Of a stretch of 64,000 bases of DNA, positions 1 through 64,000 are shown piece after piece. The stretch comes from Acidobacteriota bacterium (GTDB lineage Bacteria > Acidobacteriota > Vicinamibacteria > Vicinamibacterales > UBA2999), in assembly GCA_030697165.1 (NCBI GenBank), contig JAUYQQ010000008.1, positions 253,001 through 317,000 of the forward strand, written 5' to 3'. Below the pieces are notes generated by a model. It worked only from the letters and a program-made list of their open reading frames with translations, was not told the origin of the DNA and ran no database searches. A program made the translations under genes and the position numbers. Numbering within the stretch: the stretch's first letter is position 1; each line of letters starts with the position of its first letter.

Positions 1-2
1 AG

Positions 3-596
3 AACGTGGTGGCGGAGCCGGTAATCGCGGTCTATCACCCGATGGAGCAGGAGATGTTCCAGGGACGGCTGTTCGTGCACGCCGCCACCGATCCCTACGC
101 GCTGGTGCCGCCGGTCACGAAGCTCATCCGCGACCTGTCGGCGGAGCAGCCGGTGGAGCAAGCGGCCACGCTCGAGGATGTCCGCACCGAAGTGCTGGCG
201 CCGGACCGGTTGAACGCCATGGTGTTTGGCGGCTTCGCCGCCGTCGCGCTCACGATTGCCGTGGTCGGGGTGGCCGGCGTGCTGGCCTTCTCGGTGAGCG
301 CGCGCACCCGCGAATTTGGCGTGCGGCTGGCCATTGGCTCGACGCCGTCGAGCCTGCTGGCGAAGATTCTCGCTGAAGGCGCCGTGATTGCCGGACTCGG
401 CGTCGCCGCGGGCGTTGTTGGCGGGCTGGCGCTGGCGCGATTCGCCGGCGGGTTCATCGGCGAGCTGAGCATGCCCGGACCGGCGCCGCTGGCCGGCGCC
501 GCGCTGCTCCTGATGGCCGCGGCAGTGCTCGCGTCGCTGATGCCGGCCGCGCGGGCGGCGCGCGTGGATGTGATGCAGGCGCTCAGATCGGAATAA
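3..596 (+). CDS. ADOP-type FtsX/MacB permease, C-terminal part (cut by window edge)
   Basis: The reading frame is open from the first complete codon, so the 5' part of the gene lies outside the window. The visible 198 codons hold the end of a MacB-like periplasmic core domain and then the FtsX domain: three hydrophobic helices at roughly residues 70-95, 118-145 and 155-180, with the FtsX-typical text REFGVRLAIGS between helices 1 and 2. The C-terminus ends ALRSE, as in the other ADOP permeases of this window. The family is known as acidobacterial duplicated permeases, MacB-like membrane proteins thought to work with ABC ATPases at the inner membrane; substrate unknown. Confidence 0.85.
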   Translation, partial: NVVAEPVIAVYHPMEQEMFQGRLFVHAATDPYALVPPVTKLIRDLSAEQPVEQAATLEDVRTEVLAPDRLNAMVFGGFAAVALTIAVVGVAGVLAFSVSARTREFGVRLAIGSTPSSLLAKILAEGAVIAGLGVAAGVVGGLALARFAGGFIGELSMPGPAPLAGAALLLMAAAVLASLMPAARAARVDVMQALRSE

Positions 597-658
597 CAGG
601 AGATCAAGAGTTAAAGAGTTTGGAAATCAAATGCCTCTTGAACTCCTATCCTCCTGTT
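595..658. terminator. Nested hairpin between convergent genes
   Basis: Starts at the stop codon of the permease. Outer arms AACAGGAG (595-602) and CTCCTGTT (651-658) enclose inner arms TCAAGAG (604-610) and CTCTTGA (635-641). It lies between a plus-strand gene end and a minus-strand gene end, so it probably terminates both. The same words recur after the stop codons at 29089 and 37598. Confidence 0.6.
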
Positions 659-663
659 AAGGC

Positions 664-1830
664 CTATCTCATGATCAGATCATCTTCATCCGGCACGTCG
701 GCCAGCTGCACCCGCAGGTTGCCGGCGTTGGTCGCGTAGAGATACGCGGTCGACGGCGCGATCAGGCCCGCACGCACCAGCTTCTCGAGCTCGCCGTCGA
801 AGTACTGCATGCCGTCCAGCACGCCGTCGCGCATGGCGTCGATCAGCGAGCGCCCTTCTTTCTCGCCGTTCTCGATGTACTCGCGCGTGCGCATGGTGGA
901 CTTCAGCATCTCGATGATCGCCATGCGCCCGCCGCCCTTCTTCGGCAGCAGCCGCTGCGAGATGAAGTAGCGGAACGACGCCGCCAGGCGCGCGCGCACC
1001 GCCTGCTGGTCGGCCACGTCGAAGGTGCCGACGATGCGCTCGACGGTCTTCGAGGCATCAATGGTGTGCAGTGTCGAAAACACCAGGTGGCCCGTCTCGG
1101 CCGCCGTCAGCGCGATCTCAATCGTCTCGCGATCGCGCATTTCGCCGACCAGGATCACCTTCGGCGCCTGGCGCAACGCGGCCCGCAGCGCCAGCGCGAA
1201 GGTCGGCGTGTCGGTATGCAGCTCGCGCTGGTGGACCGTGCCCTTCTTGTGCTTGTGCAGGAACTCGATCGGATCCTCGATGGTGAGAATGTGCTCAGCG
1301 CGGCTCTCGTTGATGAGGTCGATAATCGCGGCCAGCGTGGACGACTTGCCCGATCCGGTGGGCCCGGTCACCAGCACGATGCCGTTCTTCAAGGTCGCCG
1401 TATCGGCAATCGCCGGCGGCAGGTTGAGCTCGGCAATACTCGGAATGCGCGACGCGATCATGCGCATGACGATGGCGTAGGTGTTGCGCTGGCGGAAGAC
1501 GTTGACGCGGAAGCGGCACCGTTCGGGCAGCACGTACGACAAGTCGCAGGCGCCCTGGTCCTTCAGCGTGCCGAGCAGGTATTGGTTATCGTTGATCAGG
1601 TCGCAGGCGACGCCGGCCGTGTCTTCGGCGCGCAAGATGGGCATTTCGGCAATCTCGACCGGCACCAGGTCGCCGTGGCGCTCCACTTGCGGCGGCCGGC
1701 CCGGCGACAGGACCAGGTCGCTGATGCCGTCGCCCGAATCGATCATCTGCTGGATGAGGGCCGGTGTGGCCAGGGCGCGGGCGGTGCTCGCGCCGAACAT
1801 GGTCTCGCTCAGAGGGGAAGCGGTGGTCAT
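664..1830 (-). CDS. Type IV pilus retraction ATPase, PilT/PilU family
   Basis: A 388-residue secretion ATPase of the GspE/PilT superfamily. The N-terminal PAS-like half is followed by Walker A GPTGSGKSS (about residues 156-164), the Asp box around LTIEDPIEF, Walker B VILVGEMRD and the His box TGHLVFSTLHT. The C-terminus lacks a clear AIRNLIRE motif, which separates PilU-like proteins from true PilT; I therefore lean to a PilU-like accessory retraction ATPase. Such hexameric ATPases sit at the cytoplasmic base of the type IV pilus and drive depolymerisation (twitching, DNA uptake). The next gene on the same strand, 73 bases upstream, encodes a PEGA-domain membrane protein. No pilin or assembly gene is in the window. 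Confidence 0.9.
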   Translation of the reverse strand: MTTASPLSETMFGASTARALATPALIQQMIDSGDGISDLVLSPGRPPQVERHGDLVPVEIAEMPILRAEDTAGVACDLINDNQYLLGTLKDQGACDLSYVLPERCRFRVNVFRQRNTYAIVMRMIASRIPSIAELNLPPAIADTATLKNGIVLVTGPTGSGKSSTLAAIIDLINESRAEHILTIEDPIEFLHKHKKGTVHQRELHTDTPTFALALRAALRQAPKVILVGEMRDRETIEIALTAAETGHLVFSTLHTIDASKTVERIVGTFDVADQQAVRARLAASFRYFISQRLLPKKGGGRMAIIEMLKSTMRTREYIENGEKEGRSLIDAMRDGVLDGMQYFDGELEKLVRAGLIAPSTAYLYATNAGNLRVQLADVPDEDDLIMR

Positions 1831-1903
1831 AGTGGCGCCGCTAGCTTATCGCAACGCGTTAGCCCGAGACCTCTCACGCGGGCAGAAACTGGCCGGGATG
1901 AGC

Positions 1904-2662
1904 TTAAGGGCGCGGCACGGGCGAATCGTCCCGCTCGAGCGCCACGCTGACCCGCGTGACCTGGTTCGCGGGCACCGTCACCACGCGAGTGAAGCGCCGA
2001 TAGCCCGCGCGCTCAATCCACACCAGGTGCGAGCCCGCCCGCAGCCCCGACAAGCGGACGGGTGCCTTGCCCACGCTCCGTCGGTTGATGAAGACTTCCC
2101 CGCCCGTGGGCACGGCCTCAATCGACAGCGTTCCGACAAACTGTGCTCGAGGCTCGGGTTCGGTGCGCTGCGGCGCGCGCGCTCGAACAACAGGTCTCGG
2201 AGCGGGAACTGGGGGCCTGGCTTCCGTCGTGGGTTCCGGTTCCGTGATGGCCGGCGGCGGGTCAACGGCCGCCGCCCTCGCCGGCTCGACGGCTGCGACA
2301 ATGGGTGGCGCCACGGAAGGAATGGAACGCCAACCCACGGTCACGAGCGCGACCAGGCAGGCCGCGGCAAGACCAAGGGTGACGGCAGACCGGCGCGCCC
2401 GGGCGCGATTGTCCTTGGCAGCGCTGACTAAGGTCGCCACCTCACGCTTCAGTGCCGCGGCGTCTCGTCTTGATTCGCGCAGCAAGCGCTCGGCGGTTTC
2501 GGCGCGGTGAACGAGCGCGGCCCGCTCCGGAGTGGCGCGGGCCGGTTCGATTTCTATCGGGATTTCGACTTGCGGCGCGAGTGCGGCTTCGGGCTGCGGC
2601 TCGGTCGCGAACAACAGCAACGGATCGGAATCAGCAGACTCGTCGTCGGGACGCTGTGACAC
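1904..2662 (-). CDS. PEGA-domain membrane protein
   Basis: I place the start at a GTG (2660-2662) preceded by GGAGG with 5-base spacing; the frame is open further upstream but without a site. The 252-aa product has an acidic, Glu/Pro/Ala-rich N-terminus, a coiled-coil-like Arg/Glu/Ala stretch, one transmembrane helix near residues 92-112, a Pro/Ala-rich linker and a C-terminal PEGA domain of about 70 residues beginning near GTLSIEAVPTGGEVFINRRS. PEGA domains are beta-sandwich modules found on the outside of the cytoplasmic membrane, often at the end of Ser/Thr kinases or envelope proteins. There is no kinase domain here. Function unknown. Confidence 0.75.
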   Translation of the reverse strand: MSQRPDDESADSDPLLLFATEPQPEAALAPQVEIPIEIEPARATPERAALVHRAETAERLLRESRRDAAALKREVATLVSAAKDNRARARRSAVTLGLAAACLVALVTVGWRSIPSVAPPIVAAVEPARAAAVDPPPAITEPEPTTEARPPVPAPRPVVRARAPQRTEPEPRAQFVGTLSIEAVPTGGEVFINRRSVGKAPVRLSGLRAGSHLVWIERAGYRRFTRVVTVPANQVTRVSVALERDDSPVPRP

Positions 2663-2716
2663 ATGGGCCTCCGGGGCCTTTGGGTCATTGCGACTCCCGT
2701 GCCAGCGGCACACTGA

Positions 2717-2881
2717 TCAGGCGGATTGCTTTTCGGCCGCCTTCAGCTTCATCTCGTTCTGGCCCTGAAGGATCGAGCACCACTGCTTGTGGTCTGCCAC
2801 CGGCATGCCACATTCGACGCAGACCTGGACGCGCTGCTTCGGCGATTCGCTCTTCCCCAACAGACGATTCAAAAACGACAT
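2717..2881 (-). CDS. 54-aa putative zinc-binding small protein
   Basis: A short gene that ordinary length cut-offs miss. The ATG at 2879-2881 is preceded by GGAGGGG at good spacing. The product begins MSFLNRLLGKSESPKQRVQV, then has Cys21, Cys24, His31 and Cys35 (CVEC ... H ... C), and ends in a Lys/Glu-rich tail. The C-x2-C-x6-H-x3-C arrangement looks like a small zinc knuckle. It lies 54 bases upstream of the PEGA gene on the same strand, so the two may be co-transcribed. I do not recognise a family; function unknown. Supported by codon-like composition, a strong ribosome site and the clustered cysteines. Confidence 0.65.
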   Translation of the reverse strand: MSFLNRLLGKSESPKQRVQVCVECGMPVADHKQWCSILQGQNEMKLKAAEKQSA

Positions 2882-2908
2882 GACCCCTCCGGCCAATTAT
2901 CTGCACCT

Positions 2909-2960
2909 GGCACCCTGGCACCCTGGCACCCTAGGCACCTTAGGCACCCTAGGCACCCTA
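2909..2960. repeat. Tandem GGCACCCT(A) array
   Basis: Two 8-base units GGCACCCT followed by four 9-base units GGCACC(C/T)TA. The array lies between the 54-aa gene and a frameshifted remnant. The word GGCACC with a CTGA or CCTA tail recurs in the array at 53167-53221. Confidence 0.85.
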
Positions 2961-3273
2961 GCTTTTGATTACGTAAGACGGTCCGAATCGGTTCAGGGTT
3001 GGCACTTCCCGATCGTTGACCTCAAGGACAAGTACCGCCTACGCCGCGCCGACATCGTCGACTCCCGCGCCGGCTATGTGACCGCCACCGACCAGGCATG
3101 CGCGGCCGGGCACCTCCGAAGCCTATATCTACCCGAAGTGCCGTGATGGCCGGGTCGTCGCCGACTTCGTGCGGCTCGACAAGGGCCATACCGAAGGGCT
3201 CGAGCCGAGCGTGCTGGAAGAGATCGTCAAGCTGATGGTCAGCGTGCGCGGCGGCAAGGCCCGCGCGCGATAG
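2961..3273 (+). pseudogene. Frameshifted remnant of an unrecognised gene
   Basis: Two frames each carry protein-like text. The first, to about 3090, reads WHFPIVDLKDKYRLRRADIV and on to GYVTATDQ. The second, from about 3095 to the TAG at 3271-3273, reads [20 protein letters not shown] and ends in a Lys/Arg-rich tail. A single indel near 3090-3110 would join them into one protein of about 100 residues. No start codon or ribosome site is evident, and the tandem array abuts the 5' side. I do not recognise the family. A sequencing error is possible. Confidence 0.4.
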
Positions 3274-3325
3274 CGGGGGTGGCCGTCCCAACCCCGGACC
3301 GGGGCGACCCGTCTAACCCCGCGTA

Positions 3326-5812
3326 ATGAACGACCTGAAGCTCGCCGTCCGCGGCCTGTTCCGCAGCCCGCTGTTCTCGATCGTCGCCGTCCTGTCCTTG
3401 GCCCTGGGAATTGGCGCCAATACGGCGATCTTCACACTGATCGACCAGATCCTGCTGCGCAAGCTCCCGGTCAAGAACCCGGATGAGCTGGTCATGCTCC
3501 ACCAGCAGGGTCCGCACAGCGGCAGCAACATGGGCTCGCGCATGCACTCGTATCCCATCTACGAGGAGTACCGGAAGCGCGGCGAGCCGCTGGCCGAGGT
3601 CCTGGCGCGGCGGCTGGCCTCCGCCTCGATCAGCGTTGACAACCAGACCGAACGGGTCGAGGTCGAGATGGTGTCGGGTAATTTCTTCACCATGCTTGGG
3701 GTCGGCCCGGCGCTCGGCCGGGTCTTCAACTCGCAGGAAGACGACCAGGTCTACCAGGGCCACCCGGTGGTGGTGCTGAGCCACCACTACTGGGTCACGC
3801 GCTTCGGCAGGGACCCGGCCGTGATCGGCAAGAAGATTCTGGTCAACAACTACCCCATGTCGATCGTCGGCGTCTCGGCCGAAGGCTTTGCCGGGATCGA
3901 TCCCGCGCGCTCGCCGCAGATCCGCGTGCCGATCCAGATGAAGCCGGTGGTGGTGCCCGAGTGGGAATGGGTGAGGATGAACGACGAGCGGACGCGCTGG
4001 GTGCAGGTGTTCGCGCGCCTCAAGCCAGGCTACACCGCCGAAACCGCGCAGGCGCCCATGCAGGGCCTGTTCACGCAGATCCGCCAGCACGAGATGACGC
4101 TGCCCGGCGCGAAGAACTGGACCCAGTTCGTGCGCGACCGTTTCATGACCGGGCAACTCAAGGTCGAGCCGGCGGCGATGGGGTACTCGTCGCTGCGCAA
4201 CGACTTCTCCACTGCGCTGGTCGTGCTCATGGCGATGGTCGGCCTCGTTCTGCTGATCGCGTGCGCCAACGTCGCCAACCTGCTGATCGCCCGCGGCTTC
4301 ATGCGCCAGAAGGAAATTGCCGTGCGGCTGTCGCTCGGCGCGACCCGCGGACAGCTGGTGCGGCAGTTGCTGACCGAAAGCGTGCTCCTGTCATTCATCG
4401 GCGGCTCGGCCGGCATCCTGTTGTCGGTCGCGCTCACCCGCGGCCTGATCTCGCTGATTCCATCGGACCAGCCGCTGCTGGTGCAGCCGACCCCGGATCT
4501 GCGCATCCTGCTGTTCACGTTCTCGCTGACGCTGCTGACCGGCGTGGTGTTTGGCCTGCTGCCCGCACTGAAGGCAAGTAATCCCGATCAGTGGGGCACG
4601 CTCAAGGACACCGTGGGCGGCATTGCCGGGTCGGGCGGATCTTTGTTCCTGCGCAAGGGCCTGGTCGCAGCGCAGGTCGCGCTCAGCTTCCTCCTGCTGT
4701 TTGGCGCCGGCCTGTTCGTGCGCAGCCTGCAGAACCTGCAGACCACCGACACCGGTGTTGTACTCGACAACCTGGTGACGTTTCGGCTGAACCCCGCGCT
4801 CAGCGGCTACGAGAACCAGCAGGGCGTGAACTTCTACCGCGAATTGCTCGATCGCCTCAACTCGTCGCCCGGCGTGAAGTCGGCCGGCACCGCGTCGGTG
4901 TCGATCCTCGCCGGCGATGAATGGGACAGCACCATGTCGGTCGAGGGCCACCAAGCCGAGGAAGGCGAGGACATGCAGGCGTTCATGAACTCGCTGTCGC
5001 CCGGGTACTTCCAGACCATGGGCATCCCGTTCATCGAGGGCCGCGACTTCACCCGTGCCGATGCGAAGCAAGACGCCACGGTTGCCATCGTCAACCAGAA
5101 GTTCGCGCGGCATTTCTTCGGCGACAAGAGCGCCGTTGGCCGGCACGTCGGCTTCGGTCCGGGGCCCGAGGCCAAACTGACGATTCAGATCGTCGGGGTG
5201 GTCGCCGATTCGCTCTACGAAGGCCCGCGCGAAGGGGTACGCCGCCAGGTGTTCATTCCCAGCTGGGGTCGCGGCGGCGTGGCCTTCTACATGCGCACGA
5301 CCGATGCGTCGAGCAGCGCTTTCAACCTGGTGCGAAGCGAGGTCAAGCGGCTGGATGCCGGCATGCCGGTATTCGGCATAAAGACGCTGCAGGGCCAGCT
5401 CGACGAAACGCTGTTGAGCGATCGCCTGATCGCCATGCTGTCGGCCGGCTTCGGCTTGCTGGCGACGCTGCTGGCCTCGGTTGGCCTCTACGGCGTAATG
5501 GCGTTCATCGTGGCCCGCCGCAAGAAGGAGCTGGGCCTGCGGCTGGCGCTCGGCGCCGAGCCGGCGTCCTTGGTCTGGCTGGTGATGAAGGAAGTCCTGC
5601 TGCTGCTGGTCATTGGCTTGGTGGTCGGCGTCCCCGCGGCGATTGCCCTGGGGCGGTACGTGTCGTCGCAGTTGTTCGGCATCGAGCCGAACGATCCATG
5701 GATGGCCGTCTCGACCATGGCGCTGCTGACCCTGGTATCGGCGGCGGCGGGGATGATTCCCGCGCGGCGGGCGAGCCAGATCGACCCAATCCTGGCACTG
5801 CGGTATGAATAG
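3326..5812 (+). CDS. ADOP-type FtsX/MacB permease (duplicated)
   Basis: An 828-residue membrane protein with the classic duplicated ADOP layout: TM1 near residues 15-38 with LALGIGANTAIFTLIDQ, a MacB-type periplasmic core (about 60-270), an FtsX domain with three helices (about 285-410), a second TM/MacB core (about 440-680) and a second FtsX domain (about 690-820). The end IDPILALRYE is typical. ADOP proteins are abundant in Acidobacteriota; MacB-fold periplasmic domains couple cytoplasmic ATP hydrolysis to work in the periplasm (efflux, lipoprotein or signal handling). No ABC ATPase lies next to it. No clear Shine-Dalgarno sequence precedes the ATG. Confidence 0.93.
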   Translation: MNDLKLAVRGLFRSPLFSIVAVLSLALGIGANTAIFTLIDQILLRKLPVKNPDELVMLHQQGPHSGSNMGSRMHSYPIYEEYRKRGEPLAEVLARRLASASISVDNQTERVEVEMVSGNFFTMLGVGPALGRVFNSQEDDQVYQGHPVVVLSHHYWVTRFGRDPAVIGKKILVNNYPMSIVGVSAEGFAGIDPARSPQIRVPIQMKPVVVPEWEWVRMNDERTRWVQVFARLKPGYTAETAQAPMQGLFTQIRQHEMTLPGAKNWTQFVRDRFMTGQLKVEPAAMGYSSLRNDFSTALVVLMAMVGLVLLIACANVANLLIARGFMRQKEIAVRLSLGATRGQLVRQLLTESVLLSFIGGSAGILLSVALTRGLISLIPSDQPLLVQPTPDLRILLFTFSLTLLTGVVFGLLPALKASNPDQWGTLKDTVGGIAGSGGSLFLRKGLVAAQVALSFLLLFGAGLFVRSLQNLQTTDTGVVLDNLVTFRLNPALSGYENQQGVNFYRELLDRLNSSPGVKSAGTASVSILAGDEWDSTMSVEGHQAEEGEDMQAFMNSLSPGYFQTMGIPFIEGRDFTRADAKQDATVAIVNQKFARHFFGDKSAVGRHVGFGPGPEAKLTIQIVGVVADSLYEGPREGVRRQVFIPSWGRGGVAFYMRTTDASSSAFNLVRSEVKRLDAGMPVFGIKTLQGQLDETLLSDRLIAMLSAGFGLLATLLASVGLYGVMAFIVARRKKELGLRLALGAEPASLVWLVMKEVLLLLVIGLVVGVPAAIALGRYVSSQLFGIEPNDPWMAVSTMALLTLVSAAAGMIPARRASQIDPILALRYE

Positions 5813-5868
5813 CCAGCTCAACAGGGTGGTTGACAGGGCCCGGTGCGGGGCGTCAGAGTTACCCCGCC

Positions 5869-7014
5869 ATGCAACGCATCCTGATTACCGTCCTGCTCGT
5901 ACTTCTGGCCAGCCCGTCCTGGTCAACCGCTCAAACCGCCATCACCAGCGCCGAACCATTCAAGCTCGGCACTTTTGAGATCGCCGGCGACGAACGTATC
6001 GGCATCGTCCTCCAGGACAAGCTGATCGTCGACCTGAACGCCGCCAACCGCGCGCTCGAGCGCAACCCCGCCTATCCGCGCATCCCGATGCCTGAAGACA
6101 TGCGGGCGCTGGTCGGCCAGTACGAGTATGGGATGAAGACCCGCTTGTACGAGATCGTCAACGACATCGTCGCCAACAAGCGCGTGTCGGCGAGCCCGCG
6201 CCCGCTGTATATCCACGACCTCGCCGCGGTGCGGACGCTCGCGCCGCTGCAGCCGCGCAAGATCCTGAACGCGGCCGTGAACTTCTACAGCCACGTCAAC
6301 GAGGGCGGTACGCCCGAGCAGCAGAAGAAGGCGGCCGATGAGCGGCGCGCCTCGCGCGGCGTGCCGTACCTGTTCCTCAAGCCGACCGAGGGCGCCATCA
6401 TCGGCAACGGCGCCAACGTGATCCTGCCGTATGGCCGCGATCGCATCGACTGGGAAGTGGAGCTCGGCATCGTCATCGGCAAGGCCGCGAAGTATGTGCC
6501 GGCGAGCAAGGCGGCCGAGTACATCTTCGGCTACACCGTCACCATCGACGTGTCCGATCGCGGCGGACGTCCGCCAGACTCGCGTCCCGGTTCGGACTGG
6601 TTCGTCGGCAAGGGTCACGACACGTTTGCGCCAATGGGTCCGTGGATCGTGCCGAAAGAGTTTTACGGCGACCCCATGAAGCGGCTGCGCCAGACGCTGT
6701 CGGTCGGCGGCCAGCAGATGCAGGAGGGCCTGCCCGGCGACATGATTCACTCGGTCTACGAGATCATCGAGTACGGGTCGTCGATCATCACGCTGTTCCC
6801 GGGCGACCTGGTCAACAACGGCACCTCGGGCGGAGTGGGCATGGGCTCGGCCGTTCGCGGCAAGCCGAGCTTCCTGAAGGCGGGTGACGTGATCACCGCG
6901 AGCATCGAGGGCATCGGCACGTTGACGATGCCGGTGGTCGCGGAGCCGGCGCCGACGCCGGGCACCGGATCGTACCTGCCGCCGGTCAGCAGCTACCGCA
7001 AGCCGCAGCAGTAG
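5869..7014 (+). CDS. Exported fumarylacetoacetate hydrolase family protein
   Basis: I use the internal ATG at 5869 because it opens a good signal peptide (MQRILITVLLVLLASPSWS, then TAQ). The 381-aa product then has the FAH fold: AAVNFYSHVNEGG matches the family's N-Y-x-x-H-x-x-E region, and the metal site is visible as the Glu pair in DWEVELGIVIG and the Asp in VTIDVSD. Members hydrolyse C-C bonds in acylpyruvates or perform related hydratase and decarboxylase reactions, normally in the cytoplasm. A secreted or periplasmic member is less usual but recurs in acidobacteria. Substrate unknown. Confidence 0.85.
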   Translation: MQRILITVLLVLLASPSWSTAQTAITSAEPFKLGTFEIAGDERIGIVLQDKLIVDLNAANRALERNPAYPRIPMPEDMRALVGQYEYGMKTRLYEIVNDIVANKRVSASPRPLYIHDLAAVRTLAPLQPRKILNAAVNFYSHVNEGGTPEQQKKAADERRASRGVPYLFLKPTEGAIIGNGANVILPYGRDRIDWEVELGIVIGKAAKYVPASKAAEYIFGYTVTIDVSDRGGRPPDSRPGSDWFVGKGHDTFAPMGPWIVPKEFYGDPMKRLRQTLSVGGQQMQEGLPGDMIHSVYEIIEYGSSIITLFPGDLVNNGTSGGVGMGSAVRGKPSFLKAGDVITASIEGIGTLTMPVVAEPAPTPGTGSYLPPVSSYRKPQQ

Positions 7015-7113
7015 TAGCCAGTAGCCAGTAGCCAGTAGCCAGTAGCCAGTAGCCAGTAGCCAGTAGCCAGGGAGCAAGAGTTCCTCTGGCTACGGGCTAC
7101 GGGCATCTGGCTA
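7015..7113. terminator. TAGCCAG x8 array with inverted copies between convergent genes
   Basis: Eight perfect tandem heptamers TAGCCAG (7015-7070) start directly after the TAG stop of the upstream gene. Inverted copies follow: CTGGCTA at 7086-7092, GGGCTAC at 7095-7101 and CTGGCTA at 7107-7113; the last contains the stop codon of the minus-strand gene. Direct and inverted copies can pair into a long hairpin in either transcript. Confidence 0.75.
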
Positions 7114-8010
7114 CTTCTTGATTTCTTCCGCGACCCTCGCCTCGAGCGCCTTCATGGCGTTGGCGGCCAGCGCCCGGCAGGCCTGCGGATCAATGAACGG
7201 GTCCACGGCCGGTTTCGCGGCCCGCTTCTTCAGCTTGCCGGCCAGGTCGGTGGCCATCGGGTGCGTGGTGATCATGATGTCGCACGGCAGTTCACCGACC
7301 GTGGTGATGCTCTTGCGGAATTGATCGACGCGGCTTGGCGTCTTCGCATCGCCGGTGAAGCGGAATCCCGGCGCTGCAATGGCCGAAATGCTGTCGGCGT
7401 AGACCAGGTTAAGGCAGTTGCCATCAGCGCACGACTGCCACGTCCAGGTGGTGCTGCCGGGTGTGTGTCCGGCCGTGTTGTGCATCTGAATCGCCAGCGG
7501 TCCGAGGCGCACCACGTCCTTGTCCTTCACGACGCGCACGTTCTTGACCGCCGGGAAGTCGTTGTTGCCGAAGCCGGCCTGCGGATCATCGGGTACGGCG
7601 TTGCCAATGGCGAAGCCTTGCGCGCCTGACGCGCTCGACACGACGGTGGCGCCGCTGGCGCGCTGCAGGGCGGCAATGCCGGCGGCGTGGTCGTAGTGCG
7701 CGTGCGAGTTCAGGATCAGCTTGACGTCCTCGAGCTTGAAGCCCAGCTTGCGGATGCTGGCCGCGATGAGTGGCGCCGACTGGGAGAGGCCGCCGTCGAG
7801 CAGGACGTGGCCCGCTTCCCCGGTGATTAGCAGGGCCGACAGCCCCGCGGTGCCAACGTAGTAGGTGTTGGCGTAAACCTGGAACGGCTCGATCGGCTCG
7901 TTCCATTCGTCGCAGCTCGAGCACTTGATGGGTGGATCCGGACGCAGCGTGGCCTGGCCGGAGGACATCAGAACTGCGATCGCCGCGGCGATCAATCCCT
8001 GCTGGATCAT
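7111..8010 (-). CDS. Subclass B3 metallo-beta-lactamase-fold hydrolase
   Basis: A 299-residue protein with a short N-terminal signal-like helix. The subclass B3 zinc ligands are all visible: HAHYDH (His103, His105, Asp107, His108), His182 in TAGHTPGSTTW, and His250 in TTHP. The N-terminal region WNEPIEPFQVYANTYYVGTA is also B3-like. B3 enzymes hydrolyse beta-lactams in the periplasm with two zinc ions, but many environmental B3-fold proteins have other or unknown substrates. It is tightly linked to the lipoprotein gene upstream, whose TAG stop immediately precedes this ATG, so the pair is translationally coupled. Confidence 0.88.
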   Translation of the reverse strand: MIQQGLIAAAIAVLMSSGQATLRPDPPIKCSSCDEWNEPIEPFQVYANTYYVGTAGLSALLITGEAGHVLLDGGLSQSAPLIAASIRKLGFKLEDVKLILNSHAHYDHAAGIAALQRASGATVVSSASGAQGFAIGNAVPDDPQAGFGNNDFPAVKNVRVVKDKDVVRLGPLAIQMHNTAGHTPGSTTWTWQSCADGNCLNLVYADSISAIAAPGFRFTGDAKTPSRVDQFRKSITTVGELPCDIMITTHPMATDLAGKLKKRAAKPAVDPFIDPQACRALAANAMKALEARVAEEIKK

Positions 8011-8406
8011 CTACATCTCACCCACTTTGAAGGTTCGCTGGCCGACGGACACGCCGTCGAGAAAGATTTCAACACTGTAGTCGCCCGCTGGAAAACCCCC
8101 GGAGTTGACCAGGTGGAATTCGGTGCTGGCCGGACCGTCGTACGACACCTGCTTGACCGGCTCGTCGATCACCTGGGTCCCGAACATCCACTTCACGCCG
8201 ACGGTGCCCTTGCCGGCTGCCGCCGTCTGCACCGATACGTAAATCGTCTCGTTGGGCTTGAACAGGGTCGTGATGCTGGCCACACTGCGGTCGGGGTTGA
8301 GGGCACGGCCGACCTGGATGTTGGCAAGGCTGAGTGGCGCGTCGGCACAAGCAGTTGCCACGAGCATGAGGACGAGCGACAGGAGCGTGAACAGACGAGT
8401 CACCAT
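8011..8406 (-). CDS. Small putative lipoprotein
   Basis: A 131-aa product with an N-terminal hydrophobic segment and a lipobox-like VATACAD, giving a mature protein of about 110 residues. The body is beta-rich, with text such as YVSVQTAAAGKGTVGVKWMF and a C-terminal VEIFLDGVSVGQRTFKVG, which suggests an Ig-like or beta-sandwich module. Its stop codon touches the start of the B3 hydrolase gene, so they form a two-gene operon. Function unknown; an envelope partner of the hydrolase is an inference. Confidence 0.7.
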   Translation of the reverse strand: MVTRLFTLLSLVLMLVATACADAPLSLANIQVGRALNPDRSVASITTLFKPNETIYVSVQTAAAGKGTVGVKWMFGTQVIDEPVKQVSYDGPASTEFHLVNSGGFPAGDYSVEIFLDGVSVGQRTFKVGEM

Positions 8407-8460
8407 CCCATCTTAGCTTGCAAGAACCACTCCTTAAATATCCGCGCTAAGCTCGAGGTC

Positions 8461-9462
8461 GTGACGAAAGCGGTCCGCGTGAGCCTGGCCTATCGGGCCC
8501 CATTCGATTGGGGTGCGCTGATTGGCTTCCTGGCCGCGCGCGCCACGCCTGGGGTGGAGGTGGTCGAAGCAGATGGTTATCGGCGAACCATCGCGATCGA
8601 CGGCCGGGTCGGCACCCTCGCGGTAGGCCTGTCTTCGGCCGCGCCGGCGATCGATTTGGCTATCCGGTTCCCCGACGCTCGCGCGCATGCGCTAATCGTT
8701 GCACGCGTGCGGCGCATGTTCGATCTGGACGGGGATCCCGCAGTTGTCGCCGAGCACCTGGGTGGCGATCCCTGGCTTGGGCCTGTCCTCACACGGCATC
8801 CCGGGCTGCGGACTCCGGGGGCCTGGGACGGGTTCGAGGTGTCGGTGCGCGCCATCCTGGGACAACAGGTGTCGGTGGCGGCGGCCACGACGGTTGCCGG
8901 CCGATTGGCCAGGCGCTTTGGCGGCGTGGTCGAAGGAGCCGACGGCCTCAATCGCCTCTTCCCGGTCCCCGAGCAGTTGGCCGAGGCGCCGATCGAGGAG
9001 GTTGGCGTCATCTCTGCCCGCGCCGGCAGCATTCGCGCCCTTGCCTGCGCAGTCCTGGCTGGGGACGTGCGTTTCAGCAACACGCCGGCTTCGGAGGTGA
9101 CGCGCTCGCTCGAGGCCTTGCGCGGGATCGGCCCCTGGACTGCACAGTACATCGCAATGCGGGCGCTCGGTGACCCCGACGCCTTTCTGGCCGGCGACCT
9201 GATCCTGCGGCAGAGGGCCGGCGGCTGCAGCGCTCGTGAACTCGAACGGCATGCCGAACGCTGGCGTCCGTGGCGGGCGTCGGCGGTGATGCTGATGTGG
9301 CAGGCCGCCACGGACGCGCAGAAGGATATGGACGAGGTCGGGCGGTTGAGGCCAATATCCTTGGATGCGCGTGGCGATCGTCGGCGGGCCCGGGGTGGGC
9401 AAAAGCACCCTCGTAAGGCAGCTGGCCGACCTGTACCACAACGGGGCGTACGGCGAAGGTGA
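8461..9462 (+). CDS. alkA: DNA-3-methyladenine glycosylase II (AlkA)
   Basis: The GTG start gives MTKAVRVSLAYRAPFDWGAL, which aligns with the E. coli AlkA N-terminal domain. The core has DAFE-like GWDGFEVSVRAILGQQVSV, the helix-hairpin-helix LRGIGPWTAQYIAMRALG and the catalytic aspartate in FLAGDLILRQ (equivalent to Asp238). It excises alkylated bases in base-excision repair. The protein is 333 residues, some 50 longer than usual: after RPWRASAVMLMWQA, where the family ends, it runs on in an Arg-rich tail that overlaps the next gene by 98 bases. The tail is either a genuine extension, a lost stop codon, or a sequencing error. Confidence 0.9.
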   Translation: MTKAVRVSLAYRAPFDWGALIGFLAARATPGVEVVEADGYRRTIAIDGRVGTLAVGLSSAAPAIDLAIRFPDARAHALIVARVRRMFDLDGDPAVVAEHLGGDPWLGPVLTRHPGLRTPGAWDGFEVSVRAILGQQVSVAAATTVAGRLARRFGGVVEGADGLNRLFPVPEQLAEAPIEEVGVISARAGSIRALACAVLAGDVRFSNTPASEVTRSLEALRGIGPWTAQYIAMRALGDPDAFLAGDLILRQRAGGCSARELERHAERWRPWRASAVMLMWQAATDAQKDMDEVGRLRPISLDARGDRRRARGGQKHPRKAAGRPVPQRGVRRR

Positions 9463-9976
9463 GAAGGGCGTGTGGGATCCGCGCGTGCTCGAGGACATTG
9501 CCAATGGCGTCAACGCCGTCGGCGTCACCGAGTATTTCGGCCGCCTCTACGACGCCAATTACCAGGACGCCGCGCTGAACGACTCGCCGGCCAAGGTGAT
9601 CTTCTTCGAGGGCGCGCGGATCACGCTCGAGGCGCACATCGCCGAATATCCGCAGGAGCACCACGCGGCCCTGCGCCAGGTGCTGGCCATTGGCGACGCG
9701 TGGTCGCCCGACAAGGTGATCGTGCTGACGTCGAGCACCGACACCATCGAGAAGCACATCCGGCTGCGCAACCGGCCGCACGAAAGCGCCGAGAACATGG
9801 TGCGCCGGTTCCGGCTGATCGACGCGGAGTTCCGCCGGCTCGCGCCGCACTATCCGAACACCATCGTGATCGACCGCGACAGCAAGGAATTCCACGAACG
9901 CGCCGGCCTGGTCGACATCATCACTATGGCGGGCCTGCCGATGTTCACCGAGATCCCCTACCACCGGCTGGATTAG
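9365..9976 (+). CDS. P-loop nucleoside/nucleotide-kinase-like ATPase
   Basis: A 203-aa protein starting MRVAIVGGPGVGKSTLVRQL, a perfect Walker A at residues 7-15. Further motifs include VIFFEGARITLE (Walker-B position) and the Arg-rich RLRNRPHESAENMVRRFRLI, which resembles a lid. The overall pattern is like NadR or deoxynucleoside-kinase-type P-loop kinases, but I cannot assign a substrate. Its first 98 bases lie inside the alkA reading frame. A promoter for the following marR gene begins 17 bases after its stop. Confidence 0.7.
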   Translation: MRVAIVGGPGVGKSTLVRQLADLYHNGAYGEGEKGVWDPRVLEDIANGVNAVGVTEYFGRLYDANYQDAALNDSPAKVIFFEGARITLEAHIAEYPQEHHAALRQVLAIGDAWSPDKVIVLTSSTDTIEKHIRLRNRPHESAENMVRRFRLIDAEFRRLAPHYPNTIVIDRDSKEFHERAGLVDIITMAGLPMFTEIPYHRLD

Positions 9977-9993
9977 GTCTGAATTACGTGTGC

Positions 9994-10031
9994 TTGACAA
10001 TAGGTGTGAAAACACCTACTGTCATGACATG
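9994..10031 (+). promoter_or_regulatory. marR promoter with embedded operator, leaderless start
   Basis: A perfect -35 TTGACA (9994-9999) is followed after 17 bases by TACTGT (10017-10022). Between them lies a perfect inverted repeat TAGGTGT-GAAA-ACACCTA (10001-10018), the place where a repressor would block polymerase. Transcription should begin near 10029, the A of the marR ATG, and no Shine-Dalgarno precedes it. A second palindrome, TGTCATGACA, spans 10020-10029. Confidence 0.7.
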
Positions 10032-10496
10032 TCATCGGCCTTGGCCGCGGAACTGAAGCAGAACAAGCCGTTCGCGAGCCTCAAGGAAGAGGCGGCGCTC
10101 AGCATTGCCCGGACGGCGGCGGTGCTCGACCACCAGGTGGCGCAGGCCCTGAAGGGCCACGCCCTGACGCCGAGCCAGTACAACGTGCTGCGCATCTTGC
10201 GCGGGGCCGGCGCTGCCGGCTTGTGCCGCAACGAGGTCGGCGAGCGCCTGGTGGCCCAGGTGCCTGACGTGACCCGGTTGCTAGACCGGATGGAAGAGAC
10301 CGGCTTGATCTCCCGTCAGCGCAGCGCCGAGGATCGCCGCTACGTGACGACCCGAATTACCCGCAAGGGCCTGGACCTCGTGGACAAGCTCGACAAGCCG
10401 ATGCGCGAGCTGGTGCAAACGCAGCTGGGCCACGTAAGCGAGAAGAGCCTGCGGGCGGTCATCGACGGATTGGCCGAAGTTCGTAAGAAACCCTGA
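10029..10496 (+). CDS. MarR family transcriptional regulator
   Basis: I choose the ATG at 10029, since the longer frame would begin inside the promoter. The 155-aa protein has the MarR winged helix: SQYNVLRILRGAGAAGLC, the recognition region VGERLVAQVPDVTRLLDRME, and the wing SAEDRRYVTTRITRKG with the conserved D-R-R. MarR dimers usually repress their own promoter and a neighbouring gene, and release DNA on binding phenolics or on oxidation. The operator between -35 and -10 suggests autorepression, and the next gene, yceI-like, carries a related palindrome. Confidence 0.9.
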   Translation: MSSALAAELKQNKPFASLKEEAALSIARTAAVLDHQVAQALKGHALTPSQYNVLRILRGAGAAGLCRNEVGERLVAQVPDVTRLLDRMEETGLISRQRSAEDRRYVTTRITRKGLDLVDKLDKPMRELVQTQLGHVSEKSLRAVIDGLAEVRKKP

Positions 10497-10505
10497 GTCC
10501 ATTTT

Positions 10506-10556
10506 TTGCGTCCAATACGTGTTTAAACAATAACTGTTGTAACTTTCGTTCAGGAG
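10506..10556 (+). promoter_or_regulatory. Putative yceI promoter with palindromic operator
   Basis: TTGCGT (10506-10511), a 17-base spacer, then AATAAC (10529-10534). The palindrome TGTTTAAACA (10520-10529) overlaps the spacer and -10; its GTGT...AACA core resembles the operator of the upstream marR gene. AGGAG at 10552-10556 is the ribosome site for the ATG at 10563. Confidence 0.5.
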
Positions 10557-10562
10557 ACCATC

Positions 10563-11108
10563 ATGACTACCGCCATCGCCACCGTTCCCACGCTCAAGAC
10601 CTACAAGATCGACGCGGCCCATTCGGAGGCGACGTTCCAGGTCCGCCACCTGATCACCAAGGTGCGCGGCCGCTTCGCCGAGTTCGACGGCGCCGTCACG
10701 TTCGCTGCCGACGCGCCGGCCAGCTCGTCGGTTGAATTCACCATCCAGACCAAGAGCATCGACACCAGCCAGGCGCAGCGCGACGAGCACCTGCGCTCGG
10801 CCGACTTCTTCGATGTCGAGAAGTTCCCACTGCTGACCTTCAAGAGCACCGCGGTGGCCGCGCGCGGCGACAGCCAGTTCGACGTCACCGGCGACCTGAC
10901 CATCCGCGACGTGACCAAGACCATCACGTTGCCGGTCGCCTACCTCGGCGAAGCCAAGGACCCGTGGGGCAACGCCAAGGTGGCGTTCGAAACGGAGCTC
11001 ACGCTGAACCGCAAGGACTACGGCCTGAATTGGAACGCCGCGCTCGAAACCGGCGGGTTCCTCGTCGGCGACGATGTGAAGGTGAGCCTGTCGATCCAGG
11101 CCGCCTGA
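10563..11108 (+). CDS. YceI family protein
   Basis: A 181-aa YceI-fold protein: starts YKIDAAHSEATFQVRHLITK, has the family's DxxHLRSADFFDVEKFP region, and DLTIRDVTKTITLPV. YceI proteins are lipocalin-like beta-barrels that bind isoprenoid or fatty-acid-like ligands. Most are periplasmic, but this one has no signal peptide, so it is probably cytoplasmic. Linkage of yceI to marR regulators is common, and here the shared palindromes suggest one regulon, perhaps responding to quinones or phenolics (inference). Confidence 0.92.
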   Translation: MTTAIATVPTLKTYKIDAAHSEATFQVRHLITKVRGRFAEFDGAVTFAADAPASSSVEFTIQTKSIDTSQAQRDEHLRSADFFDVEKFPLLTFKSTAVAARGDSQFDVTGDLTIRDVTKTITLPVAYLGEAKDPWGNAKVAFETELTLNRKDYGLNWNAALETGGFLVGDDVKVSLSIQAA

Positions 11109-11209
11109 TGCTCGGGGGCCCGGCGTTTGTCATTCGTTGTCTTGCGCAGGCAACGCCGGGCTTCACGGAGGTGCGCCGAACAGTAGAATGACCACGCCAA
11201 GGAGTGGCC

Positions 11210-13804
11210 ATGTTGAAACTGTTCGTGTTGCTTATCGGTACCATCCTGCTCACGGGTCCGGCGATCTCCGCCCAGGCTCCCGCGCAGCCACAGCGTCCCG
11301 CTGCCCTGCAGTCCATCGAGGACCGCACCACCGGCATGAAGAAGATGGACGGCTACTTCCCGCTGTACTGGGATGAACGCACCGGCTCCATGTATTTGGA
11401 GATCTCGCGGTTCGACACCGAGTTCCTGTTCTCGACCGGCCTCTCGGCCGGTCTCGGCTCGAACGACATCGGTCTCGACCGCGGCACCGGCCGCGGCGGC
11501 GGGCGCCTGGTTTACTTCGAGCGCGTCGGTCCGCGCGTGATGCTGGTGCAACCGAACCAGTCGTTCCGCTCCAGCAGCAAGAACCCGCTCGAAGTGAAAT
11601 CGGTCGCCGAATCGTTCGCCAAGTCCACGCTGTGGGGGTTCGCCGTGATAGCCGAGTCCGGCGGAAGCGTGCTCGTGGATGCCACCGATTTCTTCCTGCG
11701 CGACGTGGCCGGCGCCGCCGGCAGCCTGCGCCCCGGCAACTACCGCCTTGACCGCACCCGCAGCGCTTTCTACCTGCCCAACACCCGCAACTTCCCGATG
11801 AACACCGAAGTCGACATGACGCTGACGTTCGTCAACGAACCGACTGGCGGCGGTGGCGGCGGCGGTCCCACCCAGGGCCCGGCGCCGATTGCGCCTCCGG
11901 GCGCTGGTGGTAGCGGTGGTGGCGGCGGCTTTGGCGGCGGCCTCTTTTCCGGCTCCGTGGCCAGCGTGACACCCTCGCCGAACGAGGTCACGCTTCGCGA
12001 GCACGCCTCGTTCGTGCAGCTGCCCGACAACAACTACACGCCTCGCCACGACGACCCGCGCGCCGGCTACGGCGGCGCGACGTTCGTGGATTTCAGCCAG
12101 CCGATCAGCGAGCCGATCCAGTTCCGGCTCATCCGCCGCCATCGCCTGCAGAAGAAGGATCCCACCGCCGCAATCAGCGAGCCGGTGAAGCCAATCCAGT
12201 ACTGGGTTGATTCCGGCGCGCCCGAAGACGTCAGGAAGGCGCTGATCGAAGGCGCGATGTGGTGGGATGCGGCGTTCCAGGCCGCCGGCTTCCGCAACGC
12301 GTTCAAGGTGGACGTGCTGCCCGAGGGCGCCGACCCGATGGACATCCGCTACAACATGATCAACTGGGTCCACCGCTCGACCCGCGGCTGGAGCATGGGC
12401 GGCTCGGTGTCGGATCCACGCACCGGCGAGATCATCAAGGCCACCGTCACGCTCGGCTCGCTGCGCGATCGCCAGGACTACATGATCTTCGAGGGCCTGC
12501 TGTCGCCGTATGCGAACGGCACCGAACGCCCGGCGGTCCTCTACGAGACCGCCCTGCAGCGCATCCGCCAGTTGTCGGCGCACGAGGTTGGGCACACCCT
12601 CGGCATCGGCCACAACTACTACAACAGCAGCAAGGGCTGGATCTCGGTGATGGACTATCCGGTCGCCCTCGCCGAGCTGAAAGAGGACGGCACGATCGAT
12701 CTCTCGCGTGCCTACCACCAGAACATCGGCGAGTGGGACAAGGTGGCCATCAACTGGGGCTACCGCGAGTTTCCCAATCGCGCCGAAGACGCGGCGGCGC
12801 TGCTGAAGATCCAGAACGACGCCTGGGCGGCGGACCTGCGCTACTTCACCAACCAGGACATCAGCATCCACCCCAATGCCGACCAGTGGACCAACGGCGC
12901 CAACCAGACCGACGAGCTGACCCGCTTGATGAAGGTCCGGCGCGCCGCGCTCGATCGCATCGGCACCAACACCATCCGCACCGGTGTGCCCACTGTGATG
13001 ATCGAAGAACCACTGGTGCCGATCTACATGTACCACCGCTACGCCGTCGAAAGCACCTCATCGTCGATTGGCGGCCAGGACTTCGTTTACGCGATGCGAG
13101 ACGATGGCCGCACGCCGGTGAGCTGGGTGTCGGGCGAAGCGCAGCGCAAGGCGATTGACGCGCTGACCGCGACGCTCAAGCCGTCGGAGCTGACCATCCC
13201 GAAGCGCATCCTCGACCTGATTCCGCCGCGGCCGCCAGGCTACCCCTCGCACCGCGAGCTGTTCCCGCGCACCACCGGCGAGGGCTTCGATCCCGTGAAC
13301 CCCGCGTCGATCGCCGCCGACGTCACGATTGGCTTCATGCTCCAGACCGACCGCGCCGCGCGCATGGTCACCCAGTCCGCCGTCGATCAGTCGCTGCCCG
13401 GATTGGGTGAGGTGATTGACCGGCTGGTGAGGGCCACGTTCGACGCGCCGACGTCGGGCACTTATGAAGCGGAGGTCCGGCGCGCCACCGAACGCGTGCT
13501 GGTCGACCGCCTGATGTGGCTGGCGAGCGCGGCGCCCAACGCCCAGGTGCGGGCGATCGCGTCTCTCAAGCTCGATCGGCTTCGGGCGCGGGCGGCCAAT
13601 GTCGGGCCGGCCGCCGCGGGTTCGCAGGCTGAATCGGAGCGCGCCCATCGCTTGATGATGGCCGCTGACATCAAGCGCTTCATCGAGCGGCCAGTGAACG
13701 ATCAGCTCTCGGGGCGGATTATGCCGCCATCGCCGGCGCCCCCCGGCGCGCCGATCGGCGACGAACCGCTGGAGTGGCTCGCGCGGCCGCCGTACAAGCA
13801 CTAG
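11210..13804 (+). CDS. Secreted zinc-dependent metalloprotease, DUF5117/DUF4953 type
   Basis: The ATG at 11210 follows GGAG with 5-base spacing and opens a signal peptide (MLKLFVLLIGTILLTGPAIS, then AQA). The 864-aa product has a DUF5117-like N-terminal half, a Gly-rich linker at about residues 205-245 (runs of GGGGGG), and a gluzincin or metzincin-like catalytic core with HEVGHTLGIGH near residue 458, a HExxHxxGxxH site. The C-terminal third is helical (DUF4953-like) and ends with a Pro-rich tail. Proteins of this type are widespread in Acidobacteriota and Bacteroidota and are thought to act outside the cytoplasm; natural substrates are unknown. Confidence 0.9.
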   Translation: MLKLFVLLIGTILLTGPAISAQAPAQPQRPAALQSIEDRTTGMKKMDGYFPLYWDERTGSMYLEISRFDTEFLFSTGLSAGLGSNDIGLDRGTGRGGGRLVYFERVGPRVMLVQPNQSFRSSSKNPLEVKSVAESFAKSTLWGFAVIAESGGSVLVDATDFFLRDVAGAAGSLRPGNYRLDRTRSAFYLPNTRNFPMNTEVDMTLTFVNEPTGGGGGGGPTQGPAPIAPPGAGGSGGGGGFGGGLFSGSVASVTPSPNEVTLREHASFVQLPDNNYTPRHDDPRAGYGGATFVDFSQPISEPIQFRLIRRHRLQKKDPTAAISEPVKPIQYWVDSGAPEDVRKALIEGAMWWDAAFQAAGFRNAFKVDVLPEGADPMDIRYNMINWVHRSTRGWSMGGSVSDPRTGEIIKATVTLGSLRDRQDYMIFEGLLSPYANGTERPAVLYETALQRIRQLSAHEVGHTLGIGHNYYNSSKGWISVMDYPVALAELKEDGTIDLSRAYHQNIGEWDKVAINWGYREFPNRAEDAAALLKIQNDAWAADLRYFTNQDISIHPNADQWTNGANQTDELTRLMKVRRAALDRIGTNTIRTGVPTVMIEEPLVPIYMYHRYAVESTSSSIGGQDFVYAMRDDGRTPVSWVSGEAQRKAIDALTATLKPSELTIPKRILDLIPPRPPGYPSHRELFPRTTGEGFDPVNPASIAADVTIGFMLQTDRAARMVTQSAVDQSLPGLGEVIDRLVRATFDAPTSGTYEAEVRRATERVLVDRLMWLASAAPNAQVRAIASLKLDRLRARAANVGPAAAGSQAESERAHRLMMAADIKRFIERPVNDQLSGRIMPPSPAPPGAPIGDEPLEWLARPPYKH

Positions 13805-13815
13805 TGATGGTTCGC

Positions 13816-13843
13816 GGGGACGCCCTCTGCAGGGGGGCGTCCT
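13816..13843 (+). terminator. Hairpin after the metalloprotease gene
   Basis: GGACGCCC (13818-13825) pairs with GGGCGTCC (13835-13842) around a CTCTGCAGG-type loop, 14 bases after the stop codon. No strong T-run follows, so it may be a weak or factor-assisted terminator. Confidence 0.5.
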
Positions 13844-14027
13844 CGTCGAATTGACGGCATTGAGCAAGACTCGCTCCCCGCCAACGGCCGTCCAAAGGGG
13901 TGCGGCAGATACATAACAAAAAACTAATTTATTCGAGTTAACTATCTATTTGTCTATCGGCCGCAGCGCTCGCTACATTGACCTCGTCACAGCGGCTGGT
14001 TCACCAGCCAGAGGGGACGAGGGCACC
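13844..14027. other. Intergenic region with an AT-rich island
   Basis: No gene seen. An AT-rich stretch at about 13905-13955 stands out against the GC-rich background and probably carries promoter elements for the small downstream frame; TTGACC occurs at 13977-13982. I cannot assign a definite -35/-10 pair. Confidence 0.4.
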
Positions 14028-14168
14028 ATGATCTACTTCGGTCAACATTTTGACAGCGATCAGCCGGGCAGCAGCAAGCGAAAGACGCCGCTCACCAGCC
14101 CGGCCAACCAGCCGCGCGCCGCCGTGCGGGTGGTGACGACTGGCCGGCGGCCCGAGGGCGCGGCGTAA
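14028..14168 (+). CDS. 46-aa hypothetical small protein
   Basis: ATG at 14028 with a purine-rich GAGGGGACGAGGG upstream, giving MIYFGQHFDSDQPGSSKRKT and then a Pro/Arg/Ala-rich basic tail ending RRPEGAA. There is no hydrophobic segment and no motif I recognise. It is supported only by the ribosome-site-like sequence and the AT-rich region upstream; it may not be a gene. Confidence 0.3.
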   Translation: MIYFGQHFDSDQPGSSKRKTPLTSPANQPRAAVRVVTTGRRPEGAA

Positions 14169-14198
14169 CCGCGGGTGCGGCTGAGCGGGGGCTGGCGG

Positions 14199-14501
14199 TC
14201 AGAACTTTTCGGGTCGAAGGACCGCGACCTCGCCGATGTACAGGATCATGGCGTAGTTGTCGTAATAGCGCGTCTGGAGCATGGCCGCAATCGCATCGGC
14301 GACGCCGGCCTGGCACACCACTTCGATCCGAATATTGGCACTCGGCGTCCAACTGGCGTTGCGGACGCCGCGGCCGCCCTTACCGCGCGCGTCGGTGATG
14401 GTGTAGCCGGACGCACCCAGCCGTTGAATCTCGCCAACCAACTCGTGCTCCAGTGCGGCTTCGGTAACGATGGTCACCAGCTTGCGATGTTCCACGGACA
14501 T
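14199..14501 (-). CDS. sbtB: PII-like signalling protein SbtB
   Basis: A 100-aa PII-fold protein starting MSVEHRKLVTIVTEAALEHE; the conserved T-loop region is GYTITDARGKGGRG, and the C-terminal strand YAMILYIGEVAVLRPEKF is typical of SbtB. In cyanobacteria SbtB binds adenine nucleotides, including cAMP, and controls the bicarbonate transporter SbtA. This copy stops at RPEKF and lacks the C-terminal redox loop (CGPxGC) of many cyanobacterial forms. It starts 7 bases after the sbtA stop, with GGGAGGAT overlapping the end of sbtA, so the two are co-translated. Confidence 0.85.
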   Translation of the reverse strand: MSVEHRKLVTIVTEAALEHELVGEIQRLGASGYTITDARGKGGRGVRNASWTPSANIRIEVVCQAGVADAIAAMLQTRYYDNYAMILYIGEVAVLRPEKF

Positions 14502-14508
14502 GGTGTGG

Positions 14509-15456
14509 TCATCCTCCCAGGCGATAAAGGTACTCGGCAAACCGGTGGTAGAGGGGAATGCCGACCACGATATTGAAAGGAAAGGTGATCCCCAGGGAGG
14601 CGGCCAGCGACAGCGCCGGATTGGCCTCGGGTACCGACAGGCGCATGGCGGCGGGCACCGCGATGTACGACGCACTCGCCATCAGGGTCGCCAGCAGCGC
14701 CGTTCCTCCCACCGACAGCCCCATCCCCCACCCCAACCCGGCGCCACGGGCGCCGGCGACCAGCGGCATGGCAATGCCGAACACAACCAGAAACGCGCCA
14801 TGGCGGCGGAGGCTCCCGGCCTGGCCGGCGGCTATCAGGCCCATTTCAAGCAGGAACAGGGCGAGCACGCCCTTGAACAGATCCATAAACAGGGGCTCGA
14901 CTGGCCTGATGCCCTCGGCGCCGGCGACCCAGCCAATGATTAACCCGCCGAGCAGCAGCACGATGCTCTTGCCCAGCAGGACTTCGCGCGCGATCGGCCG
15001 CCAGGGCGCGTTGCGGTCGATGCCTCGCGCCAACAAAATTCCCACGACGATGGCGGGCATCTCCAGCAGCACCAGGAACACGGCGACGTATCCCTCAAAA
15101 GCGACCTGCCGACTGGCCAGATAGGCGACGGCCACCGCGTACGTTCCAACGCTCACCGAGCCGTAGTGCGCGGCAATCGAGGCCGCATCGGCCCTCGCCA
15201 GGCGGCCTGCGATCCGCAGGACCGGGTAGGCCGCCAGCGGCAGCAGGACGCCCATCAGGACCACCACCAACATCTGCGGCAACAGCGCGCCAAACGGCTG
15301 CGCCGCCAGCTCGACGCCGCCCTTCAGGCCGATGGTCAGCAGCAGCAGGATGGTCAGGAAGTCGTAGATGGCCGGCGGCAGCCGCAAGTCGGCGCGCAGC
15401 AGGCCGGCGGTGAGGCCCAGCAGGAAGAACAGGACGACCGGATCGAGTGTGGTCAT
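14509..15456 (-). CDS. sbtA: SbtA-type sodium-dependent bicarbonate transporter
   Basis: A 315-aa membrane protein of the SbtA (DUF897) family with about ten hydrophobic helices in two inverted halves. Family signatures are ADLRLPPAIYDFLTILLLLT near the N-terminus, GLKGGVELA, YGSVSVGTYAVAVAYL and, in the second half, LMASASYIAVPAAMRLSVPE. SbtA imports bicarbonate with sodium; the Ser-rich motifs that hold the substrate (GSVS and SASYIAVP) are present. A GTG nine bases upstream is an alternative start. A PII-like SbtB follows, and a LysR gene is divergent. Outside cyanobacteria this pair probably serves anaplerotic carbon supply or pH and inorganic-carbon homeostasis (inference). Confidence 0.88.
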   Translation of the reverse strand: MTTLDPVVLFFLLGLTAGLLRADLRLPPAIYDFLTILLLLTIGLKGGVELAAQPFGALLPQMLVVVLMGVLLPLAAYPVLRIAGRLARADAASIAAHYGSVSVGTYAVAVAYLASRQVAFEGYVAVFLVLLEMPAIVVGILLARGIDRNAPWRPIAREVLLGKSIVLLLGGLIIGWVAGAEGIRPVEPLFMDLFKGVLALFLLEMGLIAAGQAGSLRRHGAFLVVFGIAMPLVAGARGAGLGWGMGLSVGGTALLATLMASASYIAVPAAMRLSVPEANPALSLAASLGITFPFNIVVGIPLYHRFAEYLYRLGG

Positions 15457-15495
15457 GCTGATCACGCCACAGGATCAGGCCTTGGCGGAGCGCAA

Positions 15496-15523
15496 TGCCA
15501 ATAGATAGTCGTTATCGGTGGCA
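15496..15523. promoter_or_regulatory. Candidate LysR operator between sbtA and the LysR gene
   Basis: An imperfect 28-base palindrome with outer arms TGCCA (15496-15500) and TGGCA (15519-15523), containing GATA and TATC inner arms. It sits in the 184-base gap between the divergent sbtA and lysR genes, 40 bases upstream of sbtA. Confidence 0.5.
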
Positions 15524-15640
15524 TCGCTTTGTCCTCAGGCGAGGCCGGCAAGGCGCCTGGCCGACGAACCGGTCAAGGCAAACCCTCCATATAACAAATC
15601 CGATCGAGAGGGCCGCGGCTGAAGGCCTAAACTATAGACC

Positions 15641-16558
15641 GTGACGGTCCCCGAGTCCACTCTCTGGCTTAATTACCATCACCTGCTCTACTTCTGGACC
15701 GTGGTCCAGGAAGGCGGCGTGTCGAAGGCCGCGGTCAAGCTGCGCCTGTCACAGCCCACCATCAGCGCCCAGGTCCGCCTGCTCGAGGAGTCGCTGGGCG
15801 AGCGGCTGTTCCAGAGGCAGGGCCGGACCCTGGCACTGACCGAGACTGGCCGCATCGTCTACCGGCACGCCGACGAGATCTTTGGTATCGGTCGTGAACT
15901 GGTTGAAACCCTGCGCGGCCGGCCGCCGGGCCGGCCCATGCAGTTGGCGGTCGGCGTGGCGAACGCCGTGCCGAAGCTGATCGTCTGCCACCTGCTGCGA
16001 CCGACGGCGCACCTGTCACCACCGCTGCACCTGATGTGCCGTGAGGACAGCGTTGAACAACTCGTGGCCGACCTGGCGCTGCATAGCGTCGACCTCGTGA
16101 TTGCCGATTCCCCGGCACCGTCGCACCTTCGCGTGAAGGTTTTCAATCACTTGCTGGGCGAGTCGGATACCGCGTTCTTTGCGCCCGCGGCCCTCGCCGC
16201 CCGGCTGCGTCGGCGTTTCCCGGAGTCGCTGCAGGAGGTGCCGATGGTGCTGCCCTCGGTCGATACCGCGGCTCGCCGCAGCCTCAACGCCTGGTTCGAC
16301 GCCGCCGGGTTGCGGCCACGCATCGTCGCGGAGTTCGAGGACACGGCGCTGATGAAGGCGTTCGCGCACGATACGGGTGCCGTCTTTCCCGCGCCGGTGG
16401 TGATCGCGAAGGACATCGGCCGCATCTACGGGGTGCGTGCCATCGGCCTGACCGGTGCCGTGCGCGAACACTACTACGCGATCTCGGCAGAAAGGCGATT
16501 GAAGCACCCCGGGGTGTTGGCCATCACCGCGGCGGCGCGCGACGGACTGTTCAAGTAG
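15641..16558 (+). CDS. LysR family regulator, NhaR-like
   Basis: A GTG-started 305-aa protein. The first 60 residues form the LysR winged helix and read like NhaR: LNYHHLLYFWTVVQEGGVSK, then LSQPTISAQVRLLEESLGE. A periplasmic-binding-protein-like effector domain follows (about residues 95-300). NhaR activates the sodium/proton antiporter gene nhaA in response to sodium. Here the divergent target is a sodium-dependent bicarbonate transporter, so a sodium- or carbon-sensing role is a reasonable inference. It is convergent with the next gene, whose stop lies 2 bases away. Confidence 0.88.
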   Translation: MTVPESTLWLNYHHLLYFWTVVQEGGVSKAAVKLRLSQPTISAQVRLLEESLGERLFQRQGRTLALTETGRIVYRHADEIFGIGRELVETLRGRPPGRPMQLAVGVANAVPKLIVCHLLRPTAHLSPPLHLMCREDSVEQLVADLALHSVDLVIADSPAPSHLRVKVFNHLLGESDTAFFAPAALAARLRRRFPESLQEVPMVLPSVDTAARRSLNAWFDAAGLRPRIVAEFEDTALMKAFAHDTGAVFPAPVVIAKDIGRIYGVRAIGLTGAVREHYYAISAERRLKHPGVLAITAAARDGLFK

Positions 16559-16560
16559 GT

Positions 16561-17286
16561 CTATCTGGCGACAATCGACAGGCCCTCGACGCGATGCTGC
16601 GCTATGAGGTCGCGCAGCAGGCCCGACGAGGTGATCTCGGCGACGAAAGTTTCGAGGTAGCGCGCCGCGGCCGCCTGACGCCTGGGCACACCCATCGATT
16701 GCTGCACCGACGTAAATCGGCCTTCCAGCACGCGCGCGCCTGGCAGCTGGCGAGCGTTGGCCACCAGGTTGGGCTTCAAGCCGGCCAAGGCATCCAGCCG
16801 CATCTCGACAAACCTCTCGAATGCGCCGGGGAGGCCCTCGGCCTCGACCAGCGCCGCGTGGCGTAACGTGCGCTGCAGGAACAACGTATAGGCCGCGCGC
16901 GCCGCGGTGGCTATGTGAACGCCGTCGCGATCGACATCGTCAATTCGCAGTAACGAGGAACCGGCCGGCACCAGGTAGGACGCTTCGATCTCGACGTAGG
17001 CCGGCGAGAAGGTGATCTCGGCAGCACGCTGTGGTTCAGCGCCGATGAACGCGACATCCCAGGCGCCGGTCGCGGCGGCATCCGCGGCCAGGCCGGCGTT
17101 GGCATAGCCGATGAACTCGACTGAGGCCCCGGCTCGCTTGGCGAGCTCGCGCGCGAGGTCGGGCGCGACACCGGTGGGCTCCTCGCCCCGGGTCGAAATC
17201 AGCAGCGTGTTGGCGTAGTTCAGCGCGGCGCGCAGCCGGGCACCAGGCGCCAGCTCGGCCCGAACAGCGTCCGGCAGTTGTGTCAC
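16561..17286 (-). CDS. Solute-binding-domain protein (SBP family 3-like) without signal peptide
   Basis: A 241-aa protein with the two-lobe pattern of family 3 amino-acid-type binding proteins: GARLRAALNYANTLLISTRG, then TGVAPDLARELAKRAGASVE, AWDVAFIGAEP and ITFSPAYVEIEASYLVPAGS. No signal peptide or lipobox is visible, and no ABC permease or ATPase is adjacent. It may be cytoplasmic, or the true start may lie elsewhere. Divergent from napD. Ligand unknown. Confidence 0.75.
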   Translation of the reverse strand: MTQLPDAVRAELAPGARLRAALNYANTLLISTRGEEPTGVAPDLARELAKRAGASVEFIGYANAGLAADAAATGAWDVAFIGAEPQRAAEITFSPAYVEIEASYLVPAGSSLLRIDDVDRDGVHIATAARAAYTLFLQRTLRHAALVEAEGLPGAFERFVEMRLDALAGLKPNLVANARQLPGARVLEGRFTSVQQSMGVPRRQAAAARYLETFVAEITSSGLLRDLIAQHRVEGLSIVAR

Positions 17287-17379
17287 GCCGGTACTTTACA
17301 GCGGCATGGCTCAGTGAGGTGAAGGCCACCCACCGCCGCTCGACTCCAACTGCCCCGAGGGCCGCCAGCCCGGCGCGAT

Positions 17380-17393
17380 ATGACGGCCGTCAT
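17380..17393 (+). promoter_or_regulatory. Perfect palindrome upstream of napDAB
   Basis: ATGACGGCCGTCAT, a perfect 14-base palindrome centred about 42 bases before the napD ATG at 17429. The TGAC-N4-GTCA core resembles sites of the CRP/FNR/Dnr family, and the spacing would suit class II activation if transcription starts at or next to the ATG. Confidence 0.5.
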
Positions 17394-17428
17394 GGCAGAA
17401 CGGGGTGCCGACAGCCATCATTGCCGTG

Positions 17429-17728
17429 ATGCCGGCCTTTGCATACGGGCAGGCGCACGTGTCGGGCCTGCTCGTCACGGTGCGACCGGGCCATCTGGAT
17501 TCCGTGGCACGCAGCCTCGCCGCCCTCCCCGGCGTGGTGGTGCACGTCAGCGACGAGGCCGGGGGCCGGCTCGTCACCACCCTCGAAACGCCCACGCTCG
17601 AAGACCTGAAGAATGGGTACGCCGCCATGGCCAGCCTGGCACACGTGGTGTCGGTGGCCGTGGTGTGCCACTACGTCGACGGTCCCGCCGCCGACCGCAA
17701 GGCCCCCTGGGCCGGAGGTGCCGCTTGA
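17429..17728 (+). CDS. napD: NapD, nitrate reductase maturation chaperone
   Basis: A 99-aa protein beginning [20 protein letters not shown]. From HVSGLLV on it follows the NapD ferredoxin-like fold: [20 protein letters not shown] and [15 protein letters not shown]. NapD binds the twin-arginine signal of NapA in the cytoplasm and holds it back until the cofactors are inserted. An upstream GTG in the same frame (17405) is an alternative start; the family normally begins just before HVSG. Its TGA overlaps the TTG start of napA. Confidence 0.88.
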
Positions 17729-20499
17729 CGGGTCATAGCCGACGCGCGTTCCTCCGGGCCAGCGCCGCGGCGGCCGCCGCCGCCGCCGCCGGCCTGCAAC
17801 TCCCCGCCGGCCTGGCGGCACTCGCCCGCGACGGCCAGGAGTCGTGGAGCTGGGACAAGGGCGTCTGCCGTTTCTGCGGCACTGGTTGCGGCCTGCAGAT
17901 TGCCACCAACGAGGGCCGGGTCGTGGCCGTGAAAGGCGACCCCGACTCCCCGGTCAATCGCGGGTTGCTCTGCGTCAAGGGGTACGCCAATGCGCAGATC
18001 TTGTACGGCGAGGGCCGGCTCACCACGCCCCTGCTGCGCATGAAGAACGGCCGCTTCGACAAGCAGGGCGCGTTCGCCCCGGTCACGTGGGAGCGGGCAT
18101 TCGAGGAGATGGCGCGCCAGTTCAAGCGCGTCCACCAGGAGTTGGGGCCGACCGGCGTGGCGGTGATGGGGTCTGGACAGTACACCATCCAGGAGGGCTA
18201 CGCCGCCGCCAAGCTGGTCAAGGCCGGCTGGCGCAGCAACAACCTCGACCCCAACGCCCGCCACTGCATGGCCTCGGCCGTGGCGGGATTCATGCAGACC
18301 TTCGGCATCGACGAGCCCGCCGGTTGCTACGACGACATCGAGCTCACCAACACCGTCGTCAGCTGGGGCGCCAACATGGCCGAGATGCACCCCATGCTGT
18401 GGGCGCGGGTCACCGCGCGCAAGCTGGCCGACCCCGGCTACCGCATCATGCACCTGACGACGTTCACCACGCCCACCTCGGCGCTGGCCGACGTGGAGAT
18501 CGTGTTCCGGCCGCAGACCGACCTGGCCATCTGGAACTACCTCGCGCGGGAAATCATCGCCCGCGGCGCGGTCGATCGCGAGTTTGTCGATAACCACTGC
18601 GTGTTCGCCGCCGGGCCCACCGACATTGGGTACGGGCTGCGCGACGACGACCGCGGCATGCGTCCGGCCGAGCGGGACACGCGAGCCGAGCAGCGCGCGC
18701 ATGTCCTCTCCCAGGATGAAGCCGTGGCGCAGGGGCGGGCGGCCGACGCGGGCCGGGCGGTGCCGCAGGCCCGCAGCGCGCAGGCCCACAACCACTGGCT
18801 CATTTCGTTCGACGAGTTTCGCAAGGCCGTGGAGCCCTATACCCTCGACTTCGTGGCCGCTCTCGCGCGAGGCCGCGCCGACGAGCCCCTGGACGAATTC
18901 AAGGCCAAGCTCGTGCAGTTGGCCGACGCCTACGCCGACCGCGCACGAAAGGTCGTCTCGTTCTGGACGATGGGCTTCAACCAGAGCACGCGCGGGACAT
19001 GGCTCAACGAGCAGGCGTACATGATGCACCTGCTCACGGGCAAGTACGCCAAGCCCGGCAACAGCGCCTTCTCGCTGACGGGCCAGCCCTCCGCCTGCGG
19101 GACCGCCCGCGAAGTGGGCACGTTCGCAAACCGGCTGCCGGCGGACATGACCGTAGAGAGCGCCGCCGACCGGAGGCGCGCCGAGGAGCTGTGGCGGCTC
19201 CCGGCCGGGACGATCAATCCCAAGGCGGGCAGCCACATCATCCAGATGATGCGCGACCTCGAGGACGGCCGCATCAAGTGGCTCTGGGTACAGGTGACCA
19301 ACCCGTTCCAGTCCACGGCCAACGCCGGCCACTGGGTGGAGGCGGCGCGGCAGCTCGACGCGTTCATCGTCGTGTCGGACGTCTACCCCGGCATCTCCAC
19401 GCGCGTGGCCGATCTGGTGCTCCCGTCGGCCATGATCTTCGAGAAGTGGGGCGGCTACGGCAACAGCGAACGGCGCACGCAGCTGTGGCGCCAGCAGGTG
19501 TCCGCCCCTGGCGAGGCGCGCTCCGATCTATGGCAGATGCTCGAGTTCTCGAAGCGCTTCACGATTGCCGACGTCTGGGGGCGCCAGCGCGTGGCAGGCC
19601 TGGTCGCCCAGGGCTTTACGGACGGCACGCTACCCGACGTGATCGAGCATGCGAAGGCCCACGGCCTGGCGCCGGACACTACGCTGTACGAGGCGCTCTT
19701 CGCGACGCCGGCCGGACGCAAGGTGGCCTGGCCGGATCCCGTGGCGAAGGGCCACGCCAACGACACCGCCGTCCACCTCGGGGACGGGTGGTTTCCTGAG
19801 AAGGCGCTCTTCGAGGAGTACGCGTCGTTCGGCCGTGGCCACGCGCACGACCTGGCATCGTTCGACACCTACCTCGCGGACGACGTGCGCGGGCTCCGCT
19901 GGCCGGTGGTCAACGGCAAGGAGACACGGTGGCGCTTCAACGGTGAACACGACCCGTACGTGCGCGCCGGCGCCGCGATCGATTTCTACGGACCGGCGAT
20001 GAAGTCGCAGCCCTCGGGCGACCTCCACGGCCCCGCGCCAGGGCCGCCGGTGTCGCTGGCCGGCAAGGCCAAGATTTTCTTCCGCCCGTACGCGGCGCCA
20101 CCCGAGACGCCCGATGCCACTTACGACCTGTGGCTCAGCACGGGCCGCGTCCTCGAACACTGGCATTCGGGCACGATCACCCGCCGCGTGCCCCAACTGC
20201 ACCGCGCGGTGCCGGCGGCGCTGCTCTTCATGCATCCCGAGGACGCCAAGGCGCGAGGGCTGTCGCGCCATGACTCGGCCTGGATCGAGTCGCGTCGCGG
20301 TCGCGTGCGGCTGCGCGTCGAGACCGAAGGGCGCTACGGCATGCCGCGCGGCATGGTGTACGTGCCCTGGTTCGACGAGAACGTCTTCATCAACCTGGTG
20401 ACGCTCGACGCCACCTGTCCCATCTCGAAGCAAACCGACTACAAGAAGTGCGCGGTCCGGGTGGTGCGGGCCACCGACCCCACTGCGGCTGGAGGGTAA
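17725..20499 (+). CDS. napA: NapA, periplasmic nitrate reductase catalytic subunit
   Basis: The start is a TTG (17725) that overlaps the napD stop as TTGA and is preceded by GGAGG with a 6-base spacer. The 924-aa product has a twin-arginine signal (SRRAFLR followed by an alanine run), a 4Fe-4S site with Cys48, Cys51, Cys55 and Cys83, and the molybdenum ligand Cys181 in [10 protein letters not shown]. It matches E. coli NapA throughout, including [19 protein letters not shown] and [12 protein letters not shown]. It is about 90 residues longer than usual, with an extra Arg/Ala-rich segment near residues 315-355. It reduces nitrate to nitrite in the periplasm using bis-MGD molybdenum. Confidence 0.97.
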
Positions 20500-20501
20500 T
20501 C

Positions 20502-20924
20502 GTGCGACGGCAGGTGTTCCTCTCGATGGTGATGCTGCTGGCCGCGCCGCCAGCCCTCCTCGGACAAGCCACGACGGACAGGCCTGCGGCGACCGATACG
20601 CCGCCCGCCTACGAGTACAACGACCAGCGGCCCGGCCAGAGCCAGCGGCTGCCGCGCGCGTGGGAAGGCGCGCCGCCGCTCGTGCCCCACGCCATCCGTG
20701 GGCTGATACCCATCACCGGACGGAACAACGCGTGCGTGCGATGCCATGGTCGCGCGGGCGCCACCACCGGACCGCCGCCGGCGCCGGCGAGCCACTTCGT
20801 GGACACACGCGAGGCCCCCGGCGTCGCGCGCCCGCAGCTGGCCGGCGCGCGCTGGAACTGCACGGCCTGCCACGTGCCGCAAACCAACGCGCCGCCGCTC
20901 GTGAGCACCCCCGAGGCCCGGTGA
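20502..20924 (+). CDS. napB: NapB, diheme cytochrome c subunit
   Basis: The GTG at 20502 lies 2 bases after the napA stop, with GGAGG in the end of napA. The 140-aa product has a signal peptide (MRRQVFLSMVMLLAAPPALL) and two c-type heme sites, CVRCH and CTACH. Axial-histidine regions VPHAIRGLIPI and SHFVDT match NapB. It passes electrons to NapA in the periplasm. In most organisms it receives them from NapC or NapGH, neither of which is present here. Confidence 0.93.
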   Translation: MRRQVFLSMVMLLAAPPALLGQATTDRPAATDTPPAYEYNDQRPGQSQRLPRAWEGAPPLVPHAIRGLIPITGRNNACVRCHGRAGATTGPPPAPASHFVDTREAPGVARPQLAGARWNCTACHVPQTNAPPLVSTPEAR

Positions 20925-20930
20925 TGACCC

Positions 20931-21323
20931 ATGCCTGATACCCCCACGGCCCTGCCGGACATCGAGTCGCGGGCGGATGTCGTCCGCCTCGTCGACACCT
21001 TCTACGATCGCGTCCGGGCCGACGACCTGCTCGGCCCCATCTTCGACGATATCGCGAAGATCGACTGGCGCGTGCACCTGCCGAAGATGTACGGCTTCTG
21101 GGCGGCCGTGCTCTTTGGCGAGCCCGGCTTCAAGGGCAGCCCCATGGCGGTGCACCTCGCCCTGGCGCGCCAGACACCGCTAGGCGCGCGCGAGTTCGCC
21201 CGGTGGATCGAGCAGTTTCACGCCAACGTCGACGCCAACTTCGAAGGGCCAATGGCCACTGAAGCCAAGGCGCGCGCGTCGCGCATTGCGGAAGTGATGC
21301 AGCAGTACCTCGCCAGGCACTGA
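20931..21323 (+). CDS. Group III truncated hemoglobin
   Basis: A 130-aa globin with the group III pattern: RLVDTFYDRVRADDLLGPIF (tyrosine B10 in FYD), the E-helix region FWAAVLFGEPGFKGSPM, the proximal histidine in AVHLALARQ, and REFARWIEQFHANVDANFEG. It lies 6 bases after napB and is almost certainly in the same operon. Truncated hemoglobins bind oxygen and nitric oxide; here a role in removing NO or nitrosative by-products of nitrate reduction is a strong contextual inference. Confidence 0.92.
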   Translation: MPDTPTALPDIESRADVVRLVDTFYDRVRADDLLGPIFDDIAKIDWRVHLPKMYGFWAAVLFGEPGFKGSPMAVHLALARQTPLGAREFARWIEQFHANVDANFEGPMATEAKARASRIAEVMQQYLARH

Positions 21324-21357
21324 CAGATCGCCACGGGAGCCCGGCACCGGCGCCCGT

Positions 21358-24300
21358 TCACAGCGGTGTCACGGGATGCTGAGCCGCGCGTCGCGAGCGC
21401 AGCCAGTTCCAGCCGCGAGCGAACACCCGCGCGCCATGCAGCTCATCGAACAACGAGTAGGCCACCGGCGTGACCAGCAACGTCACCAGCAACACCATGG
21501 TCTGGCCGCCGATCACGACCCAGCCGATGGCATGGTTCGTCGCCGCACCCACGCCCTGCGACACCACCAGCGGAATCATGCCCGCCACAAACGCCAGCGT
21601 GGTCATCAGGATCGGCCGCAGTCGATCGCGGCTCGCCTGCACGACCGCGTCGTGCGTGTTCATGCCCGCCTCTTTCAGCTGGTTGGCGTGATCGATCTGC
21701 AGGATCGAGTTCTTCTTCACGACGCCAAACAGCACCAGCAGGCCGAGGCCCGAAAAGATATTGAGCGATTGCTGGAAGATGATGAGCGACAGCAGCGCGA
21801 ACGGCAGCGTGAGCGGCAACGACAGCAGGATGGTCACCGGGTGCAGCCACGACTCGAACTGCGCGGCCAGGATCAGGTACATGAAGATGAACGACAGGGC
21901 GATCGCGGTCAGGAACGCGGTGGCGGTCCGGTTCAGCTCGCGCGAGCGGCCGGAGAAGTCGGCGCGATACTCGGGACCGAAGTTCAGCCCGGCGGCGGCC
22001 GCGGCAATCTGCTCCTGGGCAGTACCCTGCGAGGTGCCGGGCAGCATGTTGGCGTTCAGCGTCACTTGCCGCTGGCGGCCCATGCGGTTGATAGTGGCCG
22101 GCGAGTCGCTGCGAGTGAACGAGGCGATGTTGTCGAGGCTGACAATGCCCAGTCGCGATGAGGGCACCGGCAGACCGGCAATGGCTTCGGTCGTGCTGCG
22201 GTTGATCTCTTCCGCGCGCAGGTGCACCTCGTACTGCTCACCCTGATCGTTGAACGTCGTCACCTGGTCGCCGGCCACGAGCAGCCGAATGGCTTCGGCG
22301 GCATCGGCGACCGAGACGCCCAGGTCGGCCGCCTTGGGCCGGTCGAGATAGACCGACACTTCCGGCTTGCCGGCGTTCAGCGTCGTATCGACGTCAACCA
22401 GGCCGGGAATGGCGAGGGCCTTCACGCGGAGGGCCTCGCTATACTCCTCGAGCTGTTTCAGGTCGGGGCCCTGGATCATGAACTGGATGCCGCCGCCGCC
22501 GCCGCCGGGCCCGCCGCCTTGCTGCACCGCCGTGCGGATGCCGGCCTCGATATAAGGCGGCAGGATCTCGTCGCGCACCTGCGCCATCACCTCGAACTGA
22601 TCGCGGTCGCGGTCTTCGATGGGATGCAGGCGGACCAGCATGCTGGCGGTGTTCAGCGTGCCGGCCGCATCGCCGGCCACGGTCACGAGCGTGAACTCCA
22701 CTTCGGGAATGGCGCGGACCGCCGTGCTGAGACGGTTGGCCAGCACTTCCATCGACGCCAGGCTGGTGCCCTCCGGCGCGCGCATGGTCACGTCGAACTG
22801 CGACTGGTCGTCTTCGGGCGTGAAGTTCACCTTCGTAATCTGGAACAGCGGCACGCTCGACAGCAGCACCAGGATCGCGCCGATCGCCACCAGGCCGCGG
22901 TGCGCCATCGACCACTCCAGCATGCGCGTGTAGCTGCGGTCGATCGGATCGAACAGCCGGTTGTGCTTCGAGTCGCCGTGCGCGCCCTTCCTGGCCGGCT
23001 TCAGCCAGTGCGCCGACATCATCGGCGTGAGCGTGAAGCTGACAAACAGCGACACCATCACGGCAAAGGCCATGGTCAGGCCGAAGCTCTGCATGAACTT
23101 GCCGACCATGCCGCTCATGAAGCCGACCGGCGCGAAGATCGCGACCAGCGAGAAGGTGGTCGCCATCACGGCGAGGCCAATCTCCCTGGTGGCTTCGACC
23201 GCCGCCTGCATGGGCGGCATGCCTTTCTCTTCGATGAACCGGAAAATGTTTTCCAGCACCACGATCGCATCGTCAATCACGATGCCGACCGAAAGCGTCA
23301 GCGCCAGCATGGTCAGCATGTTGAGCGTGAAGCCCATGTACCAGACCAGCGCAAAGGTGGCGACAATCGAGGTCGGGATCGAGATCGCGGCGATGACCGT
23401 CGATCGGAGATTGCGCAAGAACAGGAACACGACCAAGGCCGCGAGCAGCGAGCCGACGATGAGGTGTTCCTGCACCGCGGCGATCGACGCCTCGATGAAC
23501 TGGGCCTCGTCGCGAACGATGCGCAGCTGGTAACCGGCGGGCAGGATGGCGGCCAGGTCGGCGAGGCGCTGCTTGACGTTGTTGGCGACCTGGACGGTGT
23601 TGGTGCCGGACTGCTTGCGGATCTGCAGCAGCACGGTGGCTTCGCCGTTGACGCTGGCCTGCGTGCGCGGCTCGGCCATGCCGTCCTCGATGCGCGCCAC
23701 ATCGCGCAGTTGAATCGGGTGGCCATCGACACTGCGCAGCACGACGTCGCCGAAGGCGTCGATGGTTTCGATGCGCCCGCGCGTGCGCAAGGTCACCGAT
23801 TCGGCGCCCTGGTCCATGCGGCCGCCAGGAATGTCTGCATTCTGCGACTGCAACGCGCGGGCCACGTCGTTGACCGACAGCTTCTGCGCCCGCAGCAGTT
23901 CCGTGTTGAGCCAAAGATTCAGCTGGCGGCTGCGGCCGCCAATGACGACGACCTGGCCCACGCCGTCGGAGCTTTCCAGCCGGCGCCTGAGGACCTTGTC
24001 GGCAAACTCGGTGATGTCGCGAACCGGCTTGTCGGCGGTCACCGCCACCGTGATCACCGGCGCGGCGCTGAAGTCGAGCTTCTCGACCGTCGGTTGCAGC
24101 ACCGTGCGCGGCAGCAGCGGCAGCACGCGGTTGATGCGGTCGCGCACCTCTTGCGCGGCAATATCGGCGTTCTTCTCGAGCGTGAAGGAGACCACCACCT
24201 GGGAGATGCCCTCAGACGAGGTCGAGCTGAGGGTATCGATGTTGCTGATGGTGTTGACCGCCTCCTCGATCTTGTCGGTGACTTCGGTCTCGATCTGCTC

Positions 24301-24471
24301 GGGTGCCGCGCCGGGCAGCCGGGTGGTGATCGAGATGGTCGGGATATCGATGTTGGGAAAACGGTCGACACCCAGCCGGCCAAAGGCAAACAGCCCGACC
24401 ACCGTCAGGGACAGCACCAGCACCCAGGCGAACACCGGTCGACGGACGCAGATCTCAGCCAGCCACTGCAT
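21358..24471 (-). CDS. RND efflux pump inner-membrane transporter (AcrB/MexB-like, HAE-1)
   Basis: A full-length 1037-aa RND protein. TM1 is at residues 10-30, followed by a large periplasmic loop; the proton-relay aspartates are in GIVIDDAIVVLENI (TM4), and the second half repeats the pattern with LGLLVLFGVVKKNSILQIDH. A Gly-rich run interrupts the second periplasmic loop near residue 650. It exports hydrophobic compounds in a tripartite complex with the adjacent adaptor. No outer-membrane TolC-like gene is present here. Stop to start spacing to the adaptor is 3 bases. Confidence 0.95.
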   Translation of the reverse strand: MQWLAEICVRRPVFAWVLVLSLTVVGLFAFGRLGVDRFPNIDIPTISITTRLPGAAPEQIETEVTDKIEEAVNTISNIDTLSSTSSEGISQVVVSFTLEKNADIAAQEVRDRINRVLPLLPRTVLQPTVEKLDFSAAPVITVAVTADKPVRDITEFADKVLRRRLESSDGVGQVVVIGGRSRQLNLWLNTELLRAQKLSVNDVARALQSQNADIPGGRMDQGAESVTLRTRGRIETIDAFGDVVLRSVDGHPIQLRDVARIEDGMAEPRTQASVNGEATVLLQIRKQSGTNTVQVANNVKQRLADLAAILPAGYQLRIVRDEAQFIEASIAAVQEHLIVGSLLAALVVFLFLRNLRSTVIAAISIPTSIVATFALVWYMGFTLNMLTMLALTLSVGIVIDDAIVVLENIFRFIEEKGMPPMQAAVEATREIGLAVMATTFSLVAIFAPVGFMSGMVGKFMQSFGLTMAFAVMVSLFVSFTLTPMMSAHWLKPARKGAHGDSKHNRLFDPIDRSYTRMLEWSMAHRGLVAIGAILVLLSSVPLFQITKVNFTPEDDQSQFDVTMRAPEGTSLASMEVLANRLSTAVRAIPEVEFTLVTVAGDAAGTLNTASMLVRLHPIEDRDRDQFEVMAQVRDEILPPYIEAGIRTAVQQGGGPGGGGGGIQFMIQGPDLKQLEEYSEALRVKALAIPGLVDVDTTLNAGKPEVSVYLDRPKAADLGVSVADAAEAIRLLVAGDQVTTFNDQGEQYEVHLRAEEINRSTTEAIAGLPVPSSRLGIVSLDNIASFTRSDSPATINRMGRQRQVTLNANMLPGTSQGTAQEQIAAAAAGLNFGPEYRADFSGRSRELNRTATAFLTAIALSFIFMYLILAAQFESWLHPVTILLSLPLTLPFALLSLIIFQQSLNIFSGLGLLVLFGVVKKNSILQIDHANQLKEAGMNTHDAVVQASRDRLRPILMTTLAFVAGMIPLVVSQGVGAATNHAIGWVVIGGQTMVLLVTLLVTPVAYSLFDELHGARVFARGWNWLRSRRAAQHPVTPL

Positions 24472-24474
24472 GGG

Positions 24475-25662
24475 CTACCTCACGACGACGCGGACGCCGT
24501 CGACGACTCGCTCCACGCCACTGGCGACCACGCGCTCGCCCGCCTTGACCCCGCTCGTGACCTCGACGCGCTCGCCGACCGCCTGGCCGACCATGACCAC
24601 GCGTTCTTCAACCCGGTCGCCGTTCACGACAAACACCCGGGCCGTGCCCGACACGGTACGCACGGCGGTCGCCGGCACCAGCAAGCCCGGCAGCATGCTG
24701 GCGTGCTCGATCTGCGCCGTGGCAAAGAAGCCTGGCTTCAAGCGATTGCTGCCGTTCGGCACGATTGCTTCCAGCGTGAGAGCGCGGGTGGCCGCCGCCA
24801 GCGACGGCGACACGAACCGGACCTCGCCCACAAACTTCTCGCCCGGGTAGGCGTCCACCTCGAAAGTGACGGCGCTTCCGCTCGCGACCGCTGACACGAA
24901 CTGTTGGGGCACCGTCAACTCCACGCGTAGCGGGTCGACGCGCATCACCGTGGCCACCTTGGTGCCGCGGGTGACGTAGTCGCCCACCGACACGAAGCGC
25001 TCGCCGACGATGCCCGCAAACGGCGCGCGCACGGTCGTGTCGGACAGCGCCTTCTGCGCCAGCGTGACGCGGGCGCGGGCCGCCAGCAGCGATTGATACT
25101 GCTGGGCCGCGGTGTTGCGCGCCATGTCGAACTGGCGTTCGGTCGCCTCGGTCTGCGCGCTGCGCTGGTCAAACTCCGCCTGCGACAACAGTTGCTGCTG
25201 GTGCAGCATGCGCGCGCGCTCGAACTCGGTGCGCGCCAGCTGCAGGGCTGCCGCCGCGTTGGCGACTTCGGGCACCTGGTCGACCGCGAACGGCGTGCCA
25301 TTGGCAATCCCGAGCCGCGCCTCGATCTGGGCGGCATTGGCCTGCGCCTCGATCGCCTGGGCCTCGCCCTCGGCTGCCGCCAGCCGGATCAAGCTGTCGC
25401 CGGCGTTGACGCGGCTGCCCCGCTCCACCGGCGTCGCCATCACCCGGCCGGCCACTTCGGCGGCCACTTCGGCATCCTCCTGCGCGGTCAGGGTGCCGCT
25501 CACGCGGATGAAGCGCTTGATCGGCTCCTCCGCCACCACGGCGGTCGTGACGTTGATCACGGCGGCGGCGGCGGGCGAGGCCGGCGCGTCGGCACCGGCG
25601 CGGTCGCACCCGACCGCTAACGTGGCGCTCAAGAACACGAGGACGAGATTTCGACGGGACAC
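24475..25662 (-). CDS. RND efflux periplasmic adaptor (membrane fusion protein)
   Basis: I use the GTG at 25662, preceded by GGAG, giving MSRRNLVLVFLSATLAVGCD with a lipobox at AVGC. The 395-aa product has the MFP layout: a first barrel-sandwich half (VAAEVAGRVMATPVERGSRV), a long alpha-helical hairpin rich in Gln/Ala/Arg (about residues 105-205), the second lipoyl half (APFAGIVGERFVSVGDYV), a beta-barrel and the membrane-proximal domain. It bridges the RND pump and an outer-membrane channel. Located between tetR and the pump gene in one operon. Confidence 0.93.
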   Translation of the reverse strand: MSRRNLVLVFLSATLAVGCDRAGADAPASPAAAAVINVTTAVVAEEPIKRFIRVSGTLTAQEDAEVAAEVAGRVMATPVERGSRVNAGDSLIRLAAAEGEAQAIEAQANAAQIEARLGIANGTPFAVDQVPEVANAAAALQLARTEFERARMLHQQQLLSQAEFDQRSAQTEATERQFDMARNTAAQQYQSLLAARARVTLAQKALSDTTVRAPFAGIVGERFVSVGDYVTRGTKVATVMRVDPLRVELTVPQQFVSAVASGSAVTFEVDAYPGEKFVGEVRFVSPSLAAATRALTLEAIVPNGSNRLKPGFFATAQIEHASMLPGLLVPATAVRTVSGTARVFVVNGDRVEERVVMVGQAVGERVEVTSGVKAGERVVASGVERVVDGVRVVVR

Positions 25663-25681
25663 GGGCGGCGCTCCTTCAGGG

Positions 25682-26383
25682 TTACTGCGACGGACGCCGG
25701 GACTTCGCCGGGCGCGCGGGGGTTTTCGAGGCACGGACGCGCGCGCGGCCGGCGGCCGGACGCCGCGCCGATGGGGCCGCGGCGCCCTGCAGGAACTGGT
25801 CGACATGCTGCCGCGCGTAGAGGCGCGGGTTCCTGATCATGGGCAAGTCGGCATCAATGGCATGCAACTGCCGCCAGATCACGAGCGGGCTCATGAACGC
25901 CACGCCCAGCAGGTGGGGATCGGCCTTGCGCAACCAGCCGTCACGGGTCAGGCGCTGCAGGATGGCGGCGACGCCGACGCGGCCGCTGGTGAGCCGCTCG
26001 TAGAGGTTGACGCGACCGAGCCTGGCCATCCGCACGCCGTCCGACAGCAGGATCCGGAACATCTTCTGCTCGCGGGGCTCGACGAACCATTCCAGCGTGG
26101 TGATCGCAAGCCGCTCGAGCAGGGCCCGGCCATCGGTGATGGGGCCCTCGGCAAACACGGTCAGCCGTTCCGACTTGATGGCCTGGTGGGCGTCGAGCAG
26201 CGCCTCGAACAACGCGTCCTTGCCGGTGAAGTAGTTGTAGAGGGCGCTCTCGCGCACGCCGACCGCCCTGGCGACGTCGCGCAGGCTGGTGCCGAAGAAG
26301 CCCTTGTCGGCGAACAGGTCGAGGGCGGCGTCGAGAATCAGTTGGCGGGTGCGCTGGCCGTCGGCGTTCTTGGGGCGGGCCAT
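25682..26383 (-). CDS. TetR family regulator of the efflux operon
   Basis: A 233-aa TetR protein: helix-turn-helix ILDAALDLFADKGFFGTSLR followed by DVARAVGVRESALYNYFTGK, then an all-helical ligand domain and a basic Ala/Arg/Pro-rich tail of about 35 residues. It is first in the operon tetR-MFP-RND (19 bases to the adaptor), so it probably represses itself and the pump. A palindrome fitting a TetR operator lies directly upstream. No Shine-Dalgarno precedes the ATG, as with other genes here that may be leaderless. Confidence 0.93.
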   Translation of the reverse strand: MARPKNADGQRTRQLILDAALDLFADKGFFGTSLRDVARAVGVRESALYNYFTGKDALFEALLDAHQAIKSERLTVFAEGPITDGRALLERLAITTLEWFVEPREQKMFRILLSDGVRMARLGRVNLYERLTSGRVGVAAILQRLTRDGWLRKADPHLLGVAFMSPLVIWRQLHAIDADLPMIRNPRLYARQHVDQFLQGAAAPSARRPAAGRARVRASKTPARPAKSRRPSQ

Positions 26384-26391
26384 AAGAAATT

Positions 26392-26405
26392 AATGGTCGT
26401 TCATT
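26392..26405 (-). promoter_or_regulatory. TetR-type operator
   Basis: AATGGTCGTTCATT, arms AATG and CATT around a near-symmetrical centre, 8 bases upstream of the tetR ATG in an AT-rich patch; TTGACA reads toward tetR further upstream (26416-26421). The AATGAACG-type half-site is common for AcrR/TetR repressors. Confidence 0.6.
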
Positions 26406-26447
26406 TAATTGACCGCTGTCAACCTGGGCCGCCGCCGGCCCGGCCGA

Positions 26448-26488
26448 TTACGTTATTTTGCGTAATCATTACGTATAATGACGTAATG
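26448..26488 (+). promoter_or_regulatory. Palindrome-rich leaderless promoter of the ATPase gene
   Basis: A perfect -10 TATAAT (26474-26479) puts the transcription start at 26486, the A of the ATG; no ribosome site is present. Two overlapping inverted repeats flank it: CGTAATCATTACG (26461-26473) and TTACGT-N6-ACGTAA (26469-26486). Another TTACG lies at 26448-26452. The -10 is thus buried inside an operator, implying tight repression. Confidence 0.65.
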
Positions 26489-27637
26489 GAACCAGGGAAC
26501 CCGTTCATCTACGGCGAGATCGTCACCGCCGGGGCCTTCGCCGACCGCGACGATGAGCGGGCGCGCCTGGCTGCCGACCTGGCCGCCGGCCAGAAGGTGT
26601 TCCTGATTTCGCCGCGGCGCTACGGCAAGTCGTCGCTGGTCCGCGACGTCCTGCGCAGCCTCGCCGGGCAGCGGGTGCTCACGGTCGAGGTGACGGTCGC
26701 CGCGTCCAGCTCGTACATCGGCTTCCTCGAGTCCTACGCCCAGGCATTGATCGCCGCTGACACGCCCGCCAGCCGGCTGCGCCGGTGGGCCGGCGAGCTG
26801 CTGCAGGCCGTGCGGCCCGAGTTGCGCTTTGACACTGACCCGATGGGCCAGTCTCGGTTCGCGCTGGCCTTTCCGTCGGTGCGCACCGCCCGGGACACCG
26901 CCCGCCTGGCCGCCGAGGTGTTCGCGTTGCCCGGACGAATCGCCGCCGCCCGCAAGCAGCGCCTGGCGATCGCGCTCGACGAGTTCCAGGCAATTGCCTC
27001 GTTCAACGGCGGCAGCGTCGAGCACGCACTCAGGGCCGCGGTGCAGGACCAGCGCGCGGTCGGCTACGTGTTTGCCGGCTCGGAACCATCGTTGATGGAA
27101 CGGATGCTCGGCCCGCGCCGGCCGTTCTACAAGGCCGGGCCGGTGATGCGGCTGGAGAAGATCGACGAAGCGTTGTTCGCCGATTTTCTCGATCAGCGTT
27201 TCGCGGCGAGTGGCATGCGAGCGGAGCCAGGGCTCGGCGCCGCGATCGTTGACCTCGCTGCCAACGTGCCGTACGACGTGCAACGCCTGGCCCACGAGAC
27301 CTGGGACGACACCAGGGCGGCCGGACGCAGGACCGTCGGACTCGCCGATCTCCACGCCACGCTGACACGGTTGCTGGGCGAGCAACACACCATCTTCGAG
27401 GAGTCATGGCAACGGCTGACGCTGCCGCAGCGCGCGGTACTGCGGGCGCTCGTACTGCAGGATGGCCGCGAGTTGTTGTCGGCGGATGTGCGCACGCGGC
27501 ATCGGCTGCCCGGCGCGTCCACCGTCCAGGCCGCACTCGCGGCATTGGTGCGCCAGGACATTGTGATGAGGGAAGCCAATCGCTACGTCGCCAGCGACTC
27601 CCTCTATCGCGAATGGGTCGCCCGTCAAACCTTTTAG
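26486..27637 (+). CDS. Archaeal-type AAA/STAND ATPase with winged-helix C-terminus
   Basis: A 383-aa protein like the ATPase family first described from archaea. It starts MEPGNPFIYGEIVTAGAFAD, then Walker A SPRRYGKSSL (about residues 52-61), Walker B RLAIALDEFQAIAS, and sensor-like VGYVFAGSEPSLMERM. The C-terminal 90 residues look like a winged helix (TLPQRAVLRALVLQDGRELL). Family members are poorly understood; some are linked to mobile elements, toxin-like modules or DNA transactions. It stands alone, flanked by a palindromic promoter and a terminator hairpin, which could fit autoregulation by its own winged helix (inference). Confidence 0.8.
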   Translation: MEPGNPFIYGEIVTAGAFADRDDERARLAADLAAGQKVFLISPRRYGKSSLVRDVLRSLAGQRVLTVEVTVAASSSYIGFLESYAQALIAADTPASRLRRWAGELLQAVRPELRFDTDPMGQSRFALAFPSVRTARDTARLAAEVFALPGRIAAARKQRLAIALDEFQAIASFNGGSVEHALRAAVQDQRAVGYVFAGSEPSLMERMLGPRRPFYKAGPVMRLEKIDEALFADFLDQRFAASGMRAEPGLGAAIVDLAANVPYDVQRLAHETWDDTRAAGRRTVGLADLHATLTRLLGEQHTIFEESWQRLTLPQRAVLRALVLQDGRELLSADVRTRHRLPGASTVQAALAALVRQDIVMREANRYVASDSLYREWVARQTF

Positions 27638-27645
27638 GCGGTGTT

Positions 27646-27668
27646 GGGCCGTCCCTTCGGAACGGCCC
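27646..27668 (+). terminator. Hairpin after the ATPase gene
   Basis: GGGCCGT (27646-27652) and ACGGCCC (27662-27668) around a CCCTTCGGA loop, 9 bases after the stop codon. Confidence 0.55.
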
Positions 27669-27731
27669 GGTGAAGTTCTAATCGGTGCTGGGCGGCTCTT
27701 CCGGAACTACGCGGCCGGATTGTATGTCGTT

Positions 27732-28091
27732 TTAGCGGCGCCGCCCGCGGCCGTTCCCGCGATTTCCCCGGCCGTCCCGGTAACCCTCCTGGTAGCCGCG
27801 AACGAACCCGTCGCGGTAGTCATCGTCATAGCGCGAGCCCCAACGGCCGTTGTCGGCCGTGCGGTAGTCCCGCTGACCACGTGGATCGTAGCGGTCGCCG
27901 TCACGCGCATCGTCGCGGCCCTGGCGTTGTCCGTCGCGGTAGCCGCTGTCGTATGCGGCCCGCTCGTTGCGCGAGCCGTGGCGGCCGTTGTGGCCGTTGT
28001 TGCCGTAGCCGCCGCGGTTGCCGTAAGTGTCGTAGGCGCACCCGGTCAGCGTAACGGCCAGCATCACTGCGAGCGCAGATTTCAGCAGCAT
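27732..28091 (-). CDS. Small Gly/Arg/Asp/Tyr-rich lipoprotein
   Basis: The ATG at 28091 gives MLLKSALAVMLAVTLTGCAY, a clear lipoprotein signal with the lipid-bearing cysteine at residue 18. The rest of the 119-aa protein is low-complexity and charged: repeated Tyr-Arg-Asp-Gly type words (YRDGQRQGRDDARDGDRYD, YRDGFVRGYQEGYRDG) ending in RGNGRGRRR. GGAGG lies 10 bases upstream of the start. Such repeat-rich lipoproteins are likely surface or envelope components; function unknown. Divergent from the thioredoxin gene. Confidence 0.75.
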   Translation of the reverse strand: MLLKSALAVMLAVTLTGCAYDTYGNRGGYGNNGHNGRHGSRNERAAYDSGYRDGQRQGRDDARDGDRYDPRGQRDYRTADNGRWGSRYDDDYRDGFVRGYQEGYRDGRGNRGNGRGRRR

Positions 28092-28255
28092 GTTATGAAT
28101 TCCTCCCACCCCGGCGCTGGCCGCGAGGGGCTGGCTGCCAAGAGAGCAAGAGAAGTACCAATGGAAAACGGCTGGAAATGTCTGGGGATTGGGACAAATG
28201 GCCGGCCTCTGGCCGCTATAGAGGTCAGCAAGACCGCCGCGAGCGCGGAGTTTGC

Positions 28256-28729
28256 ATGTCTCCAGGTATGAGCGCCTTGCGAATGGATGACCGCGGCGTG
28301 ATCGCCGCCTGCCCGTCGTGCGGGAAGCAGAACCGGACGGCGTTCGCCCGTCTGGACCACCCGGCCCGGTGCGCGCAGTGCCATGCCGGGTTGCCGGCGG
28401 CGGCGGCCCCGGTCGGGGCGGATGCGACCGCCGCATTTGATGCGGTGGTGCAGCAATCGCCGCTGCCGGTGCTGGTCGACTTCTGGGCGCCGTGGTGCGG
28501 GCCGTGCCACACGGTCGCCCCGCAGATTGAGGAAGTGGCCCGGCGCAACGCCGGCCGGCTGGTGGTCGTGAAGGTGAACATCGACAACTTGCAGGACGTG
28601 GCCGCGCGCCTGGGCATCAAGTCCATTCCGACCCTGGCGGTGTTCGCGCACGGCCGCGAAGCGGCCCGCACGGCCGGCGCGATGGGCGCCGACCAGATCG
28701 AAGCTTTCGTCCGCCAGGCCGGCGCTTGA
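28256..28729 (+). CDS. Thioredoxin with N-terminal zinc finger (thioredoxin 2/TrxC type)
   Basis: ATG at 28256 with GGAG at 5-base spacing; later ATGs at 28268 and 28283 are possible. The 157-aa product has an N-terminal zinc ribbon with CPSC and CAQC pairs (about residues 19-22 and 38-41), then a thioredoxin fold with the active site WAPWCGPC and the cis-proline region IKSIPTLAVF. TrxC-type proteins reduce disulfides in the cytoplasm during oxidative stress; the zinc ribbon tunes redox behaviour. It lies 24 bases before the bactofilin gene on the same strand. Confidence 0.93.
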   Translation: MSPGMSALRMDDRGVIAACPSCGKQNRTAFARLDHPARCAQCHAGLPAAAAPVGADATAAFDAVVQQSPLPVLVDFWAPWCGPCHTVAPQIEEVARRNAGRLVVVKVNIDNLQDVAARLGIKSIPTLAVFAHGREAARTAGAMGADQIEAFVRQAGA

Positions 28730-28753
28730 CGTACCATCAGACCGGAGGCGTTG

Positions 28754-29089
28754 ATGGAAGAACGGCGGCGAGCGTCCTGGATCAGCGGATCGATCCTGGT
28801 TCGGGGAGATGTGGTTTCGACCGAAGATCTGGTGATCGACGGCCAGGTGCAAGGCACCATCGAGTTGGGGGATCACAGCCTGACGATTGGTCCCGGCGCG
28901 ACGGTGGTGGCCGACCTGGCCGCCAAGGTGGTCACTGTCAGCGGCTCGGTGGTCGGGAATGTCGTGGGTGCCGCGCGGGTCGAGCTGAAGTCGACGGCGT
29001 CGATCGAGGGCGACGTGAACGCGCCGACGTTCGTGATGGAAGAGGGCGCCACCCTCAAGGGCAAGGTCGACACGGGCGGCAAGAAATAA
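28754..29089 (+). CDS. Bactofilin
   Basis: ATG at 28754 with GGAGG at 5-base spacing. The 111-aa protein is a bactofilin (DUF583) beta-helix: SGSILVRGDVVSTEDLVIDG, QGTIELGDHSLTIGPGATV, then repeated valine/glycine rungs to APTFVMEEGATLKGKV. Bactofilins form nucleotide-independent filaments on the inner face of the membrane and shape cells, place stalks or anchor envelope enzymes. The neighbouring thioredoxin gene may share its transcript. Confidence 0.92.
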   Translation: MEERRRASWISGSILVRGDVVSTEDLVIDGQVQGTIELGDHSLTIGPGATVVADLAAKVVTVSGSVVGNVVGAARVELKSTASIEGDVNAPTFVMEEGATLKGKVDTGGKK

Positions 29090-29144
29090 CGGGAGACGAA
29101 GAGGCCCGAAGAAAGTAATTCTCCTGACCTCCTGAACTCCTGTT
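29090..29144. repeat. Gene-end CAGGAG/CTCCTG word cluster
   Basis: Starts at the bactofilin stop as AACGGGAGACGAAGAG and ends with CTCCTGACCTCCTGAACTCC plus TG, just before the converging PQQ dehydrogenase stop. It uses the same words as the hairpins at 595-658 and 37601-37659, but pairs less perfectly. Confidence 0.55.
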
Positions 29145-29146
29145 TC

Positions 29147-30373
29147 TTATTTCGGAACCAACTTGAGAATGCGCGCGGTGGAGCTGTCGGTGACGACGTA
29201 GATGGCGCCGTCGGGACCGACGCGCACGTCGCGAATCCGTTCGGGCTTTGGCTGCAGATCCTTCAGCAGCCGCTCTTCTCCCACCACCTTCTCGCCGTCC
29301 AGGACCAGGCGCACCAGGTCGTTGGTGGCGTGGCCGCCGACGAACAGGTTGCCCTTCCACGCCGGAAACAGGCTGCCGGTGTAGAACGCCATGCCGCTCG
29401 GGCCGATCACGGGATCCCAGTAGTACGCGGGCTGCTCCATGCCGGCTTGCTGCGTGATGCCGCCGGTGATGGCGCCGCCGCGATACTCGATGCCATAGGC
29501 AATCGTCGGCCAGCCGTAGTCTTTGCCCTTGCGCGCGATGTTGAGCTCGTCGCCGCCGCGGGTGCCGTGCTCGACTTCCCACAACTCGCCGGTGGTGGGG
29601 TGCAGCGCCGCCGATTGGATGTTGCGGTGACCAATCGACCAGATCTCCGGCAACGCGCCTTCCTTGCCGACGAACGGGTTGTCCTTTGGAATCGAACCGT
29701 CGGTGTTGATGCGGACGATTTTGCCAATGCCGCTATCCAGGTTCTGCGACTGCATGCGACCCGGAATGTTCGACCGGTCGCCCTGGGTGACAAACAAGGT
29801 GCCGTCACGGCCGAACACCAGGCGGCTGCCGAAATGCAGCGGCGAGTTGAACGAGGGGCGCTGGTGATAAATCACCTGCATCTCGTCCACCCGCGGCGCC
29901 GCCGGGTCGTCCACGAACTTGCCGCGGGCAACAGCGGTGTTGTTGAAGCCGGCCTGGCCTTCTTTCGGCTCGGCGTAGCTCCAGTAGATGAGGTTGTTCT
30001 TGGCGAACGCGGGGTCGAGCACCACGTCGAGCAGGCCACCCTGGCCGCGCGCGTCAACCCCCGGCAGGCCGGCGACTGGCGCTGACAGCGTGCCGTCTGC
30101 GCCGAGTACGCGCAGGCGCCCCGGCCGCTCGGTCACGAGCATCTTGCCACCCGGCAGGAACGCCAGACTCCACGGGTTGACCAGCCCCTCGGCCACCGTC
30201 ACCACGTCGAACGCGACGCCGGACTTGGTCTCGGGCGCATCGGTTTGTCCGGCGCTGGCGGGTTTCTGTTCGGGATTATTGGCCGGACGCGGGTCCACGC
30301 CCTGTGCGGTTGCACTGCTGGCGGCGCCGCCCACTGCAAGGGTCAAGGCGGCCGCGATCACTCTGAGCTTCAT
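29147..30373 (-). CDS. PQQ-dependent sugar dehydrogenase (soluble, Gdh/YliI-like)
   Basis: A 408-aa secreted protein (signal peptide [20 protein letters not shown], then ATAQ) with the six-bladed propeller of soluble aldose dehydrogenases. Signatures: [20 protein letters not shown] at the first blade, [12 protein letters not shown], the catalytic-histidine region [20 protein letters not shown], and [20 protein letters not shown] with YGWP. It oxidises sugars in the periplasm with PQQ and passes electrons to the respiratory chain. PQQ biosynthesis genes are not in the window. Confidence 0.93.
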
Positions 30374-30466
30374 GTTGGTCTCCCCAAGAAGGCGATCTTA
30401 CCTCAGGGAGTTAGCTGGACAGGCCGGTGTGCGTGGCCGGGTATACCCCGGTCCACGCTCCTGGTT

Positions 30467-31363
30467 CTAACGGGCCAGCTGAACCGCATCGTCAAAGCGC
30501 ACGCGCAGCACGGTGCCCTCGGGCAGGTGCACGTCCTTACCTTCGGTGGCCGCGACCACGCCGCCGCCGCCGATCAGGATGCCGGCGATGGCACCCTTGG
30601 TGCCGCCGAGAATGCCGCCGATGATGGCGCCCACGCCGGCGCCGGCGCCAATGCGAGGAAGCTCACCCTTGAGGCCGTCGCTTTCAAGCGCCTCGGTCAC
30701 GTGCGCACGAGCGTCATTCGTACGGCCGTTCACAATCAGCCGGGTGAATTGAATCGTCAGTTTGCCCTGGCGATCGGTGCGGCTGGCGCGCTCGACGGAT
30801 GAGACGTACCCGGTCAGACGCGAGCCCGCCGGAACGATCAGGTCTTCGCCGCGATACAGGTCGACGACCGTGGTCGCCTCGACCGCATCCTCGACCTTGG
30901 CGGTGTCGGACGTGAGGGCGGTGCTCAAGCGCACGTCGAGCTCACTGCCGGCCGGGATGGTGCGGGCCGCCTGGTTGCTCTGCTGGTTGTTGTTCTGGCG
31001 GTTGTTGCCCTGCTGATTGTTGTTCTGCCGGTTGTTGCGATCGCGATTGTCACGCGAATCGTAGTTGTTGTTGTTGTTCGAGGTGCCGCCGACGCGCGCG
31101 ATGTAACGATCGAGTCGATCGCTCAGGTCGCGGCGTTCACGGGCGGTCACGGTTTCGCCCCGGCGCGCCTTGACGCGCAGGTAGGCCAGGTCGTCTTCGA
31201 GGTCTTTCAGCTCACGGTAGTTGCCCGTGAGTTCGACGCGGGCGAGCGCCGACTGGGCGTCCTGAACCTTGCGTTCGAGGGCTGCCATGTCGGTGCCGGT
31301 TTGCGCTGCGGTGACGCTGGCGGTCAGAAGCACCGCGGCGATCACACCAATTCCAATTTTCAT
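30467..31363 (-). CDS. Secreted protein with Asn/Gln-rich linker and glycine zipper
   Basis: A 298-aa product with a signal peptide (MKIGIGVIAAVLLTASVTAA). Region order: a helical, charged N-terminal domain (residues 25-90), a striking Asn/Gln/Arg low-complexity stretch (about 93-130), a beta-rich domain (RTIPAGSELDVRLSTALTSD onward) like the VirB10/TrbI or outer-membrane adaptor fold, and a glycine zipper (GAGAGVGAIIGGILGGTKGA) that may insert in a membrane. I do not recognise a specific family. Divergent from the M48 protease gene. Confidence 0.65.
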   Translation of the reverse strand: MKIGIGVIAAVLLTASVTAAQTGTDMAALERKVQDAQSALARVELTGNYRELKDLEDDLAYLRVKARRGETVTARERRDLSDRLDRYIARVGGTSNNNNNYDSRDNRDRNNRQNNNQQGNNRQNNNQQSNQAARTIPAGSELDVRLSTALTSDTAKVEDAVEATTVVDLYRGEDLIVPAGSRLTGYVSSVERASRTDRQGKLTIQFTRLIVNGRTNDARAHVTEALESDGLKGELPRIGAGAGVGAIIGGILGGTKGAIAGILIGGGGVVAATEGKDVHLPEGTVLRVRFDDAVQLAR

Positions 31364-31578
31364 CTTTCACTCCCCGAGCGCGACAATTGCGCTCACGGGT
31401 GTGGAGAGAGCAAGTGTCGTGCCCATCGAAACCCCTGGAAACCCTTGCCCAGCTCTGCCGTGTTACCGATTCTGGGCAGTTTGCTGCCGAAATCATCTGG
31501 TTTTGGATATAAAAGACTCAAAGGGGACGTTGGCCGACGGCGCGATTCTTGAAACAGTTTCGCGTGAGGAGCATCGAG

Positions 31579-32967
31579 ATGAAACTGCACAGCCGGCTGG
31601 CATTGGTGTTCACCCTGGTCGCTACCACCGTGGTGGCCCAGACGAAGGTGACCCCACCGAAGAACAAGTTTACGGTCGAGCAGGACGTGCAGATTGGCCG
31701 GGAAGCCTCCGCGGAGGTCCGCAGGGAGTACCCGATCATCACCGACGATCAGATCGAGGGCTACCTCGAACGGCTCGGCGACCGGCTGGTGAGCGCGGCG
31801 CCCGCCGACCTCAACAAGCCGCAGTTCGATTACTCGTTCACGCCGGTGAACCTCAAGGACATCAACGCGTTCGCGTTGCCCGGCGGCCCCATGTTCGTCA
31901 ACCGCGGCATGATCGAGGCAGCGGGCGGCGAAGGCGAAGTCGCCGGCGTGATGGCGCACGAGCTGGCACACGTGCTGCTGCGCCACGGCACGGCCAACGC
32001 CACCAAGGCGCAGGGCTTCCAGATTGGCGCGCTCGCCGGCGCCATTGCCGGCGCGGTGGTCGGCGGCGGCCTCGGACAGGTCATCGCCCAGGGCTCGCAG
32101 TTTGGCCTCGGCACCTGGATGATGAAATACAGCCGCGACTACGAGAAGCAGGCCGACCTGCTCGGTGCGCAGATCATGGCACGCGCCGGCTATGACCCGC
32201 GTGAACTGGCGCGGATGTTCGAGACCATTGCCAAGCAGGGCAACGGCGCCCCGCCCCAGTGGCTCAGCAGCCACCCCAATCCCGGCAACCGCACGCAGTA
32301 CATCACGCAGGAAGCGAATCAGTTGCGCGTGGCACCGCGGCCCGACGACAGCGGCTTCGCACGCACCCGTTCGCGCCTGACTTCGCTCGGCCCGGCGCGC
32401 ACGATGGCCGAGGTCGAGAGGAACGCCAAGAGCGGCGAGGGTAACCGCGCGCCGGTATCAGTAGGACGGGTCGGCGATCCCGTGCCGCGACCCTCAGCGC
32501 AGTACCGCACAGTGAAGGGCGGGCAGCTATTCCAGGTCAGCATCCCCAGCAACTGGACGGCGCTCGCGTCAGAAAGCTCTGTGAAGTACGTGCCGCAGAA
32601 CGGCTACGGCCAGGCTAACGGACAGGAGACCATGACCCACGGCGTCGAGATGGGCGTCATGCGCGCGTCATCGCGCGACCTTCGGCAGGCCACGCAAACG
32701 CTGGTGGAGGGCTTCCTTCAGGGCAACGAGGGCATGCGGGTGGCCGGTTCCCAGCGTAGCGTGCAGCTCTCGGGCCGCGCCGCCATCCTCACTCCGCTCG
32801 AAGGGCGCTCGGTCCTTGGCGGGGTCGAGCACGTGGATGTCTACACAACGCTGCTGGCTGACGGGAACCTCTTCTATCACCTCGCGGTCGCGCCGGATCG
32901 GGAGATCGACCTCTACTCAGCCGCCTTTACCCGCGTCGCGCGGTCGATCAGGCTAAACGACCGCTAG
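31579..32967 (+). CDS. M48 family periplasmic metalloprotease
   Basis: ATG at 31579 (GGAG 8 bases upstream) gives a signal peptide MKLHSRLALVFTLVATTVVA. The 462-aa protein has the M48 catalytic motif HELAH (His127, Glu128, His131), the third ligand in RDYEKQADLLG, and a hydrophobic Gly/Ala helix after the motif, as in BepA/YfgC and LoiP. The last 160 residues form a separate beta-rich domain (YRTVKGGQLFQVSIPSNWTA). Such proteases check or degrade outer-membrane proteins. TATAAA at about 31506-31511 is a possible -10 in the 215-base divergent gap. Confidence 0.9.
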   Translation: MKLHSRLALVFTLVATTVVAQTKVTPPKNKFTVEQDVQIGREASAEVRREYPIITDDQIEGYLERLGDRLVSAAPADLNKPQFDYSFTPVNLKDINAFALPGGPMFVNRGMIEAAGGEGEVAGVMAHELAHVLLRHGTANATKAQGFQIGALAGAIAGAVVGGGLGQVIAQGSQFGLGTWMMKYSRDYEKQADLLGAQIMARAGYDPRELARMFETIAKQGNGAPPQWLSSHPNPGNRTQYITQEANQLRVAPRPDDSGFARTRSRLTSLGPARTMAEVERNAKSGEGNRAPVSVGRVGDPVPRPSAQYRTVKGGQLFQVSIPSNWTALASESSVKYVPQNGYGQANGQETMTHGVEMGVMRASSRDLRQATQTLVEGFLQGNEGMRVAGSQRSVQLSGRAAILTPLEGRSVLGGVEHVDVYTTLLADGNLFYHLAVAPDREIDLYSAAFTRVARSIRLNDR

Positions 32968-32974
32968 CGCTTCC

Positions 32975-33035
32975 GGGCGCACTAAAGTGCGCCCCTGCGT
33001 TTCTACCACCCGTAGGGGCGGGCTTCAGCCCGCCC
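32975..33035. repeat. Two REP-like palindromes between convergent genes
   Basis: GGGCGCACT-AA-AGTGCGCCC (32975-32994) followed by GGGCGGGC-TTCA-GCCCGCCC (33016-33035). Both are perfect stems with a CTAAAG or CTTCAG-type centre, and lie between the ends of the M48 and cupin genes, so they can also act as terminators. Confidence 0.75.
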
Positions 33036-33037
33036 GT

Positions 33038-33982
33038 CTATTTGACCGGACGAGGCTCGAGCAACAGCGCGTTGCCGACGTACTCGGTGATCGAGAGCCG
33101 GCACGATGGGTTGGGCCCGGTATAGCGCGTGGCATGCCAGGTGCTGGCGGGCACGTACACTACGTCGCCCTCGCTGGCCACGAACGGCTCTTGCCCTTCG
33201 AATGCGTAACGGATCTGCCCGGCGAACACGAGCCAGAATTCCGCGCTCTCGGCGTGAAAGTGGCCCTTGTCGAGCGGATTCGGCGGCGGCAGGTTCTTCT
33301 CGTGGCCGTAGAGCACGAGCATCTCCGACTTGTCATCGCGAACGAAGCGGCCGCCGGAGTATTTCTCGTTTTTCGCCGCGGCCTCGTGAATGTTCAGGTG
33401 CGGCTGGTTGAACTCGTCGTACCGGCCGGGTGTGCGGTTGATGGTGACGGGCACCCAAGCCGTGCCGGCCGCCGGCGCAGGCGGGGCGGCCTCTTGCGGA
33501 TACATCGTCTTGGCGCCGGCCACGTTGACGACAAATCGCAGGCTCGGCGTCGTGCCGATGGTTTCCACCGAGTAGATGGTTTGGCGCGGGATGTTAATCA
33601 ACGACCCGCGGCGCGCCGTAATCGGCGCCTGCCCTTCGATCTCCACCCGCACTTCGCCTTCAACCACCGCGAACCACTCGCGCGTGTCGGGATGAAATCG
33701 CTGGCTGACCCTGGTGCCCGGCGCGGCGAAGAAATACTCGGCCGTCAGCCGCCCGTCATTCACCAGCAGCTCGTGCCAGTCGGCTTGCCCTTTGTGCTTC
33801 GCCTTCAGGTCCGCGAGTTTGACCCATGGCTTCTGCGGCGGCACATAGCCGGGTGTCTTGATCGGCTTGGGCGCCCACGCGCCGGTGGGCACGGGACGCG
33901 GCGGAGCGGGCTGCTGCGCGACCAGTTCTGAAGCACAGCCGGCTATCAAACCGATAACGACGACGAGCAGTGTCTTTTGCAT
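33038..33982 (-). CDS. Two-cupin secreted/lipoprotein
   Basis: A 314-aa protein with a lipoprotein-like signal (VVVIGLIAGCASE, Cys16). Two cupin domains follow: the first has SQRFHPDTREWFAVVEGEVR and RGSLINIPRQ, the second GHFHAESAEFWLVFAGQIRY and EGDVVYVPASTWHATRY. The histidine/glutamate sets fit metal binding in both. Pairs of cupins occur in dioxygenases and sugar-binding proteins; substrate unknown. A palindrome in the divergent region upstream may control it. Confidence 0.82.
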   Translation of the reverse strand: MQKTLLVVVIGLIAGCASELVAQQPAPPRPVPTGAWAPKPIKTPGYVPPQKPWVKLADLKAKHKGQADWHELLVNDGRLTAEYFFAAPGTRVSQRFHPDTREWFAVVEGEVRVEIEGQAPITARRGSLINIPRQTIYSVETIGTTPSLRFVVNVAGAKTMYPQEAAPPAPAAGTAWVPVTINRTPGRYDEFNQPHLNIHEAAAKNEKYSGGRFVRDDKSEMLVLYGHEKNLPPPNPLDKGHFHAESAEFWLVFAGQIRYAFEGQEPFVASEGDVVYVPASTWHATRYTGPNPSCRLSITEYVGNALLLEPRPVK

Positions 33983-34022
33983 GGGCTGTCCTCTGGCCTC
34001 TTATACCTCACCGTGTAAGAAA

Positions 34023-34042
34023 TTCGCCGATCACACGGCGAA
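34023..34042. promoter_or_regulatory. Inverted repeat in the divergent cupin/hypothetical promoter region
   Basis: TTCGCCG (34023-34029) and CGGCGAA (34036-34042), perfect 7-base arms with a 6-base ATCACA spacer, 41 bases upstream of the cupin gene and 55 bases before the plus-strand gene. A candidate operator for either or both. Confidence 0.4.
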
Positions 34043-34096
34043 AACCGTTCCGTTCGCCCACGAACAGACGGGCACGCTTCTTGGATTATCAACGGC

Positions 34097-34639
34097 ATGA
34101 AGAACGGTACAACCTCAGCCGCGGCGCTCGGACTCATCGGTGGTGTTGCCCTTGGCGTATGGGTTGGCGCGGAGATGACATCGGGCCGCGCGATGGCCGA
34201 GGCCCCGGTGGCTGTTGAGGAGACCATCGCCGCGCCGGCACCGGAGCCGGTGAAGGCCACGCCGCGGCGCGCCCGGGTGGTACGCGCTTTGCCGGCCACG
34301 GTGGCTCCCGCCAAAGCCGGCGCGCCGAAGTTGGTCATGACCATTCCGGTGTCGGCGCCCGAGCTGCACGACCGCATGAAGCCCGTGCTCGCCCGCGGCA
34401 CCAGGATCCCGATGGCCGTTGAAGGCTTCAAGGATGCCGAGCAGTTTGCGACCATTGCCCACGCCGCACGCAACACGCAGGTGCCGTTCATCCTGCTCAA
34501 GCACCGCGTGCTCGTCGAGGGGCAGTCGCTCGAAGCGGCGATTCGCGCGTCGAAACCCGGCCTCGACGCGGCCGGTGAAGTGGCGCGCGCTCGCAGCGAA
34601 GCCAAGTCGGACATTGCCGCGCTCTCGGCCACGGATTAA
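34097..34639 (+). CDS. Hypothetical membrane-anchored protein
   Basis: A 180-aa product: hydrophobic N-terminal segment ALGLIGGVALGVWVGAEM (signal anchor), a Pro/Ala/Glu and basic linker to about residue 75, then a compact domain with LVMTIPVSAPELHDRMKPVL, MAVEGFKDAEQFATIAHAAR and VPFILLKHRVLVEGQSLEAA. No family recognised. The gene ends with codons for Ser-Ala-Thr-Asp immediately before the gene-end repeat at 34646-34729. Confidence 0.6.
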   Translation: MKNGTTSAAALGLIGGVALGVWVGAEMTSGRAMAEAPVAVEETIAAPAPEPVKATPRRARVVRALPATVAPAKAGAPKLVMTIPVSAPELHDRMKPVLARGTRIPMAVEGFKDAEQFATIAHAARNTQVPFILLKHRVLVEGQSLEAAIRASKPGLDAAGEVARARSEAKSDIAALSATD

Positions 34640-34645
34640 AAGCGG

Positions 34646-34729
34646 CCACCGATTAGGCACAGATCAAACACCGATTTCCTTGGTCAAGGCAGAACCTGGA
34701 GATCGGTGTCAATCGGTGTCAATCGGTGG
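34646..34729. repeat. Inverted AATCGGTG(T/G) array at two convergent gene ends
   Basis: CCACCGATT (34646-34654) and a later ACACCGATT face three tandem copies ATCGGTGTCA-type (about 34701-34729), ending AATCGGTGG. The last copies contain the stop codon and final codons (Ala-Thr-Asp) of the minus-strand malate synthase. A transcript from either gene can fold these into a hairpin. Confidence 0.7.
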
Positions 34730-36611
34730 CTGGTTTTCGTGAGAAGTCGAGGTTCGCCGTGATCCTTGTGCCATCGGTGGCGAAGGCGTCTGCGGCCAGC
34801 CTGATTCGGCGTCTGGCCTCGTTGAGATCGTGGTTGCCGAGGTTGATGTTGAGCAGATCGATATACCAAGGCAGCTTGGTGTGGCCCATTACGTAGGTCA
34901 CGACAATCTCCCGGGCAATAGGCAGCGTGGTGGTTTTTGACACCTCGTGGACGTCGCGATTCGCCGCAGTCAACAGCTTCGCATACTCCTCGTCGATGAG
35001 CCGGGCGCAGAGTTCGGCCGAGAACACCTCGCCGGCGTGCTCGCCCTCGGTCAGCACGGCCTGCTTGTGCAGCCACTCCCATAGGATGCTCAGCCGGATC
35101 TCACCCGTCGCCATGTCTTCCATCAGATAGAGCACATCGTCATTACCAAAGAAGTCGGCGGGCTTGAGCGCCGCGGCCTGCAGCCCCTGGCCGAAGGCGT
35201 TGCCGTACTGGATGGCCACGCTGATCAGATCGCGGGCGCCGCGCACGGTGCGTGGCGCCGGCTCCAGTTGCGTCAGGCCCACCGCATCGGCATCGGTGTA
35301 GGTCAGCCGCGGAAACGCGCGCCCCATCTGGTTGGCCTCGCCGGCCTGCTCCCAGACCGGCCGGACGATGTGGACCATCTTCCAGTGGGCGACCCATTTG
35401 CCGCTGGCGCCCTCGCGTTGTTCCCGCTCGGCGCCAGCGAGCGCGCGCTTCATGCCGGCGGCAACACCGGCTTCAGACCCCACCGGGATGTTCGGCTCCA
35501 TGCCGCCCTGCCATAGCGCGAAGCGGCCCTCGCGGTCTGGGGTGTTCACGGCCCGGCGCACGCGATCCTCGTACTGGCGCATGTAGCCGTAGGTCATCGT
35601 GATGGCGTCGATGTTCGGGTTGATGAAGGTGCCGTCCCACGCCATGGCATCGGACACGCTGTTGATGTAGTCCCAGCGCCCGGTGTTGAAGCCGACGAAA
35701 TGCCGGCCGAGCGCGGCCCGGATCTCCATCAACTGGAAGCACGCCTCGATCTGCTCCACCAGGACATAGGCCTTGATGGCACCGGGTTCGAGACCCAGGT
35801 GGGCCTCGAGCGCCGACAGCAGGTCGCTCCACAGGGCGGCCTCTTCGGCGGTCTGGATCTTCGGCAGGTACAACACCACCGATGCGCCCGCGTCGCGGAG
35901 ACGGCGATGGTTGTTCACCACGTAGAGCGTCGCGTCAACGATCGAAGCGGAAAACCCTTCGCCGCTGGCGTGGCGGACCTGCCGATCGTCGAGGTGCAGC
36001 CCGCGGGCGCGGAAGATCTTCGTCGTGAAGCGCAACTGCCGGCGCCAGTCGTCGATGATGGGCCGCTGGAAGAACCCCGCGGCCCACTGGTTCATCTCGG
36101 CGGCGACCTGCTCGGCCACCTTCAGGAACAGCGGATCTTCGTGGATTGCCAGCTTCAGGTTGCGCTGATTCTCCAGCGACATGGTTGAGACCTGTCCAAG
36201 GGCGTCTTCACCGTCGAACATCCAGCCGTCGGCGCCCGACAGCAGCGCGTACGCGACGTTACGGAGGCCGACTTCAACTGGTGCATGTGGCCGCGAAGCG
36301 GGGCCGGTGCCCTGGATCCACTGGCGTTGCAGGTCCGGCGGGATCTCGCTGCCGGTGAACCGGCCCTCGCGCGCGTCGCTGACGCGGATGGCGGTGCGGC
36401 CGATCAGGTCGCCGGCTGGCAGAAAGCCAATGCGCTGCTGGTTCCGGGCGCGCTGGCGGCGGCGTGCGATCCGCTCGTCCATCAGCGTCTTGCGATCGCG
36501 ATCGAAATGGGCGAGGTGCTCGAGGGCGGCCACGGCCGCCGGCGTCAGCACATCGGCAAAATCGGCCTGGAGGGTGCCTCGAATCTCGAGCGTGCGCGCG
36601 GCGGACGTCAT
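34719..36611 (-). CDS. aceB: Malate synthase (AceB-like)
   Basis: A 630-aa protein with malate synthase A features: the GRWDYI motif in HFVGFNTGRWDYINSVSD, LPKIQTAEEAALWSDLLSAL upstream of it, GGMEPNIP, and the catalytic aspartate region DVLYLMEDMATGEIRLSILW near the C-terminus. It condenses glyoxylate and acetyl-CoA to malate in the cytoplasm. It is about 100 residues longer than E. coli AceB. I use the ATG at 36611, which overlaps the TGA of the upstream methyltransferase as ATGA. No isocitrate lyase gene lies in the window. Its last codons lie in a gene-end repeat. Confidence 0.85.
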   Translation of the reverse strand: MTSAARTLEIRGTLQADFADVLTPAAVAALEHLAHFDRDRKTLMDERIARRRQRARNQQRIGFLPAGDLIGRTAIRVSDAREGRFTGSEIPPDLQRQWIQGTGPASRPHAPVEVGLRNVAYALLSGADGWMFDGEDALGQVSTMSLENQRNLKLAIHEDPLFLKVAEQVAAEMNQWAAGFFQRPIIDDWRRQLRFTTKIFRARGLHLDDRQVRHASGEGFSASIVDATLYVVNNHRRLRDAGASVVLYLPKIQTAEEAALWSDLLSALEAHLGLEPGAIKAYVLVEQIEACFQLMEIRAALGRHFVGFNTGRWDYINSVSDAMAWDGTFINPNIDAITMTYGYMRQYEDRVRRAVNTPDREGRFALWQGGMEPNIPVGSEAGVAAGMKRALAGAEREQREGASGKWVAHWKMVHIVRPVWEQAGEANQMGRAFPRLTYTDADAVGLTQLEPAPRTVRGARDLISVAIQYGNAFGQGLQAAALKPADFFGNDDVLYLMEDMATGEIRLSILWEWLHKQAVLTEGEHAGEVFSAELCARLIDEEYAKLLTAANRDVHEVSKTTTLPIAREIVVTYVMGHTKLPWYIDLLNINLGNHDLNEARRRIRLAADAFATDGTRITANLDFSRKPATD

Positions 36612-37132
36612 TTTTGAACTCTCCACAAGAGGATTTCGGCCTCATCCACCCGGCGGCGTTCGTCGGACGGCCAGCCAGGCATGTCGAACTGGTGCGAGAC
36701 AATGCGCGTCCCCGGCGCGAGGGCGCGCAGCTTCGGCATCAGGCGCTTCATGATGCTCGGCGACAGGTACGCGGTCACCACGGTCGCCTCGCTCAAGTCG
36801 GCCTCGAAAAGATCGCCCGTGATGAAGCGGACACGGTTGGCGACCTTAGCGTCGTTGGCGTTGCCCCACGACTGGGCAACCAGGTTCGGGTTGATCTCGA
36901 TGCCCATGCCGCGAGCACCGTACTTCTGCGCCGCGATGATCGGGATGCGGCCGTCGCCGGATCCCAGGTCGTAGACCACGTCGCCGGCGGTCACGCCGGC
37001 CAGCTGCAGCATGGCGTCGGCCACGGCGTGGCGGGTCGGGTTGAAGAAGATGTCGGGCGTCCCCGCCTGGCCGCCCGTTGCCGCCGTCGCCGCAAGCAAG
37101 AGACTGAGGGTGAAAAGGACGCGCGTGGCCAT
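36608..37132 (-). CDS. Exported SAM-methyltransferase-fold protein
   Basis: The ATG at 37132 gives MATRVLFTLSLLLAATAATG, a signal peptide, and a mature chain of about 150 residues. It has a class I methyltransferase fold: VVYDLGSGDGRIPIIAAQKY (motif I, with a full GxGxG-like DLGSGDGR), an acidic motif II GMGIEINPN, and FITGDLFEADLSEATVVTAY. A conserved TPDIFFNPTRHAVADAMLQL precedes it. Such proteins would lack SAM in the periplasm, so either the segment is a membrane anchor facing the cytoplasm or the enzyme does something else. It is coupled to malate synthase by an ATGA overlap. A paralogue is at 53222-54025. Confidence 0.75.
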   Translation of the reverse strand: MATRVLFTLSLLLAATAATGGQAGTPDIFFNPTRHAVADAMLQLAGVTAGDVVYDLGSGDGRIPIIAAQKYGARGMGIEINPNLVAQSWGNANDAKVANRVRFITGDLFEADLSEATVVTAYLSPSIMKRLMPKLRALAPGTRIVSHQFDMPGWPSDERRRVDEAEILLWRVQK

Positions 37133-37154
37133 GGCGACGGTTAGTATAGGGCGC

Positions 37155-37598
37155 ATGAGGCGATCCCTACTGCTCGCGGCATTTGTGCTCTGCTCCCTAC
37201 TGATGTGGCGTCCGGCTTTCTTGTCCGCCGTAGCCTTGGCGGAGGTGGAAGCCGGACCAATCGATGCGCAGGCCATCGGCGGGCCCGAGAAGGGCAAACC
37301 GGTCGCCGGCGATCCCGGCATTTCATCCATGGTAGTGATGGACCGTCCGGAGTTTCGGGTCCTGCGCGATTGGGCCGAGCCGGGCGCCGTCCGCCGCATG
37401 CACAATCACGTGAACACCACCTACCACGTATTCACCTTGCTGACGGGCCAGCTCGTCCTGACGATCGAAGGCCAGGAACCCGTGGAGGTGATGGCCGGCG
37501 ACGTCGTCGACCTGAAGGGCGGCGTCATGCACACCTTCAAGAACACCGGCACCGTCACCGCCACCATCGTCGAGGTGTTCGGCAAGGCGCCTAAGTGA
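37155..37598 (+). CDS. Secreted small cupin protein
   Basis: A 147-aa product from the ATG at 37155, divergent from the methyltransferase with only 22 bases between starts. Signal peptide MRRSLLLAAFVLCSLLMWRP followed by AFLSAVALA, then one cupin domain: VRRMHNHVNTTYHVFTLLTG (His/His/Glu region), VLTIEGQEPVEVMAGDVVDL and KGGVMHTFKNTG. The end of the signal peptide and the first mature residues are encoded by a hairpin repeat (37210-37257). Function unknown; cupins of this size are often metal-binding enzymes or sensors. Confidence 0.8.
   Translation: MRRSLLLAAFVLCSLLMWRPAFLSAVALAEVEAGPIDAQAIGGPEKGKPVAGDPGISSMVVMDRPEFRVLRDWAEPGAVRRMHNHVNTTYHVFTLLTGQLVLTIEGQEPVEVMAGDVVDLKGGVMHTFKNTGTVTATIVEVFGKAPK
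37210..37257. repeat. REP-like nested hairpin inside a coding region
   Basis: Outer arms GTCCGGCTT (37210-37218) and AAGCCGGAC (37249-37257), inner arms TCCGCC (37224-37229) and GGCGGA (37238-37243). The outer arms match the intergenic palindrome GTCCGGCTTTAGCCGGAC at 47073-47090. It encodes residues 19-34 of the cupin protein in frame. Confidence 0.75.
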
Positions 37599-37600
37599 AA

Positions 37601-37659
37601 CAGGAGATCAAGAGATCAGGAGTAGCTTAGAGTTGAACTCCTGGGCTTCTGATCTCCTG
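37601..37659. terminator. Nested hairpin after the cupin gene
   Basis: CAGGAGATCA (37601-37610) pairs with TGATCTCCTG (37650-37659), and CAGGAGT (37617-37623) with ACTCCTG (37637-37643). It begins 2 bases after the stop codon. Same word family as 595-658. Confidence 0.7.
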
Positions 37660-37752
37660 AGATGACGTCAGGCCCGCGGCTCACCGTGAGTAATGGCTCA
37701 CCTGACGCCGCCCATACCGCCACCAAGATCGAAGTGTTGCCTAAAGCGGTCG

Positions 37753-37809
37753 CTATTCGGCGCGCAACGCCGTTGCGGGATCGATGCACGCGGCCTTGCG
37801 CGCCGGCCA
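37753..37809 (-). pseudogene. Relic of an ADOP permease C-terminus (19 codons)
   Basis: On the minus strand this reads WPARKAACIDPATALRAE followed by TAG, which is the ADOP C-terminal signature (compare ARRASQIDPILALRYE at 5812 and ARRATLVDPLVALRSE at 42435). Nothing permease-like continues upstream; it stops where the antitoxin remnant begins, so this is a recombination or deletion scar. Confidence 0.7.
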
Positions 37810-37953
37810 GTCAAGCCCGTGGCCAAGCTGGTGCCGTTCACGCCGGCGCCCAGGAAGAAGCTCCGCACCGGCGACTGGAAAGGGAAGATTTGGATCTCCC
37901 CGGACTTTGACGCGCCGCTATCGGACCAGGAACTCAAGAAGTGGGGCTTGTAG
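37810..37953 (+). pseudogene. Phd/YefM-type antitoxin, 3' remnant
   Basis: Reads VKPVAKLVPFTPAPRKKLRT and on to GKIWISPDFDAPLSDQELKK before a TAG. This is the C-terminal half of a prevent-host-death antitoxin, the part that wraps a PIN toxin. The N-terminal DNA-binding half is missing, replaced by the permease relic. Its stop overlaps the GTG start of the toxin remnant. Confidence 0.75.
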
Positions 37954-38160
37954 TGCTCCTGCTCGACACGCACTGCTGGCTATGGCTGAAGGCCGAACCC
38001 TGTCGCCCACGCGTTGCGCCTTGCTTCCCTGCCTCGGCATCATGGCGATCCATTCGACCGTCTGCTGATCGCGCAGGCGCTCACCGAGGGGCACACGCTC
38101 GTGACGGCGGACGCCCAGATCCTGGCGTACGACGTTCCCGCCATCGACGCGCGAAAATGA
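37953..38160 (+). pseudogene. PIN-domain toxin (VapC-like), internally deleted
   Basis: The GTG at 37953 gives LLLDTHCWLWLKAEP, the start of a PIN toxin with its first catalytic Asp. The frame is then lost. In another frame the 3' end reads GDPFDRLLIAQALTEGHTLV and TADAQILAYDVPAIDARK before TGA (38158-38160), the normal PIN C-terminus with its last acidic residues. About 60 central residues are gone. Together with the antitoxin remnant this is a dead toxin-antitoxin locus. Confidence 0.8.
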
Positions 38161-38167
38161 CCAGGAG

Positions 38168-39169
38168 CTAGGCTCCGGGGAGCTCCAAGCGCGCGCGGAC
38201 GCCGGCCGACGGCGACTCGTGCAGCGAGATCGAGCCACCATATAGCTCCGCAAGATCGCGGACGATCGCGAGGCCCAGACCCGAGCCGGGCGCCGCCTCG
38301 TCTGCCCTCACGCCCCGGCGCAGCACCGCCTCTCGAAGCGACGGGTCCAGACCGGGGCCATCATCGTCCACGGATATGACGACGCGGCCGGGCTCGATCG
38401 CCGAGGCCACGGTCACCCGCGACTTCGCCCACTTGCAGGCGTTATCGAGCAGGTTGCCGAGCATCTCGTCGAGGTCCTCGCGCTGTCCCTGCACGTAGTG
38501 TTCGTGCGACACCTCGACGTCCACGCGGACGCCGCGCTCGGCATGCAGCATGTGCATGGTGCGGGCCAGGCCATCGGCGGAGGTGAGCACATGGCACCGC
38601 ACGCCCGGGTTGCCGCCCGATGCCGACGCGCGGGCCTGCGCCAGGTGGTAGTCCACCTGCCGGCGCATGCGGTCCACCTGCCGTGTGATGGCCGCCGCCA
38701 CTTCCGTGTGGCCGCCCGCCTTGGCCCGCTCGGCCTCCTGATTCAGCACCGTCAGTGGCGTCTTCAGGCCATGAGCAAGGTCGCCGGCCTTGGTCAGCGC
38801 CCGGGCCACACGCTGTTCGCGATCGCTCAACAGCCCGTTCAAATCGCTGACGAGGGGCTGCACTTCCACCGGATAGTCGCCCTCGAGGCGATTGTGGCGG
38901 CCTTCACGCACATCGACCAGCCGCGCGCGCAGCTCGTCGAACGAGGCGAGCCCGCGGCGGACCTGTGAGAGCCCGACTACGAGGCACACCACCGTCGTGA
39001 TCGCGATCGGCCACATGAAATGGAAAAAGAAACTGTGGAAGTTGCCGGCAGCCTGCGGCGCGAAGAGCATGTAATGCGTCAGCAGGAGGCCGGCGCCGAG
39101 GAACAGGCCCGCCGACCACAGGAGCGCGCCGGCGAACACGCGCGCACGCAGCGACAGCATCGCCTTCAC
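38168..39169 (-). CDS. Sensor histidine kinase (PhoQ/QseC-like layout)
   Basis: A 333-aa membrane kinase. Two TM helices (about 10-34 and 50-69) with a very short periplasmic loop of about 15 residues, then a linker and the H-box DLAHGLKTPLTVLNQE with His133. The ATPase domain has the N-box NLLDNACKWAKS, the G1 box DDDGPGLDP and the G2 box GSGLGLAIVRDLAE. The short sensor loop suggests it senses through the membrane or a partner protein. Its ATG overlaps the stop of the response regulator gene as ATGA. Confidence 0.93.
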   Translation of the reverse strand: MKAMLSLRARVFAGALLWSAGLFLGAGLLLTHYMLFAPQAAGNFHSFFFHFMWPIAITTVVCLVVGLSQVRRGLASFDELRARLVDVREGRHNRLEGDYPVEVQPLVSDLNGLLSDREQRVARALTKAGDLAHGLKTPLTVLNQEAERAKAGGHTEVAAAITRQVDRMRRQVDYHLAQARASASGGNPGVRCHVLTSADGLARTMHMLHAERGVRVDVEVSHEHYVQGQREDLDEMLGNLLDNACKWAKSRVTVASAIEPGRVVISVDDDGPGLDPSLREAVLRRGVRADEAAPGSGLGLAIVRDLAELYGGSISLHESPSAGVRARLELPGA

Positions 39170-39828
39170 GACCGGCCCTCGATGCGATAGCCCATGCCGC
39201 GCACCGTCTCGATGAAGGTGCCGCCAAGCTTGCGGCGCAGTCGCGCCACGAACACCTCCACGGTGTTCGAATCACGATCGAACCCCTGCGAGTAGATGTG
39301 TTCGGTGAGCTCGCCCTGCGACACGATGCGGCCGCGGTGATGCATCAGGTACGACAAGACGCGAAACTCGTGGCTGGTCAGCTTGACCGGCGCGCCGGCG
39401 AGCGTGACGCGCGCACCGCGAGGGTCCAGCACGAGCGGGCCGATGCGAATTTCCGGGGTCACGTGCCCGCTGGCGCGGCGAATCAGCGCGCGCAAGCGCG
39501 CCAGCACCTCTTCGATCTCGAACGGCTTGGCCATGTAGTCGTCGGCGCCGCCGTCAATGCCCTGGACCTTCTCGTGCCAGCTGCCGCGGGCCGTCAATAC
39601 CAGCACCGGGATGGCGATGCCCGATTCGCGCCATCGGCGCAACACGGTGAGGCCATCCATTTTTGGAAGGCCCAGGTCGAGGACCACGGCATCGTATCCC
39701 TCCGTTCGTCCCAGGAAGTCGGCACGTTCGCCGTCAGCTGCGCAATCGACGGCATAGCCGGCCGCAGCCAGGGCGGTCGCAAGTTGTTCAGACAAGGCGG
39801 CTTCGTCCTCGACCACCAGGATGCGCAC
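39166..39828 (-). CDS. OmpR-family response regulator
   Basis: A 220-aa regulator starting MRILVVEDEAALSEQLATAL, with phospho-acceptor Asp51 in VVLDLGLPKMDG, Thr in VLVLTARG and Lys in MAKPFEIEEV. The C-terminal winged helix (about 125-218) contains LTSHEFRVLSYLMHHRGRIV and DRDSNTVEVFVARLRRKLGG. Cognate partner of the downstream kinase. The divergent neighbour is a 40-aa membrane peptide and ADOP permease, a possible regulon member. Confidence 0.95.
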   Translation of the reverse strand: MRILVVEDEAALSEQLATALAAAGYAVDCAADGERADFLGRTEGYDAVVLDLGLPKMDGLTVLRRWRESGIAIPVLVLTARGSWHEKVQGIDGGADDYMAKPFEIEEVLARLRALIRRASGHVTPEIRIGPLVLDPRGARVTLAGAPVKLTSHEFRVLSYLMHHRGRIVSQGELTEHIYSQGFDRDSNTVEVFVARLRRKLGGTFIETVRGMGYRIEGRS

Positions 39829-39916
39829 GAGGCAATTGTGCCTGCTTTGAGGCTGAACGACACCTGAATGAAGCCTTCACGACCGGTTCAGCCTCGGGTG
39901 AGTAGGCTGTCTGCCT

Positions 39917-40039
39917 ATGCTGACTGGCTCAAAGCTTCTCTTCGCCATCGCTGCCGGCGGCGTCATCGCGCTCGCCCTCGCGATGCACTTCTTCGGACTC
40001 GGGCCCGCTCTTGGACGGCTGCTCCACGGAGGCCAGTGA
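39917..40039 (+). CDS. 40-aa single-span membrane peptide coupled to ADOP permease
   Basis: A small gene below usual cut-offs. It reads MLTGSKLLFAIAAGGVIALA then LAMHFFGLGPALGRLLHGGQ: one transmembrane helix (about residues 6-26) and a short amphipathic tail. Its TGA overlaps the GTG start of the permease (GTGA), and the GGAGG that serves the permease lies in its last codons, so the two are translationally coupled. It is also divergent from the two-component genes. No family recognised; a small regulatory or structural subunit of the permease or kinase is an inference. Confidence 0.65.
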   Translation: MLTGSKLLFAIAAGGVIALALAMHFFGLGPALGRLLHGGQ

Positions 40040-42435
40040 TTTCGCACTCCTTGAGAATGATCGCCCGCTCGCCCGGTTTGGCGGCGGTGGTCATCGTGTC
40101 GCTGGGCGTCGGCATTGGCGTCAACACCGCGGTCTTTTCGTGGCTGCAGGCGGTGACGATGAAGCCGCTGCCTGGCGTGTCGAACGGCGCCAGTTTTCTC
40201 TCGGTTGAACCGAAGACCGACACCGGCACCTACCCTGGCATGTCGTGGACCGAGTACCGCGACCTGGTCCCGCAGCTCCAGGCGATCGACGAGCTCATCG
40301 CCTATCGGATGGCGCCGCTCAACGTCGGCGAGGCAGCGCGAACCGAACGGACCTATGCCCTGCTGGTGTCGGGCAACTACTTTGCGGCGCTCGGCCTGCG
40401 GCCCGCCGCCGGACGATTCATACGGCCCGATGAAGCGGATGTCGCAGGGGCGGAGCCCATCGTGGTCCTCTCTTACGACTACTGGCACACGCGCTTCGGC
40501 GGCAGCCCGGATGCCATCGGCCAAACTTTGCAGGTCAACGACAGTCGCCTGACAGTCGTCGGCGTCGCGCCAGAGGGATTCCAAGGCACGATCATGGGCC
40601 TGCAGTTCGACCTGTGGGTGCCAGCCACACTCGCGCCGGTGTTGGTTTTTGGTTCGGCCGAGCTCGAGTCGCGAAGCCAGCGTGGCTACTCGGCGATCGG
40701 GCGCTTGCGCGCTGGCGCCACCGCGGCCGAAGCGACCGCCCAGCTGGTGTCGGCGATGAGCGCGCTGGCCGCGCAGTTTCCCGAGACCAACGAGCGCATC
40801 AGCGGCGAGCTTCGGCCATTCTGGAAGGCGGTTCGCGGGCCGCAGCAGATGTTCGTGACCGCACTTGGCCTGCTGCAGGGCGTGATGTTGTTGGTGCTGC
40901 TGGCCGTGTGCGGCAACACCGCCAACCTGGTGCTGGCTCGGGCCAGTTCCCGCTACCGAGAAGTTGGTGTGCGCCTGGCGCTTGGTGCGCGGCCGGGCAG
41001 CGTAATGAGGTTGCTGCTGGTCGAGAACGTCTTGCTGGGGCTACTCGGCGCGGCCCTGGGAATCCTGATCGCCTGGTGGGGCACAGAAGCGTTGCGCGCC
41101 ATGCCCGCGTATGGCGCGTTCCCCGTTCGCTTTCAAACCAGCCTTGATGGCTTCGGCCTGTTGTTCGCAATCACGCTCGGCGTCGGCAGCGGCCTGCTGT
41201 TCGGCGCCGCGCCGGCGTGGCAGCTCGGACGCATCGACCCGCAGCACGCGATTCGAAGCGGACTGAAGGGCGCCGGCCGCAGCACCATGCGCGACGGCCT
41301 GATGGCGGCGCAGTGCGGCCTTGCCGTGCTCGTGCTGGTGGTGGCCGGCCTGTTCTTCCAGGGCTTCGTTGAGACTCGCGATACCGACCCCGGCTTCCGC
41401 ACTGAAGGGCTGCTACTGGCCACCTACGACCTCGGCCCCGGCGCACCGACCGACGACTACGCCCGGCAGTTTGCCGTCCAGTTACTCGATCGCCTGAAGC
41501 GCGTGCCCGCGGTTGAATCGGTGGCCATCGCCAACGCCATGCCGCTCGACATTCATGGCCTGCCCATGCGCGGCTTCACGATTGAAGGCCGCGCGCAGAC
41601 GACGGCGCAGCAGGAGCTGGCGCTCAGCAACATCGTGTCGCCCGGTTACTTCAGCACCATGGGCATTGCGCTCGTGGCCGGCGGTGATTTCACCGGCCTG
41701 TCTGATCGCACGCAGCCACCCCAGGTCATTGTCAACGAAGAGTTCGTCCGCCGATTTATTGCGCCTGCCGACCCGATTGGTCGCGGCCTGATGAACGGCG
41801 GTGTCACGTACACGATTGCCGGCATCGCGAGGAACTCCACCTACGAGGCGTTTGGCGAGCCGCCCACGCCGGCGTTCTTCCTCTCCTACCGGGACCGCCC
41901 GCGCTACCTTGGCGAGGTGCACCTGCGCGCGCGGCCGGGCTCGGAAACGATGCTCGCCTCCGAGGTGCAACGGGCCGTGCGCGAGATCGACGCGTCGCTC
42001 CCGGTCTACAACATCCGCACCATGGCGGAGCACGTTGAGCGCAACCTGTTCCTGCGGAAGATTCCGGCGCGCATGTTCCTGGTCATCGCGCCGTTGTTGC
42101 TGGCACTCGTATCGCTGGGGATCTACGCCGTCGTCTCGTACTCGGTCGCCCATCGCACTTCGGAGATCGGCGTCCGCCTTGCCCTTGGGGCAACGACGGA
42201 TCGGGTGGTGAAGCAAATCGTCAAGGAGAGCATGCTGGTGATCGCCGCCGGCGTCGTCCTGGCGATGGTCGTGGCCGTGATGGTGGACCTGCATCTCTTC
42301 GCTGGCGGCGCCGAGGACGTGCCAATGCTGGTGGGCGTGCCGGTGCTGCTGCTCGGCGTCGCGTGGCTCGCGTGCTGGCTTCCCGCCCGCCGCGCGACCC
42401 TGGTGGATCCACTGGTCGCGCTGCGGTCGGAATAG
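40036..42435 (+). CDS. ADOP-type FtsX/MacB permease (duplicated)
   Basis: I place the start at GTG 40036, just after GGAGG and overlapping the upstream peptide's stop. The 799-aa product has two MacB-core plus FtsX units: TM1 with IVSLGVGIGVNTAVFSWLQA, FtsX helices around residues 270-400 (text EVGVRLALGARPGSVMRLLL), the second core at about 420-650 and the second FtsX unit ending VDPLVALRSE. Compared with the permease at 3326-5812 it has the same architecture but only moderate similarity. No ABC ATPase adjacent. Confidence 0.9.
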   Translation: MISHSLRMIARSPGLAAVVIVSLGVGIGVNTAVFSWLQAVTMKPLPGVSNGASFLSVEPKTDTGTYPGMSWTEYRDLVPQLQAIDELIAYRMAPLNVGEAARTERTYALLVSGNYFAALGLRPAAGRFIRPDEADVAGAEPIVVLSYDYWHTRFGGSPDAIGQTLQVNDSRLTVVGVAPEGFQGTIMGLQFDLWVPATLAPVLVFGSAELESRSQRGYSAIGRLRAGATAAEATAQLVSAMSALAAQFPETNERISGELRPFWKAVRGPQQMFVTALGLLQGVMLLVLLAVCGNTANLVLARASSRYREVGVRLALGARPGSVMRLLLVENVLLGLLGAALGILIAWWGTEALRAMPAYGAFPVRFQTSLDGFGLLFAITLGVGSGLLFGAAPAWQLGRIDPQHAIRSGLKGAGRSTMRDGLMAAQCGLAVLVLVVAGLFFQGFVETRDTDPGFRTEGLLLATYDLGPGAPTDDYARQFAVQLLDRLKRVPAVESVAIANAMPLDIHGLPMRGFTIEGRAQTTAQQELALSNIVSPGYFSTMGIALVAGGDFTGLSDRTQPPQVIVNEEFVRRFIAPADPIGRGLMNGGVTYTIAGIARNSTYEAFGEPPTPAFFLSYRDRPRYLGEVHLRARPGSETMLASEVQRAVREIDASLPVYNIRTMAEHVERNLFLRKIPARMFLVIAPLLLALVSLGIYAVVSYSVAHRTSEIGVRLALGATTDRVVKQIVKESMLVIAAGVVLAMVVAVMVDLHLFAGGAEDVPMLVGVPVLLLGVAWLACWLPARRATLVDPLVALRSE

Positions 42436-42560
42436 CGGCGACAATCGCTCAGGCCCTTCAGCGTTCTTCCTGGCAAATTTGCACCTGGCGAAAGCCGCGG
42501 TCTGGCCCGGCCTGCGGTACCATGGCTGTATATTCGTCCACGTCATCGCAGGAGAAAGCC

Positions 42561-43337
42561 ATGAACCGCGCCTTCATTGTCATCTTATTTGCTGTCACCA
42601 GCCTCGTCGCCTGCAGCCCAGAGCCGGCGGCCACGACGACCACACCCGCGGCTGCGGCTACGCCTGCGCCGGCAGCGGCCCCGGCGGCGGCAACCATCAC
42701 CGGCACGATTGCCGAAACCATGAACTCGGGTGGCTACACCTACGCGCTGCTGAAGACCGAATCGAATGACATGTGGATTGCTGCCGGCGAGCTGCCGGTC
42801 AAGGTCGGCGACCGCATCTCGGCAACCATCGATATGCCGATGGAGAACTTCAACAGCAAGACGCTGAATCGCAGTTTCCCGGTGATCTACTTCGTGGCAA
42901 ATGTGACCCGCAATGGCCAGATCGTGCCGCCAGCTGACGGCACCGCGGCGCTCGCCCTGGCGACGAGCCATGAACCGACACCAGCGGGTGCGCCGCAAGT
43001 GGTCGAACCAATCGCGCCCGCACCCGGGGGCATCACCATTGCCGACCTCTGGGCGAAGCGCAAGGAGCTGTCCGGCAAGGCCGTGGTGGTCCGCGGCAAG
43101 GTGGTCAAGGTCAACAACCAGGTCATGGGCAGCAACTGGTTTCACCTGCAGGATGGGTCCGGCACCGCCAAGGACGGCACCAACGACCTGACGGTCACAA
43201 CCAGCGCCACGGTCAATGTCGGCGACATCGTGACCATCTCGGGCACGCTGACCACCGACAAGGATTTTGGTTCGGGCTATGCCTACGACGCGATTGTTGA
43301 GAAGGCGACCGTGACCCCAAGCAAGGCCGCCAACTGA
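42561..43337 (+). CDS. Lipoprotein with two OB-fold-like domains
   Basis: ATG at 42561 with AGGAGA upstream. The 258-aa product has a lipoprotein signal (MNRAFIVILFAVTSLVACSP, Cys18), an Ala/Pro/Thr-rich linker, a first beta-domain (TITGTIAETMNSGGYTYALL ... DMWIAAGELPVKVGDRI) and a second, similar domain (ELSGKAVVVRGKVVKVNNQV ... NWFHLQDGSGTA ... VNVGDIVTISGTLTTDKDFG). Both read like the OB-fold of NrfJ-like or nucleotide-binding-fold periplasmic proteins. A -10-like TATATT lies at 42529-42534. Function unknown; often near c-type cytochrome genes in other genomes. Confidence 0.8.
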   Translation: MNRAFIVILFAVTSLVACSPEPAATTTTPAAAATPAPAAAPAAATITGTIAETMNSGGYTYALLKTESNDMWIAAGELPVKVGDRISATIDMPMENFNSKTLNRSFPVIYFVANVTRNGQIVPPADGTAALALATSHEPTPAGAPQVVEPIAPAPGGITIADLWAKRKELSGKAVVVRGKVVKVNNQVMGSNWFHLQDGSGTAKDGTNDLTVTTSATVNVGDIVTISGTLTTDKDFGSGYAYDAIVEKATVTPSKAAN

Positions 43338-43376
43338 CCTAGAATGTCGGGCACGGGCGCGGCCCGGAGGACACCC

Positions 43377-44312
43377 ATGACCATGACCATGACCAAGATG
43401 CTCGGTGCGTCGCTGTTGCTTGTCGGTGCCGTCTCCACCTCGATCTTTGCGCAGCGCCCGCCGCGCGCGCCGCTCACACCCGAGCAGGAAGCCGAGCGCA
43501 AGGCGCGTCAGGCCGCCACCGCCATCGCCGAGGGCGTGCGCCCCATCGACATGCTCGATTCGGTCTGGATTGAAGAGCTGTCGTGGATGGAAGTGCGCGA
43601 CCTCATGAAGGACGGCTACACGACGGTGTTCCTCGGCACCGGCGGCGTCGAGAAGAACGGGCCATACACTGCCACCGGCAAGCACAACTACGTGTTGAAG
43701 ACCACGCTCGAGGTGATTGCGAGAAAGAACACCAAGACCCTGGTGGCACCGCTCGTCACGTGGGAGCCGTGCGATCCGGACCGCGACGGCTTGACGCCCG
43801 GCTCGTTCTGCGTCAGCCAGGAGACCTATCGCGCGCTGCTGCGCGACGCGATTACCAGCCTCAAGAGCCAGGGTTTCAAGGACATCGTCATGGTCGCCGA
43901 AAGCGGCGGCAACCCGCCGGCGATGATCGAGGTCGCGAGCGAACTGAACGCCAAGTGGAAAGGCAGCCCGTCGCGCGTGTTCTATCTGTCCGAGTACTAC
44001 GAAGAGGACAAATGGAGCTACAACTACCTGAAGCAGACCCTCGGCATCGTCCAGGTGCCCGACGTCCAGTCAGCGACGCGCTGGGACATTCACGACGACT
44101 ACCACTACGAGGCGCTCGTGGCGGTCCAGGATCCGAAGCTGGTGCACGCCGAGCAGCGCATCAAGGCCGGCAAGTTCAGCATTTACGGGGTGGAGATCGG
44201 CTCGATCGAAAAGCTGGTCGAGAACGGAAAGAAGCTGGCTGACTATCGCGCCGACATCACGATCAGGGCGCTGAAGAAGGCGCAGGCGGCGTTCACGCCT
44301 GCGAGCCAATAA
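43377..44312 (+). CDS. Secreted creatininase-fold protein with altered metal ligands
   Basis: ATG at 43377 with GGAGG at 6-base spacing; the 311-aa product has a signal peptide (to about residue 25, SIFAQ). It follows the creatininase family: VFLGTGGVEKNGPYTATGKH near residues 84-103, then IVMVAESGGNPPAMIEVASE. In active members the first motif is E-x-H-G-P-H and the second N-G-H-G-G-N. Here the histidines are replaced (Glu92-Lys-Asn94, and Glu-Ser-Gly-Gly-Asn), so the classical dinuclear zinc site is incomplete. Either another metal or no catalysis. Converges on a serine hydrolase gene. Confidence 0.8.
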   Translation: MTMTMTKMLGASLLLVGAVSTSIFAQRPPRAPLTPEQEAERKARQAATAIAEGVRPIDMLDSVWIEELSWMEVRDLMKDGYTTVFLGTGGVEKNGPYTATGKHNYVLKTTLEVIARKNTKTLVAPLVTWEPCDPDRDGLTPGSFCVSQETYRALLRDAITSLKSQGFKDIVMVAESGGNPPAMIEVASELNAKWKGSPSRVFYLSEYYEEDKWSYNYLKQTLGIVQVPDVQSATRWDIHDDYHYEALVAVQDPKLVHAEQRIKAGKFSIYGVEIGSIEKLVENGKKLADYRADITIRALKKAQAAFTPASQ

Positions 44313-44338
44313 CGACCGCGTCTACTCGGGGCCGCCGG

Positions 44339-45769
44339 CTACCGGCGCACGAACACGATGTCCTGAACGCGGCTGCCCGTAAGGACGAAACTGGTGGCAC
44401 GCCCGCCACTTCCCACCGTGAAGCGCAGGGTCCCGACCGAGCTGCGAAGAAAGGCCGCATCAATGAGCGTCAGCGTCTCGGGAACGGCCCGTGGCCGCTT
44501 CAACGTGAGCGACGATCCGTTGACGGTGATCTCGTAGTTGGCGTTGAGCTCTTCCGAATAGTACTGGCCCGCCAACAGGCCCATCGCCTCCACCGACTGC
44601 ACCGGCGTGGCGGCACCGGCGCGAGCCGCCGCCGCGGCGGCCACAGCTGACGGGGACGGCGCGGGCGCGGGGCCGGTAAAGGCGGCGCCCAGCAGGTGAT
44701 CGGCTACGCGGTGAGCCAGTGTCGCCGGCTCGGCGTTGCTGACATTGCAGAGCACGGCGACGGTCGTCTTGTGTGTCGGGAACCGCGTGAGCACCGCCCG
44801 ATAGCCACCGGTGCTGCCGGTGTGTTCAACGAGGTCGAGTCCGCGATAGGTGCCGACGGTCACGCCGAACGCGTAGTTGAGGGTCGTCCCGTCGTTCAGC
44901 TGGCCGCGCTCGAGCTGACGCGTCAGAAACCCCTGCCCACCGACGCGGCCGGTGGAGAAGTTGTCGTCCCACTTGGCGAGATCGACCACCGTCGTCATCA
45001 CGCCCCCCTGCCCGACCAGATCGTTGTTCCACACGTTGATCGCGTAGCGGCCGTTCACTGGAGGGCTGTAGGCGTACGCGCGCCCCCGCACGGGTTGCGT
45101 GTGATCGTCCTGGTAGTGCGAATTGGTCATCTCCAGTGGGCCGAAGATTCGCTCGGCGGCAAACTCGCGCAGCGTCTTGCCGGTCACCCGCTGGACGACG
45201 ATGCCGAGGACAATGTAGCCGGTGTTGCTGTAGAGATACCGATCGCCGGGTTTGAAGTTGAGGCCGCGCTGCCGGGCAGTCATCTCGAGGACATCCGTCA
45301 CCGCGTAGGTGTCGTCGAAACGCAGGCCCGCCAGGGCCACCAGCTCCCACCAGTCACGCAGCCCGCTGGTGTGGTGCACGAGATGGGCGATCGTGATCGG
45401 TGTGCCGTAATCCGCCAGCTCCGGCACGTATTTCCGCACATCGTCGGTGAGCGCCAGCCGCTGCTCCTCGACCAGGAGCGCAATCGCCGCGGCGGTGAAC
45501 TGCTTCGAGACGCTGCCCACGATGAACGGCGTGGCCGGGGTGATGGGCACGCCGTACTCGAGATTGGCCGAGCCGTACCCCTTGGCGAAGATGGTCCGGC
45601 CGTTCTGGTACACGGCGACCGCACAACCAGGCGTATCTGGCGTGAAACGGGAAAAGATCGCGTCGACCTGACCGGCCAACGCAGGAGACGTGGACACCTG
45701 TGCCGAGGCGGCCTGTGGCGAGCCGGCGGCGAAAAGCGCAATCAGGACGAGTCGAATGGCGGTCGGCAT
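44339..45769 (-). CDS. Serine hydrolase, class C beta-lactamase/PBP4* fold
   Basis: A 476-aa secreted protein (signal peptide to about residue 23). Catalytic motifs of the class C/DD-peptidase family are present: SVSK (Ser nucleophile and Lys) in VGSVSKQFTAAAIALLVEEQ, YSNTGY (the YxN motif), and HTGSTGGY in the KTG position. A C-terminal DUF3471-like beta-domain (about residues 395-476) follows an Ala-rich linker. Typical activities are peptidase or esterase, not necessarily antibiotic resistance. Confidence 0.9.
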   Translation of the reverse strand: MPTAIRLVLIALFAAGSPQAASAQVSTSPALAGQVDAIFSRFTPDTPGCAVAVYQNGRTIFAKGYGSANLEYGVPITPATPFIVGSVSKQFTAAAIALLVEEQRLALTDDVRKYVPELADYGTPITIAHLVHHTSGLRDWWELVALAGLRFDDTYAVTDVLEMTARQRGLNFKPGDRYLYSNTGYIVLGIVVQRVTGKTLREFAAERIFGPLEMTNSHYQDDHTQPVRGRAYAYSPPVNGRYAINVWNNDLVGQGGVMTTVVDLAKWDDNFSTGRVGGQGFLTRQLERGQLNDGTTLNYAFGVTVGTYRGLDLVEHTGSTGGYRAVLTRFPTHKTTVAVLCNVSNAEPATLAHRVADHLLGAAFTGPAPAPSPSAVAAAAAARAGAATPVQSVEAMGLLAGQYYSEELNANYEITVNGSSLTLKRPRAVPETLTLIDAAFLRSSVGTLRFTVGSGGRATSFVLTGSRVQDIVFVRR

Positions 45770-45794
45770 CGCAGGTTCCCGGCATCATACAAAG

Positions 45795-45829
45795 AAAAAG
45801 GGACCGGCCCACAGGCTGATCCCCTTTTT
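45795..45829. terminator. Bidirectional terminator-like hairpin
   Basis: AAAAAGGGA (45795-45803) and TCCCCTTTTT (45820-45829) with an inner GCC-CACA-GGC. It has A-run and T-run on both sides and lies upstream of the serine hydrolase and after the end of the sulfite-oxidase-like gene. Confidence 0.75.
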
Positions 45830-45832
45830 GCG

Positions 45833-45853
45833 ACTCCCGACTCCCGACTCCCG
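45833..45853. repeat. ACTCCCG x3 tandem array
   Basis: Three perfect heptamers ACTCCCG 6 bases before the stop of the minus-strand gene at 45860. A related inverse word, GGGAGTCGGGACT, occurs at 54625-54637. Confidence 0.8.
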
Positions 45854-45859
45854 TCAGGT

Positions 45860-47026
45860 TCAGGAAATCATCACCTTGCGGGGATGCTGCGAGTTGTCCT
45901 CGAGGAAGGTCTTCTTGTTCGCGAGGTCGGCTTCGGTGGGCTGCACCTTGCCATTGGCGTCGGTGACGCGCGAGATCACGGTGTGCTCGCCGGCGCTGGC
46001 GCCGTTCCAGGTGTAGTGGTAGAGTTTCCACCCGTACTTCGCCGTCGTTGACGAATCGGCCGTCGCGGCGTGCCACGGACCATCGTCGATCTTCACTTCG
46101 ACCGACTTGATCGGGGTGCCGTCGTTCAGCACGATGGTGGTCAGCTTGTGCGCGTTGCCGGTCTTGGTGACGCGGGCGACGAAGGACTTCAGGTTGAGAC
46201 GCGTGATGCCGGTCTCGACCCACTTCATCTCGCCGTTGATCATCTCGCCCTTGAGCGTGCGGTACCAGTGGGTCTGGAACTTGCCCATGTAGGGATCGGG
46301 CTGCGCGACGATCTCGGACAGCCACTTCACGTTCGGGGCGCCGTACCAACCCGGCACGATCAGGCGCAGCGGCGCGCCCTGGTGCTTGGTGAGCGGCTCG
46401 CCGTTGAGCGCATAGGCGAGGAACGGCGCGGGGTCGCTGGCGAGCGCGCGGGCGCGCGGGAGGCTGCGGCCGTACTGCTGTTCGACCTCGAAGTTGGTGC
46501 CGCGGAACGCAACGGTTTCCTTGCCGCGATCGGCGCCGAAGAACACGATCTCGTGCGCGTCGGCCTTGAGGCCGGCGGCGTCGAGCACGGTCTTGAGCGG
46601 CACGCCGGTCCAGCGGCCGTTGCCGATCAGGCCCTGCACCGGGCGGCGGTTGCCCGAGCATTCGAAGCCGGCGATGAGCTCGGTGCTGCCCATCTTGCGA
46701 ATCTCATCGAGCGACAGCGACTTCGGCGAGTTCACCTCGCCGCCAACCTTCAGGCGGTACGCGGCGGCGTCCACTTCGGGATGGCCGTAGTGCTGCGTGG
46801 TGAAGAACTGGTCGGTGGGCGTGTAGGCGCCGCTCAGCGTGCGCGTGTCGAACAACCGCCGATCGATCGCGGGATTGGCGTTGAAGGTCTGGTGCGAATC
46901 GGAGAACGGCACCATCACTTCGCCCTGCGCTAACGCAGGGAGGATCCAATCGAAGTTGCTCGCCGCGCCGAGAGCCGCCACGGCCAGCCCGGTCTTCATC
47001 ACGTCACGACGGTTCATCTCGCTCAT
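45860..47026 (-). CDS. Sulfite-oxidase-fold molybdopterin oxidoreductase
   Basis: ATG at 47026 with AGGGGGT upstream gives MSEMNRRDVMKTGLAVAALG, a twin-arginine signal. The 388-aa product has the oxidoreductase molybdopterin domain with the cofactor cysteine in LIAGFECSGNRRP, the RG and GWYGAPNVKWLSEI motifs, and a C-terminal Mo-co dimerisation Ig-like domain (TRLNLKSFVARVTKTGNAHK). It has no heme or cytochrome b5 domain, so electrons go to a separate carrier. Substrate could be sulfite or another oxyanion or sulfoxide. It ends the minus-strand cluster of four. Confidence 0.9.
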   Translation of the reverse strand: MSEMNRRDVMKTGLAVAALGAASNFDWILPALAQGEVMVPFSDSHQTFNANPAIDRRLFDTRTLSGAYTPTDQFFTTQHYGHPEVDAAAYRLKVGGEVNSPKSLSLDEIRKMGSTELIAGFECSGNRRPVQGLIGNGRWTGVPLKTVLDAAGLKADAHEIVFFGADRGKETVAFRGTNFEVEQQYGRSLPRARALASDPAPFLAYALNGEPLTKHQGAPLRLIVPGWYGAPNVKWLSEIVAQPDPYMGKFQTHWYRTLKGEMINGEMKWVETGITRLNLKSFVARVTKTGNAHKLTTIVLNDGTPIKSVEVKIDDGPWHAATADSSTTAKYGWKLYHYTWNGASAGEHTVISRVTDANGKVQPTEADLANKKTFLEDNSQHPRKVMIS

Positions 47027-47036
47027 AGACCCCCTG

Positions 47037-47090
47037 GTCCGCCTAAAGGCGGACGCCACACTTGAATGTCGTGTCCGGCTTTAGCCGGAC
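47037..47090. repeat. Inverted pair of REP-like palindromes
   Basis: GTCCGCCTAAAGGCGGAC (47037-47054) and GTCCGGCTTTAGCCGGAC (47073-47090), in opposite orientation and separated by 18 bases, like a bipartite REP unit. They fill the gap between the sulfite-oxidase-like and ankyrin genes, the second touching the ankyrin stop codon. Confidence 0.85.
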
Positions 47091-48937
47091 TAGCACGTCA
47101 CGCAGCGATTGTTGTTCTTCGAGCCGAGCTTCATCAGCAACTCGATGGTCTCGGGAATGGCCGACAGGCGCTGCACCGGACCGTTGGCCATATCGGCCGT
47201 CGTCTGGCCGCTGCGCGCGACGGCCTTCGGATCGGCACCCTTGCTGACCAGGTACAGGATCATCTCGTTGTCGCCGCGGGCGGCCGCGTGATGCAGCGGC
47301 GTATAGCCGTCGTTGTCGCGGTGGTTGACGTCGGCGCCAAGCTCCTCGACCAGGTATTTCACGGCCGCCATCCACGCTTCCGGCGCGTGGCGGTGGGCGT
47401 TACCGGCGAAGCCTTCGCCGTACTCGACACCGGTGGCGGCATGAATCGGGAAGGCGCCAGGGCCGCCGTACGGAATGGCCGGCGCGTCGTACTTCTCCAT
47501 GTCCTTCTCGGCGGTCGGCATGATCGCGCCGCCGGCGCCCTGCGGCTGGCCCCCACCGGCGACGAAGTCACCGCCGCGGCGGGCGCGTTCGCGAGGCGAC
47601 ATGGTCGCAATGTTCGGGTCGGCGCCGTAGGCCACCAGCAGTTTCATCGCCATGACGTCCACGCCGTAGGCGGCGCGCCAGAACGCGGTCGAGCCCGAGG
47701 TGTCGGCAAGGCCGCAGTTGCGGTTGCCGCAGCCGGTGTAGACGAGGTACCAGGGGTGCGAGCCGATCCGGTGATTCGGGTCCGCGCCCTTGTCGAGCAG
47801 CGCCTGCATCACCTCGAGGTAGGTGTGCTTCTGCAGCTCCATTTCCTGCGGTTGCGGGAAACGGGTGCGCGGCTGCCACGGGGTGTTGGCGGCGGCCCAC
47901 AGCGGCGCAACACCGTTGTTCTTGGCCGCGATGTTGGTGTTGGCGCCGCGCTTGATCAGCATCATCGCGGTGTCGAACTGGCCGTTGATGATGGCGGTGA
48001 GCAGCGGCGTGGTGCCGTCACCGGCGTTCTGCTGGTCGATGTTGGCGCCACCATCGAGCAGCGCCTCGGCGGCTTCGAGGTAGCCCTGGCGCGCCGCGTG
48101 CAGCAGCGCCGTCATGCCGCCCTTGGTGGCGACCGGCGGGTTGATCTCCTCGGGGTTGAAGTTGGCGCGCGGGTCGGGCGGCGCGTTCGGATCCGGCGGC
48201 GGGATCTTGCCCGAACGCACGATCTCGCGGCCGGCCTGGATCGCGGCCTGCACCTGGCTGGGCGAGGGCTTGGCTTCGGTGTCCTTGCCGACGAAACCCT
48301 CGAGCACCTTGCGCTGGCGGTCAGCAGCAGCGCGGTCGAGCGCGTTGAACTTCGGGATGTCGATCACCTTGGTGGTCACCGCGGCATCGGCACCGCGCGC
48401 CAGCAGGGCCTTGACCGCGTCGACGCGGTTGAGGCCGGCCGCGAAGATCAGCGGCGTCTGGCCCGCTTCCCCTTCCACGGCGTTGATGTCGGCCTTGGCA
48501 TCGAGCAGGATGTTGATGATCTCGGCGCTGCCGGCCGAGGCGGCCAGGTGCAGCGGCGAGGCGCCGCTGTTGGTCGAGCGCGCGTTGACGTCGGCGCCGG
48601 CCTTGAGCAGCGTCCTGGCCAGCGGGGCGCTGCCCGACTTGGCGGCCAGGTGCAGCGGCGTGTACTGCCCGATGCGCGTCACCGCAGCAATGTTGGCGCC
48701 GGCGTAAATCAGCATCTCGGCCAGTTCGGCATCGCCGCGTTCGGCGGCCCAGTGCAGCGCGCTCATGCCGTCGCCCTGCGCGCCGTTGACGTCGGCGCCC
48801 TGCTTCAGCAGATCGCGGACGGCGGCCTGGTCGCCGCGCATGGCGGCGTCGGCGATCGGTGAGACCCGCTGTTGCGCGCCGAGCGCGGTCGTCAGGACCA
48901 ACGCAATAGCCAGACTGATGGAAACGTGACGCTTCAT
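47090..48937 (-). CDS. Secreted ankyrin-repeat protein
   Basis: ATG at 48937 with GGAGAG upstream gives a signal peptide MKRHVSISLAIALVLTTALG (AQQ). The 615-aa protein is built mostly of ankyrin repeats (about nine or ten), such as GMSALHWAAERGDAELAEML, TPLHLAAKSGSAPLARTLLK and TPLHHAAARGDNEMILYLVS, interrupted by a Pro-rich insert near residue 260 and a longer non-repeat segment around 430-530. It ends RCVTC. Secreted ankyrin proteins commonly bind partners; here it is flanked by DUF1552 and sulfite-oxidase-like genes, so an envelope partner of those enzymes is possible. Confidence 0.88.
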   Translation of the reverse strand: MKRHVSISLAIALVLTTALGAQQRVSPIADAAMRGDQAAVRDLLKQGADVNGAQGDGMSALHWAAERGDAELAEMLIYAGANIAAVTRIGQYTPLHLAAKSGSAPLARTLLKAGADVNARSTNSGASPLHLAASAGSAEIINILLDAKADINAVEGEAGQTPLIFAAGLNRVDAVKALLARGADAAVTTKVIDIPKFNALDRAAADRQRKVLEGFVGKDTEAKPSPSQVQAAIQAGREIVRSGKIPPPDPNAPPDPRANFNPEEINPPVATKGGMTALLHAARQGYLEAAEALLDGGANIDQQNAGDGTTPLLTAIINGQFDTAMMLIKRGANTNIAAKNNGVAPLWAAANTPWQPRTRFPQPQEMELQKHTYLEVMQALLDKGADPNHRIGSHPWYLVYTGCGNRNCGLADTSGSTAFWRAAYGVDVMAMKLLVAYGADPNIATMSPRERARRGGDFVAGGGQPQGAGGAIMPTAEKDMEKYDAPAIPYGGPGAFPIHAATGVEYGEGFAGNAHRHAPEAWMAAVKYLVEELGADVNHRDNDGYTPLHHAAARGDNEMILYLVSKGADPKAVARSGQTTADMANGPVQRLSAIPETIELLMKLGSKNNNRCVTC

Positions 48938-48959
48938 TCGGCTCTCCCTGAACGAACTT

Positions 48960-48981
48960 GGGCGGCACCGAAGTGCCGCCC
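48960..48981. repeat. REP-like palindrome
   Basis: GGGCGGCAC-CGAA-GTGCCGCCC, a perfect 9-bp stem with a CGAA loop, between the ankyrin and DUF1552 genes. Confidence 0.75.
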
Positions 48982-48995
48982 TCCTGGCACGAACT

Positions 48996-49023
48996 TCCCT
49001 GATCCCTGATCCCTGATCCCTGA
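48996..49023. repeat. TCCCTGA x4 array at the DUF1552 gene end
   Basis: Four perfect tandem heptamers TCCCTGA. On the coding (minus) strand they read as TCAGGGA repeats beginning directly after the TGA stop of the DUF1552 gene. Confidence 0.85.
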
Positions 49024-50436
49024 TCAGACCGCGGCCGTCGACGGCATCGCTTGCGTGAGCGAGAGCTTGCCCGTGCTGTCGCCGAAGTGATCCATTTCCA
49101 TGCCGAGCCCCTCGGCCATGGCCATGAACGCGTTGGCCATCGGCGTGTCGTTGGCGGCCTTGATGTGCAGGTTGCCCTTGAGCGCGCCGTTGGCGTGGCC
49201 CAGCAGGATCAGCGGGCAGCGGCGGTGATTGTGCACGTTTGGATCCGCCATCGGCGAGCCCCACACGATCATCGTCTTGTCCAGCAGGTTCTGGTCGCCT
49301 TCCATCGATTCCTTCATGCGATCGAGGAGGTAGGTCACCTGGCTGACGCGGTACTTGCAGATCTTGTTGAATTCGAGGATCCGGTCTTCGCGGTCGCCGT
49401 GGTGCGACGCGGGGTGGAACGGCTGGAGCGAACCGCTCTCGGGGAACACGCGGTTCTGCGAGTCGCGGCCGGTCTTGAACGAGATGATGCGCGTCATGTC
49501 GGTCTCGAGCGCGAGCACCTGCAGGTCGAACATCAGCTTCATGTGCTCCGAGAACGAGTCGGGCACGCCGGCCGGCGCCTCGGGCAGCTCGCGCTGTTCG
49601 CCGCTGCTGTTGCGCGCTTCGATGGCCTGGATGCGGCGCTCGACCTCGCGAACGTTGGTCAGGTAGCGATCGAGGCGGTTCTTGTCGCCGGTGCCGAGCT
49701 CGCTGCGCACGCTGGCCACTTCACCCTGGATCCAGTCGAGGATGCTGCGGCGCGACTGGCGGCGGGCAATGCGATCCTGCGGCGAGCCGCCGGTGCCGAA
49801 CAGCATGTCGAACGCGACGCGCGGGTCGCGAATCATCGGCAGCGGTTCGTTGGGCGAGGCCCAGCTGATCGAGTCGGTGTAGGCGCACGAGTAGTTGTAG
49901 GTGCAGCCGCCGGCCTGGTCGAGGTTCTCGATGCAGAACTGCATCGACGGCAGCGGCGTCGCCTGCCCGTACTTCTGGGCATAGAACTGGTCGAACGAGG
50001 TGCCGGCCCAGATGTCGGAGCCCTGCGTCTGTTTCGGGTGCGACTGGGTCAGGAACACCGCGCTCGAGCGGAAGTGGTCGCCGCCAATTTCCGGGGCGGT
50101 GAACGCCTCGGCCATGCGGACGTCGGTGTTGCTGACAATCGTCAGGTAGTCGCGATACGGCTCGAGCGAACTGAGCGCGCTGTCGGCAACCATGGTGAAG
50201 TCGGCGCCGACCTGCTCGGGCGCGAACAGGTGCTTGGTCGCGCCCCACTTGTTGCAGCCGGCCAGGCCGTGCACCTCTTCGATGCAGATCAGGCGGGTGC
50301 GCTCGGCCGCCGCCGGCGCGGCGCCAATGCCCTTGGCGGCCACCATTGCATCCAGGAACGGCAGCGCCACCGCGGCGCCCATGGCTCCCCGGATGAATGT
50401 GCGACGCGGCATGTGCTTACCAGTGAGGTACGACAT
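49024..50436 (-). CDS. DUF1552 secreted protein
   Basis: ATG at 50436 with GGGAGAT upstream. A 470-aa protein with a twin-arginine-like signal (MPRRTFIRGAMGAAVALPFL) and the DUF1552 body: TRLICIEEVHGLAGCNKWGA, GSDIWAGTSFDQFYAQKYGQ, then LDKTMIVWGSPMADPNVHNH. DUF1552 belongs to the alkaline-phosphatase/sulfatase-like superfamily neighbourhood of DUF1501 and is almost always encoded beside DUF1592 proteins in Planctomycetes, Acidobacteria and Verrucomicrobia; the pair may degrade complex polymers. It starts 2 bases after the DUF1592 stop. Confidence 0.92.
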   Translation of the reverse strand: MSYLTGKHMPRRTFIRGAMGAAVALPFLDAMVAAKGIGAAPAAAERTRLICIEEVHGLAGCNKWGATKHLFAPEQVGADFTMVADSALSSLEPYRDYLTIVSNTDVRMAEAFTAPEIGGDHFRSSAVFLTQSHPKQTQGSDIWAGTSFDQFYAQKYGQATPLPSMQFCIENLDQAGGCTYNYSCAYTDSISWASPNEPLPMIRDPRVAFDMLFGTGGSPQDRIARRQSRRSILDWIQGEVASVRSELGTGDKNRLDRYLTNVREVERRIQAIEARNSSGEQRELPEAPAGVPDSFSEHMKLMFDLQVLALETDMTRIISFKTGRDSQNRVFPESGSLQPFHPASHHGDREDRILEFNKICKYRVSQVTYLLDRMKESMEGDQNLLDKTMIVWGSPMADPNVHNHRRCPLILLGHANGALKGNLHIKAANDTPMANAFMAMAEGLGMEMDHFGDSTGKLSLTQAMPSTAAV

Positions 50437-50438
50437 CG

Positions 50439-52967
50439 TTATCTCCCTGCCTTGGTTTCGGTCGTGGTGACTTCGGTCTCTACCCGCTTCATCCGGAAGG
50501 CATCGCTCTTCACGACGCCGAGGACGAACGAGGACAGCTTGTAGTTGCTCGCTTCGGCCGACTTCGCAATCGCGCGAATCGTCGGCTGGTCGTAATACTC
50601 GACCCGGCGGCCGAGCGCGTAGGCCATCAGGTTGTCGGTGAAGTTGCGCACCAGCGGCGTCGGCCGCTTGCTGAGCACGGCCGACAACTCGGCCAGCGAC
50701 GTCACCGGGGTGCCGTCGTAGAAGTCGCCGGTGGTGTCGAGCGGCATGCCGTTCTCGCGCACCCGCCACTTGCCGGTGACGTCGAAGTTGTCGAGCGCGA
50801 GGCCAATCGGATCCATGAACCGGTGACACGAGTTGCAGGTCGCGTTCTTCCGGTGGATCTCCATCTTCTCGCGCGTCGTCAGCAGGCGCCCTTCCTTGGC
50901 TTCGCCGGCGGCCTCGAGATCCGGGACGTCGGGCGGCGGCGGGGGCGGGGGCGTGCCGAGCAGCACTTCCATCACCCACTTGCCGCGCAGCACCGGCGAG
51001 GTGCGGTTGGCCATCGAGGTCTGCACCAGCACGCTGCCCTGGCCGAGCACGCCGCGGCGCGAGTCGTCCGGATAGGTGAAGCGGCGGAACTGGTTGCCGG
51101 TGACGCCGCGGTAGCCGTAGTGACGCGCCAGCCGCTCGTTCAGGAACGTGTAGTCGGCAGTCAGCAGGTCGAGAATGCTGCGATCGTCCTTCACGAGGCT
51201 GGCAAAGAACAGGCGCGTCTCGTTGCGCATGGCCTCGGCCAGGTTCTCGTCGAAGTTCGGGTAGAAATTCGGGTCGGGGTGCACCTTCTCGACGTCCTGC
51301 AGGCGCAGCCACTGGGCCGCGAATCGATCGGCCAGCCCTTCGGAGCGGGGATCGGCGAGCATGCGCCGCGCGTGCTTCTCGAGGCCCGCCGCCGACGACA
51401 ACTCGCGCTTCGCCGCGGCGTCGAGCAGTTCCTTGTCGGGGGGCAGGCCCCAGATGAAGAACGACAACCGCGACGCGAGGTCAACGTCGGCGACGCGATA
51501 GGTGCCACCCGAGCGGGCATCCGTCGGGGCGCGCTCGAGACGGAAGATGAAGTGCGGGCTGGCCAGGATCGCCTCGAGCGCGCCGCGCACCCCCATCTCG
51601 AAACCGCCCTTGGCGGCGGACGACTCGTAGAACGGCATCAGCCGATCGACTTCAGCAGCGGCCAGCGGACGGCGGTACGCGGTCGCGCCCAGGCGCGTGA
51701 CGATCTGGCGCGCGCACGCCGCTTCGTCACCGGGCGACGTCGGCCGGCAGGTGAAGACCTTCTGGCGGCTCGACGTGGTCGAGATGCCGGTCGTCTTGAG
51801 CGGGCCACGAATGACCAGGTCGCGCATGTGCGGCAGGGTGGTAATGCCGCTGCCGCCGGATCCGCCACCGGCGTACGACCAGTCGTGCGGACGAATCAGG
51901 TCCTCGTAGGGGCCGTCGATCTTACGGACGAACGCGGCGGCCACCTTGCGCTGGCCGGCGCGCACCAGGAACGGCTCGGTGCGCAGCGGCGTCTGGCCGC
52001 GGCCGTCGGCGCCGGCAATGTTGATCAGTTCGTACTCGACCAGCGCCAGCCGTTCGCCGTCGATCGAGATGTCGATGTCCTCGAAGCGGGTGTTCTCACC
52101 GGCATTGAAGGTCATCTCGAAGGCGTATTCGCCGTCGGCCGGGAACACGTGATTCACCACCATGCCGCCGCGGGTGCCGTAGGGCGCGCCCTCGACGTAG
52201 TCCCACGGGTGCTGGGACATGTAGCTCGGGTTGGTGTAAGTGGAGTCGATCGACGGCGCGTCCTTGTCGCCCACCGCCATGCGGCTGATGTCGGCGGCGC
52301 CGTTCAAGTACGACTCGAGCAGCGTCGGCGACAGCGCCTGTTCGTCGGCGATGTTGTCGAAGTTCGCGCTCATCGTGTCGAGCGGCAGCCAGCGGCCGGC
52401 ATCGACGTCGAGGTCGAGCAGTTCCTTGATGGCGCGCGAGTACTCGGGGCGGTTCAGCCGCTGGAACGTGCGGCCGCCGGGATTCGGGTTGGCCCGCGCG
52501 TAGCTGTCGACGGTCGTCTCGAGCGAGGTGATGAACTTCTGGTAGACGGCCGGTTCGGGCCGCGGCATGCCGGGCGGCGGCATCATGCTCGCCTGCATCT
52601 TGCGGATCATCCGCTCGGCGATGTCGGACTCGTGACCGACCTTCGCGGCATCGAAGGACGCAAGCGACAGATTGCCCGCCTTGGCGCGATCGCTGTGGCA
52701 CCCGGCGCAGTAGCGCTTGACGAGCGCGTTCTGTTCTTCGTGGGAAATGGTTGACGCCAGCACCGGCTTCGCGGCGGCGTGCGAGGAAACAGGCTTGGTC
52801 GTCGCGGGCTTGCCCACCGTAGCGCCGGGCGCGGAAGTGGGTACAGATCCCGGCTTGCCCGTGGTGGCGGCTGGCGCCTTAGGGGCGGGTTGCTGTCCCG
52901 CGAGTGCGACTACGAGCCCGAGGCACACGAACATTGCGCCCAGGGTGATGGAACCGACGCTTTTCAT
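50439..52967 (-). CDS. DUF1592/DUF1588/DUF1585 multidomain protein with c-type heme motifs
   Basis: An 842-aa secreted protein, the standard planctomycete-type architecture. Order: signal peptide, Pro/Thr/Lys-rich linker, a PSCyt1-like cytochrome motif CAGCH (about residue 92), DUF1587 (RTFQRLNRPEYSRAIKELLD), a CBM-like beta-domain (VFPADGEYAFEMTFNAGENT), DUF1595 (TAYRRPLAAAEVDRLMPFYE), DUF1592 (LASRLSFFIWGLPPDKELLD), DUF1588 with a second CNSCH motif and a PPPPPPP linker, and DUF1585 at the end. Function unproven; with DUF1552 it is thought to take part in extracellular oxidation or polymer breakdown. Confidence 0.93.
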   Translation of the reverse strand: MKSVGSITLGAMFVCLGLVVALAGQQPAPKAPAATTGKPGSVPTSAPGATVGKPATTKPVSSHAAAKPVLASTISHEEQNALVKRYCAGCHSDRAKAGNLSLASFDAAKVGHESDIAERMIRKMQASMMPPPGMPRPEPAVYQKFITSLETTVDSYARANPNPGGRTFQRLNRPEYSRAIKELLDLDVDAGRWLPLDTMSANFDNIADEQALSPTLLESYLNGAADISRMAVGDKDAPSIDSTYTNPSYMSQHPWDYVEGAPYGTRGGMVVNHVFPADGEYAFEMTFNAGENTRFEDIDISIDGERLALVEYELINIAGADGRGQTPLRTEPFLVRAGQRKVAAAFVRKIDGPYEDLIRPHDWSYAGGGSGGSGITTLPHMRDLVIRGPLKTTGISTTSSRQKVFTCRPTSPGDEAACARQIVTRLGATAYRRPLAAAEVDRLMPFYESSAAKGGFEMGVRGALEAILASPHFIFRLERAPTDARSGGTYRVADVDLASRLSFFIWGLPPDKELLDAAAKRELSSAAGLEKHARRMLADPRSEGLADRFAAQWLRLQDVEKVHPDPNFYPNFDENLAEAMRNETRLFFASLVKDDRSILDLLTADYTFLNERLARHYGYRGVTGNQFRRFTYPDDSRRGVLGQGSVLVQTSMANRTSPVLRGKWVMEVLLGTPPPPPPPDVPDLEAAGEAKEGRLLTTREKMEIHRKNATCNSCHRFMDPIGLALDNFDVTGKWRVRENGMPLDTTGDFYDGTPVTSLAELSAVLSKRPTPLVRNFTDNLMAYALGRRVEYYDQPTIRAIAKSAEASNYKLSSFVLGVVKSDAFRMKRVETEVTTTETKAGR

Positions 52968-53124
52968 CCCAACACTCCCGCAAGCCAGGGGCTGAGCCAG
53001 TTGCTAGCTCGGCTACCTAGCCTCCCTATCTGGGCAGACTATACACCCGATTACAAGGCCGCATGGCTGAGGCAAGGAGATATGACTTCTGGTGACATTT
53101 ACAGACATTCGGGCCCAAAAACAC
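52968..53124. other. Intergenic region upstream of the DUF1592 operon
   Basis: No gene seen. A TATAGT -10-like hexamer on the minus strand (53036-53041) could serve the operon; no convincing -35 accompanies it. Confidence 0.35.
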
Positions 53125-53164
53125 GAAACGGGCGGATGACCTAGTGGGTCAACCCGCCCGTTTC
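53125..53164. terminator. Perfect 11-bp stem-loop
   Basis: GAAACGGGCGG (53125-53135) and CCGCCCGTTTC (53154-53164) with an 18-base loop. It follows the minus-strand methyltransferase-like gene and its tandem array, and ends in a T-run on that strand, so it is a good terminator. Confidence 0.75.
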
Positions 53165-53166
53165 AG

Positions 53167-53221
53167 AACCCGCACCCTAGGCCCCTGGGGCACCTGAGGC
53201 ACCTGAGCCACCTTGGGCCCC
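53167..53221. repeat. GGCACCTGA-type tandem array at the gene end
   Basis: Degenerate 9-10 base units (GGCACCTGA twice, flanked by GGCCCCTGG and CCACCTTGG variants) occupying the space directly after the stop codon of the minus-strand gene at 53222. Word similar to the array at 2909-2960. Confidence 0.7.
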
Positions 53222-54025
53222 CTATTTCTTTGTCGCCGTCATCGCCGATGGCGACGTCAGCTTGATGGTGTTGCCGTCAACCGTGCCGGCGTACTTCGTG
53301 TTCCCGGCCGTGAACGTGATCTCGGCACCGCGCAGGCGGCCCTGGATGGCCTGGTTGCCGAGGGTTCCCGAAATCATCTGGAACGTCTGCGTCAGCTTGA
53401 GGTCGCCGCTCGGCGTGCCCCACGTGCCTTCCACCTTGGCCGGCACGATCCAGAACAGCGCCGTGCACCAGCTGCTCGAGCAGCCATCGGTCTCGGTCGA
53501 GGTCTCGTCGGCCTGCCAGTCTTCCATGGTGAACGTGTTCGACGCGATGCGCGTGCCCGGCTTCAGGTCGAGCAGCTTCGGGCGAAGCTTCATGTTGATC
53601 GAGGGCAGCAGGAACATGGTGATGACGTCGGCCTTCGAAAAATCGGTCTCGAACAAGTCAGCCTTCACGAACGTCGCGCGGGCGGAGACCCCCGCCGCCT
53701 CGGCGTTCTTTTTCGACAGCTCCACCATGTCGGGGTTGTACTCAACGCCCATCGCCCGCGCGCCGCGCTTGGCGGCGGTGATCACGGTGCGGCCGTCGCC
53801 CGAACCCAGGTCCATCACGAAGTCGTCCTTGGTGACCTCGGCCATGTCGAGCATCTTGTCGACGACGGCCTGGGGGGTGGGGACCCATACCACGTCCTTG
53901 CCGGCCTGCCCGACCTGGGGCTCGAAGGGCTTCTGGCCGGCCGCGGCCTGCGCGGACGCCGTCGCGCTGACCATCAACGTCATTACCAATATCCCTAGGG
54001 ATGAAATCGCGCGCCGTGTGCTCAT
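53222..54025 (-). CDS. Exported SAM-methyltransferase-fold protein
   Basis: ATG at 54025 with GGAGAAA upstream. The 267-aa product has a strong signal peptide (MSTRRAISSLGILVMTLMVS, then ATASAQ) and a class I methyltransferase domain: VVWVPTPQAVVDKMLDMAEV, motif I DFVMDLGSGDGRTVITAAKR, acidic motif II MGVEYNPD, and ADLFETDFSKADVITMFLLP. A further C-terminal beta-domain of about 80 residues (from VEGTWGTPSGDLKLTQTFQM) is extra. It parallels the shorter protein at 36608-37132. A periplasmic SAM enzyme is paradoxical; see findings. Confidence 0.82.
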   Translation of the reverse strand: MSTRRAISSLGILVMTLMVSATASAQAAAGQKPFEPQVGQAGKDVVWVPTPQAVVDKMLDMAEVTKDDFVMDLGSGDGRTVITAAKRGARAMGVEYNPDMVELSKKNAEAAGVSARATFVKADLFETDFSKADVITMFLLPSINMKLRPKLLDLKPGTRIASNTFTMEDWQADETSTETDGCSSSWCTALFWIVPAKVEGTWGTPSGDLKLTQTFQMISGTLGNQAIQGRLRGAEITFTAGNTKYAGTVDGNTIKLTSPSAMTATKK

Positions 54026-54059
54026 CGACGTTTCTCCATGATTCAGAACAAGTAACTAT

Positions 54060-54525
54060 CAATCCGCGAACAACGAGCCGACCCGGCAGTGACCGTGGCC
54101 ACGCCTTGCTCAGCCGAAAAGTATATGCTCCCCCGGCGAAAACGGGGGATGCTGAATACGCGCCGCCCAACCGCTGCTGCCAGAGGGTGGCGCCGGTGCG
54201 CGCGTCAAGGCAGGTGGCAATGCCACCGTCGGTCACGACATACAGCACATCACCAACGACCAGCGGCGACGGCGTGAGCGGCGCGCCGCGGCTCAGTTTG
54301 CACGCCGTGTCGGCCACCGGCGACGACCGGCGACGACCATCCCAGGCCGGGCACGGCGGTCTTCCAGGCAATGTTCTTCGACTCGCTCCACTCAGTCGCC
54401 AATCGACTTTCGGTTGCGTGCCCTTGCCCGTCCGGCCCTCGAAACGCCGGCCATCCCTGAGCCCATGACGAAGACACGAAGGGGCCGCACACTGCGCAGA
54501 TGACGCCGGGCAGGAAGCTTCTCAT
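54060..54525 (-). pseudogene. Decayed PQQ-repeat (BamB-like) secreted protein gene
   Basis: The 5' end is intact: ATG at 54525, signal peptide MRSFLPGVICAVCGPFVSSS, then WPAFRGPDGQGHATESRLAT and IAWKTAVPGLGWSSPVVAG. The frame then breaks and jumps to the last part of the same kind of protein, RGAPLTPSPLVVGDVLYVVT and DARTGATLWQQRLGGAYSAS, and breaks again before SIYFSAEQGVATVTAGSARC. Full-length relatives have some 250 more residues between these parts and a longer end. So one large deletion, two frame changes and a lost 3' end. Confidence 0.75.
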
Positions 54526-54640
54526 CGGGACTTCGGGCGAGACATTACAGCAGGCTATCCGCGATATGCGGCGCACCAGGATGGTCACGCGCCCACGGCC
54601 GACTTCCGCGGGGAGATGGGGCTTGGGAGTCGGGACTGAA

Positions 54641-54687
54641 ACACAGGGCCGGCACGAGCGCGCGGCTCGCACCGGCCCTTTTGTGTC
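54641..54687 (-). terminator. Hairpin after the PA-domain protease gene
   Basis: GGGCCGG (54646-54652) and CCGGCCC (54672-54678) with an inner GAGC/GCTC stem; ACACA and TGTGT flank it and extend the stem with a bulge. Located 8 bases after the minus-strand stop. Confidence 0.6.
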
Positions 54688-54694
54688 CTGCTGA

Positions 54695-56104
54695 TTACCA
54701 GCCGATGTCGCGCAGGAGGGCGAGGGTGAGGTCGAACGGGTTCTTCACCTTGGTCGTGAGGTCCGACGTGATCGACGGCTCCATGAGGACGCTTGGCGTC
54801 ATGCTGACGTCGAAGTGCGAGACCGACGATCCGCGCTGGAAGGGGTTGGGCGCAAACAGGCGCGCAAAGCCGGCCGTGGTGCCCTGCCGCTCCAGTGGGT
54901 GCAGCCCGATCCGCACCAGCGGCGGGGCGGGGTACGAGCGGAGCTGCGCGCCCAAGGCCTGCGTGATGCCGAAGCTGGGAATCGTGATCGTCGGGCCGGC
55001 GCCTCCAAGCGACAGCGGGCCCGGGCCGTTGTTGGCAATCAGCGCCGCCAGCGCACCGGCGTTCTGGGCATTCAGCACCTTCGTGGTGAACGGGCAGGTG
55101 CCTCGATTGACCAGGACGATGTTGCCGGCGATCGGCGCCCCCGCGGGGAACGGCTCACACCCGTCCAGCAGCGAGATCCCGCCGCCATCGTTGGGCGCCA
55201 CCACGAAGCCCTCGACTCCCCTGCCATTCCGGATCGTCGGCCCGAAGGCCGACGCACCCAGTTCCTGGGGCGCGAACGCGGGGTCGATGCCCTCGAGGCG
55301 CAGACCGAAGTCGAGCACGGAGGGCACAACGTTAGTGACCTTCTGGCCGACCCACACGAGGTTGTTCGTGTTGCGGGCCGACGCCGCGCGTTCCGCGTTG
55401 GTCATGTCGATCCAGCGCTTGCCGGTCGAGAGGTCACCCATCCGCCTCTCCCAGACCGACGGGTAGCCGTTGGCGCGGGCGCCGGTTTCGCCGCTGGTCG
55501 GCCCGACGGTGACGCCCAGACCATGCCCGAACTCGTGCATCACCACCGAGAGCAGGTCGATGCGATTGGCAGGCTGATTGTTGTCGAGACCGAAGTACCA
55601 CCCGTTGCCGGTCAGGCATGTGCCGATGCCGAGCTGGCTGTTGAAGAGCGTGAAGATCTCGTATGCGTCGTTCGGGTCGATCAACTCCGTGATCTCCTGG
55701 CGGGTCAGCTTCTCCGCCAGCGCCGCGGGATACCAAGTGTTCGGTTCGAGTTCCGTCCCGCCCGTCGCTGCCGGGTAGTCACGGACACTCCAGTTCGGCG
55801 CCGCCCCCCCGAGCACGCCGGATGTCGGCGAGCACGTCATCGGTGTGAAGGTCGCGATGACCGTGATGAGCTGCTGGCTCTGCAGGTTGGCCGCCCACCG
55901 GTTGGCGGAGTGCTGGAACACGTTGAGCGCCTGCTGGCCACGCGTCGTGCCCGGATTGCCGCCCACAGGAGTGGCAGGTGTCGGGTCGTTGAAGCCGATA
56001 CCGGGGCCGTCGCCGTTGACCACGATGATGCGGGCCGACTGCGCGGCGGCCGGGCCCGCGAGAAGGGCGAGCGCGAGAACGATCGAGGCGACTCTACTGG
56101 TCAC
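54695..56104 (-). CDS. Secreted metalloprotease with PA domain
   Basis: A 469-aa protein with a signal peptide (MTSRVASIVLALALLAGPAA, then AQS). A zinc motif HEFGH sits at residues 190-194, within LLSVVMHEFGHGLGVTVGPT. A protease-associated (PA) domain follows at about residues 285-370 (IVLVNRGTCPFTTKVLNAQN, GALAALIANN). The C-terminus ends with SHFDVSMTPSVLMEPSIT and a dockerin-free tail typical of secreted reprolysin-like enzymes. The third zinc ligand is not obvious. Its ATG overlaps the upstream gene's end by 11 bases. Confidence 0.87.
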   Translation of the reverse strand: MTSRVASIVLALALLAGPAAAQSARIIVVNGDGPGIGFNDPTPATPVGGNPGTTRGQQALNVFQHSANRWAANLQSQQLITVIATFTPMTCSPTSGVLGGAAPNWSVRDYPAATGGTELEPNTWYPAALAEKLTRQEITELIDPNDAYEIFTLFNSQLGIGTCLTGNGWYFGLDNNQPANRIDLLSVVMHEFGHGLGVTVGPTSGETGARANGYPSVWERRMGDLSTGKRWIDMTNAERAASARNTNNLVWVGQKVTNVVPSVLDFGLRLEGIDPAFAPQELGASAFGPTIRNGRGVEGFVVAPNDGGGISLLDGCEPFPAGAPIAGNIVLVNRGTCPFTTKVLNAQNAGALAALIANNGPGPLSLGGAGPTITIPSFGITQALGAQLRSYPAPPLVRIGLHPLERQGTTAGFARLFAPNPFQRGSSVSHFDVSMTPSVLMEPSITSDLTTKVKNPFDLTLALLRDIGW

Positions 56105-56570
56105 GGCGCGCCCCCTTTCCGTCGTGTGTGATGACCGTGCCGTCCTTGCCGACGGTCACCTTGACGAACTCGAGGCTCGCGGCATCGGCCTTGAGCGCCG
56201 CGCCGCCACCGGGGAGCACCACCTCGGCGGCGGCGCCCTGGGATGAGGGCCCGGCAAGAGCCGCGGCCTCTCCGGCCGTGGGCTCGCGGAACCCCTGCTC
56301 CGCCTCGTCACGAACCGCCCGCTGCGCATCGGCCTGGAAGCGCGCGCGGACGGCCGCCAGCCGCTCGGGCGAGAAGCGCTGCGCCAGCGCCTTCTGCTCG
56401 TCAGGCGTGAGCGTCGGCATCGGCACGTTGGCAGTCGTGACGGCTGGCGTGGCAACTGGCGCCGCGGCTGTGGCGCTCACCGGCGCCGGAGGCTGGGTCT
56501 GAGTGGGCGGGGTGGCGGCGGCGACGCAAACGGCGGCGCCGGCCCCCAGCAGGAACAGGGTTGTTCGCAT
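56094..56570 (-). CDS. Small secreted Ala-rich protein, partner of the PA-domain protease
   Basis: ATG at 56570 with GGAGGA upstream. The 158-aa product has a signal peptide (MRTTLFLLGAGAAVCVAAAT), a Pro/Ala/Thr linker, a helical charged part (SPERLAAVRARFQADAQRAV) and a beta-like end (LEFVKVTVGKDGTVITHDGK). It ends 11 bases inside the protease gene, so they are co-expressed. It may be a chaperone, inhibitor or propeptide-like partner; this is inference from linkage only. Confidence 0.65.
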   Translation of the reverse strand: MRTTLFLLGAGAAVCVAAATPPTQTQPPAPVSATAAAPVATPAVTTANVPMPTLTPDEQKALAQRFSPERLAAVRARFQADAQRAVRDEAEQGFREPTAGEAAALAGPSSQGAAAEVVLPGGGAALKADAASLEFVKVTVGKDGTVITHDGKGARRDQ

Positions 56571-56649
56571 GGACGATTCCTCCTGGAACACGAGACGAAT
56601 CCACATCCCAAACCAGAGGTGGAAAGGTGGAAAGGTGGTCGGAGGCTGT

Positions 56650-56678
56650 CTTATAGCTCAGCGGGGTGTGTCAAGCAA
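56650..56678 (-). promoter_or_regulatory. Promoter of the protease operon
   Basis: On the minus strand TTGCTT (56673-56678), a 17-base spacer and TATAAG (56650-56655), about 80 bases upstream of the ATG at 56570. A GGTGGAAA direct repeat lies in the leader (about 56622-56637). Confidence 0.55.
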
Positions 56679-56793
56679 GACAATAAGCGGCATTATCGGT
56701 CTCCCCAGTGAACTGAGTCCGTTGTCAGACCCAGCGTGGAAATCGTGCAGGGCAAGGAAGCCTAGCTCACCCCGCCGGCCGACGCGCCAGCGC

Positions 56794-57897
56794 TCATTCC
56801 ACGACCAGCACGGGCGGGCCGAGCACGTCCATTCGTGGTGTGACGCCAAGGCCAGGGGCGGTGGACGCCGCCAGGCGGCCGTTCGTCCTCTGCGGGGCGC
56901 CCTCGGCAATCGACACGGTGACGTAGCTGTTGAAGTCGGTGCTAGTGAACAGTAGGGGCGTAGGCGTGCTGTGGGCGAGGTGCGCAATCGCCGCGGTCAC
57001 GATGTCGCCGCCCCAGCTATCCTCGATGGTCATGGCGATGCCCATGCTCGCGCACAGGTCGCGGGCCTGGCGCGTCTTGGTCAGGCCGCCGAACTTGCTG
57101 ATTTTCAGGTTGACGACGTCCATCGCGAGATCGGCTTTCGCGCGCAGCAGCATGTCGAGGCCGTCGACGTTTTCGTCGAGCACGAACGGATGCGGCGTGT
57201 GCCGGCGGATGCTCAGGCACTCCTCGTAGGTCAGGCACGGCTGCTCGATGTAGACATCGACGTCGCGCACGGCCTTCACCACCCGCATGGCTTCGTGCTG
57301 GGTCCAGCCGGTGTTGGCGTCGGCGATCAGCCGGTCGCCTGGCTGCAGCTCCGCCGCTACCGTGTGGATGCGCGCGATATCCACATCGGGATCGCCGCCG
57401 ACCTTGAGCTGAAATCGGCGATAGCCTTCAGCGCGGTATCCGGCGACGCGGCTGGCCATTTCATCGGGCGACTCCTGCGAGATCGCGCGATACAGGTGGA
57501 AGTCGTCGCCGTAGCGGCCACCGAGCAGCTCGCACACCGGCAGGCCGGCGGCTTGCCCCAGGATGTCCCAGCACGCGATGTCGATCCCGCTCTTGACGTA
57601 GGCGTGTCCCTTCAGCGCCGCGTCCATGACGCCGTTCAGCTTGGTGAGCTCGCGCGGGTCGGCGCCAATCAAATGAGGGCCGAGCTCTCGGATGCCCGAT
57701 CGCACGCCCTCGGCGTAGGCCGGAAGGTAAAACGGCCCGAGCGGGCAGACCTCCCCGTGTCCGACGAGCCCGGCATCGGTCTCGACGCGCACCACAGTGG
57801 AGTCGAACACGGTCACCGACTTGCCACCCGACCACTTGTAGGTGGTTTCGTGCAGCGGCAACTCGACACGGTAGGCAAGGATCCGTACGATCTTCAT
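56794..57897 (-). CDS. Enolase-superfamily (mandelate racemase group) dehydratase/epimerase
   Basis: A 367-aa protein with the two-domain enolase-superfamily fold. Metal and catalytic residues: QLKVGGD (second-strand Lys), IADANTGW (Asp), YIEQPC (Glu), VLDEN (Glu), the sixth-strand Lys in KISKFGG, and IEDSWGGD near the end. The C-terminal text [20 protein letters not shown] is like cis-3-hydroxyproline dehydratase and hydroxyproline-betaine epimerases, but that sub-family assignment is tentative. Divergent from the MFS transporter (47 bases), which could import the substrate. Confidence 0.85.
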
Positions 57898-57944
57898 GTG
57901 GACAGCAATTCTATCTCGCGACCGGCCCGTCCTGCCCCTCGAGG

Positions 57945-59243
57945 GTGGAGTTGACGCGCGTCTACTACGGGTGGGTGATGGTCGGCCTGGCGGCTGCCGC
58001 CATGGTCGGGACCCTCCCGGGACGGACGCAAGGCCTGGGCCTCGTCACCGAGCCCCTGCTCGCCGATCTGGGCATCGGCCGGGTGGACTACGCGGAATTG
58101 AACCTGTGGGCGACGCTCGTCGGGTCGGTCTTCGCCATCGGCATCGGCCGGGTGCTCGATCGTTTCGGCTCGCAAGTCGTGCTCACGACGATCGCCGTCG
58201 CTCTCGGCATCACGGTGTGCGTCATGGCCACGGCGCAAGGCTTCTGGGCGCTGGCGATCACGGTGACGCTGACCCGCGGCCTGGGGCAAAGCGCGCTGTC
58301 GGTGGTCAGCATTGCCATGGTCGGGCATTGGTTTGTCCGCAAGATCGACCTGGCGATGGCGACCTACAGCATCGTGCTGAGCATCGGCTTCATGATGGCC
58401 TTTCCCATCGTCGGGGCGCTGGTGCAGTTCTGGGGATGGCGCGGAGCCTGGCTCACCGTTGGCTTGTCGCTGGCGCTGGGATTGGCGCCTTTCAGCTGGC
58501 TGCTCGCGCGCCGGGGCCCGGAAGACCTCGGTCTTCGGCCCGACGGCGGCACCGCCGACCCGCCCCACCAGACCCACCCGCCCCACCAGCCCTACCAGCC
58601 CCACCAGCCCTACCAGCCCGAATCCGGATACACCTGGCAGCAAGCCGTCGCCACTCCGGCGTTCTGGCTGTTCTCGATCGGCACCGCGCTCTACGGGCTG
58701 GTCGCGTCGGGCATCGGGCTGTTCAACGAATCCATTCTTGCGGAGCGCGGCTTCGGTCCCGACGTCTACTACCAGACGTTGGTGGTCACGGCCATGACCG
58801 GGCTGCTCGGCAACTTCGGCGGCGGCTGGCTCGCCATGCGGATGTCGTTGCCGCGATTGATGGCCACTTCGCTGTTCGTGTTGGCCGCCGGACTCGCGGC
58901 GCTTCCGCATGTCACGACGATCACCCAAGTGATGACCTGGGCGGCGGCGATGGGACTGGGCGGTGGATTGGTGATGGTGTTGTTCTTCGGCGTGTGGCCG
59001 CGCGTCTACGGCCGCAAGCACCTCGGCCGGATTCAGGGCGCCGCGCAGGCAATGACGGTGCTCGCGTCGGCCGTGGGCCCGCTGCTGCTGGCGTGGTGCG
59101 TCGAGTGGACCGGCAGCTACACCACGGTCTTCTACCTGCTTGCCGCCGTCATCGCCGCCACGGCGATCGTTTCGCTGATCACGAGGCTGCCCGCTCGCCC
59201 GACGACCACCGTCCCGATCGCCACGCTTCAGGACGCAGGATGA
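57945..59243 (+). CDS. MFS transporter
   Basis: A GTG-started, 432-aa transporter with 12 helices, like the oxalate/formate or monocarboxylate porter group. First helix [20 protein letters not shown]; the TM2-3 loop has the MFS signature GRVLDRFGS. The cytoplasmic loop between TM6 and TM7 contains a Pro/His/Gln/Tyr repeat (PHQ-PYQ units) encoded by a nonamer array. It lies divergently beside the enolase-superfamily gene and overlaps the convergent trkH gene by 65 bases. Confidence 0.9.
58563..58616 (+). repeat. In-frame nonamer array CCCCACCAG/CCCTACCAG
   Basis: One CCCCACCAG, a variant ACCCACCCG, then alternating CCCCACCAG and CCCTACCAG twice. Nine-base units keep the frame and encode Pro-His-Gln and Pro-Tyr-Gln in the MFS central loop. 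Resembles the intergenic arrays in unit size. Confidence 0.85.
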
Positions 59244-60663
59244 CGAGCACCGTCAGCACCTCGAGACGGCCAATCCACATCGCCGCCGTCAGCGTGATCC
59301 GGCTTACCGGGTGAAGGTCGGCGAAGTGACCCATCGGGCCGACGGCGCCGAAGCCGGGGCCGACGTTGCCCAGGCAGGCCGCCGTCGCCGAAATGCCGGT
59401 CACGATGTCGGCGCCGAAGAGGATCACGATCATCGAACACACCGCGAACGTCAGCAGGTAGAACAGGAAGAACACGATCACGCCCTGCAGCACGCTGGGC
59501 TGCACGACCCGTCCGCCGAGCTTGACCGGCAGCACGGCGCGGGGGTGCAGCATGCGCCGCAGTTCCTGCATGGTGAACTTCGCGAGCAACAGGTGGCGGA
59601 CGACCTTGGGGCCGCCGCCGGCCGACCCGGCGCAACCGCCAATGAACATCAGTCCAAGGAGCACGGTTTTTGCCTGCTGGCTCCACAGCTCGAAGTCCAC
59701 GCTGGCGTATCCGGTGGTCGTCAGGATCGACAGCACCTGGAACAGCGAAGTGCGGAGGTTGGCGCCCGCGGACATGGCGTTCCAGAGAATGAACACCAGC
59801 GCGACAGTCGCGAGGACAATCACGCCCGTGTAGGCGCGCAGTTCCTCGTCGCGCAGCACCAACTGAATGCTGCGCTGCGCCAGCGCCCGGTACTGCAGGG
59901 CGAAGTTCGCGCCCGCCAGGAACATGAACCCGATGATCACCCACTCGGCGGTGGGGTTGTTGTAGCCGGCGATCGACTGCGGGTGAGGTGAGAAGCCGCC
60001 GGCGGCCAGCGTCGTGAACGCGTGACAGATCGAATCGAACCACGAGAAACCCGCCCACCTCAGTGCGAGGGTCTGCAGGATGGTGAGGCCGGCGTACACC
60101 CGCCACAGCAGCGACGCGGTGCGGCGGATTTGCGGGCTCACCTTCTCATCGTCCGGGCCCGACGCTTCGGCGAAGAAGATCTCGCGGCCGCCAATCGCCA
60201 GGCGCGGCAACACCGCGACAAACAGGGCGATCACGCCCATGCCGCCGAGCCACTGCGTCATCGATCGCCAGAAGAAAAGGCCCTGTCCGTAGAGCGAGAA
60301 GTCGCGCAAGACGGTCGCGCCGGTGGTGGTCAGGCCCGACATCGACTCGAACATCGCGTCGATCGGGCTCAGGCCCACCCATAAATACGGGAGGGCCGCG
60401 GACCAGGAGATGAACAGCCACGACAGCGAGACGACCGCCAGGCCCTCGACCCGGCGCATGCGTTCAATGGCCTGCTCGGCGTCGACGCCACCGGCGCGGC
60501 GCATGGCCTGGCCGATTGCCGTCGTGACCGCACCAGACACCAGGAAAGCGATCGCGTCCGCGCGCTCGCCGTAGGCCAGGGCAATCGCCGCCGGCGCCGC
60601 GAACATCACGCCAAAGACGCGGATGATGAGGCCGCAGACGTGAACGACGAGCGACAGCCTCAT
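59179..60663 (-). CDS. trkH: TrkH potassium uptake channel subunit
   Basis: A 494-aa membrane protein with the four-fold M1-P-M2 layout of TrkH/KtrB. Selectivity loops are visible: SMSGLTTTGATVLRDFSLYG (P1), HAFTTLAAGGFSPHPQSI (P2), SILTTTGYASVDFELW (P3) and TAACLGNVGPGFGAVGPMGH (P4), each with its glycine. It moves K+ across the inner membrane, gated by TrkA. Its start is 6 bases after the trkA stop. Its 3' end overlaps the MFS gene. Confidence 0.96.
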   Translation of the reverse strand: MRLSLVVHVCGLIIRVFGVMFAAPAAIALAYGERADAIAFLVSGAVTTAIGQAMRRAGGVDAEQAIERMRRVEGLAVVSLSWLFISWSAALPYLWVGLSPIDAMFESMSGLTTTGATVLRDFSLYGQGLFFWRSMTQWLGGMGVIALFVAVLPRLAIGGREIFFAEASGPDDEKVSPQIRRTASLLWRVYAGLTILQTLALRWAGFSWFDSICHAFTTLAAGGFSPHPQSIAGYNNPTAEWVIIGFMFLAGANFALQYRALAQRSIQLVLRDEELRAYTGVIVLATVALVFILWNAMSAGANLRTSLFQVLSILTTTGYASVDFELWSQQAKTVLLGLMFIGGCAGSAGGGPKVVRHLLLAKFTMQELRRMLHPRAVLPVKLGGRVVQPSVLQGVIVFFLFYLLTFAVCSMIVILFGADIVTGISATAACLGNVGPGFGAVGPMGHFADLHPVSRITLTAAMWIGRLEVLTVLVILRPEAWRSGRWSSGERAAS

Positions 60664-60669
60664 CGCGAA

Positions 60670-62010
60670 CTACGCACCCGTGCCGCTGAAGTAGGCCTGC
60701 ACCCGGGGCGCCGCCGCGCGCGTGCAGAAGACGAGGATGCGATCGCCGGGATCGATGCGGTCGTCGCCCCGCGGCACAATCGCGTGGTCGCCGCGCAGGA
60801 TGGCGGCGACGATGACATCTTCGGGCGTGCCGATGCCCTTGAGCTGCCGCGGCTCGAAGTCCTTCGACACGGTCAGCTCGAGTACGCGCGCTTCACCGTG
60901 CTCGAGCACGGCCAGCAGGCTGGAGGTGCCGCCGGAAATCTGGTGCAGGATCGCCGCCACCGCGGCGCCGCGCGCCGAGAGCGCCACGTCGATGCCGACC
61001 CGTTCGAACAGGCGGAGATTGCCAGGGCGGCTGACCCGGGTCACGATCTTCGGAACACCGAGCTGGCGTCCGAGCAGCGACGCCAGCAGGTTGCGCTCGT
61101 CGTTGTCGATCACGCACACCAGCACATCGCTATGGCCGACATCCTCGGACTCGAGGAACTCCAGGTCGGTGCCGTCGCCGTTCAACACGAGGGTGTGCTT
61201 CAGCCGCGCGGCCAGCAGGGCGCCCCGTTCCTGGCCACGCTCGACAATCCGCACGTCAACGTTGTCGGCCTTCTCGAGGCGTTCGGCCACCTCGAGACCG
61301 ACGTCGCCGCCGCCGATGATGGTGACGCGTTGACGCCCCTGGTTGGCGCCCGGCTGGACGATCTTCTGGACCTCGCGCATGGCCTCGGGCGTGCCCATCA
61401 GGATGACCTTGTCGCCCGCTGCCAACTGCGTCGCGCCGCGCGGCACGAACAGCCTGCCGCCGCGCTTGACGGCGACGATCAGCGACCCGCGCGGCAAGTG
61501 CAACGCGCCCACCGGGGCGGCCACCAGCGGCGACGAGTCGTCCAGCTTGTATTCGAGCAGCCGGACCACGCCGCCGGCGAGGACCTCGGCATCGATCGCG
61601 CCCGGCGCGGTGACCACCTGCTCGATATCCACGGCCAGCTGCGCTTCGGGCCACAGCACGCGGTTGATGCCGAAGGGCGCCAGGCCGGCGTTGCTGGACG
61701 AGCCGATGAAGTCGGCGCGCGAAACCAGGCAAATGGTCTCGGGGCTCGAGATGCGGTTCGCGATCGCGCAGGCCACGATGTTGACTTCGTCGAGGCCGGT
61801 GCAGGCAATAAAGAACCCGGCCCCCTTGATGTCGGCGCGCGCCAGCACGTCTTCGCTGGTGCCGCTGCCGTGAACGAAATCGACATCGAGGGACGCGAAG
61901 CGATCCGCGATGGCGGGGTTGTTATCGATGACCGCAATTTCGTGTTCGGCGGCCAGGGCCCGGGCCAGGGCCGACCCCACTTCACCGCCGCCGACAATGA
62001 CTATGCGCAT
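60670..62010 (-). CDS. trkA: TrkA, NAD-binding regulator of TrkH
   Basis: ATG at 62010 gives MRIVIVGGGEVGSALARALA. The 446-aa protein has two tandem RCK units, each with a Rossmann nucleotide fold (GGGEVGS and later RVTIIGGGDVGLEVAERL) and a C-terminal RCK_C domain. A cytoplasmic ring of TrkA gates TrkH in response to ATP/ADP and NAD(H). The gene is preceded by the aldo/keto reductase gene (17 bases), so Trk shares an operon with redox genes. Confidence 0.96.
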   Translation of the reverse strand: MRIVIVGGGEVGSALARALAAEHEIAVIDNNPAIADRFASLDVDFVHGSGTSEDVLARADIKGAGFFIACTGLDEVNIVACAIANRISSPETICLVSRADFIGSSSNAGLAPFGINRVLWPEAQLAVDIEQVVTAPGAIDAEVLAGGVVRLLEYKLDDSSPLVAAPVGALHLPRGSLIVAVKRGGRLFVPRGATQLAAGDKVILMGTPEAMREVQKIVQPGANQGRQRVTIIGGGDVGLEVAERLEKADNVDVRIVERGQERGALLAARLKHTLVLNGDGTDLEFLESEDVGHSDVLVCVIDNDERNLLASLLGRQLGVPKIVTRVSRPGNLRLFERVGIDVALSARGAAVAAILHQISGGTSSLLAVLEHGEARVLELTVSKDFEPRQLKGIGTPEDVIVAAILRGDHAIVPRGDDRIDPGDRILVFCTRAAAPRVQAYFSGTGA

Positions 62011-62027
62011 GGATGACTTCCGACCAT

Positions 62028-63074
62028 TCACTCTACCGGACTGTGGGGTCCGGCGTTGAGGGTATAGCGCATGATCGAGCCGTGCGCGCCGCCCGGTGTC
62101 CGCTCCAGCTCGTAAACGTCGCCTGACGGGCCGGCCGAGCCGGCCTGCGCCGAGGCAATCGTCGCCAGGTCGGCCGGCGTGAGCGTCAGGGCCGCCACCG
62201 TCTGCAGGTCGGCCAGGTGCCGGCCATGGCGCGCCCCGACAATGACGCCGGCCACTTGCGGCCGATCGAGCACCCAGCGCAGCGCGACCGTGCCGATTGT
62301 GACCCCGTGGCGTGTGGCCACGTCGTGTAGTGCGCGCAGCAACCGCTGAAAGCCGTCCCACCCGCCAAACTCATCGATGATTAACCGGTACTTCACGAGC
62401 GATCGGTTATCGAGCGGCGCGGGTGGCGCCGGTCGATCGAGATAGCGGTCCGACAGGAAGCCGCCGGCCAGGCCGCCATAGCACAGCAGCTGAACACCCG
62501 CTTCCTCGCAGAGCGCGCTCATCGCCGTGGCAGGCCTTTGGTCCATCACTGAATACTGGACCTGGTTCGACACGAGGGACACGCCCGCGTCGATCAGCTC
62601 GCGGAGCCGGCGGCTGTCGAAGTTCGTCGCGCCCAGGTTCGCAATCTTGCCGGCACGGCGGCCGTCATCAAGCCATCGCGCCACGTCGACGTAGCGCGGC
62701 ACGGCGTAGTCCCACCAGTGGAACTGGACCAGGTCCAGCTGCGCCACGCCCAGACGCGCCAGCGACCGATCGATAGCGGCCTCGACATCGCGGCGCGTGA
62801 CGGTGGCCAGCGTGTTGAGATCGGGAACGTACTTGGTGTGGACCTGAATCGGCACGCCGCGCCGGCCGCGCCGAAAGGCGCCGATCAGTTCCTCGACGCC
62901 GGTGTAGATGTCGGCGCAGTCGAACGTGGTGATGCCGGCGTCCACGAAGCGCGCCATGTCGTCGAGCGCCGCCGCTCGATCGATCGTGCCATGGCCGCCG
63001 GCCAGCTGCCAGCCGCCTTTGAGGATGCGCGAGATGTCGTATCCCGGTGCGATCGCGATCCGCGGAATGCTCAT
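62028..63074 (-). CDS. Aldo/keto reductase
   Basis: A 348-aa TIM-barrel oxidoreductase. Catalytic residues are all present: Asp in TTFDCADIYTG, Tyr in the same segment, Lys in VHTKYVPD and His in LVQFHWWDY. The NADPH site region is GVIVGARHGRHLADL. It reduces a carbonyl with NAD(P)H; substrate unknown. Its ATG overlaps the stop of the upstream TIGR04076 gene (ATGA). In the same operon as trkA and trkH. Confidence 0.92.
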   Translation of the reverse strand: MSIPRIAIAPGYDISRILKGGWQLAGGHGTIDRAAALDDMARFVDAGITTFDCADIYTGVEELIGAFRRGRRGVPIQVHTKYVPDLNTLATVTRRDVEAAIDRSLARLGVAQLDLVQFHWWDYAVPRYVDVARWLDDGRRAGKIANLGATNFDSRRLRELIDAGVSLVSNQVQYSVMDQRPATAMSALCEEAGVQLLCYGGLAGGFLSDRYLDRPAPPAPLDNRSLVKYRLIIDEFGGWDGFQRLLRALHDVATRHGVTIGTVALRWVLDRPQVAGVIVGARHGRHLADLQTVAALTLTPADLATIASAQAGSAGPSGDVYELERTPGGAHGSIMRYTLNAGPHSPVE

Positions 63075-63415
63075 GCTGGTGGCAGGGGTACGGCCGTCAC
63101 GTCACGATGGCGGAAGGTCCGCTTGCCCAGGCGCGTGATCCGGAACCGCGCGCCGCAGTTGGGATCGGGGCACGCAATATCGGTGTCGGTGGTCATCCAG
63201 TCGTGGGCATGCGTCACCCGCTGCTTGGCGGGCAGCAGCGGCAGCAGCGCCGCCAGCGCGTAGATCGAGAACGCCTGCCCGGCCGGCAGCGTCAGGTTTT
63301 CGCCGCGCACCTCGAACCAATCGCCCGCGGCATGGCTGCAGACCATGGCCCGCTCGGTGGCGATGACTGCCACGCGCAAGTCATACAGCTCGAAGCTGTC
63401 GTCACGATCCGCCAT
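63071..63415 (-). CDS. TIGR04076 family protein
   Basis: ATG at 63415; 114 aa. The family pattern is clear: WFEVRGENLTLPAGQAFSIY, ALAALLPLLPAKQR and the Cys pair in DIACPDPNCGARFRITRLG. The family is small and uncharacterised, with conserved cysteines that could bind metal. It lies first in the operon and is translationally coupled to the aldo/keto reductase, which suggests a shared redox task. Confidence 0.8.
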   Translation of the reverse strand: MADRDDSFELYDLRVAVIATERAMVCSHAAGDWFEVRGENLTLPAGQAFSIYALAALLPLLPAKQRVTHAHDWMTTDTDIACPDPNCGARFRITRLGKRTFRHRDVTAVPLPPA

Positions 63416-63434
63416 GGCGGGTACTATAGCGCCG

Positions 63435-64000
63435 ATGCCGGAAGTGGCAATTGACCGTCCGACTGAAGGCGGGCGCCCCAGTGTCGTGATGCGCGGCGGA
63501 ATCGCCGGCGCCCTGGCGCCGTTCGCAGTATTCCTCGGCGGCGTGGGGTGGCTCGCGTTCATGGGCGCGCCCGACGAACGCGGCTTTTGGCCGATCCTGC
63601 TGGCGGCCATCGCCACCGGCATTGCCCTGGCCCGCGATCGGCACCGCTACTGCGACGCGCTGCTGGCCGGCATGGCCCAGCCGATCGTCATGCTGATGAT
63701 CATGGCCTGGCTGCTCGCCGGCGTGCTCAGCACGTTGCTCGGCGCCGCCGGTTTTGTCGAGGCGCTGATCTGGCTGGCGCGCTCGGCGGGCGTAGGCGGC
63801 GGCGCCTACGTCGCCGCCGCGTTCGTGGTGTGCTGCCTCGTCGCCACCTCCACCGGCACGAGCTTCGGCACCATTATCATTGGCGGGCCGCTGCTCTATC
63901 CGGCCGGCGCGGCGACTGGTGCGGAGCCCGCGATGTTGATCGGCGCCATTCTTGGCGGCGCGACATTCGGCGACAGCATCTCGCCGATTTCCGATACCAC
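63435..64000 (+). CDS. NhaC-type Na+/H+ antiporter, N-terminal part (runs off window)
   Basis: ATG at 63435; the frame is open to the right edge (188 codons). It reads MPEVAIDRPTEGGRPSVVMR, then hydrophobic helices (GGIAGALAPFAVFLGGVGWL, VMLMIMAWLLAGVLSTLLGA, AAFVVCCLVATSTGTSFGTI) and the family signature GGATFGDSISPISDT at the end of the window. NhaC-family proteins exchange sodium, or small organic acids such as lactate or malate, for protons. Divergent from the TIGR04076-aldo/keto reductase-trkAH operon; TATAGT-like sequence lies between. Confidence 0.85.
   Translation, partial: MPEVAIDRPTEGGRPSVVMRGGIAGALAPFAVFLGGVGWLAFMGAPDERGFWPILLAAIATGIALARDRHRYCDALLAGMAQPIVMLMIMAWLLAGVLSTLLGAAGFVEALIWLARSAGVGGGAYVAAAFVVCCLVATSTGTSFGTIIIGGPLLYPAGAATGAEPAMLIGAILGGATFGDSISPISDT

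Follow-up and report, generated by a model that had tools for sequence, protein, structure and literature searches.

How does a periplasmic Nap system draw electrons from the membrane when its operon encodes no quinol dehydrogenase? The locus that raises this question lies in the window, a stretch of 64,000 nucleotides from an Acidobacteriota genome (G000), where the genes are ordered napD-napA-napB-trHbIII with no napC or napGH adjoining. In this work, we describe the operon and its closest relatives, and weigh the candidate donors to NapB encoded elsewhere in the genome.

A compact operon encoding NapD, NapA, NapB and a globin

The operon is as tightly packed as originally predicted, and the predicted lack of a linked quinol dehydrogenase is confirmed as well (Table 1). 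The TGA stop codon of napD (17726-17728) overlaps the TTG start of napA by 4 bases, and gaps of only 2 and 6 bases precede the GTG start of napB and the ATG start of trHb, respectively. The terminator scan found no terminator-like site at the napB–trHb junction and no sigma-70-like promoter was found, both scans returning nothing above chance; trHb is probably co-transcribed with napDAB. A family-3 solute-binding protein gene and a LysR gene lie 5′ of the operon, and an ORF named by eye as an RND-type transporter lies 3′ on the opposite strand.

Table 1. Features of the nap operon, in window coordinates
Feature	Coordinates	Strand	Evidence and remarks
Palindrome ATGACGGCCGTCAT, candidate CRP/FNR-family operator	17380..17393	.	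TGA-N6-TCA dyad
napD, maturation chaperone	17429..17728	+	PF03927 67.2 bits (cut-off 28); alternative start GTG 17405
napA, long (924 aa) catalytic subunit	17725..20499	+	TIGR01706 1267.9 bits (cut-off 930.55); TTG start
NapA residues 305-360, Arg/Ala-rich extra segment	18637..18804	+	Common to five family long NapAs
napB, dihaem cytochrome c (CVRCH, CTACH)	20502..20924	+	PF03892 87.9 bits (cut-off 25.1)
Group III-type truncated haemoglobin (trHb)	20931..21323	+	PF01152 23.6 bits (cut-off 21); 2ig3 match

NapD falls below the cut-off of a stricter NCBIfam model (38.1 versus 113 bits), and its gene starts at either GTG 17405 or ATG 17429; ATG 17380 is ruled out as a start, being out of the napD frame and half of the palindrome. 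NapA also matches NF010055 (1301 bits, cut-off 904) and carries a twin-arginine (Tat) signal, RRAFLR. Its cysteines 48, 51, 55 and 83 presumably bind the 4Fe-4S cluster and Cys181, within RHCMAS, is a candidate Mo ligand, roles described in part in PMC12769810. NapB, with two CxxCH haem sites, matches PDB 1ogy_B and scores 58 bits with the stricter NF008609, below its cut-off of 230. All cofactor ligands of NapA and NapB are kept.

NapA had been described as unusually long, a claim that its size does not bear out, as Campylobacter jejuni NapA is reported to have 924 residues too (PMC13223375, PMC12769810). Indeed, residues 5-916 match the C. jejuni structure 9pxt_A with 1202.5 bits, against 950.5 bits for the best medium-size NapA. 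The extra segment at residues 305-360 is common to the five long NapAs of the family, and 9pxt_A has a segment of different sequence there; a unique or aberrant NapA is ruled out by these sequences. Within it, the predicted Arg/Ala-rich stretch is real: residues 315-355 contain 6 Arg and 12 Ala among 41 residues, with no Lys and a net charge of 0. Its suggested position at the NapB face finds no support, since three of the six inserts of C. jejuni NapA are reported to line the substrate channel (PMC12769810).

A NapA clade without linked napGH

In a NapA tree built without locus L081, the window NapA sits in a 29-row clade with an SH-aLRT support of 100; Anaeromyxobacter oryzae (L094) is one of its cultured members. 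Within the sequence compared around each locus, which for L090 ends 542 bases after napA, linked NapG or NapH is found in none of the 27 scored clade rows, corresponding to 26 distinct loci because L056 and L039 are one contig. The missing membrane partner is thus common to the closest relatives in several phyla, so the operon looks less like a broken one than like a layout that has seldom been described; judged by gene content across the clade, it is not peculiar to this genome. A search of titles and opening abstract lines found no paper on a napDAB-only lineage. A recent NapA phylogeny admitted only sequences accompanied by operon subunits like those of model organisms (PMC12769810), a filter that could have excluded napDAB-only loci.

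The clade also bears on a reading of the locus as a remnant, degenerate or assimilatory, with NapAB fed by any periplasmic cytochrome c for redox balancing or scavenging rather than respiration. The Gallionellaceae loci without napGH lack any PF03264 match, and napAB in L086 follows genes that by eye are of assimilatory type, both in line with such a remnant. However, the intact cofactor ligands, the conservation of the layout throughout the clade and the patterned co-regulation of Nap with nosZ described below make it improbable.

Candidate donors and a shared palindrome

Whole-genome profile searches for NapC/NirT (PF03264) and NapH (TIGR02163) identified as the only short NapC/NirT-family protein an NrfH on contig C17 (TIGR03153 165.2 bits, cut-off 134.2), whose gene adjoins an NrfA-type gene (PF02335 459 bits). 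Contig C4 encodes a Rieske protein (47.7 bits) and a cytochrome b fused to cytochrome c (158 and 52.9 bits). The expectation that a cytochrome encoded elsewhere could substitute therefore has two candidates. In C. jejuni, a qcrABC mutant is reported to show no nitrate respiration, and NrfH is proposed as the residual donor to NapB (PMC6195509).

That NrfH itself feeds nitrate respiration via Nap is possible, though we consider it rather unlikely. The G000 protein exceeds its curated cut-off, the C. jejuni proposal offers a precedent (PMC6195509), and both L065 and L067 have nrfHA directly 5′ of napAB in a single run, with nrfA lying 5′ of napA in L082. On the other hand, a search of 24 clade genomes found a short NapC/NrfH-type protein in only 14, G009 and G040 have a long NapA and no such match, and nrfHA in G000 lacks the palindrome discussed below. 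More broadly, this type of protein occurs in only 16 of 37 genomes without napGH, 10 of the 37 having no match whatever; its presence is not a specific marker of them, as 4 of 13 napGH-bearing controls carry it too.

The palindrome precedes napD at the same relative place in all five family operons, in strict form in four and in the relaxed form ATGAYNNNNRTCAT in L039. In G000, it also precedes nosZ, a heptaheme cytochrome gene and a gene for a NapH-like protein. An FNR-type dyad, with the TGA-N6-TCA spacing of FNR and CRP sites, lies 5′ of the operon; the candidate regulator, a CRP-family protein (L154:11366-12055), has no cysteine and hence none of the Fe-S cysteines of an FNR-type regulator. 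As proof of a regulon, a genome-wide count of the palindrome is weakened by its coding background. G000 has 13 strict sites, of which at least 5 fall inside called ORFs; the background is present in 43 of 43 family genomes, and genomes without nosZ carry sites too (1.45 against 1.99 per Mb). As the reversed-pattern control (0 against 25) ignores codon bias and every family genome shows this background, we rely on positions upstream of genes. These suggest that the operon, nosZ and other N-oxide genes are co-regulated in pattern, presumably through a regulator binding the shared palindrome. Vicinamibacteria are reported to be prevalent carriers of soil nosZ (PMC13122619).

The original prediction would be undermined by a co-regulated napC or napGH gene elsewhere, and the genome offers only a partial case: the NapH-like gene has the palindrome and its product scores 69.4 bits against a NapH cut-off of 213.05 (TIGR02163), whereas nrfHA has no palindrome. 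With four predicted membrane spans and two 4Fe-4S motifs, this protein (C10:144880-145899) might serve as the quinol dehydrogenase for NapB without NapG. Its distant similarity to NapH and its palindrome fit such a role, as does G009, where a trHb homologue directly follows the NapH-like gene under the same palindrome. We nevertheless give this little likelihood: its score is far under the cut-off, G039 and G040 have long NapA and no strong match, and G001, G006, G007 and G031 have the protein without long NapA. In G001, G006 and G007 the gene lies 6-17 kb from nosZ, so it may serve N2O reduction instead.

On balance, we lean towards a Nap variant with napDAB alone, supplied through a shared bc/NrfH route whose donor is inferred. 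NapD would mature NapA, and Tat-exported NapA would take electrons through dihaem NapB, itself filled by a shared quinol:cytochrome c system whose genes lie elsewhere rather than by a dedicated NapC or NapGH. The Rieske/cytochrome b-c complex on C4 seems the most likely donor, with NrfH on C17 a possible parallel or alternative one by analogy with C. jejuni. It counts against this reading that in relatives a palindrome-controlled Rieske/cytochrome b operon runs into nosZ and that the cytochrome b of that operon is absent from G000. A CRP/FNR-family regulator acting at ATGAC-N4-GTCAT would control nosZ, further N-oxide genes and the nap operon jointly.

The globin and comparison with known systems

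The globin only just exceeds its Pfam cut-off, matches no NCBIfam model and has no evident signal peptide. Its best PDB match is the group III truncated haemoglobin 2ig3 (E 7e-14, 55 bits, 113 residues aligned), in which the haem-pocket residues Tyr, Phe, His, His and Trp are all kept, as in group III. The predicted fixed place at the operon end does not hold: no trHb comes after napB in the 80 named relatives or the four family long-nap loci compared by single-query phmmer (E 1e-4), a search that could miss a very distant globin, and we reject the view that it is a constant member of nap. In L127, a globin lies on the opposite strand, about 1.6 kb beyond napD. Within the family, trHb is present in 4 of 4 genomes that have a long NapA and strong in 1 of 39 others (4e-5 by a simple count that ignores kinship). 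The proposed link to nitrosative stress gains ground, as two other genomes have relatives of trHb under the palindrome seen before napD, and three have them beside an Rrf2-family regulator. The globin thus behaves as a movable member of the N-oxide regulon and seems a local addition at this operon's end; appended in this lineage, the cytoplasmic protein may bind or detoxify NO reaching the cytoplasm. C. jejuni Ctb (2ig3) is its best solved match, yet the score is low; to our knowledge, Ctb is not in a nap operon.

Shewanella Nap-beta is fed by CymA, a NapC/NirT-family cytochrome encoded elsewhere, and the present system may be alike in using an unlinked donor; it differs in that the only short protein of this family in the genome is the NrfH beside nrfA. 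A 2026 review describes four nap operon layouts, napEDABC, napDAGHB, napCMADGH and napAGHBFLD (PMC13223375). The window shares napD, napA and napB with them, in partly the same order, whereas linked napC and napGH are both absent from it and from its clade. A fifth layout may be tentatively proposed, in which napDAB or napAB lacks any quinol dehydrogenase, is fixed in an Acidobacteriota-centred NapA clade and is obligately coupled to a proton-motive Rieske/cytochrome b-c complex, so that nitrate reduction conserves energy and NapGH is dispensable, although we find this stronger form doubtful.

The nearest comparison is C. jejuni Nap (napAGHBLD-type, PDB 9pxt), whose NapA aligns end to end in length and extra segments. 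The likeness stops at charge: C. jejuni inserts are reported as Lys-rich and positive at the substrate channel (PMC12769810), whereas residues 305-360 here have no Lys, and segments 305-360, 620-660 and 756-780 have net charges of 0, -2 and 0. Both systems lack NapC, and C. jejuni needs QcrABC for nitrate reduction but, unlike the window, keeps an essential napG and napH; as its nitrate respiration requires both QcrABC and NapGH, the role of NapGH is unclear (PMC6195509). These organisms would conserve energy by nitrate reduction if NapB is fed by the bc complex alone, and a NapA clade working without linked napGH would, if true, separate the role of the bc complex from that of NapGH.

A compact napDAB–globin operon with a long NapA

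The nap genes of the window form a tightly packed run, with one 4-base overlap followed by gaps of 2 and 6 bases, and gene spacing together with domain matches bears out the napD-napA-napB-globin operon of the original prediction. Its start coordinate, 17380, does not hold, as the ATG there is out of frame and is part of the palindrome ATGACGGCCGTCAT, a candidate CRP/FNR-family operator. The genome assembly totals 5,388,385 bases over 23 contigs, with a completeness of 100 and a contamination of 1.55.

Features of the window
Feature	Position	Strand	Evidence or remark
napD-napA-napB-truncated globin	17429-21323	+	four genes in one run
napD		+	PF03927
napA		+	TIGR01706; 924 residues; TTG start
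napB		+	PF03892; two CxxCH
truncated globin		+	PF01152; after napB
Sbt-type bicarbonate transporter and overlapping P-II-like gene	14199-15465	-	near a LysR gene

NapA had been called unusually long, yet it equals in length its closest solved structure, the 924-residue 9pxt_A (1202.5 bits across residues 5-916, versus 950.5 bits for the best medium-size NapA structure), and its extra segments are common to all five family sequences. The 9pxt_A sequence includes all three insert peptides printed for Campylobacter jejuni NapA in PMC12769810, which places three of six inserts at the substrate channel. Because the extra segments of the window NapA have no positive net charge, the idea that such inserts dock nitrate does not carry over simply.

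A second NapA-like enzyme is encoded on contig C15 of the genome (L033, C15:266000-283000, at 7048-15357; TIGR01706 955 bits, above cut-off), and such second copies occur in 6 of the 43 family genomes. Its apparent operon also encodes an octahaem cytochrome, cytochrome b, COX1/COX2-type proteins and a tetrahaem protein that weakly resembles NapB, and it includes a Rieske motif; in the counterpart from G010 (L046), a Pfam match confirms the Rieske protein. A Nap-type enzyme paired with a dedicated bc module would deserve attention of its own.

Nap loci without napGH and their candidate donors

Among the best 80 of 567 confirmed NapA relatives in a named genome collection, phmmer searches of the DNA around each locus with reference Nap proteins place NapG or NapH near nap in 42 and neither in 38. 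In an 88-row NapA tree, the window NapA falls inside a 29-row clade (SH-aLRT 100; rows L056 and L039 are the same contig, and that of L090 stops 542 bases past napA), in which linked napGH is found in none of 27 scored rows, contigs ending at the other two. The clade comprises Acidobacteriota, Holophagaceae, Anaeromyxobacter, Methylomirabilis, Latescibacterota and one record labelled Acidimicrobiia. Of its 28 loci other than the window, 14 gave no napD match, some of these having little upstream DNA. A second napGH-free set holds eight Gallionellaceae-type and two Chromatiales-type rows (linked napGH in 0 of 9 scored), and the napGH label changes 5 times on the tree, versus 27 in shuffles. Among the loci compared, napAB of a Gallionellales bacterium (L086, 2614-11276) follows, by eye, apparent assimilatory nitrite and nitrate reductase genes, and in L074 (7001-10210) a single 1070-codon open frame takes in both napA and a dihaem portion and may encode a NapA-NapB fusion.

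The original prediction saw no quinol dehydrogenase, allowed for a cytochrome elsewhere, and proposed searching the genome for napC, napGH, nrfH or a multihaem donor. PF03264 (NapC/NirT), which detected its E. coli positive control, matches above cut-off at two places: an NrfH (C17:10617-11051; TIGR03153 165.2, cut-off 134.2), whose gene overlaps an NrfA-type gene (PF02335 459 bits; below the NCBIfam NrfA cut-offs), and a five-haem protein of 471 residues (match at C10:122633-122893), which has a cytochrome b561 and a ten-haem protein as neighbours. The two NapH (TIGR02163) matches in this genome both fall below cut-off (69.4 and 56.3 versus 213.05), and cytochrome b (PF00033) is found on contigs C4 and C15, that on C4 being fused to cytochrome c downstream of a Rieske protein. 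The genome thus has candidate donors, none linked to nap; the claimed absence stands for the operon, and NrfH and the C4 Rieske/cytochrome b-c proteins are present for the alternative.

NrfH might be a common donor: nrfH, nrfA, napA and napB are consecutive in L065 and L067, and nrfA lies upstream of napA in L082. Whole-genome searches of 37 of the 38 genomes without linked napGH recover a short, near-full-length NapC/NrfH-type protein in 16, a count that takes open frames under about 270 residues and adds G203 and G199 on the strength of model coverage. A further 11 genomes have longer or partial matches only and 10 have no match, and the short protein occurs in 4 of 13 napGH-bearing controls. 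Within the family it is present in G039 and missing from G009 and G040. Judged by gene content, NrfH cannot be the sole donor across these genomes.

The palindrome and the truncated globin

ATGAC-N4-GTCAT lies upstream of napD in the window and in family loci L036, L037 and L038, with a relaxed form, ATGAT-N4-GTCAT, in L039. The relaxed pattern has 25 sites in the window's genome, 13 of them strict, and the reversed-pattern control none. Seven strict sites lie at nap, a NapH-like gene and nosZ (one each) and at a heptahaem cytochrome and a CtaA/CopD-type pair (two each); of the remaining six, at least five fall within called ORFs. The stretch that carries nosZ also encodes a cysteine-free CRP-family protein, its gene adjoining one for a RIC-type iron-sulphur repair protein. 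The palindrome also precedes a flavoprotein/Rieske/cytochrome b/multihaem/nosZ operon in G001, G006, G007, G009, G040 and G042; in G039 the contig stops before the corresponding site, and in G009 this operon adjoins napDAB, each with its own palindrome. As a counterpoint, strict sites are present in all 43 family genomes, at 1.99 per Mb with nosZ versus 1.45 without, a moderate excess (p 0.004, kinship ignored).

In L225, L226, L231, L232 and L234-L236, nosZ operons begin with a pyridine-nucleotide/4Fe-4S flavoprotein, Rieske protein, cytochrome b and multihaem cytochrome, most being preceded by the palindrome. The heptahaem cytochrome (L154, C22:374500-394000, at 13166-15070) consists of two CBB3-type domains and a multihaem part, is flanked by palindromes on either side, and has a homologue adjoining napAB in G009 (L038, 1509-3512).

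Relatives of the globin, whose closest solved structure is the group III 2ig3, occur in 20 of 162 genomes of the order, with strong family matches in G000 (the window's genome), G009, G010, G039 and G040, that is, all four long-NapA genomes and one other. The palindrome (at most 2 mismatches to the 16-base consensus) is found in 2 of 17 globin stretches compared outside the window, directly upstream of the globin in L213 and with an adjoining NapH-like gene in L218; an Rrf2-family regulator gene adjoins the globin in L210, L217 and L220. These contexts are consistent with the predicted nitrosative-stress role, and the supposedly fixed place at the operon end appears to be a local arrangement. 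Caution comes from PMC5577044, in which an H. pullorum globin deletion mutant resists GSNO as well as wild type. By eye the window globin lacks a signal peptide, so its site of action would be cytoplasmic and it would not act on periplasmic NapAB.

Electron route and nap layouts

Most likely, NapB would be reduced through a shared quinol:cytochrome c route, by analogy with C. jejuni, where, according to PMC6195509, strains deleted for qcrABC no longer reduced nitrate when given physiological donors and NrfH has been proposed to supply NapB. Both kinds of complex, QcrABC-type and NrfH, are encoded in the genome studied here. We found no published description of napDAB without napC or napGH in the open-licence literature; set against the four nap layouts listed by a 2026 review (PMC13223375), this arrangement is an additional one.
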